DNA of 64,000 nt, from NCBI RefSeq assembly GCF_001020565.1, contig NZ_LDAS01000001.1, positions 224,402 through 288,401 of the forward strand, read 5' to 3'. Under the pieces are notes generated by a model, which worked only from the letters and a program-made list of their open reading frames with translations, did not search any database and had not been told where the DNA came from. Shown piece after piece: positions 1 to 64,000 of this stretch. Position numbers and translations under genes: made by a program. This DNA comes from Maribacter thermophilus. Lineage in GTDB: Bacteria > Bacteroidota > Bacteroidia > Flavobacteriales > Flavobacteriaceae. Numbering within the stretch: the first letter of the stretch is position 1; each line of letters starts with the position of its first letter.

Positions 1-532
1 TATTTATATTTCAGATCTTTCTTGGACCAAGAAAATCAAGCATCCTTCTGAATTCACCAATGTAGGTGATACACTAGAGGTTGAGGTATTGGAGTTGGAT
101 GTTGAAGGACGTAAGTTAAGCTTGGGTCACAAACAAACAACAGAAAATCCTTGGGATAAATATGAGACTGAGTTTGCTGTAGGAACCGTTCATACTGCTA
201 CTATATCAGATGTAGTGGACAAAGGTGCAACTATTGAATTTAACGAGGATATTACTGCATTTATTCCACAGCGCCACTTGGAAAAAGAAGATGGTAAAAA
301 ACTAGGAAAAGGCGATGAGGCCGAATTCAAGATCATTGAGTTCAATAAAGACTTCAAACGTGTTGTAGCTAGTCATACGGCTATCTTTAGGGAAGAAGAG
401 CAACGTAACGTAAAAGCTGCCGCTAAAAGACAGGCCGCTGCATCTGAGGAAGCTAAGCCAACTTTAGGTGATGCCAACGATGCCTTACAAGCGTTGAAAG
501 ATAAAATGGAAGCCGATTCTAAAAAGAAATAA
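1..532 (+). CDS. rpsA: 30S ribosomal protein S1, C-terminal part
   Basis: This is the 3' end of a gene that enters from the left edge; the frame is open from base 2. S1 binds mRNA on the 30S subunit and helps initiation. The visible part carries the end of one S1/OB-fold repeat (ISDLSWTKKIKHP, then VLELDVEGRKLSLG), one complete further repeat (GTVHTATISDVVDKGATIEF, FIPQRHLE, VVASH) and a Lys/Ala/Glu-rich tail typical of Bacteroidota S1. A TTG at base 89 is not a start: the homologous reading frame continues through it. A hairpin terminator follows at 561-595. Confidence 0.93.
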   Translation, partial: IYISDLSWTKKIKHPSEFTNVGDTLEVEVLELDVEGRKLSLGHKQTTENPWDKYETEFAVGTVHTATISDVVDKGATIEFNEDITAFIPQRHLEKEDGKKLGKGDEAEFKIIEFNKDFKRVVASHTAIFREEEQRNVKAAAKRQAAASEEAKPTLGDANDALQALKDKMEADSKKK

Positions 533-560
533 GGTTTTTATTTAGTATCTTGATAATACA

Positions 561-595
561 AAAAGCCCGAACAATTATTTGTTCGGGCTTTTTTT
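561..595. terminator. Rho-independent terminator after rpsA
   Basis: A 14-bp stem (AAAAGCCCGAACAA against its complement) with a TTAT loop is followed by a T run. The A-rich left arm gives a T run on the other strand too, so it may also end the reverse-strand transcript of the gene at 643-1896. Confidence 0.9.
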
Positions 596-642
596 GTGAC
601 CTAATAACAATAAATAATTGTCTTCTATAGATAATTATATCT

Positions 643-1896
643 TTAATTGATCTTCCTTTTAACGAACCATACGTCTTCAAGGCTCAGGTTAAGGGTAAGT
701 AAATGATACTGTTCTTTTATAACTACATTTTGGATCTTACCTCTGTTTCCAAAGCTATAGGAAAGATTTAGGAAAGAACTTCTGCCGCTGTGCAGCGGTA
801 TGCCTATACCTCCGGTAATGTTGTATCCGTCTATTTTTTTATTGCCGATAGACAAGTTTCCGTCGTCGTAGTTGTAACCTAGGCGATATTGGATCCTGTC
901 TTTATACTTGTAGCTTGTCGCATTTTTTTGGTACTCCAATCCTATGGCGTACACATTTTGATCCACATAATGGCCTATTGCCTCTTCTTGGTCGGTTTCT
1001 GACCAATAGTTTTTCTTGTAATCGGCACTTATGGTCCAAGAATTAAATACAGTGGCTCCTATTCCCAGACCAACTTCCAAGGGCAAGGTGAAATCGTCAA
1101 CAGACTCAACGGTTTCATCCTCTACGGTTACTTCGGCGCCATCCAGTGTTTTTATCACGTTTCTGGTTACCTTGCCGCTTAAGCTGGTTGGAAATTGAAT
1201 GGTACTACCAATGGTAATCTTGTCCGAGAGGTCAAACTGCAAACCTGTAGATACCCTAAAACCTGAATAATTGGTTTTTTCGCTGGATTCAAAGTAGCTG
1301 CCCGAGACATAAAAACTTTCATTTTCTTCGATATTGCCAAAAAGAAAGGATCCAGAAATACCAAACCTGATATTATCGTTTATTTGGTACCCTAGGTTCA
1401 TTTTAAGGTCGCTAAGCCCCCCCAGGCCACTAATGGTGCTTTCAAAAGTATCTGTAGAGCCTTCTATATTTGTCTCTATCCCAACAACGGAATACCCGAC
1501 CTCGCTATAGGGGACCAAACTTACACCTGCTCCGAATCCTTGCCCTATAGGGAAGGCGAACGCAAGATTCGAGAAGTTAAAGTTTGTCTTTTTTTCAGAA
1601 TCGTAATTGTTTGAATATTCGTTGAATTGGCCTTTCAGTCCCACGTCGTACAAAAATGAATTTCTTGGAACCAATGAAAATGTGGCCGGATTTAAATTAT
1701 TGATACTTCCAATATTTTTTAGACCTATACCACTATAGCCCAACCCGTTTGATTTGCCGATACTTGCTTGGTTTACGATACCAAGCCCGTATAGTGAGTA
1801 TGGAGAACTGGTAAGGGCCTCAGACTGTGAATAGGCCGTGGTACCTGCCACGACGGTAAGTGTAAAAAGTATTCTTGTAAGGTTAATCTTCATCAT
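643..1896 (-). CDS. Outer membrane beta-barrel protein (FadL/PorV-like), DUF4270 partner
   Basis: A predicted secreted outer membrane protein of about 415 residues. The N-terminus has a signal peptide (MKINLTRILFTLTVVAG...AYSQ), and the mature part is rich in alternating hydrophobic, aromatic and glycine residues with repeated short strands. The features 'SPYSLYGLG' and 'GLGYSGIGL' near the mature N-terminus resemble FadL/OmpP1-type barrels of Bacteroidota. I place the start at one of two ATGs (1896 or 1893) rather than the ATG at 1905. The gene overlaps the end of the upstream DUF4270 gene by about a dozen bases, so the two are translationally linked. Function and substrate are not known to me; the family call is moderate. 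Confidence 0.7.
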   Translation of the reverse strand: MMKINLTRILFTLTVVAGTTAYSQSEALTSSPYSLYGLGIVNQASIGKSNGLGYSGIGLKNIGSINNLNPATFSLVPRNSFLYDVGLKGQFNEYSNNYDSEKKTNFNFSNLAFAFPIGQGFGAGVSLVPYSEVGYSVVGIETNIEGSTDTFESTISGLGGLSDLKMNLGYQINDNIRFGISGSFLFGNIEENESFYVSGSYFESSEKTNYSGFRVSTGLQFDLSDKITIGSTIQFPTSLSGKVTRNVIKTLDGAEVTVEDETVESVDDFTLPLEVGLGIGATVFNSWTISADYKKNYWSETDQEEAIGHYVDQNVYAIGLEYQKNATSYKYKDRIQYRLGYNYDDGNLSIGNKKIDGYNITGGIGIPLHSGRSSFLNLSYSFGNRGKIQNVVIKEQYHLLTLNLSLEDVWFVKRKIN

Positions 1897-3235
1897 ATAT
1901 GGCATAAGTAATTTCTAAAACAGTTTCAAATGAGTCTTTACTATTTCCTTGAAGGATAAATCGATTGACCTCAGATATATAGTCACTTGGAAATAGAATT
2001 AGGGATTCGTTCGTTTCCGGGCTCTCAGTTAAAATTTCTTCTATATAAGTACTTAAAGGAATTTCATAGTAAATCTCGTTAAACTCTTGATTGTCTGTGT
2101 TTAATGTGGCGGATACCACGGTTGCACCGTCAATTGTCAGTTGTTCGGTCAAGGCATTGTTCTGGTCAACTTTGAAAACCGATAGATTGTCGCTTAGCAT
2201 TAGATTATCGTTGTAAGATTGCTCTGCGGGCTTAATTTTTAAGACGGCATCCAGTATGGTTCCCGATCCGTTTATGTCATAAAGCCGTTTGATATAAGGG
2301 AATGAAATTTTCATGGCTATGCCAACCCCGGACTGAATAAAGCTTAAGTCGCCAGAATCTTCACTTTTAAGGTCTATCTCCTTATCTGTAAGGGTCTGTA
2401 GGGGTTCTATGGGGTTTTGGGCCGTAATACTGAGAAAGAACGGGGTAGGGCTGTCCAGCATATTTATCTGTAGATCTGTATAAGATTGTACACGTTCGTC
2501 CGATTCGGGTATGCTATGGTATAACCGTATATAGGTAGATGCGGTATCATAAGAGTAACCTAGTATAGATCCATCATCGCTATCGTCAGGTATAAAGGCA
2601 AGACCTTTAAGGGCATTTGTAAATTCATCGTCGTTGACGATTAATTGGTCTTGAAGATTTTCGAATATTTCAATACCAAAAGAATCCGATAGTTTAATTT
2701 CTAACGAATCTGCTGTAATAGGTCTTGGGGTAAAGCTAATTGATCCTAAATCGGTATCGTCGTATGCCACCGTACTTGTATTGTAAAAATAATCTTCTCC
2801 ATTATCTGGTTTAAGATCTTGTGTAATTCGCCTAATTTTAATATTGTTTGTAAGCAGTGTGTCATTATAGTAATATGAGTCCGGTTTTAGGTAGAGTACA
2901 ATACTGTCGAATTCAGAGTCGGTATCAATAGTATAAGAAGTTGGGAGCACCTGTGCGTAACTAGAAGCTTTAACGGTACCAAAAACAGGGTCGTTATATT
3001 GCCCTATCAACATTCTGGAAGCAGATGAAGTTGCCAAACTGTCAAACTTCATGGTCGATGTTGATACGGTGACGGTATCAATTTCATAAACACGGATATT
3101 GCTGTTGGTAAAAGCTTCTCCGGCCTCAAAGTCCGATGAGTTTAAACTGTCGTCGGTACAAGATTGAAAAGATGCTAGTACCAAAAAAAACAAGAAAGGC
3201 ATGGATCGCCATGCGTATTTTTTCGTCAAGGTCAT
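1883..3235 (-). CDS. DUF4270 domain-containing lipoprotein
   Basis: A 450-residue exported lipoprotein. The signal peptide ends in a lipobox (LASFQSC, Cys about residue 26) and the mature part begins TDDSLNSSDF. The body matches the DUF4270 family of Bacteroidota: early 'DTVTVSTSTMKFDSLATS', then 'RMLIGQYNDPVFG', and a C-terminal 'LEITYA' strand. DUF4270 members are conserved in Flavobacteriia but their function is not established. It lies directly upstream of the barrel gene (overlapping frames) and is divergent from a Kelch lipoprotein across a 242-bp gap with an 18-bp palindrome. I infer a surface or periplasmic role together with these neighbours. Confidence 0.85.
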   Translation of the reverse strand: MTLTKKYAWRSMPFLFFLVLASFQSCTDDSLNSSDFEAGEAFTNSNIRVYEIDTVTVSTSTMKFDSLATSSASRMLIGQYNDPVFGTVKASSYAQVLPTSYTIDTDSEFDSIVLYLKPDSYYYNDTLLTNNIKIRRITQDLKPDNGEDYFYNTSTVAYDDTDLGSISFTPRPITADSLEIKLSDSFGIEIFENLQDQLIVNDDEFTNALKGLAFIPDDSDDGSILGYSYDTASTYIRLYHSIPESDERVQSYTDLQINMLDSPTPFFLSITAQNPIEPLQTLTDKEIDLKSEDSGDLSFIQSGVGIAMKISFPYIKRLYDINGSGTILDAVLKIKPAEQSYNDNLMLSDNLSVFKVDQNNALTEQLTIDGATVVSATLNTDNQEFNEIYYEIPLSTYIEEILTESPETNESLILFPSDYISEVNRFILQGNSKDSFETVLEITYAIYDED

Positions 3236-3345
3236 ATAATCGATAATTAATTGTTTCGCGAAGCTACATACTACATATAGGCTTAGAAATAGGAATAGAC
3301 GAACCAGTTTTCTTAAGGGATGAAGAGGGGTATTGTCACGATAAA

Positions 3346-3363
3346 ATCAATATCGATATTGAT
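3346..3363. promoter_or_regulatory. 18-bp perfect palindrome, candidate operator
   Basis: ATCAATATCGATATTGAT is perfectly self-complementary and sits in the divergent gap between the DUF4270 gene and the Kelch gene, about 75 bp upstream of the Kelch -7 motif. Its position suggests a dimeric regulator site controlling one or both transcripts. LytTR regulators usually bind direct repeats, so the LytR-type regulator nearby is not an obvious binder. Confidence 0.4.
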
Positions 3364-3437
3364 AGATTAAAATGCCCTGTTCGTATGTTAAATCATACTG
3401 TAGATATATTCTATTTTCTGTAGGGGAGACAAGATTC

Positions 3438-3445
3438 TAGATTTG
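3438..3445 (+). promoter_or_regulatory. Bacteroidota-type promoter for the Kelch gene
   Basis: TAGATTTG matches the -7 consensus TAnnTTTG. A -33-like TTTTC lies 20 bp upstream at 3414-3418. It would give a leader of about 25 nt before the ATG at 3478. Confidence 0.55.
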
Positions 3446-3477
3446 TCTATCTAATAATTTCATGAATTTTTCTAAAA

Positions 3478-4467
3478 ATGATACAAACGATTTTAAAGTA
3501 TAGAGCAGCGGTATTATTAAGTATGGTTATGGTAATGACCTATAGTTGTTCTAGTGATGATGACGAGGATTTGGGAAACTGGATAGATAGTTCCGTTTTT
3601 GATGGTAGCGCCAGAAGTAGTGTTGCCTATTTCACTATAGGCTCCACTGGTTACATGGGGTTAGGTTATGATGGTGATGACTATTTAAATTCTTTTTGGT
3701 CATATAATATCGATGGTGATTATTGGAGCCAGAAGGCAGATTTTCCAGGGGTAGCCCGTAATGCGGCCGTAGGTTTTCAGATTGATGGTATAGGCTATGT
3801 AGGATCTGGTTATGATGGGGTTGATGAATTGGGTGATTTTTATAAGTACGACCCAAGTACCAATACATGGAGCCAAATAGCGTCGCTTCCGGTGGTTAGA
3901 AGAAGTGCGGTGGCCTTTTCAGCGAACGGTTATGGGTATTTTGGTACGGGGTATGATGGTGAGAACGATCTGAAAGACTTTTGGAAGTATGATCCCAGTA
4001 CGGACCAATGGACAGAATTAGTGGGCTTTGGTGGAAACAAAAGACGTTCGGCCACAACGTTTACGGTTAATGGAATTGTGTACATGGGGACCGGAATTTC
4101 TAACGGGGTATACCTTGATGATTTCTGGGCCTTTGATCCTTCTACGGAAACATGGACGGAGAAATTGGATTTGGATGAAGAAGATGACTATACCATTGTC
4201 AGGAGCAGTGCCTTGGGCTTTGAAATGAACGGGTACGGTTATATAGCCTGTGGAGAATCTAGCGGTGCACTTACCAGTGTATGGAAATATGACCCCACCA
4301 CAGATGAGTGGGAACAAAAAACCCCTTTTGAAGGGGCCGCAAGACAAGATGGCGTTGTGTTTTCAAATTCAACTCGGGCATTTATAGGTATGGGAAGAAC
4401 AGGGTCTCTTTATTTGGACGACCTAAAAGAGTTCTTTCCGATGGACGAGTATGATGACGAAGATTAA
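3478..4467 (+). CDS. Kelch-repeat surface lipoprotein
   Basis: A 329-residue lipoprotein with a galactose-oxidase-like beta-propeller. The signal peptide ends in a lipobox (MTYSC, Cys about residue 24), followed at once by SSDDDEDLG. That acidic stretch fits the Bacteroidota lipoprotein export signal (Cys, then Ser/Asp/Glu), so I infer surface exposure. Kelch blades recur about every 47-50 residues: each has a Gly/Tyr-rich strand (GYVGSGYDG, GYFGTGYDG, VYMGTGISN) followed by 'W/FxYDPSTxxW'. About six blades are visible. The C-terminus is very acidic (MDEYDDED). The gene is divergent from DUF4270 and is followed by a hairpin before the DUF4907 gene. Ligand unknown; a glycan- or protein-binding propeller is likelier than an enzyme. 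Confidence 0.83.
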   Translation: MIQTILKYRAAVLLSMVMVMTYSCSSDDDEDLGNWIDSSVFDGSARSSVAYFTIGSTGYMGLGYDGDDYLNSFWSYNIDGDYWSQKADFPGVARNAAVGFQIDGIGYVGSGYDGVDELGDFYKYDPSTNTWSQIASLPVVRRSAVAFSANGYGYFGTGYDGENDLKDFWKYDPSTDQWTELVGFGGNKRRSATTFTVNGIVYMGTGISNGVYLDDFWAFDPSTETWTEKLDLDEEDDYTIVRSSALGFEMNGYGYIACGESSGALTSVWKYDPTTDEWEQKTPFEGAARQDGVVFSNSTRAFIGMGRTGSLYLDDLKEFFPMDEYDDED

Positions 4468-4506
4468 GAAAGCTTTATTTAGTGCATTGGTTGTTGATTA
4501 AAGGGG

Positions 4507-4537
4507 AAGGATCAAGCAGTTTTGCTTGATCCTTTTT
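4507..4537 (+). terminator. Hairpin terminator/attenuator between Kelch and DUF4907 genes
   Basis: A 12-bp stem (AAGGATCAAGCA) with loop GTTT is followed by a T run. It ends only 15 bp before the DUF4907 start codon, so either the Kelch transcript stops here or read-through tunes expression of the downstream DUF4907-kinase-regulator genes. Confidence 0.8.
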
Positions 4538-4551
4538 AAAAGTTTAAGATT

Positions 4552-4914
4552 ATGAAGGGTTTTTTAACTTTTGTTATAGGAATATGTATTGTGGGTATAG
4601 TGTACTTTGCCTTGAACAATGATAAAAAGGACCAAGTGAGAAAAACACCTCATTATTTGTACAGTGAAGTAATAGATCAAGAAGCCGGTTACGGCTATCG
4701 TATTTTTAACGGTGAGAAATTGATCATACAACAAGAAACAATACCTGGTTTTGTTGGTGAAATCGCTTTTCTTACCCATGATGATGCCGACAAGGTGGCA
4801 AAATGTGTAATGGGCAAATTGTTAAAAGGTGCTAACCCCGCCGTTACTCTTGAGGAGCTTAAAGCATTGGGCATAGAGATGGGTAGCAACAAATCGTCGA
4901 ATGTTGTTGAATAG
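4552..4914 (+). CDS. DUF4907 domain-containing membrane-anchored protein
   Basis: A 120-residue protein with one N-terminal membrane helix (about residues 3-21, FLTFVIGICIVGIVYFAL), followed by a small domain. That domain matches DUF4907: 'GYGYRIFNGEKLIIQQETIPG' and 'AFLTHDDADKVAKCVMGKL'. Function of the family is not known; it is a recurrent companion of Kelch lipoproteins in Flavobacteriia, as here. The domain would lie in the periplasm. Its last 14 bases overlap the kinase gene, so co-expression with the two-component pair is likely. Confidence 0.8.
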   Translation: MKGFLTFVIGICIVGIVYFALNNDKKDQVRKTPHYLYSEVIDQEAGYGYRIFNGEKLIIQQETIPGFVGEIAFLTHDDADKVAKCVMGKLLKGANPAVTLEELKALGIEMGSNKSSNVVE

Positions 4915-6001
4915 GTCTACCTATACCAATCTATTCGTCCATATAATCGTTTGGATTTTATTTTATAGTATTTTAAGCTACCCTTTTCTTTCCGAAGGGG
5001 GGTCTTTCCCCTTGTTCATGTTACCCAGAATGGTTTCTATAATTCTGCTTTTTTATATAAACTATTTTTATTTTGTACCTAGATTTTTACTTAACAAAGG
5101 AGTTCTTTTTTATTTGGTTCTCTCTTTGCTCTGTATCACATTAGTGGTATTGTTTGAAAATATTCTATTGTCTCAACCTCCTCCATTAATCAATGGGCCT
5201 ATGGGGCTGAACGGGAATGGAGTAAGGTATAGGCCTTTTTCTTCTTCTGGTTCCAGGGCTGTTGAGCTTATAGATATGCCAAGGGGAGATTTTAGGTTTA
5301 GACCTTTCTTTGCCTCTTTTGTGCGTTTGGGTATCCCGTATTCCATTAGTTCTATATTACGTATTTATTTAGAATGGAAGAAAAATAATAATCTGCGCGA
5401 AGAGATAGAAAAAGAGAATATAAAATCAGAACTACAACTTTTAAAAAATCAACTGGATCCGCATTTTTTGTTTAACTCCCTAAATACCATTTATGCCCTT
5501 TCGGTAAAAAAATCGTTGGATACCTCCCAGGCCGTAGTTAATCTATCGGAACTGATGCGGTATATGATCTATGAAGCGGATAAGGACATGGTTCCTTTAA
5601 CAAAAGAATTGGATTATATAAAAAGCTATGTGCAATTGCAGCTTTTAAGGTTGTCAGATAGTGAAAATGTAACCCTTAAGATATCTGGAGAAGATAAGGG
5701 TAGGGCCATACCGCCACTAATATTTATTTCGTTTATAGAAAATGCATTCAAGTACGGAACCGATTACAATGGTAAAACCTCTATTAGAATAGAACTATGT
5801 ATTAGTAATGAGTCTATTCGCTTTTTTATAGATAATAAGATCGGGGTGATAAGGAAATCTGCAAAAAGCTCTGGAATTGGTCTTGAAAACGTAAGAAACA
5901 GATTAAATCTTTTATACCCGAACATGCATACTCTACGTGTCTTTAACAACGGTATCAATTATAGGGTAGAATTGGAATTAAAAAATTTAAAAAGCGCATG
6001 A
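4901..6001 (+). CDS. LytS/YehU-type sensor histidine kinase
   Basis: A 366-residue membrane kinase. Three or four N-terminal membrane helices cover roughly residues 8-105, and there is no separate sensor domain. After a coiled linker (about residues 160-178) comes the His_kinase family motif QLDPHFLFNSLN with the phospho-acceptor His188. A degenerate HATPase_c follows: 'FIENAFKYG' is the N box and 'GIGLENVRNRL' the G box. The ATG at 4901 overlaps the DUF4907 stop, and the stop overlaps the regulator start (ATGA), so it is tightly coupled to both. Such kinases signal through a LytTR regulator, which is the next gene. The signal is unknown; from context, the state of the DUF4907/Kelch surface proteins is a reasonable guess. 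Confidence 0.92.
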   Translation: MLLNRSTYTNLFVHIIVWILFYSILSYPFLSEGGSFPLFMLPRMVSIILLFYINYFYFVPRFLLNKGVLFYLVLSLLCITLVVLFENILLSQPPPLINGPMGLNGNGVRYRPFSSSGSRAVELIDMPRGDFRFRPFFASFVRLGIPYSISSILRIYLEWKKNNNLREEIEKENIKSELQLLKNQLDPHFLFNSLNTIYALSVKKSLDTSQAVVNLSELMRYMIYEADKDMVPLTKELDYIKSYVQLQLLRLSDSENVTLKISGEDKGRAIPPLIFISFIENAFKYGTDYNGKTSIRIELCISNESIRFFIDNKIGVIRKSAKSSGIGLENVRNRLNLLYPNMHTLRVFNNGINYRVELELKNLKSA

Positions 6002-6726
6002 TGAAGTGTATATTTATAGATGATGAACCTTTGGCAATAGAAATATTGGTAGACTATTGCTCTAAGTTAGATTTTATAGAGGTTGTAGGTACCTATAGCA
6101 ACCCTTTGGATGCCATTACCGAAATCCGCAAAAAAAGTGTAGATCTTATTTTTTGCGATATTGAGATGCCCCAAATAAATGGTATAGACTTTATAAATTC
6201 ATTGGACAATAGACCTTTGTTTATATTCACCACCGCCTATTCGCAATATGCAGTTGAGGGCTTTAACCTTAATGCCATAGATTATTTGGTGAAGCCTATT
6301 CCTTATCACAGGTTTATCAGGGCCATAGCTAGGGCACAAGAACTAATATCCAACAAGAATGCGCCTACTACCGGAAATGTGTTTTCTAGTCATGGCGATA
6401 CCAATGAGTCTCAAAAGTTTGTTTTTGTAAAATCGGAATACGAAAGTGTTAAGATTAATTTGGACTCCATAGAATATATACAAGGACTAAAAGATTATCT
6501 TAAAATTCATGTTCAGGATACCAACAAGGCAATTTTGACATTGATGAGTTTTAGGGAGCTAATGGGCAAATTACCACCGAACCAATTTTTACGGGTACAT
6601 AAGTCTTATGTGGTGAACGTGAACCACATAAAAAAGGTACAACGCAATAGAATTGTCATTAATGACTTTCGCATACCGATAGGGGAGAGCCATAAAGAGG
6701 CGTTTTTCTCCATTTTGGGTATTTAG
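5998..6726 (+). CDS. LytTR-family response regulator
   Basis: A 242-residue regulator. The receiver domain (residues 1-120) has acidic residues DDE at 8-10, the phospho-acceptor Asp54 (FCDIEMP), Thr in 'FTTAYSQYA' and Lys in 'YLVKPI'. The C-terminal LytTR DNA-binding domain (about 138-240) shows 'YIQGLKDYLKIH', 'ELMGKLP' and 'FLRVHKSYVVNVNHI'. It is the partner of the kinase that overlaps its start. LytTR proteins bind direct repeats upstream of their targets; the Kelch/DUF4270 divergent region is the natural place to look. Confidence 0.93.
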   Translation: MMKCIFIDDEPLAIEILVDYCSKLDFIEVVGTYSNPLDAITEIRKKSVDLIFCDIEMPQINGIDFINSLDNRPLFIFTTAYSQYAVEGFNLNAIDYLVKPIPYHRFIRAIARAQELISNKNAPTTGNVFSSHGDTNESQKFVFVKSEYESVKINLDSIEYIQGLKDYLKIHVQDTNKAILTLMSFRELMGKLPPNQFLRVHKSYVVNVNHIKKVQRNRIVINDFRIPIGESHKEAFFSILGI

Positions 6727-6798
6727 TATCTCTGGTTTACGGTACAAATTTTTTTAAGCCTTGTAAGCTCAATATGGAGTATTTTGTTTTGAATTTCA

Positions 6799-6806
6799 TA
6801 TTTTTG
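6799..6806 (+). promoter_or_regulatory. Candidate -7 promoter element for pyrR-pyrB
   Basis: TATTTTTG fits TAnnTTTG and lies 27 bp upstream of the pyrR start codon. No well-spaced -33 element is visible. I found no terminator/antiterminator pair in the 107-bp leader of the kind PyrR controls in Bacillus. Confidence 0.4.
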
Positions 6807-6833
6807 TGAAGCTAAAAGCACGGATGACATACT

Positions 6834-7373
6834 ATGGGTCAAAAAGTCTTACTCTCTTCAAAGGAAATAAATATCATCCTACATCGTTTGGCTTGTCAGC
6901 TTCTTGAAAACCACGAAGATTTTAAAAATACCGTACTTATTGGCATACAGCCTAGGGGTATCTATGTGGCACAGAGATTGGCAAAAATTCTTACGGAGGA
7001 ATATAAGGTAAAGCATATCGATCTAGGTTTTCTGGATATTACCTTTTATAGGGACGATTTTAGAAGGGGAGATAAACCTTTGGAAGCGACAAAGACAAAA
7101 ATCAACTTTTTGGTAGAAGACAAGAAAGTTGTTTTAATTGACGATGTACTGTATACCGGTCGCAGTATCAATGCGGCCTTAACGGCTTTACAGTCCTTTG
7201 GCCGGCCTTCAGAAGTAGAACTTTTAACGTTGATAGATAGAAGGTTTAGTCGACATTTACCAATACAACCCAATTATAGAGGGCGCCAAGTAGATGCCAT
7301 TAATAATGAGAAAGTAAAAGTAATGTGGGAGGAAAACGATGGCGAGGATATAATTTATTTGATTAATAGATAA
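6834..7373 (+). CDS. pyrR: PyrR: pyr regulator / uracil phosphoribosyltransferase-type protein
   Basis: A 179-residue type I phosphoribosyltransferase. The PRPP-binding loop is VVLIDDVLYTGRSINAAL (about residues 100-117), and 'LIGIQPRGIYVAQRLA' near residue 40 is the other hallmark of PyrR. In Firmicutes PyrR binds pyr mRNA and also makes UMP from uracil and PRPP; whether it is an RNA-binding regulator in Bacteroidota is unproven. It is 3 bp upstream of pyrB, supporting a pyrimidine role. Confidence 0.9.
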   Translation: MGQKVLLSSKEINIILHRLACQLLENHEDFKNTVLIGIQPRGIYVAQRLAKILTEEYKVKHIDLGFLDITFYRDDFRRGDKPLEATKTKINFLVEDKKVVLIDDVLYTGRSINAALTALQSFGRPSEVELLTLIDRRFSRHLPIQPNYRGRQVDAINNEKVKVMWEENDGEDIIYLINR

Positions 7374-7376
7374 AAA

Positions 7377-8306
7377 ATGAGCGAACTGAGTGTAAATCAC
7401 TTGCTAGGAATTAAATATTTAAAAGAGTCGGATATTCAACTCATTTTTGAAACAGCAGATCATTTTAAAGAAGTTATCAATCGCTCCATTAAAAAAGTTC
7501 CTTCGTTAAGAGACATTACCATAGCCAACATATTTTTTGAAAACAGTACCCGCACCAAGCTTTCATTTGAACTAGCGGAAAAAAGACTTTCTGCAGATGT
7601 TTTAAACTTTTCTGCAAGTCAATCTTCTGTAAAAAAGGGAGAAACACTAATAGACACGGTGAACAACATTCTCTCTATGAAAGTAGATATGGTGGTGATG
7701 AGACATCCCAATCCGGGGGCGGGAATATTTCTGTCAAAACATGTGAAGGCTTCTATTGTAAATGCCGGCGATGGGGCACATGAACACCCTACACAGGCAT
7801 TGTTGGATTCTTATTCAATAAGAGAAAAATTAGGGGATGTGGCAGGTAAAAATGTGGTCATAGTAGGTGATATATTACATTCAAGAGTTGCTCTTTCCAA
7901 TATTTTCGCCTTAAAATTACAGGGGGCTAACGTAAAGGTTTGCGGCCCTAAAACATTAATTCCTAAATACATAGAGTCTTTAGGGGTGCAGGTGGAAATG
8001 AATTTAAGAAAGGCATTGGAATGGTGCGATGTGGCAAATATGCTACGCATACAGAATGAACGGTTGGATATTAGTTATTTTCCGACCACAAGAGAGTATA
8101 CACAACAATTTGGAGTAAATAAAGCCCTTTTGGATAGTCTGGCCAAAGAAATAGTGATCATGCACCCTGGGCCTATAAACAGAGGCGTAGAAATTACGAG
8201 CGATGTGGCCGATTCAAAACAATCCATTATTTTGAACCAGGTAGAGAACGGAGTGGCAATTCGTATGGCTGTAATTTATTTATTAGCTTCAAAGATTAAA
8301 CAGTAA
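7377..8306 (+). CDS. pyrB: Aspartate carbamoyltransferase catalytic subunit
   Basis: A 309-residue cytosolic enzyme that condenses carbamoyl phosphate with aspartate in the committed step of pyrimidine synthesis. The carbamoyl-phosphate motif STRTKLSFE is at residues 57-65, the HPTQALLD motif starts at His137, and 'MHPGPINRGVEI' closes the aspartate site. Length is normal for the family. No pyrI regulatory subunit is next to it; control probably runs through pyrR, which is immediately upstream. Confidence 0.96.
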   Translation: MSELSVNHLLGIKYLKESDIQLIFETADHFKEVINRSIKKVPSLRDITIANIFFENSTRTKLSFELAEKRLSADVLNFSASQSSVKKGETLIDTVNNILSMKVDMVVMRHPNPGAGIFLSKHVKASIVNAGDGAHEHPTQALLDSYSIREKLGDVAGKNVVIVGDILHSRVALSNIFALKLQGANVKVCGPKTLIPKYIESLGVQVEMNLRKALEWCDVANMLRIQNERLDISYFPTTREYTQQFGVNKALLDSLAKEIVIMHPGPINRGVEITSDVADSKQSIILNQVENGVAIRMAVIYLLASKIKQ

Positions 8307-8310
8307 GAAG

Positions 8311-8643
8311 ATGATTTTTGATAAACAAGGAACCACTACCATTGTAGACCAAGAAAAAAAAGTCATTACTACTTTTCTTAAAAATTTGGAAGACCGTTAT
8401 TCAGAGGTTAAAAATGACAATTTGATTCTAAATCTTTTTTCCTTTGAAAAATTATCTGCGGGCGATGTGCTGGAATTTCTTCAAATTTCCAATAAGCATA
8501 AAAATTCGGGAAAATCGTTCGTAATAGTTACCGATAAGGTAAGTTATGATGAAGTTCCGGAAGAAATTATGGTCGTACCTACGCTACAAGAGGCCAAAGA
8601 CATAGTTGAAATGGAAGAAATAGAAAGGGACCTCGGCTTGTGA
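8311..8643 (+). CDS. Small STAS-like conserved protein, rnz neighbour
   Basis: A 110-residue soluble protein with alternating strands and helices: an early strand (GTTTIVDQ), 'NLILNLFSFEKLSAGDVLEFL', a strand 'KSFVIVTD' and a C-terminal helix with the acidic 'MEEIERDLGL'. This order resembles a STAS/anti-anti-sigma fold, and similar proteins sit directly before ribonuclease Z in other flavobacteria. No phosphorylatable Ser is evident in the usual place, so I do not propose a partner-switch role. It overlaps the rnz start (GTGA) and follows pyrB by 4 bp. Confidence 0.6.
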   Translation: MIFDKQGTTTIVDQEKKVITTFLKNLEDRYSEVKNDNLILNLFSFEKLSAGDVLEFLQISNKHKNSGKSFVIVTDKVSYDEVPEEIMVVPTLQEAKDIVEMEEIERDLGL

Positions 8644-9545
8644 AATTAACGATACTTGGTTGTTATGCGGCCACTCCACGAACCTTAACGAACCCGACAT
8701 CACAAGTATTGGAAATCAAAAACCATATGTTTTTGATAGATTGCGGAGAGGGTACACAAGTACAGTTGCGCAAGCATAAGATCAAGTTTTCGAGAATAAA
8801 CCATATATTTATTTCGCACCTGCACGGAGACCATTTTTTTGGCCTTCCCGGTCTTGTTTCGACCTTTAGGTTACTGGGAAGGGATAAGGAAATGCACATA
8901 TACGGCCCCAAAGGAATAAAGGAGGCCGTAACCCTTTTGCTAAAACTAGGAGATTCTTGGACCAATTATCAGCTCTACTTTCATGAATTAACATCGGCCG
9001 AAAAAGAATTGATTTATGAAGATGAAAAAGTAACCGTCGAGACCATACCATTGAACCATAGGGTCTATACCAATGGTTTTTTGTTCAAAGAAAAGTTGGG
9101 CGAACGCAAGCTAAATGTTGATGCGGTAAAATATCATGAAATAGACAAGGCCTACTTTCAGAACATAAAAAAAGGGAAAGATGTGGTTACGGAAATGGGA
9201 GAGATAATAGCAAATGCTGAGCTTAGTTTTGATCCCGTTAAACCAAGGTCTTATGCGTTTTGCAGTGATACGGCTTTTAAGCCGGATATTATTGCCCAAA
9301 TAAAAGAAGTGGACGTCCTGTACCACGAATCTACCTTCTTGGAATCGGAAAAACATCTGGCCGAAAAGACAAAGCATGCTACGGCAAAGGAAGCCGCGGA
9401 AATAGCAAAAAAAGCAAACGCCGGTACTTTGATATTGGGTCACTATTCTACACGCTACAAATCAATATCCTTGTTTAAGGAGCAGGCAGAAGAAATTTTC
9501 GACAACGTACTTTTGGCCGATGACGGCAAGTGTTTTGAATTTTAG
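8640..9545 (+). CDS. rnz: Ribonuclease Z
   Basis: A 301-residue metallo-beta-lactamase-fold endonuclease that trims the 3' trailer of tRNA precursors. The zinc motif HLHGDHFFG is at residues 60-68, and later ligands are visible in 'FCSDTAF' and 'LGHYSTRY'. The start is GTG, overlapping the TGA of the preceding gene; an ATG alternative would remove the first strand MKLTILGC. The two tRNA genes in this window lack an encoded CCA, so they need such 3' processing before CCA addition. Confidence 0.95.
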   Translation: MKLTILGCYAATPRTLTNPTSQVLEIKNHMFLIDCGEGTQVQLRKHKIKFSRINHIFISHLHGDHFFGLPGLVSTFRLLGRDKEMHIYGPKGIKEAVTLLLKLGDSWTNYQLYFHELTSAEKELIYEDEKVTVETIPLNHRVYTNGFLFKEKLGERKLNVDAVKYHEIDKAYFQNIKKGKDVVTEMGEIIANAELSFDPVKPRSYAFCSDTAFKPDIIAQIKEVDVLYHESTFLESEKHLAEKTKHATAKEAAEIAKKANAGTLILGHYSTRYKSISLFKEQAEEIFDNVLLADDGKCFEF

Positions 9546-9663
9546 CTTTGTTTCAATTTAGATAGATAAAATAATCTTTGGTCCGCCGAACAAAAGAGCA
9601 AGTCTTGCTTTAAAAAATGAGATCTTTTCAAGATCTTTGAGTATATTGTTTTTTTAAGTTTTA

Positions 9664-10314
9664 ATGATGCAGAAAGATCTAGGGGATTACAGAAAATCAT
9701 ATGAAAAAAGTGCGTTGATGGAAAATAGTATTTCCGACAACCCAATGCAACTTTTTCAGACTTGGTTTTATGAGGTGGAACAATCTAATGGAGTGGATGA
9801 GCCCAACGCAATGACGGTTTCTACGATTGGTTTAGACGGTTTTCCAAAAAGCAGGGTAGTGTTGTTAAAGAAATATACCCACGAGGGATTTATTTTTTAC
9901 ACGAACTATAAAAGTGAAAAGGGAAGGGCTATTTCCAATAACCCGAATGTTTGCGTGTCTTTTTTTTGGCCCAATTTGGAAAGGCAGGTAATTATCAAGG
10001 GAAAAGCGGAAAAAATAGCCGAAAACCTTTCCGATGGGTATTTTGAATCAAGACCCCATGGCAGTAAGCTTGGTGCCTTGGTTTCTAATCAAAGTAGTGT
10101 TATTGCCTCCAGGGACGAACTGGAAGATGAATTAACAAGATTAGAGAAAGAATATGACGGAAAAGAAGTGCAAAGGCCAAAACATTGGGGAGGGTATATA
10201 GTAAAACCTATTTCGATGGAGTTTTGGCAAGGAAGACCCAATAGACTGCACGATAGAATCCGTTACAGGTTGGAAAATGGTTTAGATTGGGTAGTGGAGC
10301 GTTTGGCACCGTAA
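9664..10314 (+). CDS. pdxH: Pyridoxamine/pyridoxine 5'-phosphate oxidase
   Basis: A 216-residue FMN enzyme that oxidises PNP or PMP to pyridoxal 5'-phosphate. Family landmarks are in order: AMTVSTIGLDGFPKSRVVLLK (about 50-70), 'FYTNYKSEKGR', 'FFWPNLERQV' for FMN binding, 'SNQSSVI', and the C-terminal PLP site 'WGGYIVKPISMEFWQGRPNRLHDR'. ATG codons at 9664 and 9667 are both possible starts. It is followed 12 bp later by the SixA-like gene. Confidence 0.96.
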   Translation: MMQKDLGDYRKSYEKSALMENSISDNPMQLFQTWFYEVEQSNGVDEPNAMTVSTIGLDGFPKSRVVLLKKYTHEGFIFYTNYKSEKGRAISNNPNVCVSFFWPNLERQVIIKGKAEKIAENLSDGYFESRPHGSKLGALVSNQSSVIASRDELEDELTRLEKEYDGKEVQRPKHWGGYIVKPISMEFWQGRPNRLHDRIRYRLENGLDWVVERLAP

Positions 10315-10326
10315 AACTGGATAGGT

Positions 10327-10812
10327 ATGAAAAATTTATTGTTTATGCGCCACGGGAAATCTTCTTGGGAACTCAATGTCGGCGACCAAGATAGGGCCTT
10401 GCAACAAAGGGGTGTATTGGATGCCCATCTGGTGGGCGCTAAATTAGCGGAAGAGGATCTGGCTATCGATTTTGTGTTTTCGAGCCCGGCGAATAGGGCG
10501 TTTCATACGGCAATAATTTGTCTTAGGAGTTTAAAATATCCTTTGGATAAATTAAAGATCGTTCCAGATTTGTATGACTTTTCGGGTAATAAAGTATTGG
10601 GATTTATAAAAAGCCTAAACGATGATTTTGATACCGTGTTACTGTTTGGCCATAACCACGCATTTACCTATTTGGTAAATTCTTTGGGAGACAGACACAT
10701 AGATAATCTTCCCACGAGCGGTTTTGCACATATACAGTTCAGTGAAGGGTCATGGAAAGATATTTCACAAGGCTCTACAATTAAAACAATATTTCCAAAG
10801 CAGTTAAAATAA
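10327..10812 (+). CDS. SixA-like histidine phosphatase
   Basis: A 161-residue member of the histidine phosphatase superfamily. The catalytic RHG motif is at residues 8-10 (MRHGKSSW), the second Arg is in 'SSPANRAFHTA', and the C-terminal catalytic His is in 'LFGHNHAF'. SixA in E. coli dephosphorylates phospho-His on phosphorelay and PTS proteins; Bacteroidota homologues are uncharacterised. The gene is 3 bp upstream of ppk1, so it may act in phosphate or polyphosphate metabolism; this is inference from position only. Confidence 0.85.
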   Translation: MKNLLFMRHGKSSWELNVGDQDRALQQRGVLDAHLVGAKLAEEDLAIDFVFSSPANRAFHTAIICLRSLKYPLDKLKIVPDLYDFSGNKVLGFIKSLNDDFDTVLLFGHNHAFTYLVNSLGDRHIDNLPTSGFAHIQFSEGSWKDISQGSTIKTIFPKQLK

Positions 10813-10815
10813 AAT

Positions 10816-12882
10816 ATGGTGAAGTATAATAATCAGTACGTAAATAGAGAAATAAGTTGGTTGTGGTTCAATGAGCGTGTGTTGCAAGAGAGTGCCGATA
10901 CCAAGGTGCCCTTAATAGAAAGGTTGAGGTTTTTGGGTATTTTCTCTAATAACTTGGATGAATTTTTTAAAGTACGTTATGCTACCGTAAAAAGAATCGT
11001 AGAAGCCGGAAAAACTGGCAAAAGTGTTTTGGGAGGGGAAAAGGCCAAAGATCTGTTAGAGGAAATTACAGAAATCGTTATTAATCAACAGGCCAAAAGT
11101 TTGGTCATTTTAAAGCGGATAGAGGAAGAGCTGGAAAACCAGAATATTTTTATTATCAAGGAGACCGAACTTAATGATAATCAGAAGGAATTTGTTAAGC
11201 GATATTTTCTTCAGAATGTGAGTCCGCAGTTAATGACGATAATCCTTAACGACCTTACCCGTTTTCCGACCCTAAAGGATACAGCGGCTTATTTGGCCAT
11301 TAAGATGATCATTAAAAGCGATAAGGCTAAAAAAGAAAAAAGATTTGCGCTGATAGAAATTCCAAAAGGCATCGATCGTTTTGTGGTGTTGCCTAAAGAG
11401 GGGGACAAAGATTATATTATAATTCTCGATGATGTGATCAGGTATTGTCTGGATAGTATTTTTACCATGTTCGAATACGAGTCCATCTCTGCGCATATGA
11501 TAAAGATTACCAGAGATGCGGAATTGGACATTGACAATGATTTGAGCAAAAGTTTTATCGAAAAAATTTCTTCTAGTGTAGAGCACAGAAAGATCAGTGA
11601 TCCCGTACGTTTTGTGTACGATAAGAGTATAGGTAAAGATACCCTCGCATTTTTAAAGGAGAAGATGAACATTGAGGAGACCGATAGTGTAATACCTGGA
11701 GGAAGATATCATAACAAAAGGGATTATATGGGCTTTCCAAGTCTTAACAGAAAAGATTTATTGTATGATAGAATTACCCCATTACCTGTTAAGGGATTAA
11801 GTATCGAAGGTAGTATTCTTGAAAGTATCGCTAAAAAAGATTATTTGCAATATACTCCATACCACACCTTTACATACATTTTAAAATTTCTGAGAGAAGC
11901 CGCTTTGGATCCAAAGGTGCGCACTATTAAAATTACGGTATATAGGTTGGCAAATAATTCTCAGGTGGCGGCATCTTTGATAAACGCCGTAAAGAATGGG
12001 AAGCAGGTGACCGTTCAGATAGAACTACAGGCGCGTTTTGATGAGCAGGCGAATATTGAATATGCCGAGCAATTACAGGCAGAAGGAGTTAAATTGATTT
12101 TTGGGGTGCCGGGGTTAAAGGTTCATAGCAAAATTTGTTTGATAGAGAGGGAGGAAGAGCAAGGTCTTAAAAGATATGGTTTTATTAGTACCGGTAACTT
12201 TAATGAGGACACGGCCAGAATATATACCGATTACACCTTGTTTACGGCACACGAAGCAATTTTAAAAGAGCTGAACAAAGTATTCGATTTTTTTGAGACT
12301 ACGTATAAAATTAATAAGTACAAGCACCTTATCGTGTCTCCACACTATACCAAGAGTATTTTTTCTAAGCTGATAGATAATGAAATTAAAAATGCCATTG
12401 CTGGAAAAGAAGCCTATATAAAGATAAAAATGAACAGTTTTACCTCTTATAAAATGGTAGATAAACTGTACAAGGCCAGTAGGGCAGGTGTTAAGATCCA
12501 ATTGATCATTCGAGGTATCTGTTGTCTTGTGCCGGGTGTAAAAGGTATGAGCGAGAACATTGAGGCTATTAGTGTGGTAGATAAGTTTTTAGAACATACC
12601 CGACTATTCGTATTTGCCAACGGGGGTGATCCTAAAGTATATATCTCATCGGCCGATTGGATGACCAGGAATCTTGATTATAGGGTAGAAGTAGGTTGCC
12701 CAATTTATGATGAGGATATTAAACAAGAGCTTATGGACACTTTTGAAATCTGTTGGAGAGATAACCTAAAAGCACGTGTATTCACAGAAAAACAAGACAA
12801 CGCCTACCGTAAAACAACCGTACCAGAATGTAGGTCACAGTTTGAGACATATGATTATTATTTGAAAAAACTAAAATCATAG
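10816..12882 (+). CDS. ppk1: Polyphosphate kinase 1
   Basis: A 688-residue enzyme that makes inorganic polyphosphate from ATP. The N-terminal domain begins YVNREISWLWFNERVL, as is usual for PPK1. The active-site motifs of the phospholipase-D-like core are visible: the phospho-accepting His in GLKVHSKICLI (about residue 438), the Arg of 'IELQARFDEQANI', and the second His in 'EHTRLFVFANG' (about 594). Length is standard. It ends the pdxH-sixA-ppk1 run and is followed by a long hairpin. Confidence 0.96.
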   Translation: MVKYNNQYVNREISWLWFNERVLQESADTKVPLIERLRFLGIFSNNLDEFFKVRYATVKRIVEAGKTGKSVLGGEKAKDLLEEITEIVINQQAKSLVILKRIEEELENQNIFIIKETELNDNQKEFVKRYFLQNVSPQLMTIILNDLTRFPTLKDTAAYLAIKMIIKSDKAKKEKRFALIEIPKGIDRFVVLPKEGDKDYIIILDDVIRYCLDSIFTMFEYESISAHMIKITRDAELDIDNDLSKSFIEKISSSVEHRKISDPVRFVYDKSIGKDTLAFLKEKMNIEETDSVIPGGRYHNKRDYMGFPSLNRKDLLYDRITPLPVKGLSIEGSILESIAKKDYLQYTPYHTFTYILKFLREAALDPKVRTIKITVYRLANNSQVAASLINAVKNGKQVTVQIELQARFDEQANIEYAEQLQAEGVKLIFGVPGLKVHSKICLIEREEEQGLKRYGFISTGNFNEDTARIYTDYTLFTAHEAILKELNKVFDFFETTYKINKYKHLIVSPHYTKSIFSKLIDNEIKNAIAGKEAYIKIKMNSFTSYKMVDKLYKASRAGVKIQLIIRGICCLVPGVKGMSENIEAISVVDKFLEHTRLFVFANGGDPKVYISSADWMTRNLDYRVEVGCPIYDEDIKQELMDTFEICWRDNLKARVFTEKQDNAYRKTTVPECRSQFETYDYYLKKLKS

Positions 12883-12918
12883 TCCGTTAACCCTATAAAA
12901 ACAGAAATCAATTTTATA

Positions 12919-12972
12919 AAAAAACCATGGAATCTATATGCTTTTTTAAGGCAAGAATCCATGGTTTTTCTT
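12919..12972. terminator. Bidirectional terminator between ppk1 and miaE
   Basis: AAAAACCATGGA pairs with TCCATGGTTTTT across a loop of about 26 nt, with T runs on both strands. It lies between the convergent ppk1 and miaE genes. Confidence 0.75.
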
Positions 12973-13000
12973 TTTGTAAATGTATGGTAAGGCAATAAAA

Positions 13001-13585
13001 CTAACCGTGTACTTTTTCCGATTTGCTCAGGTTTTCCATGATTTTTGCTTCATACGTAAGTAGGTCTTGCCATTTTTTGTCCACTTCTTCACGGTCGCCG
13101 TATTGTCTGGCGAATTTTAAGAACATAGTGTAATGGCCAGCCTCGCTGATCATTAGTTTATGGTAAAACTCAGCCAATTTTTTATCCGTTAGCTCTTCTG
13201 AGAGCAACCTAAAACGTTCGCAACTTCTGGCTTCTATAAGGGCTGCGTACAAGAGCCTATGAACCAGTTGGGTTGTTCTGCTACCTCCTTTTGGAAAAAA
13301 TTTCACGAGCTCCAATACATATTCGTCCTTGCGATCACGGCCCAATTTATTGCCACGGGCAATAATTAGGTCGTGCACCATTTTAAAATGCCCCATTTCT
13401 TCTCGAGAAAGTGCTATCATTTCTTCAACAAGTTCTGTGTATTCTGGAAATGAGACAATCAGTGAAATAGCAGTACTTGCCGCCTTTTGTTCACAATAGG
13501 CATGGTCGGTGAGTATTTCATCAATGTTCTTTTCTACGATATTTACCCATCTAGGGTCTGTTGGCAGTTTTAGGCCTAGCATCAT
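13001..13585 (-). CDS. miaE: tRNA-(ms2io6A)-hydroxylase
   Basis: A 194-residue ferritin-like non-haem diiron enzyme that hydroxylates the isoprenoid group at A37 of some tRNAs. Two E...ExxH iron-binding sets can be seen: 'DHAYCEQKAASTA' with 'SREEMGHFKMVHD', and 'LIEARSCERFRLL' with 'MISEAGHYTMF'. Length is typical. Read in reverse, away from the ebo cluster and convergent with ppk1. No miaA or miaB is in view. Confidence 0.93.
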   Translation of the reverse strand: MMLGLKLPTDPRWVNIVEKNIDEILTDHAYCEQKAASTAISLIVSFPEYTELVEEMIALSREEMGHFKMVHDLIIARGNKLGRDRKDEYVLELVKFFPKGGSRTTQLVHRLLYAALIEARSCERFRLLSEELTDKKLAEFYHKLMISEAGHYTMFLKFARQYGDREEVDKKWQDLLTYEAKIMENLSKSEKVHG

Positions 13586-13653
13586 TATTACAACTTTTGT
13601 TTTTTAACTCTCGTTTAAAGTTGTAAAAATAAGGCTTTGTGGGTTTTAATAAT

Positions 13654-13661
13654 TATTTTTG
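13654..13661 (+). promoter_or_regulatory. Candidate -7 promoter element for the ebo operon
   Basis: TATTTTTG fits TAnnTTTG, 28 bp before the ATG at 13690. A TTTG at 13636-13639 is present but only 14 bp away, shorter than the usual 17-20. Its location argues against the upstream GTG at 13639 as the eboA start. Confidence 0.4.
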
Positions 13662-13689
13662 GAAAGGAGATTATATAATAGATACCCAA

Positions 13690-14538
13690 ATGCAGGTTAG
13701 CGAACAGATCAAAGGGGCCTTGGTGTCCCAATCAAATGCGGATGCCATATTATGGTTAGATGAGAAAACTTCAAAATTGGAAACGGATAAGAACGTAAGG
13801 GACCTGTACATGTCTTACAGTTTGTTGGCATCCAAATTCGATAAAAACATACCGTTAAAATTTAAGGGGGAGGTAAGTGGGGCGTTGTCCTATTTAGATT
13901 CCCATAATGCAAATTTACTAGAGGCTGCCAGAATTTATCTTCTAGCAAAAGTATTGGAGATCGATGATGAATTTTATGGTCCCAAGGTTGCTAATATTAT
14001 TCAAGTTGCCGATACTACCGAACTAGAAACCTTTTTAAAGTTCTTGATGCTTTTGCCAAAACCGGAAACATATAAATCTACGGCAGTGGAGGCTCTTAGA
14101 ACCAATATTTCCGTAATTTTTGATGCCATTACGTTAAACAATCCATATCCTGCGAAATATTTTAACGACCAGCAATGGAACCAAATGTATTTAAAGGCGG
14201 CCTTTATGGAAAGGGATCTTTCGCAGATTCAATCAGTAGATGAAAGGGCCAATGCCGATCTGGCGCGTATTATATCTGATTATGCACATGAAAGATGGGC
14301 GGCTTCAAGAAAAATAGACCCTATGTTCTGGAGACCGGTATCTAGGTTTTTGAACCAAACCCTGTTAAATGACATGCGACGTTTATTGGGTAGCGAAGAT
14401 CTGTATGAGAACAGGGCGGGAGCCTTGAGCTGTTATTACTCGGAAAATAAAGAAGCACTAAATTTATTGGAGGGACACGAAGATTTAAAGAAAGAAATAG
14501 AAATAAACAAGTTAACTTGGAATACCTTAAAGAATTAA
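13690..14538 (+). CDS. eboA: EboA family protein
   Basis: A 282-residue, mostly helical protein of the EboA family and the first gene of the ebo cluster. Its biochemical role is unknown. In Nostoc the cluster is needed to deliver a scytonemin precursor to the periplasm. I recognise it by the helix-rich layout, 'NADAILWLDEKTSKLE' near the N-terminus, and 'ARIISDYAHERWAASRKIDP' with 'MFWRPVSRFL' toward the C-terminus, plus its five ebo neighbours in order. An open frame extends to a GTG at 13639, but a promoter-like element lies inside that extension. eboB begins 3 bp after its stop. Confidence 0.88.
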   Translation: MQVSEQIKGALVSQSNADAILWLDEKTSKLETDKNVRDLYMSYSLLASKFDKNIPLKFKGEVSGALSYLDSHNANLLEAARIYLLAKVLEIDDEFYGPKVANIIQVADTTELETFLKFLMLLPKPETYKSTAVEALRTNISVIFDAITLNNPYPAKYFNDQQWNQMYLKAAFMERDLSQIQSVDERANADLARIISDYAHERWAASRKIDPMFWRPVSRFLNQTLLNDMRRLLGSEDLYENRAGALSCYYSENKEALNLLEGHEDLKKEIEINKLTWNTLKN

Positions 14539-14541
14539 ACA

Positions 14542-15450
14542 ATGGAAGATAAGATGATGATAATTGATCCACACGTTCATATGACATCAAGAACTACTGA
14601 TGATTATGAAGCGATGCAAAAGGCGGGTGTGGTAGCCGTAATAGAACCTTCTTTTTGGCTGGGGCAGCCAAGAACACAAGTGGGGTCTTTCCAAGATTAC
14701 TTTAGCAGTTTGGTGGGTTGGGAGCCTTTTAGGGCCAGTCAATTTGGTATAAAGCATTATTGTACTATTGGTTTAAATTCAAAAGAAGCCAATAATGAAG
14801 CTTTGGCGGAGCAGGTAGTAGAGCTGTTGCCCCTGTACTTGCATAAAGAAAATGTCGTCGCAATTGGTGAAATTGGTTATGATGATCAGACACCTGCAGA
14901 AGATAAATATTTTAGAATGCAGTTAGATTTGGCCAAAGAACTGAATATGACCGTACAGGTACATACACCGCATAGAGACAAAAAAGCGGGAACCATTAAA
15001 AGTATGGAGGTTTGTTTAGAGCATGGTCTTGATCCATCGAACGTAATTATTGACCATAACAATGAAGAAACGGTAAAAGAAGTTCTGGACCGTGGATTTA
15101 TTGCGGCATTTACCATATACCCGAAAACCAAAATGGGAAATGAGCGCATGGTAGAGGTGGTCAGAAAATTCGGTAGCACCAATATTATCGTAGACAGTTC
15201 TGCGGATTGGGGGGTTAGTGATCCATTGGCAGTGCCAAAAACAGCTTCTTTGATGTTGAAAAGAGGAATAGCCAAAGAAGATGTGGTAAAAACGTGTTAC
15301 CAAAATGCATTGGATGCCTTTAGTAAAAATGGAAAGATGAAAGAGGAGCATTGGTTAAATCCAGGAGGTATAGACCAATCACAATTATTTAATGATAATA
15401 GCGTTTTAAGGGGGCAAACACCTCGAATTGATTCCGACCAAATCACCTAA
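14542..15450 (+). CDS. eboB: EboB, TatD-family metal-dependent hydrolase
   Basis: A 302-residue TIM-barrel amidohydrolase-like protein. Metal ligands of the TatD family are visible: HVH at the start (DPHVHM, about residues 11-13), Glu in 'IGEIGYDD', His in 'QVHTPH' and 'IIDHNN', and Asp in 'IVDSSADWG'. TatD relatives are nucleases or hydrolases; in ebo clusters the substrate is unknown. A second ATG at 14554 (MMIIDPH) is an equally good start. It is the second gene of an operon with 3-5 bp spacings. Confidence 0.9.
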   Translation: MEDKMMIIDPHVHMTSRTTDDYEAMQKAGVVAVIEPSFWLGQPRTQVGSFQDYFSSLVGWEPFRASQFGIKHYCTIGLNSKEANNEALAEQVVELLPLYLHKENVVAIGEIGYDDQTPAEDKYFRMQLDLAKELNMTVQVHTPHRDKKAGTIKSMEVCLEHGLDPSNVIIDHNNEETVKEVLDRGFIAAFTIYPKTKMGNERMVEVVRKFGSTNIIVDSSADWGVSDPLAVPKTASLMLKRGIAKEDVVKTCYQNALDAFSKNGKMKEEHWLNPGGIDQSQLFNDNSVLRGQTPRIDSDQIT

Positions 15451-15454
15451 TAAC

Positions 15455-16354
15455 ATGATAAAGAAAATCATGGGTTTTGCTAGACTGGCAAGGCCTGCGA
15501 ATCTGCCAACGGCGGCTGCCGATATTTTGGCGGGTATCACTATATCATTATATTTTTTGAACACAGAAGCAGCTACCTTTTTTGTAGAAAGCCGCTTTGA
15601 GGTTTTTTTATTGGTGTGTTCATCTGTTTTTCTGTACGCCGGGGGCGTTGTTTTTAACGATGTGTTCGATGCGGAATTGGACGCGGTGGAACGTCCAGAG
15701 AGGGCTATCCCTAGTGGTTTAATTAGCGTGCCTCAAGCAATTTTATGGGGTGTTTTGCTAATGGTTTCCGGACTTTTTATGGCATATGGTACAAATGTAC
15801 TGAGTGGTAATCTAGCCCTTGTTTTAGTGGCTGCAATTCTTATATATGACGGTGTGGCCAAGAGGTATTCCTTTTGGGGGCCTTTGGTCATGGGTATATG
15901 TCGAGGGCTAAATTTGTTGCTGGGTATGTCCATTTTATCACAGATAAACCCTTGGTGGGTCGCCTTGGTACCGGTGTTGTATATTTTTGCGATAACTCTT
16001 ATCAGTAGGGGAGAAGTACATGGAAACAATAAGAAACATATTCTTATATCAGGCTTAATGTATGCCATCGTAATCCTTTCCATAACGGGTGCCATTATTA
16101 TGTTTTCCGATAACTTATACAGCTCCTTACCTTTTATAATTTTATTTTCATTTTTGGTATTTCGTCCTTTATCAAAGGCTTATAAAGAGAACTCACCTGC
16201 CAATATTAAAAAAGCGGTAATGGCAGGTGTCTTGTCTTTGGTGGTGATGGATGCATGTTGGGTTGCTGGGTTTTCCAACTGGTATATTGCACTGGGCGTT
16301 TTATTACTTTTACCATTATCTTTAATACTTTCTAGAATTTTTGCCGTTACATAG
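15455..16354 (+). CDS. eboC: EboC, UbiA-like membrane prenyltransferase
   Basis: A 299-residue integral membrane protein with about eight to nine helices. The UbiA-family aspartate-rich motif is present as 'NDVFDAELDAVERPERAIPSG' (about residues 68-88), preceded by 'LARPANLPTAAADILAG'. The second Asp motif seems replaced by 'YDGVAKRYSFWGP'. UbiA enzymes attach prenyl chains to aromatic or polar acceptors; in ebo the acceptor is unknown. The ATG at 15455 is preferred to a TTG at 15428, because the latter lies inside eboB. It overlaps no gene; eboD starts 4 bp after its stop. Confidence 0.9.
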   Translation: MIKKIMGFARLARPANLPTAAADILAGITISLYFLNTEAATFFVESRFEVFLLVCSSVFLYAGGVVFNDVFDAELDAVERPERAIPSGLISVPQAILWGVLLMVSGLFMAYGTNVLSGNLALVLVAAILIYDGVAKRYSFWGPLVMGICRGLNLLLGMSILSQINPWWVALVPVLYIFAITLISRGEVHGNNKKHILISGLMYAIVILSITGAIIMFSDNLYSSLPFIILFSFLVFRPLSKAYKENSPANIKKAVMAGVLSLVVMDACWVAGFSNWYIALGVLLLLPLSLILSRIFAVT

Positions 16355-16358
16355 TTAT

Positions 16359-17519
16359 ATGATATTAAAACCTATAAAACAGTCTTTCACGGTTCAGTAT
16401 GATTATCAACTCCATTTCACAAGAGATTTGTTCGGTTTGGGCAATCCTCTTTTTGTTGATATAATTAAGAACTATAAAGATTACGAACCTGTAAAACTAT
16501 TATTTGTAGTAGATAAAGGCGTGGTTGGTAGCCATCCACAATTGCTTGAAAAAATATCGAATTATTGTGCTTCGAATTCTGCTCATTTAAAGTATACCGA
16601 TAGTTTGGTCATAGATGGTGGAGAACAGGCCAAGAATAAGGCGGAATACATAGATATGGTTCTTAAGGGCATTAATGACAATGCCATTTGTAGGCATTCA
16701 TTCGTGATAGCTTTGGGCGGAGGGGCGATTATAGATATGGTCGGTTATGCCGCAGCGATCGCCCATAGGGGGGTAAAGTTGATTCGTATACCAACCACGG
16801 TGTTGTCGCAGAACGATTCTGCCGTCGGTGTTAAGAACAGCGTAAACATATTTAACAAAAAAAACTTCTTAGGAACGTTTGCCCCACCATATGCAATTAT
16901 TAACGATAGTGATTTTCTTGCAACATTAGAACAAAGAGATTGGATTTCGGGTATCGCCGAAGCCATAAAAGTGGCTCTTATAAAAGATAGGTCGTTCTTT
17001 GAGTATATTTCGGACAATGCCAATGCTTTAAGAAAAAGGGAGCTGGAACCAATGCAATATGTAATTTATAAATGTGCGGAAATGCACATGTACCATATTT
17101 CGCAGGGTGGAGATCCGTTTGAATCTGGATCTTCCAGGCCTCTGGATTTTGGCCACTGGGCCGCTCATAAATTGGAGTATATGACCAATTATGAATTGCG
17201 ACATGGGGAGGCTGTCGCAAAGGGCATTGCCTTGGATGTTACCTATGCAAAGTTAATGGGGCTTATTACAAGTGCCGAGTTAAATGCTATTTTAGAAGCT
17301 ATGACCTCTATAGGGTTTAATTTAACTCTTCCATTGGAGTCGCAAAGTAAAGTGCAAGAACTTTTAGAAGGTATAGAAGAGTTTCGTGAGCATCTTGGAG
17401 GACAATTGACCATTACGCTTATTTCTGGAATAGGAAAAAAGCACGATGTGCACGAAATAGATATGAAAGTAATGGAGCGGGCAATAGAGCAATTAAATCA
17501 TCAATTTGCCTTGAAATAG
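16359..17519 (+). CDS. eboD: EboD, 3-dehydroquinate-synthase-like sugar phosphate cyclase
   Basis: A 386-residue NAD- and metal-dependent enzyme of the dehydroquinate synthase superfamily. The NAD loop is ALGGGAIIDM (about 118-127), followed by 'IRIPTTVLSQNDSAVGVKNSVN'. Metal ligands appear as Glu in 'GIAEAIKVALIKD', His in 'DFGHWAAHKLE', and His in 'LRHGEAVAKGIALD'. It probably is not the shikimate-pathway aroB: it sits in an ebo operon and its length and substitutions (SQNDSAVG for the usual AQVDSSVG) set it apart. The product cyclitol or ketoacid is unknown. I start at the ATG at 16359 because the earlier frame start lies inside eboC. Confidence 0.88.
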   Translation: MILKPIKQSFTVQYDYQLHFTRDLFGLGNPLFVDIIKNYKDYEPVKLLFVVDKGVVGSHPQLLEKISNYCASNSAHLKYTDSLVIDGGEQAKNKAEYIDMVLKGINDNAICRHSFVIALGGGAIIDMVGYAAAIAHRGVKLIRIPTTVLSQNDSAVGVKNSVNIFNKKNFLGTFAPPYAIINDSDFLATLEQRDWISGIAEAIKVALIKDRSFFEYISDNANALRKRELEPMQYVIYKCAEMHMYHISQGGDPFESGSSRPLDFGHWAAHKLEYMTNYELRHGEAVAKGIALDVTYAKLMGLITSAELNAILEAMTSIGFNLTLPLESQSKVQELLEGIEEFREHLGGQLTITLISGIGKKHDVHEIDMKVMERAIEQLNHQFALK

Positions 17520-17526
17520 TAAGTTT

Positions 17527-18717
17527 ATGTTGATCGATAAAAAGTTTCACGTTTCCTATTGTACGAACATTCATCCTGGGCAAGATTGGGACAGTACTTT
17601 TCAAAGTCTTAAAGAGTATGTGCCTAGCATAAAGAAAGAAGTGTCGCCAGACCTTTCATTTGGACTTGGGCTTAGGTTGTCCAATAAAGCAAGTGAAGAA
17701 TTGGATGCAGGCCCTGCCATGACCGAATTTAAAGCATGGTTAAAAGCCAACGATATCTATATTTTTACTATGAACGGTTTTCCGTATGGTAATTTTCATG
17801 ATGAGCGTGTTAAGGATGATGTACATAGTCCCGATTGGACGACCAATGAAAGACTTGTTTATACAAAAAGGCTTTTTAGGCAATTGGCCTCCCTAATACC
17901 ATCGGGTATCAATGGGGGAATATCCACTTCGCCCGTTAGTTACAAATATTGGCATAAAACGGACCAAGACAAGCATAAGGCTTTAAAAAAAGGGGCGGAG
18001 CATATGGTACTTGTTGCCCAGCAGCTTTTTGAATTGGAAAAATCTACCGGCACTTATTTACATTTGGATATTGAACCCGAGCCAGATGGTCTACTGGAAA
18101 ATAGTGATGAGGTATTATCTTTTTATGAAGAATATCTGGTTCCGGCAGGGAAGGTGTTGCAGAATCAAATAGGGCTGAACAACAAAGAAATCGAAAAACT
18201 TGTAAAGAGGTATATCACCGTATGTTACGATATCTGTCATTTTTCGCTAGCATATGAGGAACCGGAAGATACGTTCTCCAAGTTTAAAAACTCGAATATA
18301 GTTGTTGGAAAGATACAGGTGAGTGCCGCTTTAAAGATATTGTTCAATGGTTCCAATAATAATGACATTTGGCACTTATTGGAAAAATTCAATGAGCCAA
18401 CGTATTTGCATCAGGTTACGGAGAAAGTTGGTGCATCGGTGAAGACGTATAATGATTTGCCCATAGTTTTGGATAAAAAGGGTGATTTTAAAGAATTGAG
18501 AGCCCATTTTCATGTTCCCATATTTTTAGAGGAATTTGGGGCACTGCACTCTACGCAGGATCATATTCTAAAGACTTTGAAGTACCTGAAGACCGATGCC
18601 ATATCTGAACATTTAGAGATAGAAACGTATACATGGGACGTGCTTCCCAAAGCTCTTAAAGAAGATTTGACTATCTCTATTATTAGAGAGATTAAATGGC
18701 TTAAAGATCGTATGTAA
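17527..18717 (+). CDS. eboE: EboE, TIM-barrel protein of the ebo cluster
   Basis: A 396-residue cytosolic protein resembling xylose-isomerase-like TIM barrels; current family naming is 'metabolite traffic protein EboE'. Visible landmarks are 'SYCTNIHPGQDWDSTF' near the N-terminus, 'MNGFPYGNFHDERVK', 'HLDIEPEPDG' with acidic metal-ligand candidates, 'YDICHFSLAYE', and 'FHVPIFLEEFG' with a further His. The recurring Asp/Glu/His at strand ends fits a metal-bound sugar phosphate or polyol substrate, not identified. It starts 7 bp after eboD and ends 1 bp before eboF. Confidence 0.88.
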   Translation: MLIDKKFHVSYCTNIHPGQDWDSTFQSLKEYVPSIKKEVSPDLSFGLGLRLSNKASEELDAGPAMTEFKAWLKANDIYIFTMNGFPYGNFHDERVKDDVHSPDWTTNERLVYTKRLFRQLASLIPSGINGGISTSPVSYKYWHKTDQDKHKALKKGAEHMVLVAQQLFELEKSTGTYLHLDIEPEPDGLLENSDEVLSFYEEYLVPAGKVLQNQIGLNNKEIEKLVKRYITVCYDICHFSLAYEEPEDTFSKFKNSNIVVGKIQVSAALKILFNGSNNNDIWHLLEKFNEPTYLHQVTEKVGASVKTYNDLPIVLDKKGDFKELRAHFHVPIFLEEFGALHSTQDHILKTLKYLKTDAISEHLEIETYTWDVLPKALKEDLTISIIREIKWLKDRM

Positions 18718-18718
18718 C

Positions 18719-20092
18719 ATGCAAAAAACAGTTGTCATAAATGTAGTGGGGCTAACTAAAAGGCTTATTGGTAAACATACACCTTTTATGGCCTCTTTTT
18801 TAGAGCAAGGTAAATTGGCATATATAAAACCTGTTTTACCGGCCGTAACATGCTCGGCGCAATCTACTTATTTAACAGGTAAATGGCCTTCTGAACATGG
18901 TATTGTTGGTAACGGTTGGTATTTTAAGGACGAGTGTGAGATTAAGTTTTGGAGGCAATCCAATAAACTGGTGCAACAGCCAAAAATTTGGGATACCTTA
19001 AAAAAAATGGATTCCAATTTTACCTGTGCCAATCATTTTTGGTGGTATAATATGTATTCCAATGTTGATTACAGTCTAACGCCTAGACCAAATTATTTGG
19101 CAGATGGCAGAAAAATTCCGGATGTATATTCGTACCCTGCAGAATTACGGGATCAAATGCAGGCCAGTTTGGGTACGTTTCCTTTGTTTGAATTTTGGGG
19201 TCCAAGAACTACTATAAACTCTTCAAAGTGGATTGCGGATGCCGCTATTCGAACAGACGAAAAACATGATCCTACGTTAACATTTATCTACCTTCCACAT
19301 TTAGATTACAACCTTCAACGTCATGGATTGAATTTTGACGTTATTTCGAAGGATTTAAATGAGATAGACTCGGTCGTAAAACAATTGGTTATGCATTACC
19401 AAAAAACAAATGCCAACATTGTTCTGTTGTCGGAATATGGCATTACAGATGTAAACAGACCTGTTCATTTAAATAGGATTCTTCGTAATGAGGGGTACAT
19501 AAATGTTCGGGTAGAAAGAGGGTTAGAATTGTTAGATGCAGGTGCTAGTGAAGCTTTTGCTGTTGCAGATCATCAAATAGCGCATATTTATATAAAAAAG
19601 CAAGAGAATATAAACCAAATCAAGGCGCTTTTAAGTGCTGTTCAGGGTGTTGAGCGGGTATTGTCTAAAAACGAATTGGAAAAAGAACATTTAACACACG
19701 AAAGGTGTGGCGACCTTGTGGTGGTTGCCGATAAAGATTCATGGTTTACTTATTATTTTTGGTTAGATGACGCTGTGGCACCCGACTATGCCAGAATGGT
19801 TGATATTCATAAAAAACCGGGCTATGATCCTGTTGAAATGCTGACAGATCCCAAAGATAAATTGGTAACGGCCAAGGTTGTGACAAAGTTGATAAAAAAG
19901 AAACTTGGGTTTAGGACCGTTATGGATATTATTCCGTTGAACGCTAATTTGATCAAAGGTTCTCATGGTAGAATACCTGAGGACACCGAAGATTACCCAA
20001 TTTTTATTAGTAATATGGGGAGTTTGGTGCAAAAGGAAAAAATGGAAGCGGTTGAAGTTTACGACCTAATTAAAGATCATGTTTTAAATTGA
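18719..20092 (+). CDS. eboF: EboF, alkaline-phosphatase-superfamily protein
   Basis: A 457-residue protein related to nucleotide pyrophosphatase/phosphodiesterases. The nucleophile region is VLPAVTCSAQSTYLTG (Thr about residue 42) and is followed by 'EHGIVGNGW'. Asp and His of one metal site remain in 'PHLDYNLQRHG', and the last His in 'GSHGR'. Unusually, the N-terminal 'DG' is 'VG' (VINVVGLT) and the usual SDHG is SEYG, so three typical metal ligands are replaced. It may bind rather than cleave, or use altered metal chemistry. No signal peptide is visible. It is the last ebo gene; the small membrane protein follows with no gap. Confidence 0.87.
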   Translation: MQKTVVINVVGLTKRLIGKHTPFMASFLEQGKLAYIKPVLPAVTCSAQSTYLTGKWPSEHGIVGNGWYFKDECEIKFWRQSNKLVQQPKIWDTLKKMDSNFTCANHFWWYNMYSNVDYSLTPRPNYLADGRKIPDVYSYPAELRDQMQASLGTFPLFEFWGPRTTINSSKWIADAAIRTDEKHDPTLTFIYLPHLDYNLQRHGLNFDVISKDLNEIDSVVKQLVMHYQKTNANIVLLSEYGITDVNRPVHLNRILRNEGYINVRVERGLELLDAGASEAFAVADHQIAHIYIKKQENINQIKALLSAVQGVERVLSKNELEKEHLTHERCGDLVVVADKDSWFTYYFWLDDAVAPDYARMVDIHKKPGYDPVEMLTDPKDKLVTAKVVTKLIKKKLGFRTVMDIIPLNANLIKGSHGRIPEDTEDYPIFISNMGSLVQKEKMEAVEVYDLIKDHVLN

Positions 20093-20098
20093 TTGCAA

Positions 20099-20452
20099 AT
20101 GAATGTTTTATATAAAATTATAGGTTTTGTATTTATGGTCTTTTTTGCATGGGGAGCAATTGTTCAATATAATGATCCCGATGCTTTTTTATGGATTACC
20201 GTTTATACTATCGCGGCAATTGTTTCTTTATTGTTTGCCCTTGATAGGGTAAAATATATAATCCCCCTAATTTTAGGGGTGATTTGTTTTATAGGGTTTG
20301 TGTACCTGTACCCGTGCGATTTTCAAGGCTTTGATTTAGATGATGGTGATATAAAGACAGTAGAATTGGGCCGTGAGGCTTTTGGTCTTTTGATAATTGC
20401 GATAGTGATGTTTTTCTATAGTTTTCGTCTAGGGAAAAAACTAAAGGTCTAA
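20099..20452 (+). CDS. TMEM220-like small membrane protein
   Basis: A 117-residue protein with four predicted membrane helices. The pattern 'WGAIVQYNDPDAFLW' in the first loop is the hallmark of the TMEM220 family (bacteria to animals, function unknown). The ATG at 20099 is preferred over a TTG at 20093. It sits 6 bp after eboF and so belongs to the same transcript, though it is not a standard ebo gene. Its 3' end overlaps the 3' end of dnaX on the other strand by 12 bases. Confidence 0.75.
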   Translation: MNVLYKIIGFVFMVFFAWGAIVQYNDPDAFLWITVYTIAAIVSLLFALDRVKYIIPLILGVICFIGFVYLYPCDFQGFDLDDGDIKTVELGREAFGLLIIAIVMFFYSFRLGKKLKV

Positions 20453-22303
20453 GTCAAATTCTTGGCGCAATAAATCTATAGCCGGGTTTTTCTCTCTTAA
20501 TTTTTGGTACTTTTCTTCTGGGGTAAAAGCAAATTTTTTGGCACTGGATTCGTTTACTTTTATATCAAGTTGAATAAAATGGTTGTTTAATTTGCTTCGT
20601 AAATGGCCCATTAGTTCAAAACTTTCCCTTTCTATTTCTTTTTTCATTGTGCTATTGGGAAGCTCTATGCTAATGGTGAAATTGTCTTTTAGTTTCGGAA
20701 CATCGGTATTAAGGTTCGAAGCTAATATCTTTTGGCCCTTAGCGTCTATTTGTTCAACAAAGTCGGCCCAGTGACGTTGAAGGTCCTCTTCTGTAAAAGG
20801 ATCTCTTGGTAGATCATCTTCGTCTACAACAACCTCTATTTTGTTTAGCTCGTGTTCTTTTTTTGCTTTTAAGCTTGATAATGATAATGCTGAAACGCGT
20901 TTTGCCGGAGGTGCAATGTTCAATTTCTTGGCAACGGGCTCTTTCTCTTTAACTGTAGTATGTGCTTCGTCAGGTTTTTTTTCTTCCTGATGAATTGTTT
21001 TAACGCTGTTATTGTCTTTATGAGATGGCGGTGGTGTAGGATCTTTTTCCTTTTCCGTAGTATCCGCTACATTTTCTGTAGCCGGAGCCGTCTCTATGGT
21101 TTTGGTTGTTTCATCGGGGGATGCGGAAACTTCTTGTCCGTTTGCTTCTTTGGGCTTTTTGGGGAAATTCCTATAAAACGACGCCGGAGCTATAAAATTA
21201 ATAGTACTGTTATGGAGTGCTACGGATTCAGGATTTTTTTTTTCTCCATCAAAATCGATAGAGGCAAGCTTCATTAAGGTAAGTTCTACCAAGAGTCGCT
21301 GGTTCTTACTGGTCTTATATTTTAGATCACAATCATTGGCCAGGTTCAAAGCTTGCAGCAAAAAACTTCTTGAGGTTTTCTGTGATTGCTGTTTATATTT
21401 TTCTTGGGCACTTTCCCCTACTTCTAAAAGTGCTATTGTGTCTTGGTGCTGACATACCATTAGATCCCTGAAATGAGAAGCAAGGCCTGCTATAAAATGA
21501 TGGCCGTCAAAGCCAAGGGACAATGTTTTATTGAACAACACCAACAATTGCGGTATGTTATGCTCTAATATAAGGTCTGTTGCCTGAAAGTAAGTATCGT
21601 AATCCAGTACATTCAGATTTTCGGTAACAGCTTTTCTGGTAAGCTCCTTTCCCGAAAAACTTACGACCCTATCAAAAATAGATAAGGCGTCACGCATAGC
21701 TCCGTCCGCTTTTTGGGCAATTATATGAAGTGCGTCTTCCTCGGCATTAACGCCTTGGCTTTCTGCTATATACTTTAAGTATTCGGCAGCATCTTTTACC
21801 GTAATTCTCTTAAAGTCAAAAATTTGACATCGAGACAATATAGTGGGTATAATTTTGTGTTTTTCGGTAGTCGCTAAAATAAATATAGCATGTTTGGGCG
21901 GTTCTTCAAGAGTCTTTAAAAACGCGTTAAAGGCCGATGAAGAGAGCATATGAACCTCATCTATGATATATACCTTGTATTTACCTACCTGTGGGGGAAT
22001 ACGAACCTGGTCTATCAGGTTTCTTATGTCATCAACAGAGTTATTGGAAGCGGCATCCAGCTCAAAAACATTAAAGGCAAAATCCTCATCTTCGCTTTCG
22101 CTACCATCGGTATTGATTTGCTTTGCCAGTATACGTGCACAAGTTGTTTTTCCTACCCCTCTCGGACCACAGAATAAAAGGGCCTGGGCAAGATGGTTGT
22201 TGTCTATTGCATTTTGGAGGGTATTGGTAATAGCTTGCTGACCCACAACGTCTTTAAACGTTTGGGGTCTGTATTTACGTGCCGAAACAATAAAAGGTTC
22301 CAA
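20441..22303 (-). CDS. dnaX: DNA polymerase III subunit gamma/tau
   Basis: A 620-residue AAA+ clamp-loader subunit. It begins FIVSARKYRPQTFKDVVGQQ, with Walker A GPRGVGKTT (about 46-54), Walker B 'VYIIDEVHML', sensor 1 'ILATTEKHKI', and 'SRCQIFDFKRI'. Instead of the usual zinc-binding cysteines there is an acidic insertion (TDGSESEDEDFAFNV), as in other Bacteroidota. After about residue 370 comes a long Pro/Glu/Lys-rich linker and a tau-like C-terminus. No frameshift signal was verified. Confidence 0.95.
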   Translation of the reverse strand: MEPFIVSARKYRPQTFKDVVGQQAITNTLQNAIDNNHLAQALLFCGPRGVGKTTCARILAKQINTDGSESEDEDFAFNVFELDAASNNSVDDIRNLIDQVRIPPQVGKYKVYIIDEVHMLSSSAFNAFLKTLEEPPKHAIFILATTEKHKIIPTILSRCQIFDFKRITVKDAAEYLKYIAESQGVNAEEDALHIIAQKADGAMRDALSIFDRVVSFSGKELTRKAVTENLNVLDYDTYFQATDLILEHNIPQLLVLFNKTLSLGFDGHHFIAGLASHFRDLMVCQHQDTIALLEVGESAQEKYKQQSQKTSRSFLLQALNLANDCDLKYKTSKNQRLLVELTLMKLASIDFDGEKKNPESVALHNSTINFIAPASFYRNFPKKPKEANGQEVSASPDETTKTIETAPATENVADTTEKEKDPTPPPSHKDNNSVKTIHQEEKKPDEAHTTVKEKEPVAKKLNIAPPAKRVSALSLSSLKAKKEHELNKIEVVVDEDDLPRDPFTEEDLQRHWADFVEQIDAKGQKILASNLNTDVPKLKDNFTISIELPNSTMKKEIERESFELMGHLRSKLNNHFIQLDIKVNESSAKKFAFTPEEKYQKLREKNPAIDLLRQEFDLDL

Positions 22304-22329
22304 AATCTATATAGCTTTTAGTGCAGATA

Positions 22330-22337
22330 CAAATATA
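22330..22337 (-). promoter_or_regulatory. -7 promoter element for dnaX
   Basis: On the reverse strand the sequence reads TATATTTG (TAnnTTTG), 26 bp before the dnaX start codon. Confidence 0.5.
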
Positions 22338-22402
22338 AAAATAGCCGTTAATTTGACTAGGTATTTAAAGCATATATCATCTTTAGTTATCAACAATTGC
22401 AG

Positions 22403-22410
22403 TACATTTG
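22403..22410 (+). promoter_or_regulatory. -7 promoter element for rnpB
   Basis: TACATTTG fits TAnnTTTG exactly and ends 5 bp before the inferred first base of RNase P RNA (22416), the expected -7 to +1 distance. A TTTA at 22382-22385 may serve as -33 with 17-bp spacing. Confidence 0.6.
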
Positions 22411-22415
22411 CGCTT

Positions 22416-22721
22416 AGCAGGCCACCTTATCGCTTAATGCTAACAAGTTTAGTGTTCAGAGGAAAGTCCGGACACCATAGTGCAGTATAGCGGGTAACGC
22501 CCGTCCGTCGAGAGACGAGGACAAGTGCAACAGAAAGCAAGTACAGTTCGGCTGTAGTGAAATCAGGTAAACTCTATACGGTGAAACGTCATGTAAATCG
22601 GTGTTTGAGGGTTGCACGCCCGAGCCGAAGGGTAGGCGGTTGGAATCTTTGGGCAACCTTAGATCTAGATAAATGATAAGGGCCCGTTTTTACGGGAACA
22701 GAATCCGGCTTATGGCCTGCT
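22416..22721 (+). ncRNA. rnpB: RNase P RNA, bacterial type A
   Basis: The catalytic RNA that cuts the 5' leader from tRNA precursors. Universal segments are present: AGAGGAAAGTCCGGACACC after the 5' stem, 'ACAGAAAGCAAGTA', 'GGTGAAACG', 'GAGGGTTGCACGCCCGAG', and the 3' 'ACAGAATCCGGCTTATGGCC'. The first nine bases AGCAGGCCA pair with TGGCCTGCT at the end, forming P1 and defining both ends. A T-rich tail follows. The 3' end abuts the convergent rsmD stop by only 2 bases. A 66-codon open frame on the opposite strand inside it is not a gene. Confidence 0.95.
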
Positions 22722-22723
22722 TT

Positions 22724-23260
22724 TTATTTTTTAAAGAAACTAAAAACACTGTTACCGTATTTTCTAGCGCTATCAAAATAGGGGAGATGCTCTAAAACTG
22801 TCTGTTTAGAATGTTCTATGATAAGAACACCGTCTTCCAATAGCATGTTGTTTTCAAAAACTTTTTTGGGAATGTTTTCAAAATCCTCGATTTCCATACT
22901 ATAGAAAGGATCTGCAAAAATAATATCGAAAGGTTCTTTGTTTCGGTCTAAAAAAGAGAACACCTCACTTTTAAGGGTTTTTATACCCATTTCCAATTCA
23001 TTGGAGGTTTTGTTTATGTACGCGATGCAACCCATATCAGAATCAACAGACAATATATCTTCGACCCCTCTAGAAGCAAACTCGTAGCTAATGTTACCGG
23101 TACCCGCAAAAAGGTCCAGAACCTTTAGGTCCGGGAAATAATAAGAGTTGTTCAAAATATTGAACAAGGCTTCCTTTGCCATGTCTTTGGTGGGGCGCAC
23201 GGGTAACTTTTTGGGAGCTATTAGGTTTCGACCTTTATGTTTTCCTGAAATAATTCGCAT
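22724..23260 (-). CDS. rsmD: 16S rRNA (guanine966-N2)-methyltransferase
   Basis: A 178-residue SAM-dependent methyltransferase. The N-terminal MRIISGKHKGRNL and 'PVRPTKDMAKEALFNIL' are RsmD signatures; motif I is 'VLDLFAGTGNISYE' and the catalytic motif is DPFY (FADPFYSM) in place of the usual DPPY. It shares one base with the DUF3822 gene upstream, a pairing common in Bacteroidota. Confidence 0.92.
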   Translation of the reverse strand: MRIISGKHKGRNLIAPKKLPVRPTKDMAKEALFNILNNSYYFPDLKVLDLFAGTGNISYEFASRGVEDILSVDSDMGCIAYINKTSNELEMGIKTLKSEVFSFLDRNKEPFDIIFADPFYSMEIEDFENIPKKVFENNMLLEDGVLIIEHSKQTVLEHLPYFDSARKYGNSVFSFFKK

Positions 23261-24096
23261 TAAATAGCATTTATTAGGGTAAAATCTATTGATTCGGTTT
23301 CTGGCTCACCTAGGTCTAAATGATGAGGAGACGACGGGGCAAAAATAGATAGGTTTTGTACGTAAGAATAACAAAGTTGATAAACTTCGTCATCTTCTTC
23401 AATGGTTCCGAAAAGTTTAACGGAAACAGCATCGGTGTCAAGTTCCAATTGCTCTAAAACAAACAGTAGGTAATAAACAAAGTCTTCTTTTGTTTCGTAT
23501 AAAAAGCTATTGTACAGAAGTAGTTTTTTTTGTTTTATAACCGTAACGTCCATTTGTTTTTTGCCTACGTGGACATAACAGACCGCTTCTTTATGGTTGC
23601 CGTAATTGTTAAGCAAAGATTGAATAAGAACCGTGCCGTTATGCATATAGGTGAACTCTCCAAAAATATCGTAGATATAGTTGTTAATGTTCATGTATGG
23701 AACGTAAACATTAACGATGTCCAGATTTTCCAGCTCATCATAGGCCAGAACATCGGAGGCCAATACCTTGGTGTTAAATTTAAGGTAATTTGCAAGTTCA
23801 TCTTTGTTGAACAACGGTTTGGGCACCAACCCGAAAAGTGTATTGCTGTGTATTACGACAACTTCGTCAAAAGTACCTTGGTCGAGGGTGTGTTCATGAA
23901 ACAACTTTTCCAATGCCTTTAGCAATGTCATTGGGTTGTGTTCTTCGTGAAATAACTTACTGTCCGCTTTGGTTACTTTGTTAGAAACAGTATCCGCTAC
24001 ACAAAAAGAAAGTCCATTCAAGCTAACTTGAATGGACAATTTTTTGAAATTTTTATCGGCTATGTCTAAACCCTTATTGGTCGTTTTTCTTGTCAT
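23260..24096 (-). CDS. DUF3822 family protein
   Basis: A 278-residue protein of the DUF3822 family, which has an actin/hexokinase-like ATPase fold of unknown function. Landmarks are 'LSIQVSLNGLSFCVAD' near the start, 'VVIHSNTLFGLVPKPLFN', 'NVYVPYMNINNYIYD', 'CYVHVGKKQMDVTVIK', and 'DAVSVKLFG' near the end. The ATG at 24096 (MTRKTTNKG) is preferred to an in-frame start at 24117; either way the gene overlaps its upstream neighbour. Tight coupling with rsmD suggests a shared transcript; a link to rRNA modification is unproven. Confidence 0.82.
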   Translation of the reverse strand: MTRKTTNKGLDIADKNFKKLSIQVSLNGLSFCVADTVSNKVTKADSKLFHEEHNPMTLLKALEKLFHEHTLDQGTFDEVVVIHSNTLFGLVPKPLFNKDELANYLKFNTKVLASDVLAYDELENLDIVNVYVPYMNINNYIYDIFGEFTYMHNGTVLIQSLLNNYGNHKEAVCYVHVGKKQMDVTVIKQKKLLLYNSFLYETKEDFVYYLLFVLEQLELDTDAVSVKLFGTIEEDDEVYQLCYSYVQNLSIFAPSSPHHLDLGEPETESIDFTLINAI

Positions 24097-24724
24097 AAAT
24101 TGGAGGCCAGTTACCACTGGTACTAACTTCTGTTAAAGAACCTACTTTTATTTCCGATCCGTTGATTTCTTCTACACTTACCTGCGCATTTTCACGTGTC
24201 AATAAATCTTTTGGCTGATCGTAAAGTACGACACTTTTGGCAACTTTGGCCTCGAATACGGGAGCTTTATATCCACTTTTTTCGATAATATCTGCCTTCA
24301 TGGTAAATTTCTCTCCATTTGGAGCTGTTGGAACAAGGGCCAAATCTTTGTACCTGTTGTCATTTTTGAACAATGAGTCACGTACGGAAACAAAGCCTAA
24401 TGTATCAATGATTTTTACTTCTTTCAATAAATCGATTTGATATGTTTTGTCAAACTCCATGAAAGAAGAGTCCCTTTGCTGGGTAATCACATATTTTCCG
24501 GTATCTATAAATTTTATCAAGCTTGGAAAATCGTTGGCATATTTTCCGTTTACGGCTTTATATGCTTCTTGGGAATTTCTAATATCCTTTAATCTGGATA
24601 CTACCTTTGCAAATCGTTCTTGCTTGGCTTCGTTAAATTTAATAGGCCCGGTTACGGAATTATAGATTAAATATCCCAAACCAATGCAAGCAATCCAAAG
24701 TACAATCTGTATTACGGTCTTCAT
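24074..24724 (-). CDS. Conserved membrane-anchored protein with pilin-like N-terminus
   Basis: A 216-residue protein with one N-terminal membrane helix (about residues 5-21) and an extracytoplasmic remainder. The segment 'RLKDIRNSQEAYKAVNGKYANDFPSLIKFI' (about 44-73) resembles the post-helix region of type II secretion/type IV pilin-like proteins, but there is no obvious prepilin cleavage site. It is conserved next to DUF3822-rsmD in flavobacteria as far as I know; the role is unknown. It overlaps DUF3822 by 23 bases. Confidence 0.65.
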   Translation of the reverse strand: MKTVIQIVLWIACIGLGYLIYNSVTGPIKFNEAKQERFAKVVSRLKDIRNSQEAYKAVNGKYANDFPSLIKFIDTGKYVITQQRDSSFMEFDKTYQIDLLKEVKIIDTLGFVSVRDSLFKNDNRYKDLALVPTAPNGEKFTMKADIIEKSGYKAPVFEAKVAKSVVLYDQPKDLLTRENAQVSVEEINGSEIKVGSLTEVSTSGNWPPIYDKKNDQ

Positions 24725-24758
24725 TTCGTAGAGTGTTAATTTAATTTAGTGGTTGTCA

Positions 24759-24787
24759 CAAATCTACAATTTTTTTTTAATCGCAAA
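24759..24787 (-). promoter_or_regulatory. Promoter for the pilin-like/DUF3822/rsmD operon
   Basis: On the reverse strand TTTG (24787-24784) is followed by 17 bp and TAGATTTG (24766-24759), a good -33/-7 pair 34 bp before the start codon at 24724. Confidence 0.6.
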
Positions 24788-24810
24788 AGTTTTTGCCCTA
24801 AAAATCCTAT

Positions 24811-24818
24811 TATATTTG
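24811..24818 (+). promoter_or_regulatory. Candidate -7 element for the RecD-like helicase gene
   Basis: TATATTTG fits TAnnTTTG but ends only 7 bp before the ATG at 24826; if real, the mRNA would be essentially leaderless. Confidence 0.35.
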
Positions 24819-24825
24819 GGGTTAC

Positions 24826-26259
24826 ATGAAAGTACTTACAGCAACAGAATTTTATAAAGAGTTGGAAACCAAGTTTCCACATAAACCAACGCTTAAACAG
24901 GAGATAGCCCTAGAAAAATTATCAAGGTTTATTCTTTCAAAAAATAAGGACGAGGTTTTTCTTTTAAAAGGCTTTGCGGGCACGGGAAAAACGACACTTA
25001 TAGGTACTTTGGTAAACAGTTTGTGGAAGACTCGGATGAAATCGGTCTTAATGGCACCAACCGGTAGGGCGGCAAAAGTAATGTCCAATTATTCCAATAC
25101 ACAAGCTTTTACCATTCATAGAAAAATTTATTTTCCTAAAAAACAAAGTGGAGGAGGAGTCCAGTTCGTATTGGCCCCAAACAAGCATAGAGATACCTTG
25201 TTTATAATAGATGAGGCTTCTATGATACCCGATACACCTGCAGACTCAAAACTTTTCGAGAATGGTTCTTTGTTGGACGATTTAATGATGTTCGTATATT
25301 CTGGCCATAACTGTAAATTGTTGTTGATCGGCGATACGGCACAGTTGCCACCGGTACATTTGTTGTTGAGTCCTGCTTTAGATGCTGATAAACTATCATT
25401 AAACTATAATAAAGAAGTAGAAAGGATAGAATTGGACGAAGTTGTTCGCCAGGCAGAAGATTCTGGCATTTTGGTGAATGCGACTATGCTTCGTGAGCAA
25501 TTACAGGGAGATTATTTTGACAGGTTCCAGTTTGATCTACATGGTTTTACCGATATTGTTCGTTTAATAGATGGACACGAAATACAAGAAGCGATCGATG
25601 AGTCGTACTCGCAAAATGGCAAAGAAGAAACCGCTATAATCGTAAGATCCAACAAAAGGGCCAATTTATATAATCTAAATATTAGGGAACGTATACTTTT
25701 TTTAGAAAACGATTTGGCCCCCGGTGACTTTATGATGGTCGTAAAAAATAATTATTTCTGGTTAAAGCCAAATTCGGAAGCAGGTTTTATTGCCAACGGT
25801 GACATTATCGAGATTCTTGAAATATATGCTTTCAAAGATCTTTATGGCTTTAAATTTGCCGAGGTAAAGGTGAAAATGGTGGATTATCCGAATATGAAGC
25901 CTTTTGAAACCGTATTGTTATTGGATACTATAAAAGCCGAATCTCCCTCTCTTTCATACGAGGACGGTAATCGTCTATACCAAGAGGTCATGAAAGATTA
26001 TGCACATGAAAAGTCGAAATACAAAAAGTTTCTTGGAGTAAAGAACAATAAATACTTTAATGGCTTACAGGTAAAGTTTTCTTATGCTATAACGTGCCAT
26101 AAGTCACAAGGTGGACAATGGAACACAGTTTTTGTGGAACAGCCATATCTTCCAAACGGAATAGATAAAGAATATCTTCGTTGGCTTTATACCGCAGTAA
26201 CCAGGGCCAAAGAAAAATTGTACCTTATTGGTTTTAAAAGCGATTTTTTTGTTGAATAG
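24826..26259 (+). CDS. RecD-like superfamily 1B DNA helicase
   Basis: A 477-residue ATP-dependent helicase related to RecD/RecD2 and to viral Dda. Motif I is GFAGTGKTTLIG (about residues 48-59), motif Ia 'MAPTGRAAKVM', motif II 'IIDEASMI', motif III 'LIGDTAQLPPV', and C-terminal motifs are 'SYAITCHKSQGGQW' and 'YTAVTRAKEKLYLIG'. There is no RecB/RecC neighbour and it lacks the N-terminal RecD2 extension, so it likely acts alone in repair or recombination. Divergent from the pilin-like gene. Confidence 0.9.
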   Translation: MKVLTATEFYKELETKFPHKPTLKQEIALEKLSRFILSKNKDEVFLLKGFAGTGKTTLIGTLVNSLWKTRMKSVLMAPTGRAAKVMSNYSNTQAFTIHRKIYFPKKQSGGGVQFVLAPNKHRDTLFIIDEASMIPDTPADSKLFENGSLLDDLMMFVYSGHNCKLLLIGDTAQLPPVHLLLSPALDADKLSLNYNKEVERIELDEVVRQAEDSGILVNATMLREQLQGDYFDRFQFDLHGFTDIVRLIDGHEIQEAIDESYSQNGKEETAIIVRSNKRANLYNLNIRERILFLENDLAPGDFMMVVKNNYFWLKPNSEAGFIANGDIIEILEIYAFKDLYGFKFAEVKVKMVDYPNMKPFETVLLLDTIKAESPSLSYEDGNRLYQEVMKDYAHEKSKYKKFLGVKNNKYFNGLQVKFSYAITCHKSQGGQWNTVFVEQPYLPNGIDKEYLRWLYTAVTRAKEKLYLIGFKSDFFVE

Positions 26260-26346
26260 GAAAAAACTAATTTAGTTCTTTTAAATCTAAGGCGCTATAG
26301 ATTTGCTCAACTCCTGATAAGGGTATCAACTGTAAACATATTTTCA

Positions 26347-26916
26347 ATGACATCGGAAACCATTATTAGTATATTTTTAGGCGTAGGCCTAGCGGCCTCT
26401 GTTGGGTTTAGGGTGTTTTTGCCTTTGTTTGCGCTAAGTCTGGCCGCATATTTTAATGTATGGGACTTAAATGATGATTGGGAATGGATAGGAAGTTTGG
26501 CTGCATTGATAACATTGGGTGTGGCCACATTAGTTGAAATTTTCGCCTATTTTATTCCTTGGGTAGATAATTTATTGGATAGTTTTGCCATACCATTGGC
26601 CGCTATTGCCGGTACGGCCGTTATGGTCTCCACCATAGCGGACCTTGATCCTGTCGTAACATGGTCTTTGGCCATAATTGCCGGTGGTGGTACCGCTACT
26701 GCTATCAAGGGGGCCGGCGCAACTGGAAGGTTGGCCTCGTCGGCTACTACGGGAGGTATAGGCAACCCTGTTTTGGCAACAGTGGAAACAGGTACGGCAA
26801 CGGTTGTAACGGTAGCCTCCATATTTGCTCCTATACTTGCGGCAGTATTGGTGATTATTATTTTAATTGTCATTTTTAGGATATATAGAAGCCTTAGGCC
26901 AAAATCAAAAACATAA
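26347..26916 (+). CDS. DUF4126 family membrane protein
   Basis: A 189-residue membrane protein with four to five helices. The opening 'GVGLAASVGFRVFLPLFALSLA' and the glycine/alanine-rich middle 'GGGTATAIKGAGATGRLASS' are typical of DUF4126. Function unknown. It precedes kdsB by 10 bp, so it may be cotranscribed with the Kdo genes. Confidence 0.85.
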   Translation: MTSETIISIFLGVGLAASVGFRVFLPLFALSLAAYFNVWDLNDDWEWIGSLAALITLGVATLVEIFAYFIPWVDNLLDSFAIPLAAIAGTAVMVSTIADLDPVVTWSLAIIAGGGTATAIKGAGATGRLASSATTGGIGNPVLATVETGTATVVTVASIFAPILAAVLVIIILIVIFRIYRSLRPKSKT

Positions 26917-26926
26917 AAACTATTAA

Positions 26927-27655
26927 GTGAAAATAATTGCAATGATACCGGCCCGTTATGCGGCTTCAAGATTTCCTGCAAAATTAATGCAAGACCTATC
27001 AGGGAAACCTGTAATTGTCCGAACCTATGAAGCAGCCGTAAAAACAGGCCTTTTTGACAAGGTGTATGTAGTAACCGATAGTGCTACCATATACGATACA
27101 ATAATTGCGGAGGGCGGTGAAGCGATCATGAGCAAAAAGGAACATGATTGCGGAAGTGACCGCATTGCGGAAGCTGTTACCGAAATGGATGTTGACATAA
27201 TAGTAAATGTTCAGGGAGACGAACCTTTTACGGATCGTGAGAGTCTGGCACAGGTAATAGAGGTATTTAAAAGTGATACCGAAAAAGAAATAGATTTGGC
27301 CTCTTTAATGGTACGGATCACTGATGAGGAAGAAATAAACAATCCGAACACGGTCAAGGTAATTGTAGATAATAGAAGCTTTGCACTATATTTCTCTAGA
27401 TCGCCAATTCCTTATCCAAGGGCCAAAAATGATAAAACCGTGTATTATAAGCACAAAGGTATTTATGCTTTTAGAAAACGGGCCTTAATGGATTTTCAGC
27501 GTTTGCCCATGTTGCAATTGGAGTCGACCGAAAAAATAGAGGCCATACGATATCTGGAATATGGTAAAAAAATTAAAATGGTAGAAACGACCGTTACGGG
27601 TATTGAAATTGATACTCCGGAAGATTTAGAGAAAGCGCAAGCTGCATGGAGATAA
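26927..27655 (+). CDS. kdsB: 3-deoxy-manno-octulosonate cytidylyltransferase (or 8-amino-Kdo form)
   Basis: A 242-residue enzyme that activates Kdo as CMP-Kdo for the lipid A core. It begins [20 protein letters not shown] (start GTG); other landmarks are '[10 protein letters not shown]', '[11 protein letters not shown]', 'VNVQGDEPF', '[10 protein letters not shown]', and '[10 protein letters not shown]'. In Shewanella the kdsB homologue next to kdnB prefers 8-amino-Kdo. Because a KdnB-like gene lies two genes downstream here, the same preference is possible. The next gene overlaps by 10 bases. Confidence 0.93.
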
Positions 27656-28344
27656 ATTTTGAGAATATAAAGGTAATCGGTTTTGATGCCGATGATACAT
27701 TGTGGGTAAACGAGACCTATTTTAGAGAGGCCGAAGAGCAGTTTGCTTCTCTTTTGGAGCAATACGAAACCAAGAACAAGATAGACCAAGAGCTCTTTCG
27801 AATGGAGATAAAAAACCTAGAGCTTTATGGGTACGGTATTAAGGGGTTTATGCTCTCTATGATAGAAGCTGCATTGGAGCTGTCCAATAACGAAATTTCA
27901 CAGGAAACACTTGCCGAAATTTTAGATATAGGAAAAAGAATGATTTCTCATCCCGTAGAAGTATTGGATGGTGTAGTGGAAGTATTGAAAAGCTTGGAAG
28001 GTAAATATAGATTGATAGTTTTGACCAAGGGCGATTTACTTGATCAAGAAAGAAAACTGGTTAGATCTAACCTATCTAGGTATTTTCACCATGTAGAAGT
28101 ATTAAGCGATAAGAAGGAAAAAAATTATCAAGACCTGTTAGATCACTTAGAAATAAGGGTTGATGAATTTTTGATGATAGGCAATTCATTAAAATCGGAT
28201 GTTTTGCCCATAGTCAATATCGGTGCAAAAGCCGTTCATGTTCCTTTTCACACTACATGGCAGCATGAAGAGGTCGAAGAGCCAAGGGAAAAAACTGGTT
28301 ATATGACCGTTCAAAAGCTGACGGATGTATTGCAGTACCTTTAA
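27646..28344 (+). CDS. HAD-superfamily hydrolase
   Basis: A 232-residue phosphatase-like protein. Motif I is GFDADDTLW (about residues 12-20), motif II the Thr of 'LIVLTKGD', motif III the Lys of '[12 protein letters not shown]', and motif IV '[12 protein letters not shown]'. The helical cap between motifs I and II makes it a C1-type HAD, unlike KdsC, which lacks this cap. Lying between kdsB and the KdnB-like gene, it could serve the same sugar pathway, but no substrate is evident. Confidence 0.87.
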
Positions 28345-28352
28345 AATTATAA

Positions 28353-29480
28353 ATGGAGATAAAAAAAGAAATAACATTGAAAAAGATACCTACTAGAGCT
28401 TCGGAGAAATATAGAAATTTTCCGATGGTTCCCAGAGTAGTTTTTGGTAATGGAAGTTTTGACCAATTGGGAGAAATACTTCTTTCAAAAAGAAAACATT
28501 CAGAAGCTCCTGTAATTTTTTTAGTCGATGATGTTTTTGAAGGCACGGATCTTGTTTCGCGTATTCCGCAAATATTCTGTGATCAGATCATCTTTGTATC
28601 AGCAGAGGAAGAACCTAAAACACAACAGGTAGATGCCTTGGTAGACCTGATAAAGGAAGAATACCAAGAATTGCCATCGGGAGTTGTGGGTATAGGCGGA
28701 GGAACGCTGTTGGACTTGGCCAAGGCGGTTGCGATATTACTGACGAACAATGGTAGTGCCGAAAATTATCAGGGGTGGGATTTGGTACAAAAAAAAGCGG
28801 TATACCACGTTGGTGTTCCTACCATTAGTGGTACCGGAGCTGAGGTCTCTAGAACCACGGTCTTATTGGGCCCCGAAAAAAAGCTGGGCATTAATTCTGA
28901 TTATACCACTTTCGATCAAGTAATCTTAGATCCCGAATTAACACAAGGTGTGGCCAAAGATCAATGGTTTTATACAGGAATGGATTGTTATATTCATTGT
29001 ATAGAGAGCTTAAATGGAACGTATTTAAATGCCTTTAGCCAAAGCTATGGGGAAAAAGCATTGGATCTTTGTAAAGAAGTTTTTTTAACGGACCTGTCCG
29101 ATGCCGATTCAAGAGATAAGTTAATGATGGCCTCTTGGCATGGTGGAATGAGCATTGCCTATTCGCAAGTAGGGGTAGCCCATGCTTTAAGTTACGGATT
29201 GGGATATCGGTTAGGAGTAAAACATGGGATAGGAAATTGTTTGGTTTTCCAATATTTGGAAGAATTTTATCCAGAAGGAGTAGCCCTTTTTCATAAAATG
29301 AAAGAAAGACACAATATAGAGCTACCTACGGGGGTATGTAAAGACTTGTCAGATGAAGATTTTGATGTGATGGTTTCAGTGGCTATGCAAATGGAACCTT
29401 TATGGGAAAATGCCCTTGGTGAAAATTGGAAATCTGTCATCTCCCCAAAAAAAATAAAATCGATATATAAAAAAATCTGA
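28353..29480 (+). CDS. kdnB: KdnB-like iron-containing alcohol dehydrogenase (Kdo 8-oxidase)
   Basis: A 375-residue group III metal-dependent dehydrogenase. The NAD loop is VVGIGGGTLLDLAKA (about 113-127); substrate and metal region 'GVPTISGTGAEVSRT', 'GMDCYIHCIES', 'GVAHALSYGLGY', and 'VKHGIGNCLVF' supply the Asp and His ligands. From memory it resembles Shewanella KdnB, which oxidises Kdo at C8 before transamination by KdnA, notably in 'PKTQQVDALVDLI' and 'TFDQVILDPEL'. Position near kdsB supports this. No kdnA-type aminotransferase is in the window. The alternative is an uncharacterised iron-dependent alcohol dehydrogenase. Confidence 0.75.
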   Translation: MEIKKEITLKKIPTRASEKYRNFPMVPRVVFGNGSFDQLGEILLSKRKHSEAPVIFLVDDVFEGTDLVSRIPQIFCDQIIFVSAEEEPKTQQVDALVDLIKEEYQELPSGVVGIGGGTLLDLAKAVAILLTNNGSAENYQGWDLVQKKAVYHVGVPTISGTGAEVSRTTVLLGPEKKLGINSDYTTFDQVILDPELTQGVAKDQWFYTGMDCYIHCIESLNGTYLNAFSQSYGEKALDLCKEVFLTDLSDADSRDKLMMASWHGGMSIAYSQVGVAHALSYGLGYRLGVKHGIGNCLVFQYLEEFYPEGVALFHKMKERHNIELPTGVCKDLSDEDFDVMVSVAMQMEPLWENALGENWKSVISPKKIKSIYKKI

Positions 29481-29537
29481 TTTATAACTTTATAGAGAAA
29501 AGTGTAAGGTGAGTCATCTTACGGATAATTATAATTA

Positions 29538-30077
29538 ATGCAGAGCCTTGCCCGTTTTATATATTTTAAGATATTAAGATGGTCCGTTAAGGGGGAGTTT
29601 CCTTCTGATTTGGACAAGTTTGTCATTATCGTGGTTCCGCACACCAGTTGGTGGGATTTTTTGTTGGGATTATTAATACGAAAGGTATTGAATGAAGAAA
29701 TCAACTATATAGGAAAGAAAAGTCTTTTCGATTCTCCGATAGGTTGGTTTTTCAGATGGACAGGCGGGGCACCTATTGATCGATCTAAAAGTAGTGATAC
29801 GGTTAGTGCTACGGCAAAGATTTTTAATGAGCGAAAAAGATTCCGGTTGGCTCTTTCTCCTGAAGGTACTAGAAAAAAAGTAAAAAAATGGAAAACCGGG
29901 TTCTACTATATTGCAAAAAAAGCAAATGTGCCAATAGTACTATGCGCTTTCGATTATGGTAAAAAGGAAATAAAATTTTCGAAACCATATACGCCCACAG
30001 ATGACAAGGAAATGGATTTTGAAAATTATAGGTCGTTTTTTAAAGGGGTAAAGGGAAAGGTGGCAGAGTTTAGCTGA
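29538..30077 (+). CDS. Lysophospholipid acyltransferase family protein
   Basis: A 179-residue 1-acyl-glycerol-3-phosphate-acyltransferase-like protein. The HX4D motif is VVPHTSWWDFL (about residues 33-43), followed by 'IGWFFRWTGGAPIDRS' and 'LSPEGTRKK' (the EGTR motif). It is shorter than plsC enzymes and has no strong membrane helix. Being downstream of kdsB-HAD-kdnB, it could act on lipid A or on phospholipids; both are inference. Confidence 0.85.
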   Translation: MQSLARFIYFKILRWSVKGEFPSDLDKFVIIVVPHTSWWDFLLGLLIRKVLNEEINYIGKKSLFDSPIGWFFRWTGGAPIDRSKSSDTVSATAKIFNERKRFRLALSPEGTRKKVKKWKTGFYYIAKKANVPIVLCAFDYGKKEIKFSKPYTPTDDKEMDFENYRSFFKGVKGKVAEFS

Positions 30078-30124
30078 ATCTTCTAACTATGGAAATTTTG
30101 AGAGATAAGTATTTTAACGATACC

Positions 30125-30155
30125 AAAAAAATGAGGCCAATTGGCCTCATTTTTG
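30125..30155. terminator. Bidirectional terminator
   Basis: A perfect palindrome (AAATGAGGCCAATTGGCCTCATTT) flanked by A and T runs, between the convergent acyltransferase and yebC genes. Confidence 0.88.
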
Positions 30156-30178
30156 TTTGTCTGTGATAAATAATAACT

Positions 30179-30889
30179 TTATTCTTGCATGGTATGATAT
30201 ACGTTCTGTACATCATCGTCTTCTTCTATTTTCTCCAATAGCTTTTCAACATCCGCAGCTTCTTCTTCGCTTAAAGCTTTTGTTACTTGTGGAATGCGCT
30301 CAAATCCAGAAGATAGTATTTCAATATTTCTATTTTCCAATTCTTTCTGTATAGCGCCAAAACTCTCGAAAGGTGCATAGATAAGGATACCGTCATCATC
30401 CACAAAAACCTCTTCCGCACCAAAATCTATCATTTCAAGCTCTAATTCTTCAGGGTCTACGCCGTCTGCCGGAATTCGGAAGTTACAGGTATGGTCGAAC
30501 ATAAATTCTACAGATCCAGAGGTGCCTAAGCTCCCGTTACATTTATTGAAGTAACTTCTGATGTTGGCTACGGTTCTCGTGTTGTTATCGGTGGCTGTTT
30601 CGATTAATACAGCGATTCCATGTGGGGCGTAACCTTCAAAAAGAACTTCTTTATAATCTCCTAAGCTTTTGTCGCTAGCTCTTTTAATAGCTCTTTCGAT
30701 ATTGTCTTTCGGCATATTAACTGCCTTGGCATTCTGGATGACCGCCCTTAATCGGGCATTCGAATCAGGATCAGGGCCTCCTTCTTTTACCGCTATAACA
30801 ATATCTTTTCCAATTCGTGTAAAAGCTTTGGACATTGCTGCCCATCTTTTCATTTTACGTGCTTTTCTAAACTCAAAAGCTCTTCCCAT
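30179..30889 (-). CDS. yebC: YebC/PmpR (TACO1) family protein
   Basis: A 236-residue protein of the YebC family: MGRAFEFRKARKMKRWAAM, 'FTRIGKDIVIAVKEGGPDP', 'NARLRAVIQNAKAVNMPKDNI', and 'EGYAPHGIAVLIETATDN'. Members were named DNA-binding regulators, but newer work ties them to ribosomes stalled at proline-rich stretches. It has its own promoter-like element and so need not belong to the gcvT operon upstream. Confidence 0.93.
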   Translation of the reverse strand: MGRAFEFRKARKMKRWAAMSKAFTRIGKDIVIAVKEGGPDPDSNARLRAVIQNAKAVNMPKDNIERAIKRASDKSLGDYKEVLFEGYAPHGIAVLIETATDNNTRTVANIRSYFNKCNGSLGTSGSVEFMFDHTCNFRIPADGVDPEELELEMIDFGAEEVFVDDDGILIYAPFESFGAIQKELENRNIEILSSGFERIPQVTKALSEEEAADVEKLLEKIEEDDDVQNVYHTMQE

Positions 30890-30910
30890 GGTTTATTTTT
30901 TTAATGCTTG

Positions 30911-30918
30911 CAAATTTA
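30911..30918 (-). promoter_or_regulatory. -7 promoter element for yebC
   Basis: On the reverse strand TAAATTTG (TAnnTTTG), 21 bp before the start codon at 30889. Confidence 0.45.
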
Positions 30919-30967
30919 ACAAAATTCGGAAAGGTTGAAGGGCGAATGCTATATTTTACTAGTGTTT

Positions 30968-31255
30968 TTATTCACTTTCTACAATTTCCTCAATACTTCT
31001 GGCCAGTTCAAAATCTTTCTCGGTCACCCCGTTGGCATCATGGGTACTCAAACGAATGTTTACCGTTTTGTATACATTGCTCCAGTCGGGGTGATGACCT
31101 TGTGCCTCACATTCAAAAGCGATCCGGGTCATTACGGAAAAGGCTTCCTTGAAATCTTTGAATTCAAAAGTGGTTTCTATCGCTCCGTCTACATACTCCC
31201 AACCGTCTAATTGTCCTAAATAGTCATATATCTGTTCATCGGTGAATTTTTCCAT
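30968..31255 (-). CDS. phhB: 4a-hydroxytetrahydrobiopterin dehydratase (PCD)
   Basis: A 95-residue pterin-4a-carbinolamine dehydratase. The catalytic motif 'CEAQGHHPDWSNVYKTVNI' (two His about residues 54-55) is clear, followed by 'LSTHDANGVTEKDFELA'. It recycles the pterin cofactor of aromatic amino acid hydroxylases; no phhA is in view. It is the last gene of the gcvT-glsA-SDR-PCD set. Confidence 0.93.
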   Translation of the reverse strand: MEKFTDEQIYDYLGQLDGWEYVDGAIETTFEFKDFKEAFSVMTRIAFECEAQGHHPDWSNVYKTVNIRLSTHDANGVTEKDFELARSIEEIVESE

Positions 31256-31276
31256 AGTCTTTCTATTTTAAATAAA

Positions 31277-32098
31277 TTATTTTAGAATATGATGGTCTAT
31301 AATTTCTTGATAGGTATATCTTAAGTTTTTTGGTAACATGTTTGTTTTTGGTAAAACGGCCAAATAGCGATCTTCATTTGTGGTGTAAACTCTTTTTATG
31401 ATCGGATTAAAACTTCCGACACGTTCTAATACTTCTTTTATAAAATCTTCATGATGTGTAAGGTCGGTACTTCCAAGATGATAGATACCGGTTTTATTTC
31501 TATTGATAAGATAATGAATTTGTTGTGTTAGTTTATCGTCGTTCGTAACATTTAATATAAGATTTGGAAAAACTTCAACAGGTTCATTGTTCAAGATCTT
31601 ATTTTTCATATCCTTTATCCTAGGTGAGCTATTGCCAAAAACCATCGGAATCCTTAGAATACCCATTTTATCTTTTGGCAGACGTAAAAGCATATTTTCT
31701 ATTTTAATTTTAAGTCTGCCATAAACACTTTCTGAAAGTGTTTTGTCGTATTCGTAAGAAGGGTATTTACTATATGCATCGAAGACGTTGGCAGAAGAAA
31801 GAAAATAGATCCTGCAGTCGTTTTGTAAGACGTATTCTACTATGTGTTGATGGGTAATTATTTGAGCGGCAAAATTTCCGCGTAGGGCAGAAATAATGAT
31901 CTGTGGTTTCACTTGTTCTAGAATTTCAAAAATATCATCTTCTTCCAGATTAAAATGAAAGAACTGTTTGTTGTCACCAAAGCTACTTGCGGCGTTGCAG
32001 TACGTGCCATAGGTGTCAAAATAGTTACAAAGTTCTTTGTATATGGCATTTCCGAGAAACCCGCTTCCCCCTAGTATTAAGATTTTCTTGTTTTCCAA
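31277..32098 (-). CDS. RmlD-like NAD(P)-dependent epimerase/reductase
   Basis: A 273-residue extended short-chain dehydrogenase. The nucleotide motif is ILGGSGFLGNAIY (about residues 8-20), the catalytic Ser is in 'YFLSSANVFD', and the Y-x3-K is in 'SVYGRLKIKIE'. 'LRIPMVFG' and 'GIYHLGST' recall dTDP-4-dehydrorhamnose reductases. Substrate unknown. It begins one base after the glsA stop. Confidence 0.8.
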   Translation of the reverse strand: MENKKILILGGSGFLGNAIYKELCNYFDTYGTYCNAASSFGDNKQFFHFNLEEDDIFEILEQVKPQIIISALRGNFAAQIITHQHIVEYVLQNDCRIYFLSSANVFDAYSKYPSYEYDKTLSESVYGRLKIKIENMLLRLPKDKMGILRIPMVFGNSSPRIKDMKNKILNNEPVEVFPNLILNVTNDDKLTQQIHYLINRNKTGIYHLGSTDLTHHEDFIKEVLERVGSFNPIIKRVYTTNEDRYLAVLPKTNMLPKNLRYTYQEIIDHHILK

Positions 32099-32099
32099 A

Positions 32100-33014
32100 T
32101 TAGAATATTGACAATTCTGATTCTGAAGTTAATTTTTCCAAAGCGGCCATACCGCGTGTAGAATTCCCCTTTTTATTTAGGCCCGGAGACCAAGTGGTTA
32201 CGCAAAATTTATTTGGCAGAAGAGCTACTATGCCACCGCCAACGCCACTTTTGCCGGGTAAACCTACCCTAAAGGCAAATTCCCCTGCTTCATCATAAAA
32301 ACCACAAGTTAGCATTAGGGCATTTATACGTTTTATTAATCCTTTATCGAGATGTTTGTGATTGTTCTTGCACCTTCCTTCATTGATGAACAAATAAAAA
32401 GTATCGCACAATTGTGCACAGTTCATTGACAGTGAGCATTGATGGAAGTAAAAATCCAATACTTTTATAACGTCATTTTGAAGGTTTCCGTAAGATTTTA
32501 AAAGATTCGCTGCCGCATAATTTTTGTAACCTGTCCGTTTCTCCGAAAGAGCAACTTTTTCATCATACTTTATAGTCTGGTCGCCGGCAAGGTTTCTTAC
32601 AAACTCTAAAAACTCTTCTTTAGGATTTTTTAATTGGCTAACAAGAATATCGGCTATTACGATGGCACCGGCATTGATCAATGGATTTCTGGGGATGCCA
32701 TTTTCTTGTTCCAATAAAGATAAATGGTTAAATGGGTCGCCCGAGGGTTCAACATCGATACGTTGCCATACCTCTTTTCCGATAAGGCTCATGGCCATGG
32801 ATAGGGTCAGTACTTTAGAAATACTTTGAATAGAAAAACGTTCTTGGGTATCGCCAAAAGAGAATTCATTTTTATCGATATCCAGTAAATGGATTCCATA
32901 TTTTTCACTGCTTATTTCCGCAAGTTCTGGAATATAAGTAGCAACCTTCCCGATATCGGGAAGGTTGCATGTTTCGTTATAAACGGATTCGATAATTTTT
33001 TGAAAATTTGGCAT
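32100..33014 (-). CDS. glsA: Glutaminase A
   Basis: A 304-residue serine-dependent glutaminase that makes glutamate and ammonia. The catalytic Ser-x-x-Lys is in FSIQSISKVLTL (about residues 59-70), followed by 'NPLINAGAIV', 'NRNP'-type contacts replaced by 'GIPRNPLINAG', and 'GLPGKSGVGGGIVALLP' near the end. Its stop codon is directly adjacent to gcvT's stop-start boundary: gcvT ends at 33015. A 28-bp perfect palindrome lies in codons 16-25. Confidence 0.94.
   Translation of the reverse strand: MPNFQKIIESVYNETCNLPDIGKVATYIPELAEISSEKYGIHLLDIDKNEFSFGDTQERFSIQSISKVLTLSMAMSLIGKEVWQRIDVEPSGDPFNHLSLLEQENGIPRNPLINAGAIVIADILVSQLKNPKEEFLEFVRNLAGDQTIKYDEKVALSEKRTGYKNYAAANLLKSYGNLQNDVIKVLDFYFHQCSLSMNCAQLCDTFYLFINEGRCKNNHKHLDKGLIKRINALMLTCGFYDEAGEFAFRVGLPGKSGVGGGIVALLPNKFCVTTWSPGLNKKGNSTRGMAALEKLTSESELSIF
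32941..32968. repeat. 28-bp perfect palindrome inside glsA
   Basis: Two 14-base arms (GCAACCTTCCCGAT and its complement) meet without spacer. The reading frame is undisturbed; the segment encodes NLPDIGKVA. In mRNA it would fold into a strong hairpin about 50 nt after the start codon. Confidence 0.8.
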
Positions 33015-34100
33015 TTATCCTTTATAGAATGGAAGCTTTACAACGGTAGCCGGAACCGCTTTTTTTCTTATTTGAATGTGGATTTTACTCCCTGTTTCAG
33101 AAAAAACAGTTGGTACATATCCAAGACCTATTCCTTTTCCTAAAGAAGGGGACATGGTTCCAGAGGTAACTACCCCTATTTTTTTTCCTTGTCCATCTAC
33201 GATATCGTAATCATGTCTAGGAATTCCGCGCTCGTCCAATTCAAAGGCTATCAATTTTTTTTCAGGACCGTGTTGCTTTTCTTTTTCTAGCGCTTCACTG
33301 TTCACAAAATCTTTGGTAAACTTGGTAATCCATCCTAAGCCAGCTTCCAAGGGTGAGGTTTCGTCGTTAATATCGTTGCCATAAAGACAATAGCCCATTT
33401 CCAATCTTAGTGTATCTCTGGCGGCAAGTCCTATAGGCTTGATTCCAAAATCCGCCCCGGCTTCAAAAACTTTGTCCCATACTTGTTTAACCTCGTCGTT
33501 TTTACAATATATTTCAAAGCCTCCTGATCCAGTGTAACCTGTTGCCGAAATAATGACAGAATCTATGCCTGCAAAATCGGCTACTTCAAAATGATAAAAC
33601 TTTATGGCCGACAAGTCGATGGAGGTCAGCGATTGCATTGCCTCTACTGCCTTGGGGCCTTGAATGGCGAGTAGTGAATAATCATCCGATAGATTGCGCA
33701 TTTCTGCGTTAAAGATGGTGTTGTATTTAGAAATATGGTTCCAGTCCTTATCAATATTAGAAGCATTTACTACCAATAAATATTGCTCTTCCTTGATTTT
33801 ATATACAATAAGATCATCTACGATGCCTCCGGTTTCATTGGGCATACAGCTATATTGGGCCCTGCCTATGGTTAATTTTGAAGCATCGTTGGAAGTAACT
33901 TTCTGTATAAGGTCCAAGGCACTGGGGCCACTTATTAAAAACTCTCCCATATGCGATACGTCAAAGACACCTACACCGTTACGAACGGTTTCATGTTCGG
34001 CATTTACCCCTTCATACGATACGGGCATGTTATAACCTGCAAAAGGAACCATTTTAGCTCCAAGGGCCTCATGGGTAGAGGAAAGTGCTGTGTTTTTCAT
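33015..34100 (-). CDS. gcvT: Aminomethyltransferase (glycine cleavage T protein)
   Basis: A 361-residue tetrahydrofolate-dependent subunit that takes the methylene group from the H protein. Landmarks: [21 protein letters not shown] at the start, '[11 protein letters not shown]' with the folate-site Asp, 'LLAIQGPKA', '[11 protein letters not shown]', '[20 protein letters not shown]', and '[19 protein letters not shown]'. Length is normal. No glycine riboswitch was recognised upstream. Confidence 0.96.
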
Positions 34101-34119
34101 AGATTTATTTTATAATGTG

Positions 34120-34127
34120 CAAATTTA
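34120..34127 (-). promoter_or_regulatory. -7 promoter element for gcvT operon
   Basis: Reverse strand TAAATTTG (TAnnTTTG), 19 bp before the gcvT start codon. Confidence 0.45.
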
Positions 34128-34233
34128 TAGAATTAAATAAGGATAACATGAGAAGCCCTTCTTATGTTTTACATAATTTTTGGCTTACTTTTAGTAATTT
34201 GTTTTAGACTATCGACCATTTAAAATTTAATAT

Positions 34234-35844
34234 ATGAAATTCTGTATGCTTAGGGTGTTTTTGTTTGTCTCGACCATGATATGGGCGCAAGAAGTGCCAA
34301 CAGATTTTTTATCCGCCGAGTTTCATAAAGAGAGAAGACAAGAGGTTAGAAAATTAATGTCCAGTAACAGTGTTCTGGTATTTTTTGCAAATGCGGAAAG
34401 AAATAGAGCCAATGACGTTGATTATGTGTACCACCAAGACCCTAATTTTTACTATTTAACAGGGTATAGAGAACCTAATGCCGTATTGCTTATTTTTTCT
34501 GAGCCACAGAAAGATGCTCAAGGAAACGAGTTTGATGAGTTGATTTATGTGCAAGAAAGGAATGCTAAAGAAGAACAGTGGACCGGTAAACGCTTAGGAG
34601 TTGAAGGTGTTGTTGATAAACTAGGGTTTAAAATGGCCTATAATGGCAGTGAGTTCAAAAAGGTACCTGTAGACTTTACTTCTTTTGATAAGGTGTCTTT
34701 TTTTGATTTTGAAAATGATTATCGCGATAAACAAGGTGATGCCGACCTTTTCGATTTAATACAAACATTTAAGGTAAAAGCTAATTATCCGTCGGATTAT
34801 AATCCCCAAAAGCAACAGTTGTACTCTATGATCCAGGCTACGGAAATTGAGAATAGTGCCAATGTTGCCCAAACAGTTGGTAGGTATTTAGATTACTATG
34901 AAGATTTAAGGAACGAAGAATTTCTTTATGAATTTGTTAATGCGCCCAACAACGAGAAAAGATTGGAAATAAAACAAAAGGTTTCGTTGGAGTTAGAGGC
35001 CAATAATCTTGATTCTAGTATGATTTCGGAAATTATGAGTACGTTGAGAGAAACTAAGACCGCCGAAGAGATGAAGTTGTTGAAAAAGGCGATAGAAATT
35101 TCATCGGTAGGGCAGATTGAAGTTATGAAAGCGATGCATCCGAATATGTCGGAAACTGAGATTCAAGGAGTTCATGAGTATGTTTATAAAAAGTATGGGG
35201 CAGAATATGAAGGGTACCCCTCTATCGTGGGTGGTGGAAATAATGGTTGTATTTTACACTATATCGAGAACAATAAGGCCAAAGTAGGTAACGATCTTGT
35301 TTTAATGGACCTTGGAGCGGAATATCACGGTTATACTGCGGACGTAACCCGTACAATTCCCGCAAATGGAAAATTCACGGCAGAGCAAAAGGCCATCTAT
35401 GATATTGTGTATGAAGCGCAGGAAGCCGGTATTAAGGCCAGTGTGGTAGGGGCACCTTTTCAGGCTCCTGGCAAGGCGGCGGCAGAGGTAGTGGCCAATG
35501 GTCTGTTGAGACTGGGGATTATTAAGGAAGCAAAAGAGGCCAGAACTTATTTTCCCCACGGCACCTCGCATTATTTGGGATTGGATGTTCATGATCAAGG
35601 CACCTATGCACCCTTTAAGAGCAATACGGTAATAACCGTAGAACCCGGTATCTATATTCCAGAAGGTAGTAATTGCGATAAAAAATGGTGGGGTATTGCC
35701 GTGCGTATAGAGGACGATATCCTTATTACAGATGACGGTCCTGTAAATTTATCGGCAATGGCGCCAAGAACTACAGAGGCCATTGAGACAATGATGAAAC
35801 AGCTCAGTCCTTTGGATGATTTTGTACTACCTAAGCTAGATTAA
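34234..35844 (+). CDS. Exported Xaa-Pro aminopeptidase (M24)
   Basis: A 536-residue peptidase with a signal peptide (MKFCMLRVFLFVSTMIWAQ). An aminopeptidase-P N-terminal domain ('SVLVFFANAERNRANDVDYVYHQDPNFYYLTGY') precedes the pita-bread domain. Metal ligands are Asp in 'LMDLGAEYHGYTADVTRT', His in 'YFPHGTSHYLGLDVHD', and Glu in 'TVEPGIYIP' and 'VRIEDDIL'. It removes N-terminal residues before proline, here in the periplasm. Its stop overlaps the thrC stop on the other strand by four bases. Confidence 0.93.
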   Translation: MKFCMLRVFLFVSTMIWAQEVPTDFLSAEFHKERRQEVRKLMSSNSVLVFFANAERNRANDVDYVYHQDPNFYYLTGYREPNAVLLIFSEPQKDAQGNEFDELIYVQERNAKEEQWTGKRLGVEGVVDKLGFKMAYNGSEFKKVPVDFTSFDKVSFFDFENDYRDKQGDADLFDLIQTFKVKANYPSDYNPQKQQLYSMIQATEIENSANVAQTVGRYLDYYEDLRNEEFLYEFVNAPNNEKRLEIKQKVSLELEANNLDSSMISEIMSTLRETKTAEEMKLLKKAIEISSVGQIEVMKAMHPNMSETEIQGVHEYVYKKYGAEYEGYPSIVGGGNNGCILHYIENNKAKVGNDLVLMDLGAEYHGYTADVTRTIPANGKFTAEQKAIYDIVYEAQEAGIKASVVGAPFQAPGKAAAEVVANGLLRLGIIKEAKEARTYFPHGTSHYLGLDVHDQGTYAPFKSNTVITVEPGIYIPEGSNCDKKWWGIAVRIEDDILITDDGPVNLSAMAPRTTEAIETMMKQLSPLDDFVLPKLD

Positions 35845-37136
35845 CGGTTTAGTAAAAAAGTCTTTAGGTCCGAATAGGTCTTTATGTTAACGGATTTTTT
35901 GTCCTTGTCCATAACTTTTTTTATCTGTGGTGGTATTGGCAATTGTTCATCTATTGTTTCTTCTACAATATCAAGAAATTTAACCGGATGGGCGGTTTCT
36001 AAAAATATGCCATAGGTGTTCGGGTGATCGGCTTGATACTTTTTTAACCCTAAATAACCTACGGCACCATGGGGGTCTGCACAATATCCGTTAGAACTAT
36101 ATATCTGTAGTATGGCATCTTTGGTTTCTTTGTCGTTAAACGAGAAAGAAGAAAGATTTGATTTTAGTTTGTTGAAATCATCATCGAACAGGTGTCTGAT
36201 TCTAATAAAGTTACTAGGGTCTCCCACATCCATAGCGTTTGAAATGGTCGCAGTGGAAGGTTTGGGATTGTACTGTTGTGTTGTCATGTACTCTGGTACA
36301 GTATCATTAACATTGGTAGCGGCAATAAAATGTTTTACGGGCATACCCAATCTTTGGGCTACCATTCCTGCACATATATTGCCGAAATTGCCAGAAGGAA
36401 CCGAGAATACGATTTCTTTTCCTTTGGTTTTTGCCTGTTTGTAAGCAAAAAGAAAATAGAACATTTGCGGTAGCCAACGGGCTACATTAATGGAATTTGC
36501 CGACGTCAGCTTCATTTTTTTCAACAGATCATCATCCAAAAAAGCATTTTTTACCATGGCTTGGCAATCGTCGAAAGTACCATCTACCTCCAAGGCGGTA
36601 ATATTTTGTCCTAAAGTGGTCAGTTGCCTTTCTTGTATATCACTTACTTTACCACTTGGGTAGAGTATTACGACTTTTACACCGTTAACCCCTAAAAACC
36701 CATTGGCGACAGCACCACCGGTATCTCCAGAAGTGGCAACTAGAACGGTGACTTCGCTGTTTTCGTCCTTAGAAAAATAACCAAGGCATTGAGCCATAAA
36801 GCGTGCTCCGACATCTTTGAACGCCATTGTAGGACCATGAAATAACTCTAGTGTAGCAACATTTTCCTCGATATCTACTACGGGGAAATCAAAGTCTAGT
36901 GTATTGGCCAGTATTTTTCGTAAGGTATCATTGGGTATTTCATCGCTTACAAATTGATGAATAGCATTAAAGGCTATTTCGTAATTTGATAAATCTTCTA
37001 TTTTTTCAAAAAAGCTTTTAGGCAGCGGTTCTATCCTTTCTGGAAAATATAACCCTTTGTCCGGAGCTATACCGTTGATAACCGCGTTTTTGAAAGAGAC
37101 GGAGGGAGCTTGTTTGTTTAGGCTATAGAAATTCAA
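35841..37136 (-). CDS. thrC: Threonine synthase
   Basis: A 431-residue PLP enzyme converting O-phosphohomoserine to threonine. The PLP Lys is in 'GPTMAFKDVGARFMAQ' (about residue 107), the Ser/Thr phosphate loop is 'VATSGDTGGAV', and 'SVPSGNFGNICAG' and 'ANSINVARWLPQ' are further landmarks. Third gene of thrABC, 47 bp after thrB. No terminator is visible at the overlapping 3' end with the M24 gene. Confidence 0.96.
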   Translation of the reverse strand: MNFYSLNKQAPSVSFKNAVINGIAPDKGLYFPERIEPLPKSFFEKIEDLSNYEIAFNAIHQFVSDEIPNDTLRKILANTLDFDFPVVDIEENVATLELFHGPTMAFKDVGARFMAQCLGYFSKDENSEVTVLVATSGDTGGAVANGFLGVNGVKVVILYPSGKVSDIQERQLTTLGQNITALEVDGTFDDCQAMVKNAFLDDDLLKKMKLTSANSINVARWLPQMFYFLFAYKQAKTKGKEIVFSVPSGNFGNICAGMVAQRLGMPVKHFIAATNVNDTVPEYMTTQQYNPKPSTATISNAMDVGDPSNFIRIRHLFDDDFNKLKSNLSSFSFNDKETKDAILQIYSSNGYCADPHGAVGYLGLKKYQADHPNTYGIFLETAHPVKFLDIVEETIDEQLPIPPQIKKVMDKDKKSVNIKTYSDLKTFLLNR

Positions 37137-37183
37137 TGTAGTATTTTTTTATGTTTTTAAATGGTTGTTTCACCAACTTAAAT

Positions 37184-38104
37184 TTAAAGTATTTTGATTC
37201 CCTGTTGGTTAATTTTGGAAACATGTATGTCGTAATCTATTCCAATTGTTTCGTAGACCCGTTTCATTTCGTTTCCAATATTGATAGCTGTTTTTTCACC
37301 TTTGCTGAATGCAAAAATAGAAGGTCCCGACCCTGAAATTCCGCAACCCAATGCACCTGCATTGATAGAAGCCTGTTTTACTTGGTCAAAACCTGGAATT
37401 AGAATGGAGCGGATAGGTTCTACAATATGGTCCACTAGAGAACGGCCTATCAATTCGTAATCTTCCTTTAAGAGTCCGGCAACAAGACCTCCTACATTAC
37501 CCCATTGTTTAATGGCGGTTTCCATAGAAATGGTAGTTCTGAGTATTTTTCTAGAGTCAGATGTTTTTACCTCTATTTGCGGATGTATCACCGTAGCATA
37601 CAATTCTTGGGGAGCGGTTATGGGCACAATGTCAAGAGGGGTATAACTTCTTATCAAGGTAAAGTTGCCAAATAGGGCAGGGGCCACGTTATCTGCATGG
37701 GCAACTTCGCTGGCCAGTCTTTCACCTTCCATGGCAAACGTAACAAGCTTTGTCGGTGTAAAGGGGCTTCCTAATAAATGGTTCATGGCCCATACGGCGC
37801 CGGCCGAACTTGCTGCACTACTACCGATACCACTTCCGGGCTTTATTTTCTTATTGATTTCGATTTCAAAACCACCCTCATACTCAGAAGCGTCTAAAAA
37901 TGCAAGTCCGGCTACGCCGGCAACATTTTTTTCTGCTTGCATTGGCAGGTCCTGTCCTTCGATTTTGGTAATTCTTATTCCTTTTTCTTTTGTTTTTCGA
38001 ACCACCATTTCATCTCCGACCGCATCTAGGGCAACACCAAGAACATCAAAGCCACATGAGATATTGGCTATAGTTGCGGGGCAAAATACTTTAACTTCGT
38101 TCAT
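37184..38104 (-). CDS. thrB: Homoserine kinase
   Basis: A 306-residue GHMP kinase phosphorylating homoserine. The ATP loop is KPGSGIGSSAASSAGAV (about 87-103), the N-terminal 'VFCPATIANISCGFDVLG' and the C-terminal 'GALGCGISGSGPSIFAF' are GHMP motifs. It starts 2 bp after the thrA stop. Confidence 0.96.
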   Translation of the reverse strand: MNEVKVFCPATIANISCGFDVLGVALDAVGDEMVVRKTKEKGIRITKIEGQDLPMQAEKNVAGVAGLAFLDASEYEGGFEIEINKKIKPGSGIGSSAASSAGAVWAMNHLLGSPFTPTKLVTFAMEGERLASEVAHADNVAPALFGNFTLIRSYTPLDIVPITAPQELYATVIHPQIEVKTSDSRKILRTTISMETAIKQWGNVGGLVAGLLKEDYELIGRSLVDHIVEPIRSILIPGFDQVKQASINAGALGCGISGSGPSIFAFSKGEKTAINIGNEMKRVYETIGIDYDIHVSKINQQGIKIL

Positions 38105-38106
38105 AA

Positions 38107-40548
38107 CTAAAAATTACCAATTCTAATAATGTCGGCAAAAATTCCGGATGCGGTAACATCGGCTCCAGCTCCGGCACCCTTAATAATCATTGGTAGGTTA
38201 GGGTATCTTTCTGTATAAAACAAAACAATATTGTCGCTTTCCTCCAGATTGTAGAAATCATGGCCCTTTGGAATTTGTTCAAGGCCAACACTGGCCTCTC
38301 CATTCTCAAATTTCGCCACATATTTTAACTTGCTATTTTTTTTCTTGGCATCGCCGAACATTTTTTGAAAGTCGTCCTCATATTTTGTCAATGACTTGAA
38401 AAAATCTTCATTGTTCGTTGTTTCCAAACTCTCTTTGGGTAAAAAAGGTTTGTTTTTTATGTCTTCTATTTCTAGAATATGACCACTTTCCCTGGCCAGA
38501 ATCAAAATCTTTCTCATTACATCGATACCGCTAAGATCTATTTTAGGGTCGGGCTCGGTATATCCTTCTTCTTGTGCTTTTTTTACAATATCGTGAAAAG
38601 TAGTGGTGTCATTAAAATTGTTGAAAACAAAGTTTAAGCTTCCTGACAGTACCGCTTGTATCTTTAATATTTTATCGCCTGATGCGATAAGGTTTTTAAG
38701 AGTATCTATTATGGGCAGACCGGCACCAACGTTGGTTTCAAATAGAAAAGGGGCATTGTATGTACGTGCCAAAGATTTCAGGTGGGCGTAATTGCCATAT
38801 TCCGAAGAACATGCTATTTTGTTGCAGGTAACCACAGAAATGCTGTTACTTAAAAAAGAGCTGTATGTTTCTGCTATTTCATGACTGGCGGTATTGTCAA
38901 CGAATATACTGTTTCGATAATTCATTTCGTTCACCTTTTTGATGAAAGAGGCTTTGTCCGCCTTTTCACCTGTAGCCAATTGATCGCTCCATGAATTAAG
39001 GTCTATTCCCTTTTCATCAAAATACATGTTGCGCGAATTCGATATACCGATGACGCGTAGTTTCAGCTTTAAGTTTTTCTTTAAGTATTTATCCTGTAAC
39101 TTAATTTGGTTCAGGAATTTAGCTCCAACGTTTCCGACCCCCATTACAAAGAGGTTCAGTTGTTTTATGTTCTCTTCAAAGAATTCTTCGTGCAGGGCGT
39201 TCAACGCTTTTTTTACATCTTTTTCGTTGATTACGCACGATATATTTCTCTCTGATGCTCCTTGGGCTATTACTCTGATATTAACATTGTTTTTGCCCAA
39301 TGTGCTGAACATTTTGCCACTAAGTCCTTGATGGCTCTTCATGTTATCACCTACCAGTGCTACGATTGCAAGGTTTTCTTCAGGGTGTACGGGTTTTATT
39401 CTACCGCGTTCCATTTCGTAAGCAAAAGCCTCGTTCACTACCTCTACCGATTTTTCAACATCATCGGCAGAAATACCTACACAAATGGAGTGTTCCGAAG
39501 AAGCTTGGGTAATAAGTACCACACTAATATCTGCTTGCGAAAGTACTTCAAAAAACCTTTTGGAAATACCAGGAATACCGACCATGCCCGGACCTTCTAA
39601 AGAAAGTAGGGCCATATTTCCGATATGGCTTATACCTCTGACCGTTTTTCCTTTTTCATTTTTTGATTTTGTTATCAAAGTACCTGGTTCTTCGGGCTGA
39701 AAGGTGTTTTTGATGTTGATGGATATGCCTTTTGCCAATACAGGTTGAATGGTGGGGGGATATAGAACCTTGGCACCAAAATGGGACAGTTCCATAGCCT
39801 CTTCGTATGAAATATGGGGTATTGCCTTTGCTTGCTTTACCATTTTGGGGTTTGCAGTGTACATACCACTTACATCTGTCCATATTTCTAAAATATCCGC
39901 ATCTACTGCGGCGGCATATATGGCCGCCGTATAATCCGATCCTCCTCTGCCCAATGTAGTAATGTCTCCATTTGCCGACGAAGCAATAAAGCCGGGGCAA
40001 ACTATGATTTTGGCCTTGGCAGGTTTAAAATATGAAGAACAATTACTGTTCGTCTGTTTGAAATCAACAGTATTTTTTCCGCCGATTTTATGTGTTTTTA
40101 TAAGTTCTCTACTGTCCTTGTAAGAACAGTCCAAACCTTGGGAAATAAAGAACTCACTAATTATATATGAAGAAAGCAGCTCTCCGAAACTTACGATTTT
40201 ATCGGATAGTTTGGGGGTTATTTCACCTATAAAAAAAGCGCCTTCCAAAAGTGTTTCCAACACGTTCAGTTCACTCTTTACTTTGCTCAAGACCTTACTT
40301 TGGTTGGTGATAGGAATGAGTTTCTTGATGGTATCTAGGTGACGGGTCTCAATTTCTTGAAATGTATCTTTGTAAGAATCGTCCTGACCGGCGGCCAAGC
40401 TCCCGGCTTTGAGTAATTGGTCCGTTACCCCACCAAAGGCAGAAACTACAAGTATTATCTTGTCATTATAGGACGATAATATATTTTTTATTTTGCTAAT
40501 ATTTTCTGGACTGGCCACTGAGGAGCCACCGAATTTTAAAACTTTCAT
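38107..40548 (-). CDS. thrA: Bifunctional aspartokinase / homoserine dehydrogenase
   Basis: An 813-residue fusion that carries the first and third steps of threonine synthesis. The kinase part starts MKVLKFGGSSVASPENI and has 'TTLGRGGSDYTAAIYAA' (about 200-216); two ACT domains sit at about 300-450 ('VRGISHIGNMALLSLEG', 'NLAIVALVGDNM'). The dehydrogenase follows with 'FVMGVGNVGAKFL' and 'GSLNFVFNNFND', 'EGYTEPDPKIDLSGIDVMRK'. ACT domains imply threonine feedback. Upstream is a candidate Thr/Ile leader peptide. Confidence 0.96.
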   Translation of the reverse strand: MKVLKFGGSSVASPENISKIKNILSSYNDKIILVVSAFGGVTDQLLKAGSLAAGQDDSYKDTFQEIETRHLDTIKKLIPITNQSKVLSKVKSELNVLETLLEGAFFIGEITPKLSDKIVSFGELLSSYIISEFFISQGLDCSYKDSRELIKTHKIGGKNTVDFKQTNSNCSSYFKPAKAKIIVCPGFIASSANGDITTLGRGGSDYTAAIYAAAVDADILEIWTDVSGMYTANPKMVKQAKAIPHISYEEAMELSHFGAKVLYPPTIQPVLAKGISINIKNTFQPEEPGTLITKSKNEKGKTVRGISHIGNMALLSLEGPGMVGIPGISKRFFEVLSQADISVVLITQASSEHSICVGISADDVEKSVEVVNEAFAYEMERGRIKPVHPEENLAIVALVGDNMKSHQGLSGKMFSTLGKNNVNIRVIAQGASERNISCVINEKDVKKALNALHEEFFEENIKQLNLFVMGVGNVGAKFLNQIKLQDKYLKKNLKLKLRVIGISNSRNMYFDEKGIDLNSWSDQLATGEKADKASFIKKVNEMNYRNSIFVDNTASHEIAETYSSFLSNSISVVTCNKIACSSEYGNYAHLKSLARTYNAPFLFETNVGAGLPIIDTLKNLIASGDKILKIQAVLSGSLNFVFNNFNDTTTFHDIVKKAQEEGYTEPDPKIDLSGIDVMRKILILARESGHILEIEDIKNKPFLPKESLETTNNEDFFKSLTKYEDDFQKMFGDAKKKNSKLKYVAKFENGEASVGLEQIPKGHDFYNLEESDNIVLFYTERYPNLPMIIKGAGAGADVTASGIFADIIRIGNF

Positions 40549-40623
40549 TCTAATGTTGTTGTATGTTGTCTTATCGAGAAATATGTTGTGTTAACGAACA
40601 CGGGGACGGAGGTGCATAGTCTA

Positions 40624-40716
40624 TTACCCCATTGGGGTGAACAATACCGTAATAGTAGGTAAACAATTACTTGTGGTATCGATTACGAATTTTATGTCAG
40701 TACTAATACAGTTCAT
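40624..40716 (-). CDS. Candidate threonine-operon leader peptide
   Basis: A 30-codon frame (ATG at 40716, tandem stops TAA TAG) that reads MNCISTDIKFVIDTTSNCLP then TITVLFTPMG. Six Thr and four Ile codons make a third of it, the amino acids whose supply controls thrABC. It lies between a strong promoter and thrA, and just past its control codons the RNA can form ACCCC-AAT-GGGGT or, alternatively, GGGG with a CCCC about 20 nt downstream. This is how attenuator leaders look. No good terminator T run is visible, so control may be at thrA translation. Not a known annotated family; call is inference. Confidence 0.6.
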   Translation of the reverse strand: MNCISTDIKFVIDTTSNCLPTITVLFTPMG

Positions 40717-40733
40717 AATAAAATGATGATGGT

Positions 40734-40764
40734 CAAAAGTAGTACATTTGAGGTGCTAATCAAA
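40734..40764 (-). promoter_or_regulatory. Strong Bacteroidota promoter for thr leader and thrABC
   Basis: On the reverse strand TTTG (40764-40761), exactly 19 bp, then TACTTTTG (40741-40734): a perfect -33/-7 pair. Transcription would begin about 10-12 nt before the leader ATG at 40716. Confidence 0.75.
40743..40750 (+). promoter_or_regulatory. Candidate -7 element for nnr, overlapping the thr promoter
   Basis: TACATTTG fits TAnnTTTG, 67 bp before the nnr ATG. It lies within the spacer of the opposing thr promoter, so the two would compete. No convincing -33 partner. Confidence 0.33.
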
Positions 40765-40817
40765 TGATTATACAAATTTTTATAGAATCGTTACTTTTTA
40801 ATACAATTACATAGAAA

Positions 40818-42368
40818 ATGAAACTTTTTAGTGCCGAACAAATTTATGCCGCTGATAAATTCACAATTGAGAAGCAGCAAATTACGAGTGATGAACTTAT
40901 GGAGAGGGCTGCGGTTCAAATTTTTAATTGGTTGCATATACGCATGCAGGGGGCTCCGGTAAAGATCCATATACTTTGTGGTATAGGAAACAATGGGGGT
41001 GACGGCATGGCACTTGCCAGGCACTTGATGGAGCATGGTTACAATATACAGGTCTATGTGGTTAATTATAGCGAAAAGCGCTCAAAAGACTTTCTAATAA
41101 ACCTTGACCGGTTAAAAGATAGAAAAATATGGCCTACTTTTTTAGAGGCCGCAAGTGATTTGCCCACTATAGACAAAGATGATATCATCGTAGATGCTAT
41201 TTTTGGTATCGGATTGAATAGAACGCCTGATAATTGGGTTGTTAAGTTAGTGGAACACTTAAATTCTTCAAGAGCGTTCATTCTTTCGGTAGATATACCT
41301 TCTGGGCTTTTTACACATAAAGTTCCGGAAAATGAAAAGTCGGTAATACAGTCTAATTACGTTTTAAGTTTCCAATTTCCAAAACTGGTATTTTTTCTAC
41401 CTCAAACAGGAATATTTATTGAGCAATGGGAAGTGTTGGATATAGGACTCGACAATGAGTTTTTAATGCAAACGGAAACTGAGTACGAGCTTATTTCAAA
41501 GAATGAGGTTTTGCCACTTTATCATCCAAGAACTAAATTTTCGCACAAAGGAACTTATGGACATGCTTTATTGGTCGGGGGTAGTTATGGAAAGGTCGGA
41601 GCTGTAAACATGGCCGGTAGGGCAGCCCTGAAATCGGGAAGCGGGCTGGTTACCTGTTTGTTGCCAAAGTGTGGCTATGACATTTTGCAGACTTCTTTGC
41701 CAGAGGCAATGGTATTAACAAGTGGTGAATCTTCTCTTTTAAAAATTGAGTACGATATTTCGCCAAACGTAATTGGTATAGGCATGGGTATGGGCTTGGC
41801 CGATAGTACAACACAGGCATTTGGAGACTTTCTAAAGAAAAATCAGTTGCCATTGGTAATCGATGCAGATGCCTTGAACATAATTTCTGAAAATAAGGAG
41901 TTAATGGAATTGCTACCCAAACAAGCTGTGCTAACTCCCCACCCTAAAGAATTGGAAAGGCTTATAGGGAAATGGGAAGACGACTTTGATAAGCTGAAAA
42001 AGACAAAGGAGTTTTCAAAAAAGTATGATTGTATTGTAGTTATAAAAGGGGCGCATACCATTACCGTTTATGGCGATAGGGGATATGTGAATACAACAGG
42101 TAACCCGGGTATGGGTACGGCCGGCAGTGGCGATGTGCTTACCGGGGTAATTACAGGATTGATGGCGCAAGGATATAATCCGTTGGACGCTGCTGTTTTT
42201 GGTGTTTATCTTCATGGTAGGTCTGCCGACCTGACAGTAGAAAGAACAGGATACCAAGCATTGTTGGCCTCCGATATAATAGAAGGCCTGGGAAATGCTT
42301 ATCTAGATCTTTTTAAGGTTCCCGAACAAGTGCAACAAGAACCCGAAGATAATGCAGGCAATAAGTAA
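40818..42368 (+). CDS. nnr: Bifunctional NAD(P)H-hydrate epimerase / dehydratase
   Basis: A 516-residue repair enzyme. The N-terminal YjeF_N domain (about 1-215) shows 'LMERAAVQIFNW', 'GIGNNGGDGMALARHL' and 'VDAIFGIGLNR'; the C-terminal ribokinase-like dehydratase has 'GHALLVGGSYGKVGAVNMAG', 'PLVIDADALNII', 'LTPHPKELERL', and 'GNPGMGTAGSGDVLTGVI'. It restores damaged NADHX/NADPHX. Convergent with the next gene. Confidence 0.95.
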   Translation: MKLFSAEQIYAADKFTIEKQQITSDELMERAAVQIFNWLHIRMQGAPVKIHILCGIGNNGGDGMALARHLMEHGYNIQVYVVNYSEKRSKDFLINLDRLKDRKIWPTFLEAASDLPTIDKDDIIVDAIFGIGLNRTPDNWVVKLVEHLNSSRAFILSVDIPSGLFTHKVPENEKSVIQSNYVLSFQFPKLVFFLPQTGIFIEQWEVLDIGLDNEFLMQTETEYELISKNEVLPLYHPRTKFSHKGTYGHALLVGGSYGKVGAVNMAGRAALKSGSGLVTCLLPKCGYDILQTSLPEAMVLTSGESSLLKIEYDISPNVIGIGMGMGLADSTTQAFGDFLKKNQLPLVIDADALNIISENKELMELLPKQAVLTPHPKELERLIGKWEDDFDKLKKTKEFSKKYDCIVVIKGAHTITVYGDRGYVNTTGNPGMGTAGSGDVLTGVITGLMAQGYNPLDAAVFGVYLHGRSADLTVERTGYQALLASDIIEGLGNAYLDLFKVPEQVQQEPEDNAGNK

Positions 42369-42409
42369 ATATATGTTTGTATCGGGGTGTTATAGGGTAT
42401 TGTAAAGAG

Positions 42410-42811
42410 TTATTTTGTTTTTACCCTGCGTTTGACCCATTTTAAGGCGTTATCGTACTCTATGAAAAACTTCATAGGTTTTTTGTAGAAAAGCTTTTCG
42501 ATCTTAAAGTTGTGCATATCTATTTCTTTAATAGAAACGATAGCATATGCTTTTAGATTGTCTAATTCTTTGAGATAGGTATAAATGGTAGGGTCTATGG
42601 CGTAAGAATTTTTTCTTAGGCTTATATAACCAAAATTCTTGTTCCTGAAATGAATTTCCGAAATACCTATTATTTGGTATGCTCTTTCCAATGTTAACGT
42701 GGCACCTTCATCAAAGATAGCTACCATGTAATCTTCAAAAACTTGTATTTTTCCAACCTCTAGTTCATATTCTCGTACTATGACTTTTTTCTTCACAGAT
42801 CCAACCTTCAT
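42410..42811 (-). CDS. Conserved hypothetical protein
   Basis: A 133-residue soluble basic protein that I do not recognise. It is built of alternating strands and helices: 'YELEVGKIQVFEDYMVAIFD', 'LTLERAYQIIGI', 'FGYISLRKNSYAIDP', 'YLKELDNLKAYAIVSI', and a basic end 'WVKRRVKTK'. The order of strands and the 'AIDPTIY' segment recall SpoIIAA/STAS-like proteins, a weak suggestion. It lies between nnr and clpC with gaps of 41 and 204 bp, so it is probably transcribed alone. Confidence 0.6.
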   Translation of the reverse strand: MKVGSVKKKVIVREYELEVGKIQVFEDYMVAIFDEGATLTLERAYQIIGISEIHFRNKNFGYISLRKNSYAIDPTIYTYLKELDNLKAYAIVSIKEIDMHNFKIEKLFYKKPMKFFIEYDNALKWVKRRVKTK

Positions 42812-42959
42812 TTTATTTGTATAATAGTGTCTGTAGCGAAAGTAGGTGGATTGGTTGCCTTTTGATAACTTTTTAGATTAAAGGCGGAAATATCGTTCAT
42901 ACTGCGTTTGGCAATAAAACTTTGTATTTCTATTCTTACGCGTAGAAATGATTTGTATT

Positions 42960-42994
42960 AAAAAAGGGAGCCTTTATACGGACTCCCTTTTTTA
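42960..42994 (-). terminator. Terminator after clpC
   Basis: AAAAAGGGAG pairs with CTCCCTTTTT around a loop with a further CC/GG pair; reading in reverse a T run follows. It lies about 20 bp past the clpC stop. Confidence 0.8.
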
Positions 42995-43015
42995 TCGATC
43001 TAATAAACTTTGAAT

Positions 43016-45568
43016 CTATTCTGTTTTGGAGGATTCTTCTGATTTTTCGATTTTAATAGTCAATTCGTTTTTCTCTTTATCAAGAGCCATAGATATGGTA
43101 TCTCCTTCTTCAAGGTTTGAATTTACTATTTCCTCTGCCAAGGCATCTTCTATATATTTCTGAATGGCCCTTTTTAAAGGTCTTGCTCCATACTGCTTAT
43201 CGAAACCTTTTTCGGCAATATAGTCTTTGGCATCTTCAGAAAGTTTAAGGGTGTAACCTATTCCCTTAATTCTCTTGTATAGCTTAGATAGTTCTATATC
43301 AATGATTTGGTGTATGTGTTCCCTTTCTAGGGCGTTAAACACGATGACATCATCGATCCTATTTAAGAATTCTGGGGCGAACGCTTTTTTCAGGGCATTT
43401 TCTATAACGCCTTTTTGGTGTGCGCTGGCCTGTTCTTTTTTAGCTGCCGTGCCAAAACCAACTCCTTGTCCAAAGTCTTTTAGTTGTCGTGCCCCAATAT
43501 TGGAGGTCATGATAATGATAGTGTTTCTAAAATCAATTTTTCTACCAAGACTATCGGTCAAATAGCCATCGTCCAATACTTGAAGCAACATGTTAAAGAC
43601 GTCTGGGTGGGCTTTCTCGACTTCGTCTAGCAAGATGACAGAGTAAGGCTTTCTGCGAACTTTTTCTGTTAACTGTCCACCTTCTTCGTATCCCACATAT
43701 CCTGGAGGGGCACCTACCAATCTAGAAATGGCAAATTTCTCCATATACTCGCTCATGTCTATACGGATGAGGGCGTCTTCAGAATCGAAAAGCTCTTTGG
43801 CCATTACTTTGGCCAGCTGTGTTTTACCAACACCGGTTTGGCCCAAGAATATAAAGGAACCAATGGGTTTGTTGGGGTCTTTTAGACCGGCCCTGTTTCT
43901 TTGTATGGCTTTTGAGACTTTCGCTACGGCTTCGTCTTGTCCTATTACATTTGCTTTTATAAGGTTTGGCAATTCGGCCAACTTATTGCTTTCTGTTTGT
44001 GCGATTCTATTTACGGGAATACCGCTCATCATCGAAACAACGTCGGCAACATTGTCTTCGGTAACCGTTTCTTTGTTAAGCTTGCTTTCATCTTCCCATC
44101 TTTCTTGGGCAATGGCCAATTCTTTTTCAAGACTTTTTTCATCGTCCCTGAGCTTGGCTGCCTCCTCGTATTTTTGTTTTTTGACCACACTGTTTTTTAA
44201 CTCCCTTACATCTTCCAGCTTTTTCTCTAATTCTAGAATTTGTTTAGGCACGTCCATATTTACAATGTGTACTCTTGATCCGGCCTCGTCCAAGGCATCT
44301 ATGGCCTTGTCGGGCAAAAATCTATCGGTCATGTAACGGTTGGTCAACTTAACACAAGCTTCGATCGCTTCGTCCGTATAGCTTACATTATGGTGGTCTT
44401 CGTACTTTCCTTTTATATTATGTAAGATTTCTATCGTTTCCTCTACACTTGTGGGTTCTACGATGACCTTTTGGAACCTTCTTTCCAAAGCACCGTCTTT
44501 TTCGATATACTGTCGGTACTCGTCCAAGGTAGTAGCTCCTATACATTGGATCTCTCCCCTGGCCAAGGCAGGTTTGAACATGTTGGAGGCGTCTAGGCTT
44601 CCTGTAGCTCCACCTGCACCGACAATGGTGTGGATTTCATCGATGAACAAGATAACGTCATCATTTTTTTCCAATTCGTTCATTACCGCTTTCATTCGTT
44701 CTTCGAACTGGCCTCGGTATTTTGTACCTGCCACCAATGAAGCCAAGTCAAGGGTAACCACTCTTTTGTTATAAAGAATTCTGGAAACTTTTTTGTTGAT
44801 GATACGTAGTGCCAGACCTTCGGCGATGGCACTTTTGCCGACACCTGGTTCCCCGATCAGTAGGGGGTTGTTCTTTTTTCTTCTACTTAATATCTGCGAC
44901 ACACGTTCAATTTCCTTTTCACGGCCTACAACAGGGTCCAACTTGTTTTCCTCTGCCATTTGTGTAAGGTCCCTGCCAAAATTATCCAAGACCGGTGTCT
45001 TTGATTTTTTATTTCCTTTTGGGCTTGGGCTAGAACCGAAGGTGCTTTCTTTTCCGTCGTTGGGATCGTCAGAATCACTAGGAAAAGATTCTGATGTTGG
45101 TGAATCTACAATATCGTCGTCACTAGTGATCATAAACTTAAACTGTTCCTTTACGCCATCATAATCTACTTTAAGTTTATGTAACAACTTAGTAGTAGGG
45201 TCGTTTTCGTTTCGTAAGATACACAACAATAAATGTGCTGTGTTTATAGAAGAACTTTGAAAAAGCTTCGCTTCCAGAAATGTAGTTTTCAACGCTCTTT
45301 CCGCTTGCCTCGTCAAATGTAGGTTCTTCTTATCTTTTTGTATGCCTCCTGCATTTGGGTTGGAAGGACTAAGAATTTCTACCTTTCTTCGTAAATGATC
45401 TAAATCTACGTCCAAGGCATCTAAAATACTTATAGCTTTGCCACTACCATCCCTGAGAAGACCAAGCATTAGGTGCTCAGTGCCAATAAAATCATGGCCA
45501 AGCCTTAATGCTTCCTCCTTGCTGTAGGCAATTACATCTTTTACTCTAGGTGAAAAATTATCATCCAT
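43016..45568 (-). CDS. clpC: ClpC-type ATP-dependent protease ATPase subunit
   Basis: An 850-residue AAA+ unfoldase. An N-terminal double Clp domain (MDDNFSPRVKDVIAYSKEEA) is followed by the first ATPase (GEPGVGKSAIAEGLA; 'ILFIDEIHTIVGAGG'), a UVR/coiled middle ('LEKKLEDVRELKNSVVKKQ') and the second ATPase (LGQTGVGKTQLAKVMA; 'VILLDEVEKAHPDVFN'). I start at the Met five codons inside the longest frame because MDDNFSP is the family N-terminus. It feeds substrates to ClpP; clpP is not in view. Confidence 0.94.
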   Translation of the reverse strand: MDDNFSPRVKDVIAYSKEEALRLGHDFIGTEHLMLGLLRDGSGKAISILDALDVDLDHLRRKVEILSPSNPNAGGIQKDKKNLHLTRQAERALKTTFLEAKLFQSSSINTAHLLLCILRNENDPTTKLLHKLKVDYDGVKEQFKFMITSDDDIVDSPTSESFPSDSDDPNDGKESTFGSSPSPKGNKKSKTPVLDNFGRDLTQMAEENKLDPVVGREKEIERVSQILSRRKKNNPLLIGEPGVGKSAIAEGLALRIINKKVSRILYNKRVVTLDLASLVAGTKYRGQFEERMKAVMNELEKNDDVILFIDEIHTIVGAGGATGSLDASNMFKPALARGEIQCIGATTLDEYRQYIEKDGALERRFQKVIVEPTSVEETIEILHNIKGKYEDHHNVSYTDEAIEACVKLTNRYMTDRFLPDKAIDALDEAGSRVHIVNMDVPKQILELEKKLEDVRELKNSVVKKQKYEEAAKLRDDEKSLEKELAIAQERWEDESKLNKETVTEDNVADVVSMMSGIPVNRIAQTESNKLAELPNLIKANVIGQDEAVAKVSKAIQRNRAGLKDPNKPIGSFIFLGQTGVGKTQLAKVMAKELFDSEDALIRIDMSEYMEKFAISRLVGAPPGYVGYEEGGQLTEKVRRKPYSVILLDEVEKAHPDVFNMLLQVLDDGYLTDSLGRKIDFRNTIIIMTSNIGARQLKDFGQGVGFGTAAKKEQASAHQKGVIENALKKAFAPEFLNRIDDVIVFNALEREHIHQIIDIELSKLYKRIKGIGYTLKLSEDAKDYIAEKGFDKQYGARPLKRAIQKYIEDALAEEIVNSNLEEGDTISMALDKEKNELTIKIEKSEESSKTE

Positions 45569-45826
45569 ATACTCTATTATCAACTATAAAATTACTAAAT
45601 CTCCTTCAATCATGGGCAAATACCGTACCTATATTCGTTAAAGTTATTCTAAATGACGAAAAAAGTAGCCTAAATCAAAGAGAATGAAAGAATAATTGTT
45701 AACCATTTTACCCTGTGGGTATGTTAATAAAATATTGAATAAATACGTTTTATCTTTCTTTGAAGGCATCGATTTTGCGTATATTGGCATGCTTTTTTAC
45801 TAATAAAAAACAATTAAGATTTTACA

Positions 45827-48367
45827 ATGGCGGAAGGTGAAAAATTGATTCCTATTAACATAGAAGAAGAAATGAAATCTGCCTACATTGATTATTCAAT
45901 GTCGGTCATAGTGTCACGAGCACTGCCAGATGTGCGCGACGGATTAAAACCTGTGCATAGGCGTGTACTCTACGGAATGCACGAACTTGGGGTTAGAAGC
46001 AATAGTGCCCATAAGAAATCTGCCCGTATCGTGGGTGAGGTTTTGGGTAAATACCACCCTCATGGAGATACATCTGTTTATGATACCATGGTAAGAATGG
46101 CTCAAGAGTGGAGTTTACGGTATATGCTTATAGATGGTCAGGGTAACTTTGGTTCTGTAGATGGCGATAGCCCGGCGGCTATGCGTTATACCGAGGCGCG
46201 TATGCGCAAGATTGCGGACGATATGTTGGCAGATATAGAAAAGGATACCGTAGATCATCAGTTGAATTTTGATGATTCTTTGAAAGAACCGACCGTATTG
46301 CCTACAAGAATCCCCAATCTTTTGGTGAACGGGGCATCGGGTATTGCGGTGGGTATGGCGACCAATATGCCTCCACATAACCTTTCGGAGGTGGTCGATG
46401 GTACGGTCGCTTATATAGACAACCACGATATAGAGATAGATGAGCTGATGACGCACATCAAAGCGCCGGATTTTCCTACCGGGGGAATCATATACGGCTA
46501 TGATGGTGTAAAAGAGGCTTTCCATACTGGAAGAGGCAGAATAGTAATGCGCGCAAAAGCTACTTTTGAAGAAGTTCAAGGTCGCGAGTGTATTATTGTT
46601 ACCGAAATTCCTTATCAAGTGAACAAGGCCGATATGATCAAGAAAACGGCCGACTTGATCAACGATAAAAAGATAGAGGGTATTTCTACGATACGTGACG
46701 AGTCTGACCGTAATGGTATGCGTATCGTATACATCTTAAAAAGAGATGCTATTCCAAATATTGTATTGAACACCTTGTTCAAGTACACGGCATTGCAGAC
46801 CTCTTTTAGTGTAAACAATATCGCCTTGGTAAACGGTAGGCCAGAGTTGCTGAACATAAAGGAAATGATTCATCATTTTGTGGAGCATAGGCATGATGTT
46901 GTTGTAAGAAGAACGAAATTTGAGCTGAAAAAAGCAGAAGATCGAGCCCATATTCTTGAAGGTCTTATAATTGCCTCCGATAATATTGATGAGGTAATAG
47001 CTATAATAAGGGCTTCTTCAAACGCAGATGAAGCACGTGAGAATTTAATGGAGCGGTTTAAGTTGACCGAAATACAGGCGAAGGCCATCGTAGAAATGCG
47101 ATTGCGTCAGCTTACCGGACTGGAGCAAGACAAATTACGTACAGAGTACGATGAGGTAATAAAGACCATTGCCGACCTTAAAGATATTCTTGCTAGAAAG
47201 GAGCGTAGAATGGAAATTATTAAGGATGAGCTTCTTGAGGTAAAAGAAAAGTATGGTGATGAGCGCCGATCAGAGATCAATTTTGCCGGTGGTGATTTAA
47301 GTATGGAAGATATGATACCTAATGAGCAGGTGGTCATAACCATATCTCGTGCCGGATATATCAAAAGAACACCTTTGAGCGAGTACAAGACCCAAAATAG
47401 GGGTGGTGTTGGTCAAAAGGCATCTTCTACCCGTAACGAGGACTTCTTAGAGCACTTGTTCGTAGGTACCAACCACCAATATATGTTGTTCTTTACCCAA
47501 AAGGGAAAATGTTTTTGGATGCGCGTATACGAAATACCCGAAGGCAGTAGAACTTCTAAGGGTAGGGCTATTCAAAACCTTATCAATATAGAGCAAGATG
47601 ATATGGTCAAGGCCTTTATATGTACCCAGGATCTTAAGGACGAGGACTATGTAAATAGTCATTATGTAATTATGGCCACTAAAAAAGGTACAGTTAAAAA
47701 GACTTCTTTGGAACAATATTCCAGACCACGTCAGAATGGTATAAATGCGATTACGATCAAAGAAGGGGATGAGCTGTTAGAGGCTAAACTAACCACAGGT
47801 ACAAGTCAAATTTTCTTAGGTCTAAAATCCGGTAAAGCCATTAGGTTCGAAGAAAGTAAGACAAGGCCTATGGGTAGAAACGCTTCTGGTGTGCGAGGTA
47901 TTACTCTGGCACATGAAGAAGATGAGGTAATAGGAATGGTTTCGGTACATAATTTTGAGGATGAACTATTAGTGGTATCCGAAAATGGTTATGGTAAAAG
48001 ATCTAGTATAGATGACTACAGAATTACCAATAGGGGCGGTAAAGGTGTCAAGACCATTAGTATTACCGAGAAGACCGGGAATTTGGTAGCCATTAAAAAT
48101 GTAACCGATTCGGATGACCTGATGATAATAAATAAATCGGGCATTGCTATTAGGATGAGTGTAGAGGACCTTAGAGTGATGGGAAGGGCTACACAAGGCG
48201 TTAAACTTATCAATATTAAGGGCAATGACTCTATAGCCGCAGTTGCCAAGGTTATGAAAGATGAGGATAATTTGGACGGGGCCGATATAAACGATATTGA
48301 GGTTACGCCAGAAGATAATGGCACGGGTATTGATAATGGAAGCAACGAAGAAGAAACAGAATCATAA
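45827..48367 (+). CDS. gyrA: DNA gyrase subunit A
   Basis: An 846-residue type II topoisomerase subunit. The start '[20 protein letters not shown]', the catalytic Tyr in '[15 protein letters not shown]' (about residue 122), the quinolone region '[17 protein letters not shown]', and the C-terminal beta-pinwheel with the GyrA box '[11 protein letters not shown]' are all present. The quinolone region has Ser and Tyr/Asp-type residues of the sensitive form (GDTSVYD). The acidic tail is typical. Confidence 0.96.
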
Positions 48368-48391
48368 ACACTAATAAATAAACAAGAAAAA

Positions 48392-49654
48392 ATGAAAACT
48401 AAGATTTCGATAATAGCGGCGCTGTCATTCACTGTGATGGGGTTTTCGCAGAAAAATGAGATAAAGGCTGCGGAAAAGGCGCTAAAAGGAGGAGATGCCT
48501 CATCGGCAAAAACCTCATTAGAAGCTGCTTCGGGTTTAATATCAAGTGCCGATGAAAAGTTACAGGCTCAATACTATTTTACAAGAGGTAAAATATATAA
48601 CGACTTGGCCAAAAAAGGAGATGATAGTGCTTTTGAAGAGGCGGTATCCTCTTTTAAAAAAGTTTTGGATATTGAAGAAAAAACGGGCAAGAAAAAGTAT
48701 TCTAGCGAGACCAATGAATATATAGCCAGTTTAACTGCCGATTTGGTAAACTCTGCCGTAGCGGACAATGAAAAGAAGAACTTTAAAGAAGCTTCTGAGA
48801 AGTTGTATATGAGCTATAAGATAAGCCCAAAAGACACTTCTTACCTTTATTACGCTGCAAGTAGTGCAGTTAACGGTGGGCATTATGAAGACGCCCTAAA
48901 GTATTATAACGAACTTCAAGAGGTCGGTTATGATGGAAGTGGGGTTGTCTATAAAGCGACCAATGTGGCTACCGGAGAGGTTGAAACAATGGATAAGGTA
49001 CAAAGAGATTTGATGATCAAATCAGGTGCATATAAAGATCCTGTCGACGATAAGACACCTTCTAAAAAGGCGGAAATTGTTAAAAACACAGCTTTGATTT
49101 ACACTCAATTAGGGCAAGACGATAAGGCGTTAGAAGCCTATAAGGCTGCTAGGGCCAATGATCCCAATGATGTTAACCTTATTTTGAACGAGGCTAATTT
49201 GTATTTTAAATTAGGCGATAAAGATAAGTTTAAGGACTTGATGGCAGAAGCTATTGCGCTAGCTCCCGATAATCCAGATTTACACTATAATGTTGGTGTT
49301 ATTAATATGGAACAAGGAAATTATGAAGAAGCTAGAAAGTCTTACAAAAAGGCGATAGAAATCAATCCTAGTTATACCAATGCCTATTTGAACCTTTCTA
49401 CAACTTACGTAAACGAAGGTAATAAGCTAATCGACGAAATGAATTCATTGGGTAATTCACGAGCCGATATAGCCAGATACGATGAATTAAAAACGCAGAA
49501 AGATGATTTGTTCTTGCAAGGTGCCAACGTTTTGGAAGATGCCTTAAAAACAAATCCTGACAACCAAGGTATTTTAACGCAATTAAAAAATATCTATGGA
49601 GCCATGGGGGATAACGAAAACTTTATGCGTATTAAAAAGATGTTGGGCGAGTAA
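48392..49654 (+). CDS. Tetratricopeptide repeat protein, exported
   Basis: A 420-residue protein with a signal peptide (MKTKISIIAALSFTVMGFSQ) and several TPR units: early 'AQYYFTRGKIYNDLAKKGDD', central 'ALIYTQLGQDDKALEAYKAA', 'DLHYNVGVINMEQGNYEEAR' and 'SYTNAYLNLSTTYVNEGNKL'. Such periplasmic TPR proteins act as protein-binding scaffolds; the partner here is unknown. It starts 24 bp after gyrA and may be cotranscribed; a terminator follows. Confidence 0.85.
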   Translation: MKTKISIIAALSFTVMGFSQKNEIKAAEKALKGGDASSAKTSLEAASGLISSADEKLQAQYYFTRGKIYNDLAKKGDDSAFEEAVSSFKKVLDIEEKTGKKKYSSETNEYIASLTADLVNSAVADNEKKNFKEASEKLYMSYKISPKDTSYLYYAASSAVNGGHYEDALKYYNELQEVGYDGSGVVYKATNVATGEVETMDKVQRDLMIKSGAYKDPVDDKTPSKKAEIVKNTALIYTQLGQDDKALEAYKAARANDPNDVNLILNEANLYFKLGDKDKFKDLMAEAIALAPDNPDLHYNVGVINMEQGNYEEARKSYKKAIEINPSYTNAYLNLSTTYVNEGNKLIDEMNSLGNSRADIARYDELKTQKDDLFLQGANVLEDALKTNPDNQGILTQLKNIYGAMGDNENFMRIKKMLGE

Positions 49655-49679
49655 TAAAACTTGTAAAACACATAAAATA

Positions 49680-49708
49680 TAAAAGGCCCTGAATTTCAGG
49701 GCCTTTTT
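49680..49708. terminator. Bidirectional terminator
   Basis: AAAGGCCCTGA and TCAGGGCCTTT around an ATT loop with A and T runs, between the convergent TPR and NlpC/P60 genes. Confidence 0.9.
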
Positions 49709-49713
49709 ACTTT

Positions 49714-50463
49714 TTAGATTATTTTTTTGATGACCCTTAGCTTATGCGAGTAGTTTCGTAAGTCATTATTAAAAATACCCGTATGGTCTATACGGTCAAT
49801 TCTGACCGTGCCATTAACATGTATTATATAATTATTGTCCATGATAATACCTACATGATCTATAATGCCATTGGTATTGTCAAAAAAGGCTAAGTCACCG
49901 GCTTCACTTTCTTCCACAAAACTCAAAGCTTCACCTTGGGTAGCTTGTTGTTCAGCATTCCTTAGCAGTTCATATCCATTGATCTTATAGACCATTTGTG
50001 TTAGTCCCGAAGCGTCTATGCCAAAAGGAGTTCGGCCACCGTTTAAACCGGGGGAGTTCAGGTATAACAATGCGGTTTTTACAAGGTTTTCCTTTTTCTG
50101 CATGCCTTGAAGTTTGTTTCCGTCAAACTTAACACATAAACTTTCTGTATTGTTCATGGAAGAACCTAATAGAATAGGTGTTAACATGCTGTTGTTATGT
50201 TCAACATAACCGATTAGGTCAGAAGTGTGGCATTTTACCTTGTTTTGTATGGCCTCATACTCTTCTTTGGATATAAAAAGTAATTGATTGTTAGGTATCC
50301 ATCCTTCACAATTATCATAGGCCACCCTAATTTTAGACCAGTATTTTCGGGATTCCAAAATTTTGAAATGTTCACCGAACAATAACTGGCTCATCATCTC
50401 TGACGATTCTTCGGGCGAATATCTAAGAGGAACTATACTTAAAGGACAAATACCGTATTGCAT
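49714..50463 (-). CDS. NlpC/P60 (C40) family protein with Cys-to-Ala in the active site
   Basis: A 249-residue protein. An N-terminal bacterial SH3 domain (MQYGICPLSIVPLRYSPEES... 'WSKIRVAYDNCEGWI') is followed by a C-terminal NlpC/P60 domain. In this family the motif is G-x-D-C-S-G; here it is 'FGIDASGLTQMVYK', Ala151 (codon GCT) in the place of the nucleophile. The other two catalytic positions are kept (His in 'IIDHVGIIM' and His in 'IIHVNG'). I expect it to bind rather than cut peptidoglycan peptides. I use the ATG at 50463 because the longer frame start lies inside the thiolase gene. Confidence 0.88.
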   Translation of the reverse strand: MQYGICPLSIVPLRYSPEESSEMMSQLLFGEHFKILESRKYWSKIRVAYDNCEGWIPNNQLLFISKEEYEAIQNKVKCHTSDLIGYVEHNNSMLTPILLGSSMNNTESLCVKFDGNKLQGMQKKENLVKTALLYLNSPGLNGGRTPFGIDASGLTQMVYKINGYELLRNAEQQATQGEALSFVEESEAGDLAFFDNTNGIIDHVGIIMDNNYIIHVNGTVRIDRIDHTGIFNNDLRNYSHKLRVIKKII

Positions 50464-50480
50464 ATGCTTTCTGCAGGAAA

Positions 50481-51656
50481 TTAAAGTTTTTCCAAAACTA
50501 CGGCAGAAGCTCCGCCGCCACCATTGCAAATAGCTGCAGCACCAATTTTTCCATTATTTTGGTCCAGAACATTGATTAAGGTTACCAAAATACGTGCTCC
50601 CGAACAACCTAATGGATGTCCTAAAGAAACAGCACCTCCGTTAACATTTACATTTTTGTCCGTTAAACCTAGAAGTTTCATATTGGCAAGGCCAACGACC
50701 GAGAAGGCCTCATTAAATTCAAAATAATCAACATCATCTATGGTAATGCCGGCTTTATCCAAAGCTTTGGGTAGTGCTTTGGCAGGCGCTGTCGTAAACC
50801 ATTTTGGCTCTTGTGCCGCATCGGCATAACTTTTTATTTTGGCCAATGGTTTTAAACCTAATTCGTTGGCCTTTTCGGCACTCATCAGTATTAATGCCGC
50901 TGCACCATCGTTTATAGTAGAGGCATTTGCGGCCGTAACCGTACCTTCTTTAGAGAAAGCGGGTCTTAGGCTTGGTATTTTTTCTAGCTTAACATTTTTG
51001 TATTCCTCGTCTTCCGAAACCAAGACAGGTTCGCCCCTTCTTTGGGGAACGGATACGGGAACTACCTCATTTTTAAATTTGCCATTGTTCCAAGCGTCTG
51101 CCGATCTTTCGTAAGATTGTATGGCAAACTTGTCTTGGTCTTCTCTTGAAAATTCATATTCATTGGCACATTCATCTGCACAGACACCCATGGCATTTTG
51201 GTCATAGGCATCTACCAATCCGTCTTTTTGCATTCCGTCCAATAAAGAGGAAGGGCCAAATTTTGTTGCGGACCTTAAATAGGCGTAGTGTGGAATTAAG
51301 CTCATGTTTTCCATTCCTCCGGCCACTACAATAGAGGCGTCTCCTAAAGATATTGCTTGGGCGGCCTGCATAACGGCTTTCATACCGGAGGCGCAAACTT
51401 TGTTTATGGTGGTACAGGGTACCGTATTAGGAATACCGGCATAAATGGCCGCTTGCCTAGCTGGCGCCTGCCCGGTGCCGGCCTGTACAACATTCCCCAT
51501 TAATACCTCATCGACAGATTGGGGTTTAAGGTTAATTTTTTCTAAGGCTCCTTTAATAGCAGCTGCCCCAAGTTTTGGAGCGGTAACCGTTGAAAGTGCT
51601 CCCATAAAACTTCCTATGGGCGTACGTACGGCGGAAACGATAACAACCTCTTTCAT
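50481..51656 (-). CDS. atoB: Acetyl-CoA C-acetyltransferase (thiolase)
   Basis: A 391-residue thiolase II. The nucleophile Cys88 is in '[12 protein letters not shown]', the general base His in '[13 protein letters not shown]', and the second Cys in '[11 protein letters not shown]' near the C-terminus. It joins or splits acetoacetyl-CoA; no other beta-oxidation genes are near. The next gene on the same strand starts 17 bp later. Confidence 0.93.
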
Positions 51657-51748
51657 ATTATTAAAATCTTAAGTTTAGCGAAATTACTAAAATTCTGGGG
51701 CAACAGTATGCTTATTGCTCCAATTCCTGATCGTATGGTTATATTTTC

Positions 51749-51756
51749 TATTTTTG
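51749..51756 (+). promoter_or_regulatory. -7 promoter element for the 7TM-HD gene
   Basis: TATTTTTG fits TAnnTTTG, 27 bp before the TTG at 51784. It excludes the longer TTG frame start at 51715 as the translation start. Confidence 0.45.
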
Positions 51757-51783
51757 AAATTACATACTTTAAATATATATCAA

Positions 51784-53826
51784 TTGGATAATCTTTATAA
51801 AAAACAGTCTCTTATCTATAAGTATGTACTTTATGTTATAGCCATCGGGTTTATTGTTTTTTTCTTTCCTAAGGGCGGTAAGTTCAAGTATGAGTTTCAA
51901 AAAGGAAAACCTTGGCAGTTTGAAACCCTATATGCTCCCTTCGACTTTTCAATAAAAAAAACAGAAGAAGAGATTAATAAAGAAAAACAGGAAATAGAGA
52001 ACACTAGTGGTCAATATTTTAGGTACAATAAGGAAGTAGTTGATGAGGTTTACGATGAATTAAATTTGGAGTTCGAGGAAATTTTTGGTGATTACGAACT
52101 TTCAGACTTTCAAAAACGACTTTTAAAAACTACGGCAGAGGATTTACTGGGTGCGATATACAAAAATGGAATAATCGGGAGCAGTGCAGAACAGATAAGT
52201 AGCTCCAGCTCCACCATTTATTTACTAAAGAACAACGAAGCCGAAAGAGTAAGGATTTCTGATTTTTATAGGGTTACCGAAATTGACAATCTGGTTAAAG
52301 AGAAGCTTGTAGAAAAAGGATTGGAGGGGTTTAATAAAGATTTTCAAACCCTCTTTTTTGATCTTATCGTGCCCAATGTTAGTTATGATGCCGATTTAAC
52401 CCAAAAAAGTAGGGAAGATGCCCTTTCTAAGATTAGCTATACCCGGGGTACCGTAGATGAGGGTAAACTGATTATAGCAAAAGGAGAGGTCGTAGAAGGA
52501 GAGAATTTAAAGATTTTAGAGTCTTTAAAAGCAGAGTATGAATCTGAGCTATGGACAGAAAACAATTACTATTTTATATTAATAGGATATACCGTATTGG
52601 TAGCCTTGGTATTGATAATGCTATATCTATTTTTAAAGCGGTATAGGCCATTTGTATATGAGAACAATACAAAGGTAACGTTCATTGTCTTTAATATTCT
52701 ACTTATGGTGTTTGTCACCACCATGGTAGTTAAATATGATGATACGCTGGTGTTTGTGGTGCCGCTCTGTATATTGCCCTTGATTCTAAAAACATTTTTC
52801 GACGCTAGGTTGGGGCTCTTTTCACATGTGCTTACAGTGCTTATTTTGGGATTTGTGGTACCTAATAGTTTCGAATATATCTTTCTTCAGATTATAACCG
52901 GTATTGTTACGATACTCACGGTTTCTGAGCTATATAAAAGGGCCAATCTTTTTATATCCGTAGGGCAGATTACGCTGATCTATATTGTGGCCTACCTGGC
53001 TTTTCATATAATCCATGAAGGTAACCTGGATAATATTTCATGGTTTTCACTTGGTCTTTTTCTGTTGAACGGAATGATAACCTTGTTTGTGCAACCGTTA
53101 ATTTATATATACGAAAAAGTCTTTGGTCTGGTCTCGGATGTGTCTCTGTTAGAATTATCCGATACCAATTCTAAACTACTAAAAGAGCTTTCCAATAAGG
53201 CTCCAGGAACTTTTCATCATTCTTTACAAGTCGCCAATTTAGCAGAGGCCGCCGCTAATGAAATTGGTGCGAATGCCATGTTGGTAAGGGTAGGGGCATT
53301 ATACCATGATATAGGTAAAATGAACAATCCTACTTATTTTACCGAAAATCAGATTACCAATGTAAACCCACATGATGACATTACCCCGAAAGAAAGCGCA
53401 AAAATTATCATAGACCATGTGATAAACGGTATAGAGATTGCGAGGAAGAATAATTTACCGGATAGGATCATAGATTTTATAAGGTCTCACCATGGTACTA
53501 CGTTTGTGTATTATTTTTATAAAAAGCAGAAAGAGTTGGAAGAAGAGGTGAACGAGGAAGATTTTAGGTATCCTGGTCCATTGCCCTTTTCCAAGGAAAC
53601 AGCGATATTAATGATGGCAGACTCTGTAGAGGCGGCATCTAAAAGTTTAAAGGACCCCACGTTTTCTATTATTGATGCTTTTGTTGATAAGATTATTTCA
53701 GGGCAAATGAAGGCAAACCAGTTTATAAATGCCGATATAACCTTTAAAGAAATAGAAATAATCAAGAAAATCTTTAAACAGAAGTTAACAAACATCTATC
53801 ATTTACGGGTGGAATATCCTGAGTAA
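51784..53826 (+). CDS. 7TM-HD family phosphodiesterase (PgpH-like)
   Basis: A 680-residue membrane protein. After the first helix (about 14-27, YVLYVIAIGFIVFFFP) comes an extracytoplasmic 7TMR-HDED domain (to about 255), then about seven helices (260-460), and an HD domain with 'HHSLQVANLAEAAANEIG', the HD motif 'LYHDIGKMNNP' and later His ('FIRSHHGTTFV'). Members in Firmicutes hydrolyse cyclic di-AMP. No ATG fits; the TTG at 51784 (LDNLYKKQS) corresponds to the normal family N-terminus. Confidence 0.88.
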   Translation: MDNLYKKQSLIYKYVLYVIAIGFIVFFFPKGGKFKYEFQKGKPWQFETLYAPFDFSIKKTEEEINKEKQEIENTSGQYFRYNKEVVDEVYDELNLEFEEIFGDYELSDFQKRLLKTTAEDLLGAIYKNGIIGSSAEQISSSSSTIYLLKNNEAERVRISDFYRVTEIDNLVKEKLVEKGLEGFNKDFQTLFFDLIVPNVSYDADLTQKSREDALSKISYTRGTVDEGKLIIAKGEVVEGENLKILESLKAEYESELWTENNYYFILIGYTVLVALVLIMLYLFLKRYRPFVYENNTKVTFIVFNILLMVFVTTMVVKYDDTLVFVVPLCILPLILKTFFDARLGLFSHVLTVLILGFVVPNSFEYIFLQIITGIVTILTVSELYKRANLFISVGQITLIYIVAYLAFHIIHEGNLDNISWFSLGLFLLNGMITLFVQPLIYIYEKVFGLVSDVSLLELSDTNSKLLKELSNKAPGTFHHSLQVANLAEAAANEIGANAMLVRVGALYHDIGKMNNPTYFTENQITNVNPHDDITPKESAKIIIDHVINGIEIARKNNLPDRIIDFIRSHHGTTFVYYFYKKQKELEEEVNEEDFRYPGPLPFSKETAILMMADSVEAASKSLKDPTFSIIDAFVDKIISGQMKANQFINADITFKEIEIIKKIFKQKLTNIYHLRVEYPE

Positions 53827-53937
53827 TAAGAGTGTAGTAATAACTTTAAAAAAAATAAAGAAAATAGTTGTTTAATAATGCTTATAAATTTACATTTGCA
53901 TCCGCATTTTAAGCGAAAGTTCATTGAAGAAATTATT

Positions 53938-54021
53938 GGAGAGGTGCCGGAGTGGTAACGGAGCAGATTGCTAATCTGTCGACGCGTAAGTGTCGCATGG
54001 GTTCGAGTCCCATTCTCTCCG
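53938..54021 (+). tRNA. tRNA-Ser(GCT)
   Basis: A class II tRNA. The acceptor GGAGAGG pairs with TCTCTCC, the anticodon loop in CAGATTGCTAATCTG gives anticodon GCT, a variable arm follows (CGACGCGTAAGTGTCG), and the T loop is GTTCGAGTCC. Discriminator G; CCA is not encoded. Confidence 0.93.
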
Positions 54022-54052
54022 CAATTTTCTTCAAAATTTAAGATAACCTTTT

Positions 54053-54127
54053 CGGGGTGTAGCGTAGCCCGGTTATCGCGCCGCGTTTGGGACGCGGAGG
54101 TCGCAGGTTCGAATCCTGCCACCCCGA
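54053..54127 (+). tRNA. tRNA-Pro(TGG)
   Basis: Acceptor CGGGGTG pairs with CACCCCG, the anticodon stem-loop CCGCGTTTGGGACGCGG gives anticodon TGG, and the T arm is GCAGGTTCGAATCCTGC. The D arm has TAGCGTAGCCCGG. Discriminator A; CCA is not encoded. It lies 31 bp after tRNA-Ser and is probably on the same precursor. Confidence 0.93.
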
Positions 54128-54138
54128 CATAATACTTT

Positions 54139-54172
54139 AAAACCCGACAATCTATGATTGTCGGGTTTTTTT
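54139..54172 (+). terminator. Terminator after the tRNA pair
   Basis: AAACCCGACAAT, loop CTATG, ATTGTCGGGTTT and a run of T residues. Confidence 0.9.
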
Positions 54173-54503
54173 GTTTTAAAGAAATACCAAGCTGTGATTT
54201 TTAACATTGGCTAATAATATATAGAACATCACTGTTTAATTTTCTATTATCAAATTAAGTATAGGAATAGGGGTTCTAAGTGGTTTAAGAACATTAAGGT
54301 ACAGATAATGAGCTGCATTCTTGTAGTATGAATTCGCTATAAGAACAAGTGAAGCGGTAGCCCATAATTCATATGGTTTTTGCTTAAAATTATGAACCCC
54401 CGACAATTTATAATTGTCGGGGGTTTAGTTTTACAACCAGTATAAGAGGCTACAACCGCTTATACAGTATATTGCTATGTAAGGATTAGTAAAGACCTAT
54501 TTG
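54173..54503. other. Non-coding stretch between tRNAs and GH109 gene
   Basis: No convincing gene. The stretch is AT-rich and ends in a second hairpin (54395-54425) that repeats the core CCCGACAAT/ATTGTCGGG of the tRNA terminator. No recognised RNA or TAnnTTTG motif was found between the two hairpins; a decayed gene or a small RNA cannot be excluded. Confidence 0.5.
54395..54425. terminator. Second hairpin with the tRNA-terminator core
   Basis: AACCCCCGACAATT and its complement around a TAT loop, with short T tracts (TTTAGTTTT) on the forward side. It may end the reverse-strand GH109 transcript or an unseen forward transcript. Confidence 0.6.
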
Positions 54504-55874
54504 TTAATAGGTCTCCTTTATCCAATTGTAAGGTTTTCTTTTAATCCACATACCTCTGGTGAAATCTGGTATTTCCTGTGGTTCCCCATTGTTTTCGATA
54601 GAGGCTTCCGATAACGGTGTTATAGAGCTCCATGCGGCGGCATCATAAGCATCCATTGGTGGAGCAATGTTTTGTTTAGCGGACTCTACAAAAGCGTTCA
54701 TTACAAAGAAATCCATTCCTCCGTGGCCGGCATCCTTGGCGTAATCACCGTATTTTTTCCAAAGAGGGTGCTCGTATTTTTTTAACCAAGAACCTGCATC
54801 ATCCCAACGGTGTGGTTGCGATTTTCCTTCTATATACATTCTATTGCCATCAACTTCCCATAAGCCGTTTACTCCTTGAACGCGGAAACCTAGCGAGTAA
54901 GGTCTTGGAAGGTTACAATCGTGTGTAATTATGATCGTCTCTCCCTTGGCCGTTTCTACTGTTGTGGTTATGACATCGCCTTGTTTCCAATCAAGTTTGG
55001 CATTAGGGTGGTTTTCGCCCCCTTTTGGGTGTTTTACGATATAATCGTGTAGCCCTCTTGGTTTACTTGCATGCGAAGTAAGGGAAACCAATCTGTTACC
55101 TCTGTTAATATCTGCCATAACGGCCACAGGCCCCAAACCATGTGTTGGGTACACATCGCCATTTCGTAATAAAGAGTGTTGGGTTCTCCATTTAGATTCT
55201 GAAATACCTTTTTCTCCAAACTCGACTCCTGGTCCGTAAGGATCTATACCGTCGTTGAATTTAACCCCTCTTAGATCGTGTTGGTACCCACAACGGAAAT
55301 GGGCCAACTCGCCAAACACATTTTGTTTTACCATGTTTAGAACGGCAAGCACATCTTGTCGGTAACAAACATTCTCCATAATCATAAGATGAGAGCCAGT
55401 ACGCTCATGCGTATTTACCAAGTCCCAACATTCTTCCAAAGTATTGGCAGCAGATACTTCCAATCCGGTGTATTTTCCTGCTTCCATTGCATCTACTGCC
55501 ATTCTTGTATGCCAAAGCCAAGGGGTAGATATCACGACCGCTTCTACATCATCATTTTCCAGCAGATTTTTATAATCGTGTTCGTTTTTATCAAAAACCA
55601 AGGGTTTCTTTTTGCCTTTCTCGGCTATTTTACCTTTTGCGATTTCTATTCTCTTTGGGTCGATATCGCATATGGCGGTAACGATTACATCATCTCTTAA
55701 CAAAAGGTTGTTTAAGTGGTTGGTGCCCCTTAGACCTACTCCTATAACTCCGACTTTTAATTTTTGACTATCCTTACCAGTGGTAAACTCAAGCGCGGAG
55801 GTTGGTAAAATTGCCATACCTAAACCGGCGGCAGATGTTTTTTTGATAAAATTTCTTCGATTATTCTGCATCAC
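54504..55874 (-). CDS. GH109-type Gfo/Idh/MocA glycosidase, Tat-exported
   Basis: A 456-residue Gfo/Idh/MocA protein. A twin-arginine signal (NNRRNFIKKTSAAGLGMAILP) points to Tat export with bound cofactor. The NAD motif is 'VGVIGVGLRGTNH' (about 42-54). 'NVCYRQDVLAVLNMVKQ', 'HFRCGYQHDLRGVKFN', and 'YPTHGLGPVA' agree with GH109 alpha-N-acetylgalactosaminidases such as the Elizabethkingia enzyme, which works by NAD-assisted elimination. The substrate here may differ. It is divergent from the hybrid sensor of a SusC/D locus, so I count it as part of that locus. Confidence 0.85.
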   Translation of the reverse strand: MMQNNRRNFIKKTSAAGLGMAILPTSALEFTTGKDSQKLKVGVIGVGLRGTNHLNNLLLRDDVIVTAICDIDPKRIEIAKGKIAEKGKKKPLVFDKNEHDYKNLLENDDVEAVVISTPWLWHTRMAVDAMEAGKYTGLEVSAANTLEECWDLVNTHERTGSHLMIMENVCYRQDVLAVLNMVKQNVFGELAHFRCGYQHDLRGVKFNDGIDPYGPGVEFGEKGISESKWRTQHSLLRNGDVYPTHGLGPVAVMADINRGNRLVSLTSHASKPRGLHDYIVKHPKGGENHPNAKLDWKQGDVITTTVETAKGETIIITHDCNLPRPYSLGFRVQGVNGLWEVDGNRMYIEGKSQPHRWDDAGSWLKKYEHPLWKKYGDYAKDAGHGGMDFFVMNAFVESAKQNIAPPMDAYDAAAWSSITPLSEASIENNGEPQEIPDFTRGMWIKRKPYNWIKETY

Positions 55875-56217
55875 GTTCTTTTATATTTAGATCTTTGTTG
55901 ATTTTCTTGTTCAAGTTTGTTTTGTTCGATGAGGTGTAAATTTCAGACAATTAGGTGTTGTTCTTAGTTGACATAATGGTTAATCTTAGGGGGTTTTTTT
56001 ATCGATTCTTAATAAATATGTTAATTGGCTCTTAATTTTATTGCACTGGTGAAGTTTACTTATAAAATTTATCTAATTGTTACTAAATTCTCATAGAACG
56101 ATGATAGATTTGTTGCGGATAAGAGATGGGAGTAGAAACCAATTATGGAAATGACGATTAAACAATATAGATATTAACTTCATTTTAAACAAAATATACG
56201 TAGTATTTATATGTAGT
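55875..56217. other. Divergent regulatory region between GH109 and hybrid sensor genes
   Basis: No gene. The forward side carries a TAGATTTG element (56105) and a short frame of 11 codons (56126-56161) with no support. A well-spaced promoter for the GH109 gene was not found. The sensor probably acts elsewhere or here on its own locus, as hybrid sensors usually do. Confidence 0.5.
56105..56112 (+). promoter_or_regulatory. Candidate -7 element for the hybrid sensor gene
   Basis: TAGATTTG fits TAnnTTTG; a TTG at 56077-56079 lies 25 bp upstream. It implies a leader of about 100 nt. Confidence 0.4.
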
Positions 56218-59200
56218 TTGAGCACTTTGCTTGTACTAATGGGCATGCTTTTTACCAGTATGGGCCTTTTTGCCCAGAACGAGCGTTCCAACTTTGTTCA
56301 TTTGTCCAGAAATTTTCTTGCGTATTCAGAGATAACCTATGATGATCTTGGCTTTGTATGGATTTCAGGTGCACAAGGTCTTTATAAGTATGATGGTTAT
56401 GATTTTGAGCTAAGGCCCTATACATCCTATTTTGGTGATGGTTTTTCGTATAAATCCCCTGTGCTCCTTCATCGAGACCCAAATAGACGTTTATGGATCG
56501 CATCTACCTTGCAAGAGGTATCTTATATGAATACTAGGGGAGAAGTCGTTAAAATTGGTTTGAATACTGATATTAACGAAAAAATAGCAGCAGTCTCTTC
56601 CAATGAAGAGGTTGTTTGGTTTGGTACCGATACTGGTAAACTATATTATTATAGAAATAGTACGGAAACTATTGAGCCCATTTTGGTGTTGCCGAATGAG
56701 ACTATTGAGAGAGAAACAGCAATAGTGGATATCGCGGTAGATGCTAAAAATGGTGTCTGGGCCAGCTTTGTAGATGGTACGATCTACCATTATGATGCCG
56801 ATAAAAAGTTATGGAGCAGGCTAGAGGCTCCCGTTACATCTTTTGGTACCGATCTGATCAAGTTGGAAGTGGATAAGAAAGGCCATTTATGGATCGCTAC
56901 TGAATTGCATGGTTTGTTAAAGCTAGATCCCCAAAAAAATGAATTTGTACAATTTGCGCAGAACATTGATTTTTCGGAAGAGGATAAATATCCCATGTTC
57001 ATAGCCTTATATTGTGATAGTGGGGGAAATATTTGGGCAGGTACCGATGGCGATGGTTTTTTTAGAATCGACCCTGATACGGGTCAGGTAGATAATTTTA
57101 AACCTAATCCACTTAATAAATTTTCCATTAGCAACGCCACGATCACCAAAATAGGTGAAGATGCCAGTCAAAATATTTGGGTGGTGACCAAAGAAGGGCA
57201 AATAGATATTCTGCCAAAAGTAAACCCTGCGATTAGTTATTATAGTGGTAGCAAGGAAGAAATACCCACTAAGACTTTGTCCATTATGCAAACCCCGGAT
57301 AGTATTCTGTGGTTTGGTAGCGATGGCAAGGGGCTGACGGGTATGAATGTCGATGGGACCAAGACATTGTATTCTATGGATAAGGGTGCAGATATACCTT
57401 TTAAAGGGAAGTTTGTACAATCTATGGCGGTAGATTCGCTCGGAAATTTATGGGTGGGTACCTACCAAAACGGACTTTGGGTCTTAAGGCATGGTGAACG
57501 CAACAAGCCCTTAGAAGTTGAGGTGAGAGATGGTGCTGGGCATAGGGTAACCGATATTAGAACCATTTTTGTAGATTCTAAGGGAAGGGTGTGGACCGCC
57601 TCTAGGTCGTCATTAAACATTTACAATGAAAAAGGGGAAGTGTTGGCCATATACGACAACAATGAATACGGTTTGTCGGGGAAGGTCATAGATTGGTTGA
57701 TGGAAGATGACCAAGGGGGCATTTGGATAAGCCAAGAGCCTGGAATGCTTTTTAGATTCAATGAAAGTAAAGGGCTTAAAAATCCCGTATTTGAACCCGT
57801 AGCTTACCATGAACCGGAATTGGATAAGGAAGATTATTCCATAATAGCTATGGATAAGGATAGTGAAGGAAAACTCTGGTTTCTTACAAAATCCCGTTTC
57901 TTAATAAAGTTCGACCCAGTAGAACGCTCGTATATCTCATTAAGGGAAGAAAAAGGATTAAGGGAGATTACAATAGCTTCCATTTTGACCCAGTCCAATA
58001 ACGAATTATGGTTGGGAAGTTCGCAAGGAATACATCATTACGATCTTGAAACAAAAAATCTGGAATCATACTACCGTATAGATGGGTTACAGGGCGATTC
58101 TTTTCTTACAAAAAGTGTCTACAGGTCCTCTGACGGACAATTGTACTTTGGAGGAGGCGATGGAGTTAGTGCCTTTAAACCGGAATCTATGGAAAAAAAA
58201 GATTCCAATGCCAAGTTGTATATAAGCCAGATAGAGGTGTTGAACAAGCCCATTCAACATTTTTATCCTTCGATGGATAATGAAAGAGTAGAGTTTCTGG
58301 ATGAGTTGAAATTAGAAGCTGGGCAAACATCGTTTTCATTCCAATTTGCGGCCTTAGATAATATTTTAGCGCCTAATTACCAATATGCCTATAGGCTAAA
58401 GGGGTTTGATGAAGATTGGATAGAACCTAAATCTAACAGGATAGCCTCTTATACCAACATACCCTATGGCAACTATGTTTTTGAAGTCCGTGCAGGCTCT
58501 AAGAAGGGAATTTGGGATTTGACCACAAAACAGATTAAGCTATACATTGCACCTCCGTGGTGGCAATCTACATGGGCATACATAGTCTACGGTTTATTGG
58601 CGCTTGCCATGTTCTATGGTATCTACGAATGGCTGATATTAAGATATCGATTACAACAAGAGTCGTGGAAGGGGGCCAAAGAAAAGGAGATGTACGACAT
58701 GAAGGTAGATTTTTTTGTGAAGATGTCGCACGAGGTACAAACACCTTTAACACTGATCTTGGCCCCTATAGATGATATGCTGAACAAGGCAGTGGCCTCT
58801 GGTAATGAATTGCTAAAGAACAGGTTGCACCTAATTAGGAACAATGCAAAGAGACTTTCGCGTATAGCCTCTGAACTTACCAATCTTAGGGATAAGGAAG
58901 TCAATAAATTGCAGATACGTGCTACTAAGAACAACTTTATATCCAACATAAGGTCGGTGGTGGTTTCCTTTGAGGAACAAGCGGCTTTTAAACAGCTCAA
59001 CTTTAACCAAAATTATCCTAAAGAAGACATTGTTTTTTGGTATGATAGGGATAAGATAGAGCATGTGATATACAATTTATTGTCGAATGCGATAAAATTT
59101 ACCCCGAGCGGGGGAGAAGTATCTCTGAGCGTAGAATATAATAAGAAACAAAAGTCTGTAGAGCTTCGGGTATCGGATTCTGGACCGGGTATTCCCGTAA

Positions 59201-60306
59201 AAGATCAAGAAAAAATATTCAAATTGTTTTACCGTTCTGATCTCGGAAGACAAAGTACAGATTCTTCGGGTATTGGGTTGGCGTTGGCAAAAGAGTTGAT
59301 AGAGCTTCATCATGGAGAAATAGGTGTTGCCTCAAAACAGGGAAAAGGGGCTACATTTAAAGTAAAGCTTTTTACACGGGAGAACTTGTTTTCCTCAGAA
59401 GAAAAGTTGTTCGAGGAAAGCGAGCCCATTGAACTAAAGGAAAAGAAAGATAATAGCCCGGTCCCCGTTAGAGGACGTCTTGTAGGTGCCAAGCAAGAAC
59501 CTAAAGGACACACCATACTGGTCATCGAGGATCATGTAGAAATGCAAATGTTTCTAAAAGATGAATTAAGGGGCAAATACCAGGTATGTTTGGCGGATAA
59601 TGGTAAAAAGGGTGTGGAGTTGGCCAAAGAAATACTGCCAGATCTTATTATTTGTGATGTAATGATGCCCGAGATGAACGGTATCGAAGTCTGTGAACGA
59701 CTACAGGAAGAAAAATTAACCGCTACCATACCTATAATATTGCTTACGGCTGTAGATGCGCCAGAGACAAGAATTGCCGGGTATAAGTCCGGAGCCATTT
59801 CGTATGTTCAAAAACCTTTTAATTTCAGGGAGCTCTCCTTGGTCATACAGAATATAATGAACGGTAGGGAAAAGGCCATGGAGCAACTAAAGGGAAAACT
59901 GGTGGCGACCCCATTGCCCAATCAAATGCAGTCGAAAGAAGATGCATTTATCTCAGAACTGGTGGCGGCGCTCAACGAACATTTGGAAGAACCCGATTTT
60001 CGTTTGGAAGATTTGGCCAATACACTTAATATGAGCTATTCGGTAATCTATAGAAAATGCCAAAAAATACTCGGTAAATCGCTTGTAGAGTTACATAGGA
60101 CCTTAAAATTGAAAAGAGCGGCACAACTTATTGTAGAAAGTGGATATGGAGTTTCTGAGGCAGCCTTTATCGTAGGGTATAAAGATGCCAAATATTTTAG
60201 CCAAAGTTTTAAAAAAGCATTTGGCAAATCTCCTTCGACCTTAAAAAAGGAAGTACAACAGAAAGAGGGAGAAATTAACCTCGAAGACCTTGGAATCAAA
60301 ATTTAA
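56218..60306 (+). CDS. Hybrid two-component sensor/regulator (HTCS)
   Basis: A 1362-residue single-chain sensor and transcription factor. The periplasmic part is a two-component propeller with many blades ('GHLWIATELHGLL', 'GNIWAGTDGDGFF', 'GNLWVGTYQNGLW'), then a Y_Y_Y domain ('YAYRLKGFDEDWIEP'), one membrane helix (about 782-803), HisKA with His838 (MSHEVQTPLTLI), HATPase ('NLLSNAIKFTPSGGE'), a receiver with Asp1147 (ICDVMMPEMNG), and an AraC-type HTH at the end. It should sense a glycan in the periplasm and activate the SusC/SusD genes next to it. The start is a TTG; no ATG fits, and the short N-terminus lacks the Lys expected of a signal peptide. Confidence 0.93.
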   Translation: MSTLLVLMGMLFTSMGLFAQNERSNFVHLSRNFLAYSEITYDDLGFVWISGAQGLYKYDGYDFELRPYTSYFGDGFSYKSPVLLHRDPNRRLWIASTLQEVSYMNTRGEVVKIGLNTDINEKIAAVSSNEEVVWFGTDTGKLYYYRNSTETIEPILVLPNETIERETAIVDIAVDAKNGVWASFVDGTIYHYDADKKLWSRLEAPVTSFGTDLIKLEVDKKGHLWIATELHGLLKLDPQKNEFVQFAQNIDFSEEDKYPMFIALYCDSGGNIWAGTDGDGFFRIDPDTGQVDNFKPNPLNKFSISNATITKIGEDASQNIWVVTKEGQIDILPKVNPAISYYSGSKEEIPTKTLSIMQTPDSILWFGSDGKGLTGMNVDGTKTLYSMDKGADIPFKGKFVQSMAVDSLGNLWVGTYQNGLWVLRHGERNKPLEVEVRDGAGHRVTDIRTIFVDSKGRVWTASRSSLNIYNEKGEVLAIYDNNEYGLSGKVIDWLMEDDQGGIWISQEPGMLFRFNESKGLKNPVFEPVAYHEPELDKEDYSIIAMDKDSEGKLWFLTKSRFLIKFDPVERSYISLREEKGLREITIASILTQSNNELWLGSSQGIHHYDLETKNLESYYRIDGLQGDSFLTKSVYRSSDGQLYFGGGDGVSAFKPESMEKKDSNAKLYISQIEVLNKPIQHFYPSMDNERVEFLDELKLEAGQTSFSFQFAALDNILAPNYQYAYRLKGFDEDWIEPKSNRIASYTNIPYGNYVFEVRAGSKKGIWDLTTKQIKLYIAPPWWQSTWAYIVYGLLALAMFYGIYEWLILRYRLQQESWKGAKEKEMYDMKVDFFVKMSHEVQTPLTLILAPIDDMLNKAVASGNELLKNRLHLIRNNAKRLSRIASELTNLRDKEVNKLQIRATKNNFISNIRSVVVSFEEQAAFKQLNFNQNYPKEDIVFWYDRDKIEHVIYNLLSNAIKFTPSGGEVSLSVEYNKKQKSVELRVSDSGPGIPVKDQEKIFKLFYRSDLGRQSTDSSGIGLALAKELIELHHGEIGVASKQGKGATFKVKLFTRENLFSSEEKLFEESEPIELKEKKDNSPVPVRGRLVGAKQEPKGHTILVIEDHVEMQMFLKDELRGKYQVCLADNGKKGVELAKEILPDLIICDVMMPEMNGIEVCERLQEEKLTATIPIILLTAVDAPETRIAGYKSGAISYVQKPFNFRELSLVIQNIMNGREKAMEQLKGKLVATPLPNQMQSKEDAFISELVAALNEHLEEPDFRLEDLANTLNMSYSVIYRKCQKILGKSLVELHRTLKLKRAAQLIVESGYGVSEAAFIVGYKDAKYFSQSFKKAFGKSPSTLKKEVQQKEGEINLEDLGIKI

Positions 60307-60606
60307 ATCCACTACAAATTAAGCTCATTCCTCTCTTGTTTAAAATGATGCTTTTTGTCTATTTGTTTGAGTTAATTTCAAAATTATGTTCAAAAGGTTG
60401 CAGAAAATCTCCTTTATTTTCGATTTGCTTAAAAATTCTACCCTAAGCGATTAAAAACACCCCCCTATACCCCATAGTGCTGATTAGATTTGAAACTACG
60501 TTAAGAAGGTGTTTGCGTATCGTTAACAAAATGTTCAGATATTCTAGGTAGAACATTTAACGGAGCACATTCTTGATAAACAGTAAACTAGTACTAACTC
60601 AAAAAA
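60307..60606. other. Regulatory gap between hybrid sensor and susC genes
   Basis: No gene. It is AT-rich, with a TAGATTTG element (60485), a C-rich tract near 60460, and 'GTTAAC' about 70 bp upstream of the susC ATG. It should contain the sensor's binding site, which I could not identify. Confidence 0.45.
60485..60492 (+). promoter_or_regulatory. Candidate -7 element for susC/susD
   Basis: TAGATTTG fits TAnnTTTG but no -33 is visible, as might be expected of an activator-dependent promoter. It is 114 bp before the susC start. Confidence 0.4.
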
Positions 60607-63555
60607 ATGAATATGGATAGATTTTCGAGGAGGTTAAGGGGCTTTACCCTCTTACTCATTTTTGTTGCCGTGAATTTTACGGCCACTGCTCAAGAGAGCA
60701 CATTAACAGGTGTTGTTACCGATGCCGATAACGAAATTCCTATTGCAGGGGCAAGTATTGTTATCCAAGGAAAACAAAAGGGAACCGTAACCGACTTTGA
60801 CGGTAATTTTACGTTAAACGTACATGCCGATGATGTTATTTTGGTCAGTTACATTGGCTACGAGACAAAGGCGATTCCTGTAAACGGCCGTTCTAGTTTG
60901 CAGATTTTATTAAAAGAAGAGGTGTCTGAGTTACAAGAGGTGATTGTAACCGGATATACTTCAAAACGCAAGTCGGAGGTAACGTCATCTGTTGCCACGG
61001 TAGATGCGGAAGAGCTTACAGATGTTGTCACTCCAAATGTTTCAACAATGTTACAAGGTAAGGCATCGGGTGTACAGGTTGTGCAGTCTAGTGGTCAACC
61101 AGGTTCTACACCAAGCATTAGTATAAGGGGCTTGTCTTCTATAAATGGTAATGTGGCCCCACTTTGGGTAGTGGATGGTATGATCATGCACACAACGCCT
61201 AATATCAACCCTGTAGAGATCAATTCTATTTCTGTATTAAAAGATGCATCTGCAACGGCATTGTATGGTTCTAGAGGTGCAAATGGGGTAATTGTGGTAA
61301 CTACAAAACAAGGTACATCTGACAAGGCCACATTTTCATTGTCCTCTAGGGTAGGTTATTCTAATTTAAACCAAGGAAACTTTGAAGTAATGAATTCGGG
61401 CCAATTATACGACCATTACCTATCGTACAGTAATCAGGAGAATATTCCTGCTTGGTTCGATGAAAGTTTAAAGGATACCGATTACGATTGGTTCGACAAT
61501 GGAACCCAAACTGGCATGCTACAAGATTATAGTATGGTCTTTACCGGTGGTACCGAAAAATCTAAAACATTTGCTTCTTTAGGATATTATAACGAGACAG
61601 GAACGGTAAAAGGGTATGATTATGATCGGGTGTCCTTTAGGTTAAACCATAGTTACGATGTTAACGATCGCTTGACCTTAAAACCAAGAGTCGCGGTAAG
61701 TTATGAAAAGACCAACAATCAGCAACATTCATTGTATGCTATGTATACGTACTTGCCATGGGATCAACCGTATGATGAGGAAGGTAATGTGATAAACCCT
61801 CAAGAAGCGGGTACTACATGGTATGGTAGAGATGCATCTAACTACCTGTACGACCTACAATGGAACTACAGTAAAAACAGAACACTGGAGCTATATACCA
61901 ATTTTGATTTTGAGTATGACCTTTTCAAAAATGTGAAGTTCATATCTACCAACGGTGTTTCTTTCTATTACACCAACGGATTATCATATACCGACCCGTC
62001 GTCGAACTCAGGATTGGCAACCAATGGATCCATAAACAAATCGAATGCCAAGCGAGTTACCAATTTTACCAACCAAATGCTTAAATACTCCAATAATTTT
62101 GGCAAACATTATGTAAACGCTTTGGTTGCCTATGAGTATAACGATTATAAGTACGAGAGCGATTCGGCAACGGGTTACGGTATTGTAACCGGTACGGAGA
62201 TATTGGGTAATGCAGCTACCCCTGCTGCCGTAGATGGTTTGACCAACGATTATGCCCTACAGTCCTATTTCTTTAATGGTGATTATTCTTATGATTCTAA
62301 ATACATGGCCCAGGTTTCGGTAAGAAGGGATGGGGCATCTAATTTTGGTGCCGATAACCAATACGGTACGTTTTACTCTGGGAGTTTAGGATGGAACATT
62401 CACAACGAAGACTTTTTTAAAGCGGACTGGGTAGATCAATTAAAGCTTAGGGTAAGTTATGGGTCGGTAGGTAACCGTCCAAGCTCTTTGTACCCACAGT
62501 ACGACCTTTACAGCTTAACCAATGTGTATGATGGTTACACGGCCACTACACCTTCACAATTAGGAAACGATGACCTTTCTTGGGAAAAGTCGTACCTATC
62601 CAACTTTGGTATAGATACCAGGTTCTTTAACCGAATCAATTTCTCGGCAGAATATTATATCAAAGATACTTCAGACCTTCTTTATTATGTAACACTACCT
62701 TCTACCAGTGGTTATACAGGTTATTGGGAGAATATTGGAGGTGTTAAGAACAAAGGTTTCGAAGCTTCTGTTTATGCCGATATCATTACCGGTGATGAAG
62801 GTAGCTTTACCTGGTCTTTAGGTGGAAACATCGGATTTAATAAAAACGAAATAACGGAATTGTACGAAGGTGCAGAAATAGATAGGGGTACCAAGGTATC
62901 ACGAGAAGGAGAGGACTACAACTCATGGTTTATGAGAAAATGGATGGGGGTTGATCCAGAAAACGGAGACCCACTTTGGGAAGTAGTTGATAGTGAAACA
63001 GGTGAAAAATCGGTTACCAACGATTACAACGCAGCTACTAAACAGATCGTAGGTACTTCGTCTCCTGATTTTTATGGAGGTTTTACCAGCTATTTTGATT
63101 ATAAAGGGTTTAGCCTGTCTACAAATTTCAATTTTGTAAGTGGGGGAAAAATCTATAATTACAGTCGAGAATTGTACGATTCCGATGGCGCTTATCCTAC
63201 CTATAACCAACAAGTTTTGTATGATGGTTGGTCTAGATGGGAAGAGCCTGGTGACATTGCTACACACCCAAAACTTGTGTACGGAGGAAATAACCTTTCG
63301 AATAAAACGTCTTCAAGATATTTGGAAGATGCCAGTTACCTTAGGTTAAGAAATATACAGTTGGGGTATTCATTACCTTCCAAAGCTATCGAGTCTATGG
63401 GGATTACCCATTTAGGATTCTATGTCTCGGGAGATAACCTATTCACTTTTACAGATTTCTCCGGTATGGATCCAGAAGTAGGATCGGATGGCTATTCCAG
63501 TTCTCTATATCCGGTATCAAAACGTTTTACTCTAGGGATCAACGTTTCATTTTAA
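60607..63555 (+). CDS. susC: SusC/RagA-type TonB-dependent outer membrane transporter
   Basis: A 982-residue transporter. The signal peptide ends near 'FTATAQE', then comes a carboxypeptidase-D-like regulatory domain ('TLTGVVTDADNEIPIAGASIVI', about 30-110), a TonB box-like 'EVIVTGYT', the plug with 'QGKASGVQVVQSSGQPGSTPSISIRG' and 'DASATALYGSRGANGVIVVTT', and a barrel ending in aromatic Phe (LGINVSF). It imports oligosaccharides delivered by SusD, the next gene. Confidence 0.96.
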   Translation: MNMDRFSRRLRGFTLLLIFVAVNFTATAQESTLTGVVTDADNEIPIAGASIVIQGKQKGTVTDFDGNFTLNVHADDVILVSYIGYETKAIPVNGRSSLQILLKEEVSELQEVIVTGYTSKRKSEVTSSVATVDAEELTDVVTPNVSTMLQGKASGVQVVQSSGQPGSTPSISIRGLSSINGNVAPLWVVDGMIMHTTPNINPVEINSISVLKDASATALYGSRGANGVIVVTTKQGTSDKATFSLSSRVGYSNLNQGNFEVMNSGQLYDHYLSYSNQENIPAWFDESLKDTDYDWFDNGTQTGMLQDYSMVFTGGTEKSKTFASLGYYNETGTVKGYDYDRVSFRLNHSYDVNDRLTLKPRVAVSYEKTNNQQHSLYAMYTYLPWDQPYDEEGNVINPQEAGTTWYGRDASNYLYDLQWNYSKNRTLELYTNFDFEYDLFKNVKFISTNGVSFYYTNGLSYTDPSSNSGLATNGSINKSNAKRVTNFTNQMLKYSNNFGKHYVNALVAYEYNDYKYESDSATGYGIVTGTEILGNAATPAAVDGLTNDYALQSYFFNGDYSYDSKYMAQVSVRRDGASNFGADNQYGTFYSGSLGWNIHNEDFFKADWVDQLKLRVSYGSVGNRPSSLYPQYDLYSLTNVYDGYTATTPSQLGNDDLSWEKSYLSNFGIDTRFFNRINFSAEYYIKDTSDLLYYVTLPSTSGYTGYWENIGGVKNKGFEASVYADIITGDEGSFTWSLGGNIGFNKNEITELYEGAEIDRGTKVSREGEDYNSWFMRKWMGVDPENGDPLWEVVDSETGEKSVTNDYNAATKQIVGTSSPDFYGGFTSYFDYKGFSLSTNFNFVSGGKIYNYSRELYDSDGAYPTYNQQVLYDGWSRWEEPGDIATHPKLVYGGNNLSNKTSSRYLEDASYLRLRNIQLGYSLPSKAIESMGITHLGFYVSGDNLFTFTDFSGMDPEVGSDGYSSSLYPVSKRFTLGINVSF

Positions 63556-63572
63556 CATTAAAAAAAGATAAC

Positions 63573-64000
63573 ATGAAGAAAATTATATACAGCGCTTTAT
63601 TGGCTTTAGTGGTTACGGGCTGTGAAATAGATAAGTTTCCGTATGATTCCATTGCTTCGGAAGAATTGTTCGAAGATGCAGAAGGACTCGAATCTGCTAC
63701 GCTTGGAAATTATGCCTTGCTAAAGGGAGATGCCGATGGTAACGGCTTTATGCCACAGTTGCACAGATTGGCAGAATACCCGGGAGATAACGTGTCTTTG
63801 AGCGGTACCACAACAGACCCACTTTTTTATAGCTATAATTATAATAACCTTGCAACGGGTAGCCGATCTAATGATTTTTGGACCTCCGGTTATAAGGCGA
63901 TCGTAGGGTGTAACCGTATTATAGAGATGGGTACCGAAGGCGATAGCCCTGAAATGGACCAGCTGATCGGTGAAAATTATTACCTAAGGGCCATGACCTA
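63573..64000 (+). CDS. susD: SusD/RagB-type lipoprotein, N-terminal part
   Basis: The gene starts 17 bp after susC and runs off the right edge, with 142 codons visible. The signal peptide has a lipobox (LVVTGC, Cys about residue 17), and the mature N-terminus 'EIDKFPYDSIASEELFED' matches SusD, as do 'SNDFWTSGYKAIVGCNRIIE' and 'ENYYLRAM' of the family TPR region. It is the surface lid that binds glycan for SusC. The class of glycan is not visible in this window. Confidence 0.94.
   Translation, partial: MKKIIYSALLALVVTGCEIDKFPYDSIASEELFEDAEGLESATLGNYALLKGDADGNGFMPQLHRLAEYPGDNVSLSGTTTDPLFYSYNYNNLATGSRSNDFWTSGYKAIVGCNRIIEMGTEGDSPEMDQLIGENYYLRAMT

Follow-up and report, generated by a model that had tools for sequence, protein, structure and literature searches.

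Organization of the thrABC locus

The window analysed here is a stretch of 64,000 nucleotides from the genome of Maribacter thermophilus, and on its minus strand it carries thrA, thrB and thrC, assigned from their Pfam domains (Table 1). Among named organisms, the ThrA matches near that of the window come from Maribacter (72-79% identity) and Arenibacter (76%). The divergent neighbour on the plus strand (40818-42368) encodes a bifunctional NAD(P)H-hydrate repair enzyme with YjeF_N and Carb_kinase domains, and shares one intergenic region with thrA. Within this region, a minus-strand frame of 30 codons followed by TAA encodes MNCISTDIKFVIDTTSNCLPTITVLFTPMG, which includes 6 Thr and 4 Ile residues. 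The frame begins 17 nt past a promoter of the Bacteroidota type and ends 75 nt short of thrA, an arrangement that bears out the original prediction of a Thr- and Ile-rich frame between a promoter and thrA.

Promoters in Bacteroidota follow the consensus TAnnTTTG / TTG. In the window, the two promoter elements were read by eye and are separated by a 19-nt spacer. The TAnnTTTG box is present in all 34 members of the genus (34/34), with a TTG 17-23 nt 5' of the box in 31 of the 34; in three members (L010, L014 and L027) the script chose a later box when measuring the TTG spacing. In the wider family, 67 of the 87 loci scanned have the box and 26 have a TTG at this spacing. A scan for sigma-70-type promoters, whose scope does not extend to the Bacteroidota type, returned two plus-strand sites and no others, compared with 2.6 in shuffled sequences. 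Additionally, an inverted repeat, CATTTGA-N8-TCAAATG, extends over the -33 box (40745-40766, minus strand) and may be an operator palindrome. An inverted repeat of at least 6 is found at the promoter in 24 of 34 genus members, but in only 23 of 87 family loci.

Considered by itself, the window frame has a probability of 0.004 of containing at least 6 Thr among 30 residues, and of 0.17 of containing at least 4 Ile, while the surrounding 201 nt fold about as stably as the average shuffled copy (z 0.11). A value of 0.004 for a single frame is weak evidence alone, and it is the comparison with relatives that settles whether the leader is real.

Table 1. Features of the thrABC locus, in window coordinates.
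Feature	Coordinates	Strand	Basis or remark
-33 element, TTTG	40761..40764	minus	read by eye; genus comparison
-7 element, TACTTTTG	40734..40741	minus	19-nt spacer to -33; read by eye
Thr-rich leader peptide frame, 30 codons and TAA	40624..40716	minus	frame, recurrence, composition, substitution ratio
Thr codon 27 (ACC), whose three bases open the hairpin-1 stem	40636..40638	minus	ACC in 26/28 distinct genus frames
Hairpin 1, ACCCC-AAU-GGGGU	40626..40638	minus	last Thr codon to first base of stop codon
C-rich, G-poor stretch from leader stop to thrA; proposed Rho entry region	40549..40623	minus	composition; inference
Position of (C/U)AUAU ... UCCGU	40606..40619	minus	window reads CUAUGCACCUCCGU: UCCGU present, AUAU absent
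Hairpin 2, GUGUU-CGUU-AACAC	40588..40601	minus	no U-tract after; equivalent covaries in clade
thrA, aspartate kinase-homoserine dehydrogenase	38107..40548	minus	Pfam domains
thrB, homoserine kinase (GHMP kinase domains)	37184..38104	minus	Pfam domains
thrC, threonine synthase	35841..37136	minus	Pfam domains

Recurrence of the leader among relatives

The regions upstream of thrA were screened with an automatic rule, which accepts an ATG frame of 9-65 codons with at least 2 Thr in its last 14 and a stem near the stop, formed either by an in-frame ACC codon that opens a CCC...GGG stem or by ACGGG...CCCG. Three sets of genomes were compared. For the genus, 36 genomes were searched and two (G008 and G020) dropped, as they gave weak paralog matches only; leader and hairpin are found in 33 of the remaining 34, against 0 in shuffles. 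The family set comprises the 89 of 120 genomes, from 88 genera, with a ThrA match at E 1e-150, and the leader and hairpin are found in 65 of these against 0.2 in dinucleotide shuffles. Outside the family, 33 of 159 genomes in a class sample have a ThrA match at E 1e-110, and only those, minus G130, were looked at. Together, 28 class-sample matches and four from the search behind the genus set give 32 other-family loci, of which 12 carry leader and hairpin (shuffles 0), nine with CCC...GGG and three with the reversed stem. These belong to eight families (f2, f5, f27, f28, f30, f47, f50 and f71). The recurrence outside the family is stated for genomes with a close ThrA, 33 of the 159 in the class sample.

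A set of named loci was drawn partly from the same genomes as the other sets: 80 were fetched, two lacked a candidate frame, and 49 of the other 78 have leader and hairpin. They include loci from Maribacter, Arenibacter, Flagellimonas, Flavobacterium, Kordia, Aquimarina, Polaribacter and Lutibacter, and further from Chryseobacterium, Hymenobacter, Chitinophagaceae and a contig labelled Balneolaceae. When the stem rule is omitted and Thr content alone is tested, 20 of 34 genus, 46 of 89 family and 14 of 32 other-family loci are positive, against 0.45-0.6 in shuffles, and the same test on the opposite strand gives 0 in all three sets. Thus the promoter-proximal, Thr-rich short frame upstream of thrA is kept both in and outside the family, as the original prediction required of a leader that is no coincidence, and the leader recurs in at least nine bacterial families.

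The automatic rule finds no leader in 24 of the 89 family loci. Two of these (L148 and L151) have leaders of a terminator type, discussed below, and some others show a stem by eye (L117 and L157). By eye, two thrA paralogs (L002 and L003) have no leader. In one relative (G009, C1:2312394-2314832), thrA contains eight in-frame stops, five TGA and three TAA.

Conservation of the frame and its hairpins

Across 65 leaders, Thr makes up 26.1% of the last 20 residues, compared with 5.3% in the proteins of the window, and Ile 12.9%, compared with 7.3%. Of the two amino acids originally proposed as the leader signal, Thr is the clear one, while Ile shows a mild enrichment. Of the 28 distinct genus frames, 26 have ACC at codon 27 and 23 have a Thr codon at position 23, and in two members (L006 and L010) the frame is kept even with the start codon elsewhere. 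The ratio of nonsynonymous to synonymous changes in close genus pairs, which are not independent of one another, is 1.70 against 3.28 expected, indicating purifying selection on the leader frame.

Hairpin 1 most commonly takes the form ACCCC/GGGGT, and its flanks vary together, as in TACCCC/GGGGTA and CAACCC/GGGTTG. In distant relatives, other stems are found in its place, namely ACGGG/CCCGT, ACCCTC/GAGGGT and ACAATCCGC/GCGGATTGT. Downstream of hairpin 1, two short elements recur in the set of 70 leaders that was used for the tests of structure, terminators and composition; this set derives from 95 leaders, less 25 that fail the hairpin and score rule, and includes six of the window's genus. 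CATAT or TATAT follows hairpin 1 in 51 of the 70, against a shuffle mean of 21.9, and TCCGT in 27, against 4.9, with (C/U)AUAU lying about 9 nt and UCCGU about 19 nt past the hairpin. By eye, CATAT also recurs before the terminators of many his leaders.

Structure was compared most closely in a Flavobacterium-like clade of 16 sequences, for which the structure tested was predicted from the same alignment that was scored. In this clade, three hairpins (one internal to the leader, hairpin 1 and hairpin 2) pair in 97.4% of cells, and the covariation score was reached by 0 of 500 shuffles. Changes on both sides are seen in 8 of 19 pairs, all in the leader-internal hairpin and hairpin 2; hairpin 1 hardly varies among the 16 sequences and has 0 double-sided changes. 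The leader-internal hairpin (alignment A2, L098-L131, L299 and L301) lies upstream of the Thr run, and each of its six pairs shows a two-sided change in one or more sequences.

Terminators and alternative pairings

In the window, there is no intrinsic terminator, that is, no GC hairpin with a U-tract, between the leader and thrA. The thr leaders as a group are similar. From hairpin 1 to thrA (98 nt on average), a scan limited to loops of 3-10 found an ordinary U-tract terminator in 1 of 70 (L072), compared with 0.85 in shuffles. Other amino acid operons of the family differ sharply from this, with a U-tract terminator upstream of his in 30/30 loci, trp in 29/30, phe in 26/27 and ilv in 20/28. 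These loci are the best 30 matches of 41 genomes for each operon, from which a frame check removed three phe and two ilv, and they were scanned over 330 nt for his, trp and phe and 600 nt for ilv. The his, trp, phe and ilv operon leaders of the window's own genome, MRNRTIHHHFHTHAQAR, MKTMKNTWWWNNLRQHS, MSKQYFWNGFYFYFFFKRGTGLL and MNLNEILINVVIIIPERE, respectively, have the textbook form. At these loci (L173 at hisG, L193 at pheA/PDT, L232 at ilvD and L269 at trpE), intrinsic terminators accompany leader peptides whose codon runs are for His, Phe, branched-chain amino acids and Trp, respectively.

Certain thr leaders do carry a terminator. Among seven hand-picked Thr-rich leaders of the terminator type, six have a U-tract terminator, two in the family (L148 and L151) and four in family f55 (L065-L068), with L062 negative. 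The same sensor can accordingly occur with or without a terminator behind it, which makes the sensor the constant part.

A terminator with a longer loop was also considered, in which the 3' arm of hairpin 1 pairs with the bases before a T-run. With any loop length allowed, this pairing exceeds 95% of shuffles in 11 of 70 leaders, where 3.5 are expected, and averages -2.93 kcal/mol against -2.00 in shuffles. The strongest case is L038 (-10.2 kcal/mol). The pairing was first noticed by eye in L038, L042 and L043, and weaker examples include L076, L014 and L113, among others. Given this enrichment, some relatives may use a long-loop terminator; the window has no site before a T-run with which the 3' arm could pair.

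Other alternative structures fared less well. An antiterminator formed by the 3' arm of hairpin 1 with the whole downstream stretch does not exceed shuffles in the 65 leaders scored out of 70 (mean z +0.24) and was rejected. Pairing of the leader coding part with the downstream stretch was likewise rejected, since pairing within a leader ranks no differently from pairing between sequences of different species (mean z about -0.08, n=70), though 6 and 5 leaders fall in the best 5%, against 3.5 expected; striking single cases are L076, L078 and L083. In the 16-sequence clade, the real hairpin arms serve as a positive control (p 0.0002), while six of seven alternatives give p 0.16 to 0.74 and one, hairpin 0 with the region 3' of hairpin 2, gives p 0.047. 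Sequestration of the thrA start was also discarded, as its predicted accessibility is 0.521 with the leader free, 0.533 with it covered and 0.507 with it shuffled (65 of 70 leaders). The output of the leader does not look like an ordinary terminator/antiterminator switch. The thrL-type output that the original prediction had invoked is not borne out in its ordinary form, with a terminator in 1 of 70 leaders, no consistent alternative pairing and no Rfam Thr_leader match, and its long-loop form is enriched in a minority and absent in the window.

A C-rich, G-poor stretch behind the leader

The RNA behind the leader stop has an unusual composition. In 30 genus members, C makes up 0.223 and G 0.075 of the first 75 nt; the corresponding fractions are 0.179 and 0.084 in the 70 leaders and 0.162 and 0.152 in 77 upstream regions of the same genome. 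C is at least twice G over these 75 nt in 90% of genus leaders, but in 10% of own-genome upstream regions, among which the C minus G value of the window stands at the 97th percentile (n=77). The stretch is also weakly folded, with a minimum free energy per nt of -0.049 in the genus and -0.071 in the 70 leaders, against -0.120 in the own-genome upstream regions. Over the first 35 nt past the stop, C minus G is higher in thr leaders than in his (n=29), phe (n=21), trp (n=29), ilv (n=20) and terminator-type thr (n=6) leaders, each at p < 0.001. At the family level, C is at least twice G in 61% of leaders over 75 nt and in 39% over 35 nt, the latter compared with 24% of trp leaders.

Rho enters at RNA that is C-rich, G-poor and open, and the genome encodes rho (648.6 bits, over the cut-off). 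Given the C-rich, G-poor RNA after the leader stop, Rho-dependent attenuation is the best guess for the output of the leader.

Proposed mechanism and alternatives

Since the frame, its Thr codons and the hairpin are conserved, threonine sensing can be proposed, and the leader is very probably a sensor of charged tRNA-Thr, read by ribosomes and located in the thrABC 5' leader. Ribosomes would start on the leader frame shortly past the transcription start and would have to decode its Thr codons, the last of which forms part of the hairpin-1 stem at the stop codon. With charged tRNA-Thr plentiful, they would get to the stop and depart, whereas with charged tRNA-Thr scarce, they would linger at the Thr codons. 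Departure would leave naked C-rich, G-poor RNA at and behind the stop, on which Rho could load to halt the polymerase ahead of thrA or soon after it enters the gene; a ribosome held up at the Thr codons would hide part of this RNA, allowing the polymerase to pass.

Rho-dependent attenuation as the output is put forward tentatively, and the Rho step may well prove wrong. Its weakest link is how a ribosome stalled upstream would shield the C-rich stretch, as most of this short stretch lies downstream of a ribosome on the Thr codons. In addition, the bias of C over G could stem from avoidance of structure, and it is weaker at the family level. Furthermore, the sequence conservation of hairpin 1 and of AUAU-UCCGU exceeds what the Rho model needs. 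The long-loop pairing enriched in 11 of 70 leaders and the 24 family loci in which the automatic rule finds no leader also count against the proposal.

In a second explanation, the same threonine sensor would act through a pause- or factor-dependent stop at hairpin 2, not through Rho on the C-rich stretch. Hairpin 2 lies between leader and gene, where his, trp and phe leaders carry their terminator, its equivalent covaries in the 16-sequence clade, and the AUAU/UCCGU element that precedes it might serve for pausing or for binding of a factor. Averaged over 65 of the 70 leaders, the stretch downstream of the leader also has a slightly more stable fold than shuffles (mean z -0.79), but in the window it folds no better than they do (z +0.56), and 69 of the 70 leaders are without an ordinary U-tract after a short-loop hairpin. 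Such a stop is possible, if unlikely.

Alternatively, the same sensor may act on the translation of thrA or on the stability of its mRNA. Outputs of this type are found in the polycysteine leaders of mycobacteria and in ermC, and both the lack of an ordinary terminator and the hairpins between leader and start codon would suit them. The near-equal predicted accessibility of the thrA start with the leader free, covered or shuffled argues against control of translation, on which alone it bears, and the explanation as a whole is rather improbable.

Still more doubtful is an attenuator with a long-loop terminator, in which hairpin 1 or the ribosome would prevent its 3' arm from pairing with the bases before the T-run. 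The enrichment of this pairing in 11 of 70 leaders, its strength in L038, the restriction of the terminator scan to short loops, and the terminator-type thr leaders of the family and of f55 are all in its favor. Against these stand its confinement to a minority of leaders, the lack of such a site in the window, and alternative pairings that neither rise above shuffles over the whole downstream stretch nor covary consistently. Finally, a coincidental frame in a non-coding structured leader, or noise, though compatible with the modest Thr enrichment and shuffle-level folding of the window alone, is hardly credible given that nine families share the leader, its Thr codons aligned with the hairpin, and that shuffles score near 0.

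Read most boldly, the locus may represent a widespread leader peptide by which Bacteroidota control threonine synthesis, with a new expression platform that would combine a Thr codon in a stop hairpin, the conserved (C/U)AUAU-UCCGU element and hairpin 2. Such a platform would dispense with an ordinary terminator, with an antiterminator and with start sequestration, and Rho or some other factor would probably carry out its action. This overall description is itself tentative. What is observed is a recurrent, translated-looking, Thr-rich leader with a hairpin at its stop codon and, in the window, no terminator.

Relation to known leaders

The textbook comparison is with thrL of gammaproteobacteria (RF00506, Thr_leader), whose anatomy consists of a frame, a terminator and an antiterminator. 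Both leaders have a short, promoter-proximal, Thr-rich frame with some Ile before thrABC. Unlike thrL, the window leader is without an ordinary U-tract terminator or a consistent antiterminator, and its hairpin extends from the last Thr codon into the stop. RF00506 does not match the window at the gathering threshold, nor at E up to 10.

The tnaC leader of Escherichia coli is Rho-dependent and shares the logic proposed here, in which the leader ribosome decides whether Rho loads behind the leader stop. However, tnaC responds to free Trp, through arrest of the nascent peptide at the stop codon, and with the opposite sign. Polycysteine short ORFs, for which a leader-peptide mechanism was reportedly described by Canestrari in 2020, resemble the thr leader in having runs of regulatory codons near the stop and no terminator. 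The same likeness holds for the Cys-codon leaders of Actinobacteria, for which one study describes leaders without terminators and suggests Rho-dependent termination, a prediction its authors consider weak because the motifs are not conserved (PMC1262725). Both kinds of Cys leader differ from the thr leader in phylum and in amino acid.

Within Bacteroidota, the Bacteroid-trp element (RF01692) is likewise a leader peptide before an amino acid operon, and it occurs upstream of trpE in the same genome (56.6 bits); it differs in its Trp codons and intrinsic terminator. Among 12 loci compared with Rfam (eight thr and one each of his, phe, ilv and trp), only the trp leader reaches a gathering score, and RF01692 matches none of the eight thr loci. 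This element is listed in a table of an earlier paper (PMC2864571). A study of Flavobacterium psychrophilum transcript maps reports strong clues for leader-peptide attenuation before amino acid operons and names pheA and hisG among conserved 5' elements, while its main text has 0 matches for thrA or threonine (PMC9723704). In the family studied here, leaders of the pheA and hisG type carry terminators, whereas the thr leader is mostly without. In Bacteroides thetaiotaomicron, short frames reminiscent of leader peptides are mentioned in long 5' UTRs (PMC7366714). The original claim of no described counterpart in Bacteroidota was thus too broad, given these reported clues and the match of RF01692 to the trp leader of the same genome.

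A 2004 FEMS survey of attenuators is said to touch on Bacteroidetes/Chlorobi. One paper states that leader peptides had to its authors' knowledge been shown only in Proteobacteria and Actinobacteria (PMC2965389), and another limits its analysis to the four amino acid leaders then in Rfam (PMC3766115). Among the matches listed in the openly accessible literature, no thr leader of Bacteroidota was recognised. Leader peptides are therefore already described in Bacteroidota, and it is the terminator-less thr variant that looks new.

Bacteroidota are a major phylum of guts, soils and seas, in which the regulation of amino acid synthesis is, to our knowledge, poorly charted. Their translation initiation is not known to rely on Shine-Dalgarno sites, and we know of few Rho targets among them. 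With four amino acid operons that have textbook terminators and a thr operon that is mostly without, a single family provides its own internal control, making a direct test possible. Such a test would address how a leader ribosome controls transcription in bacteria that are not known to rely on Shine-Dalgarno sites and whose Rho targets are little charted. Given that there is no ordinary transcription stop signal, how the Thr leader switches its genes becomes a testable question.
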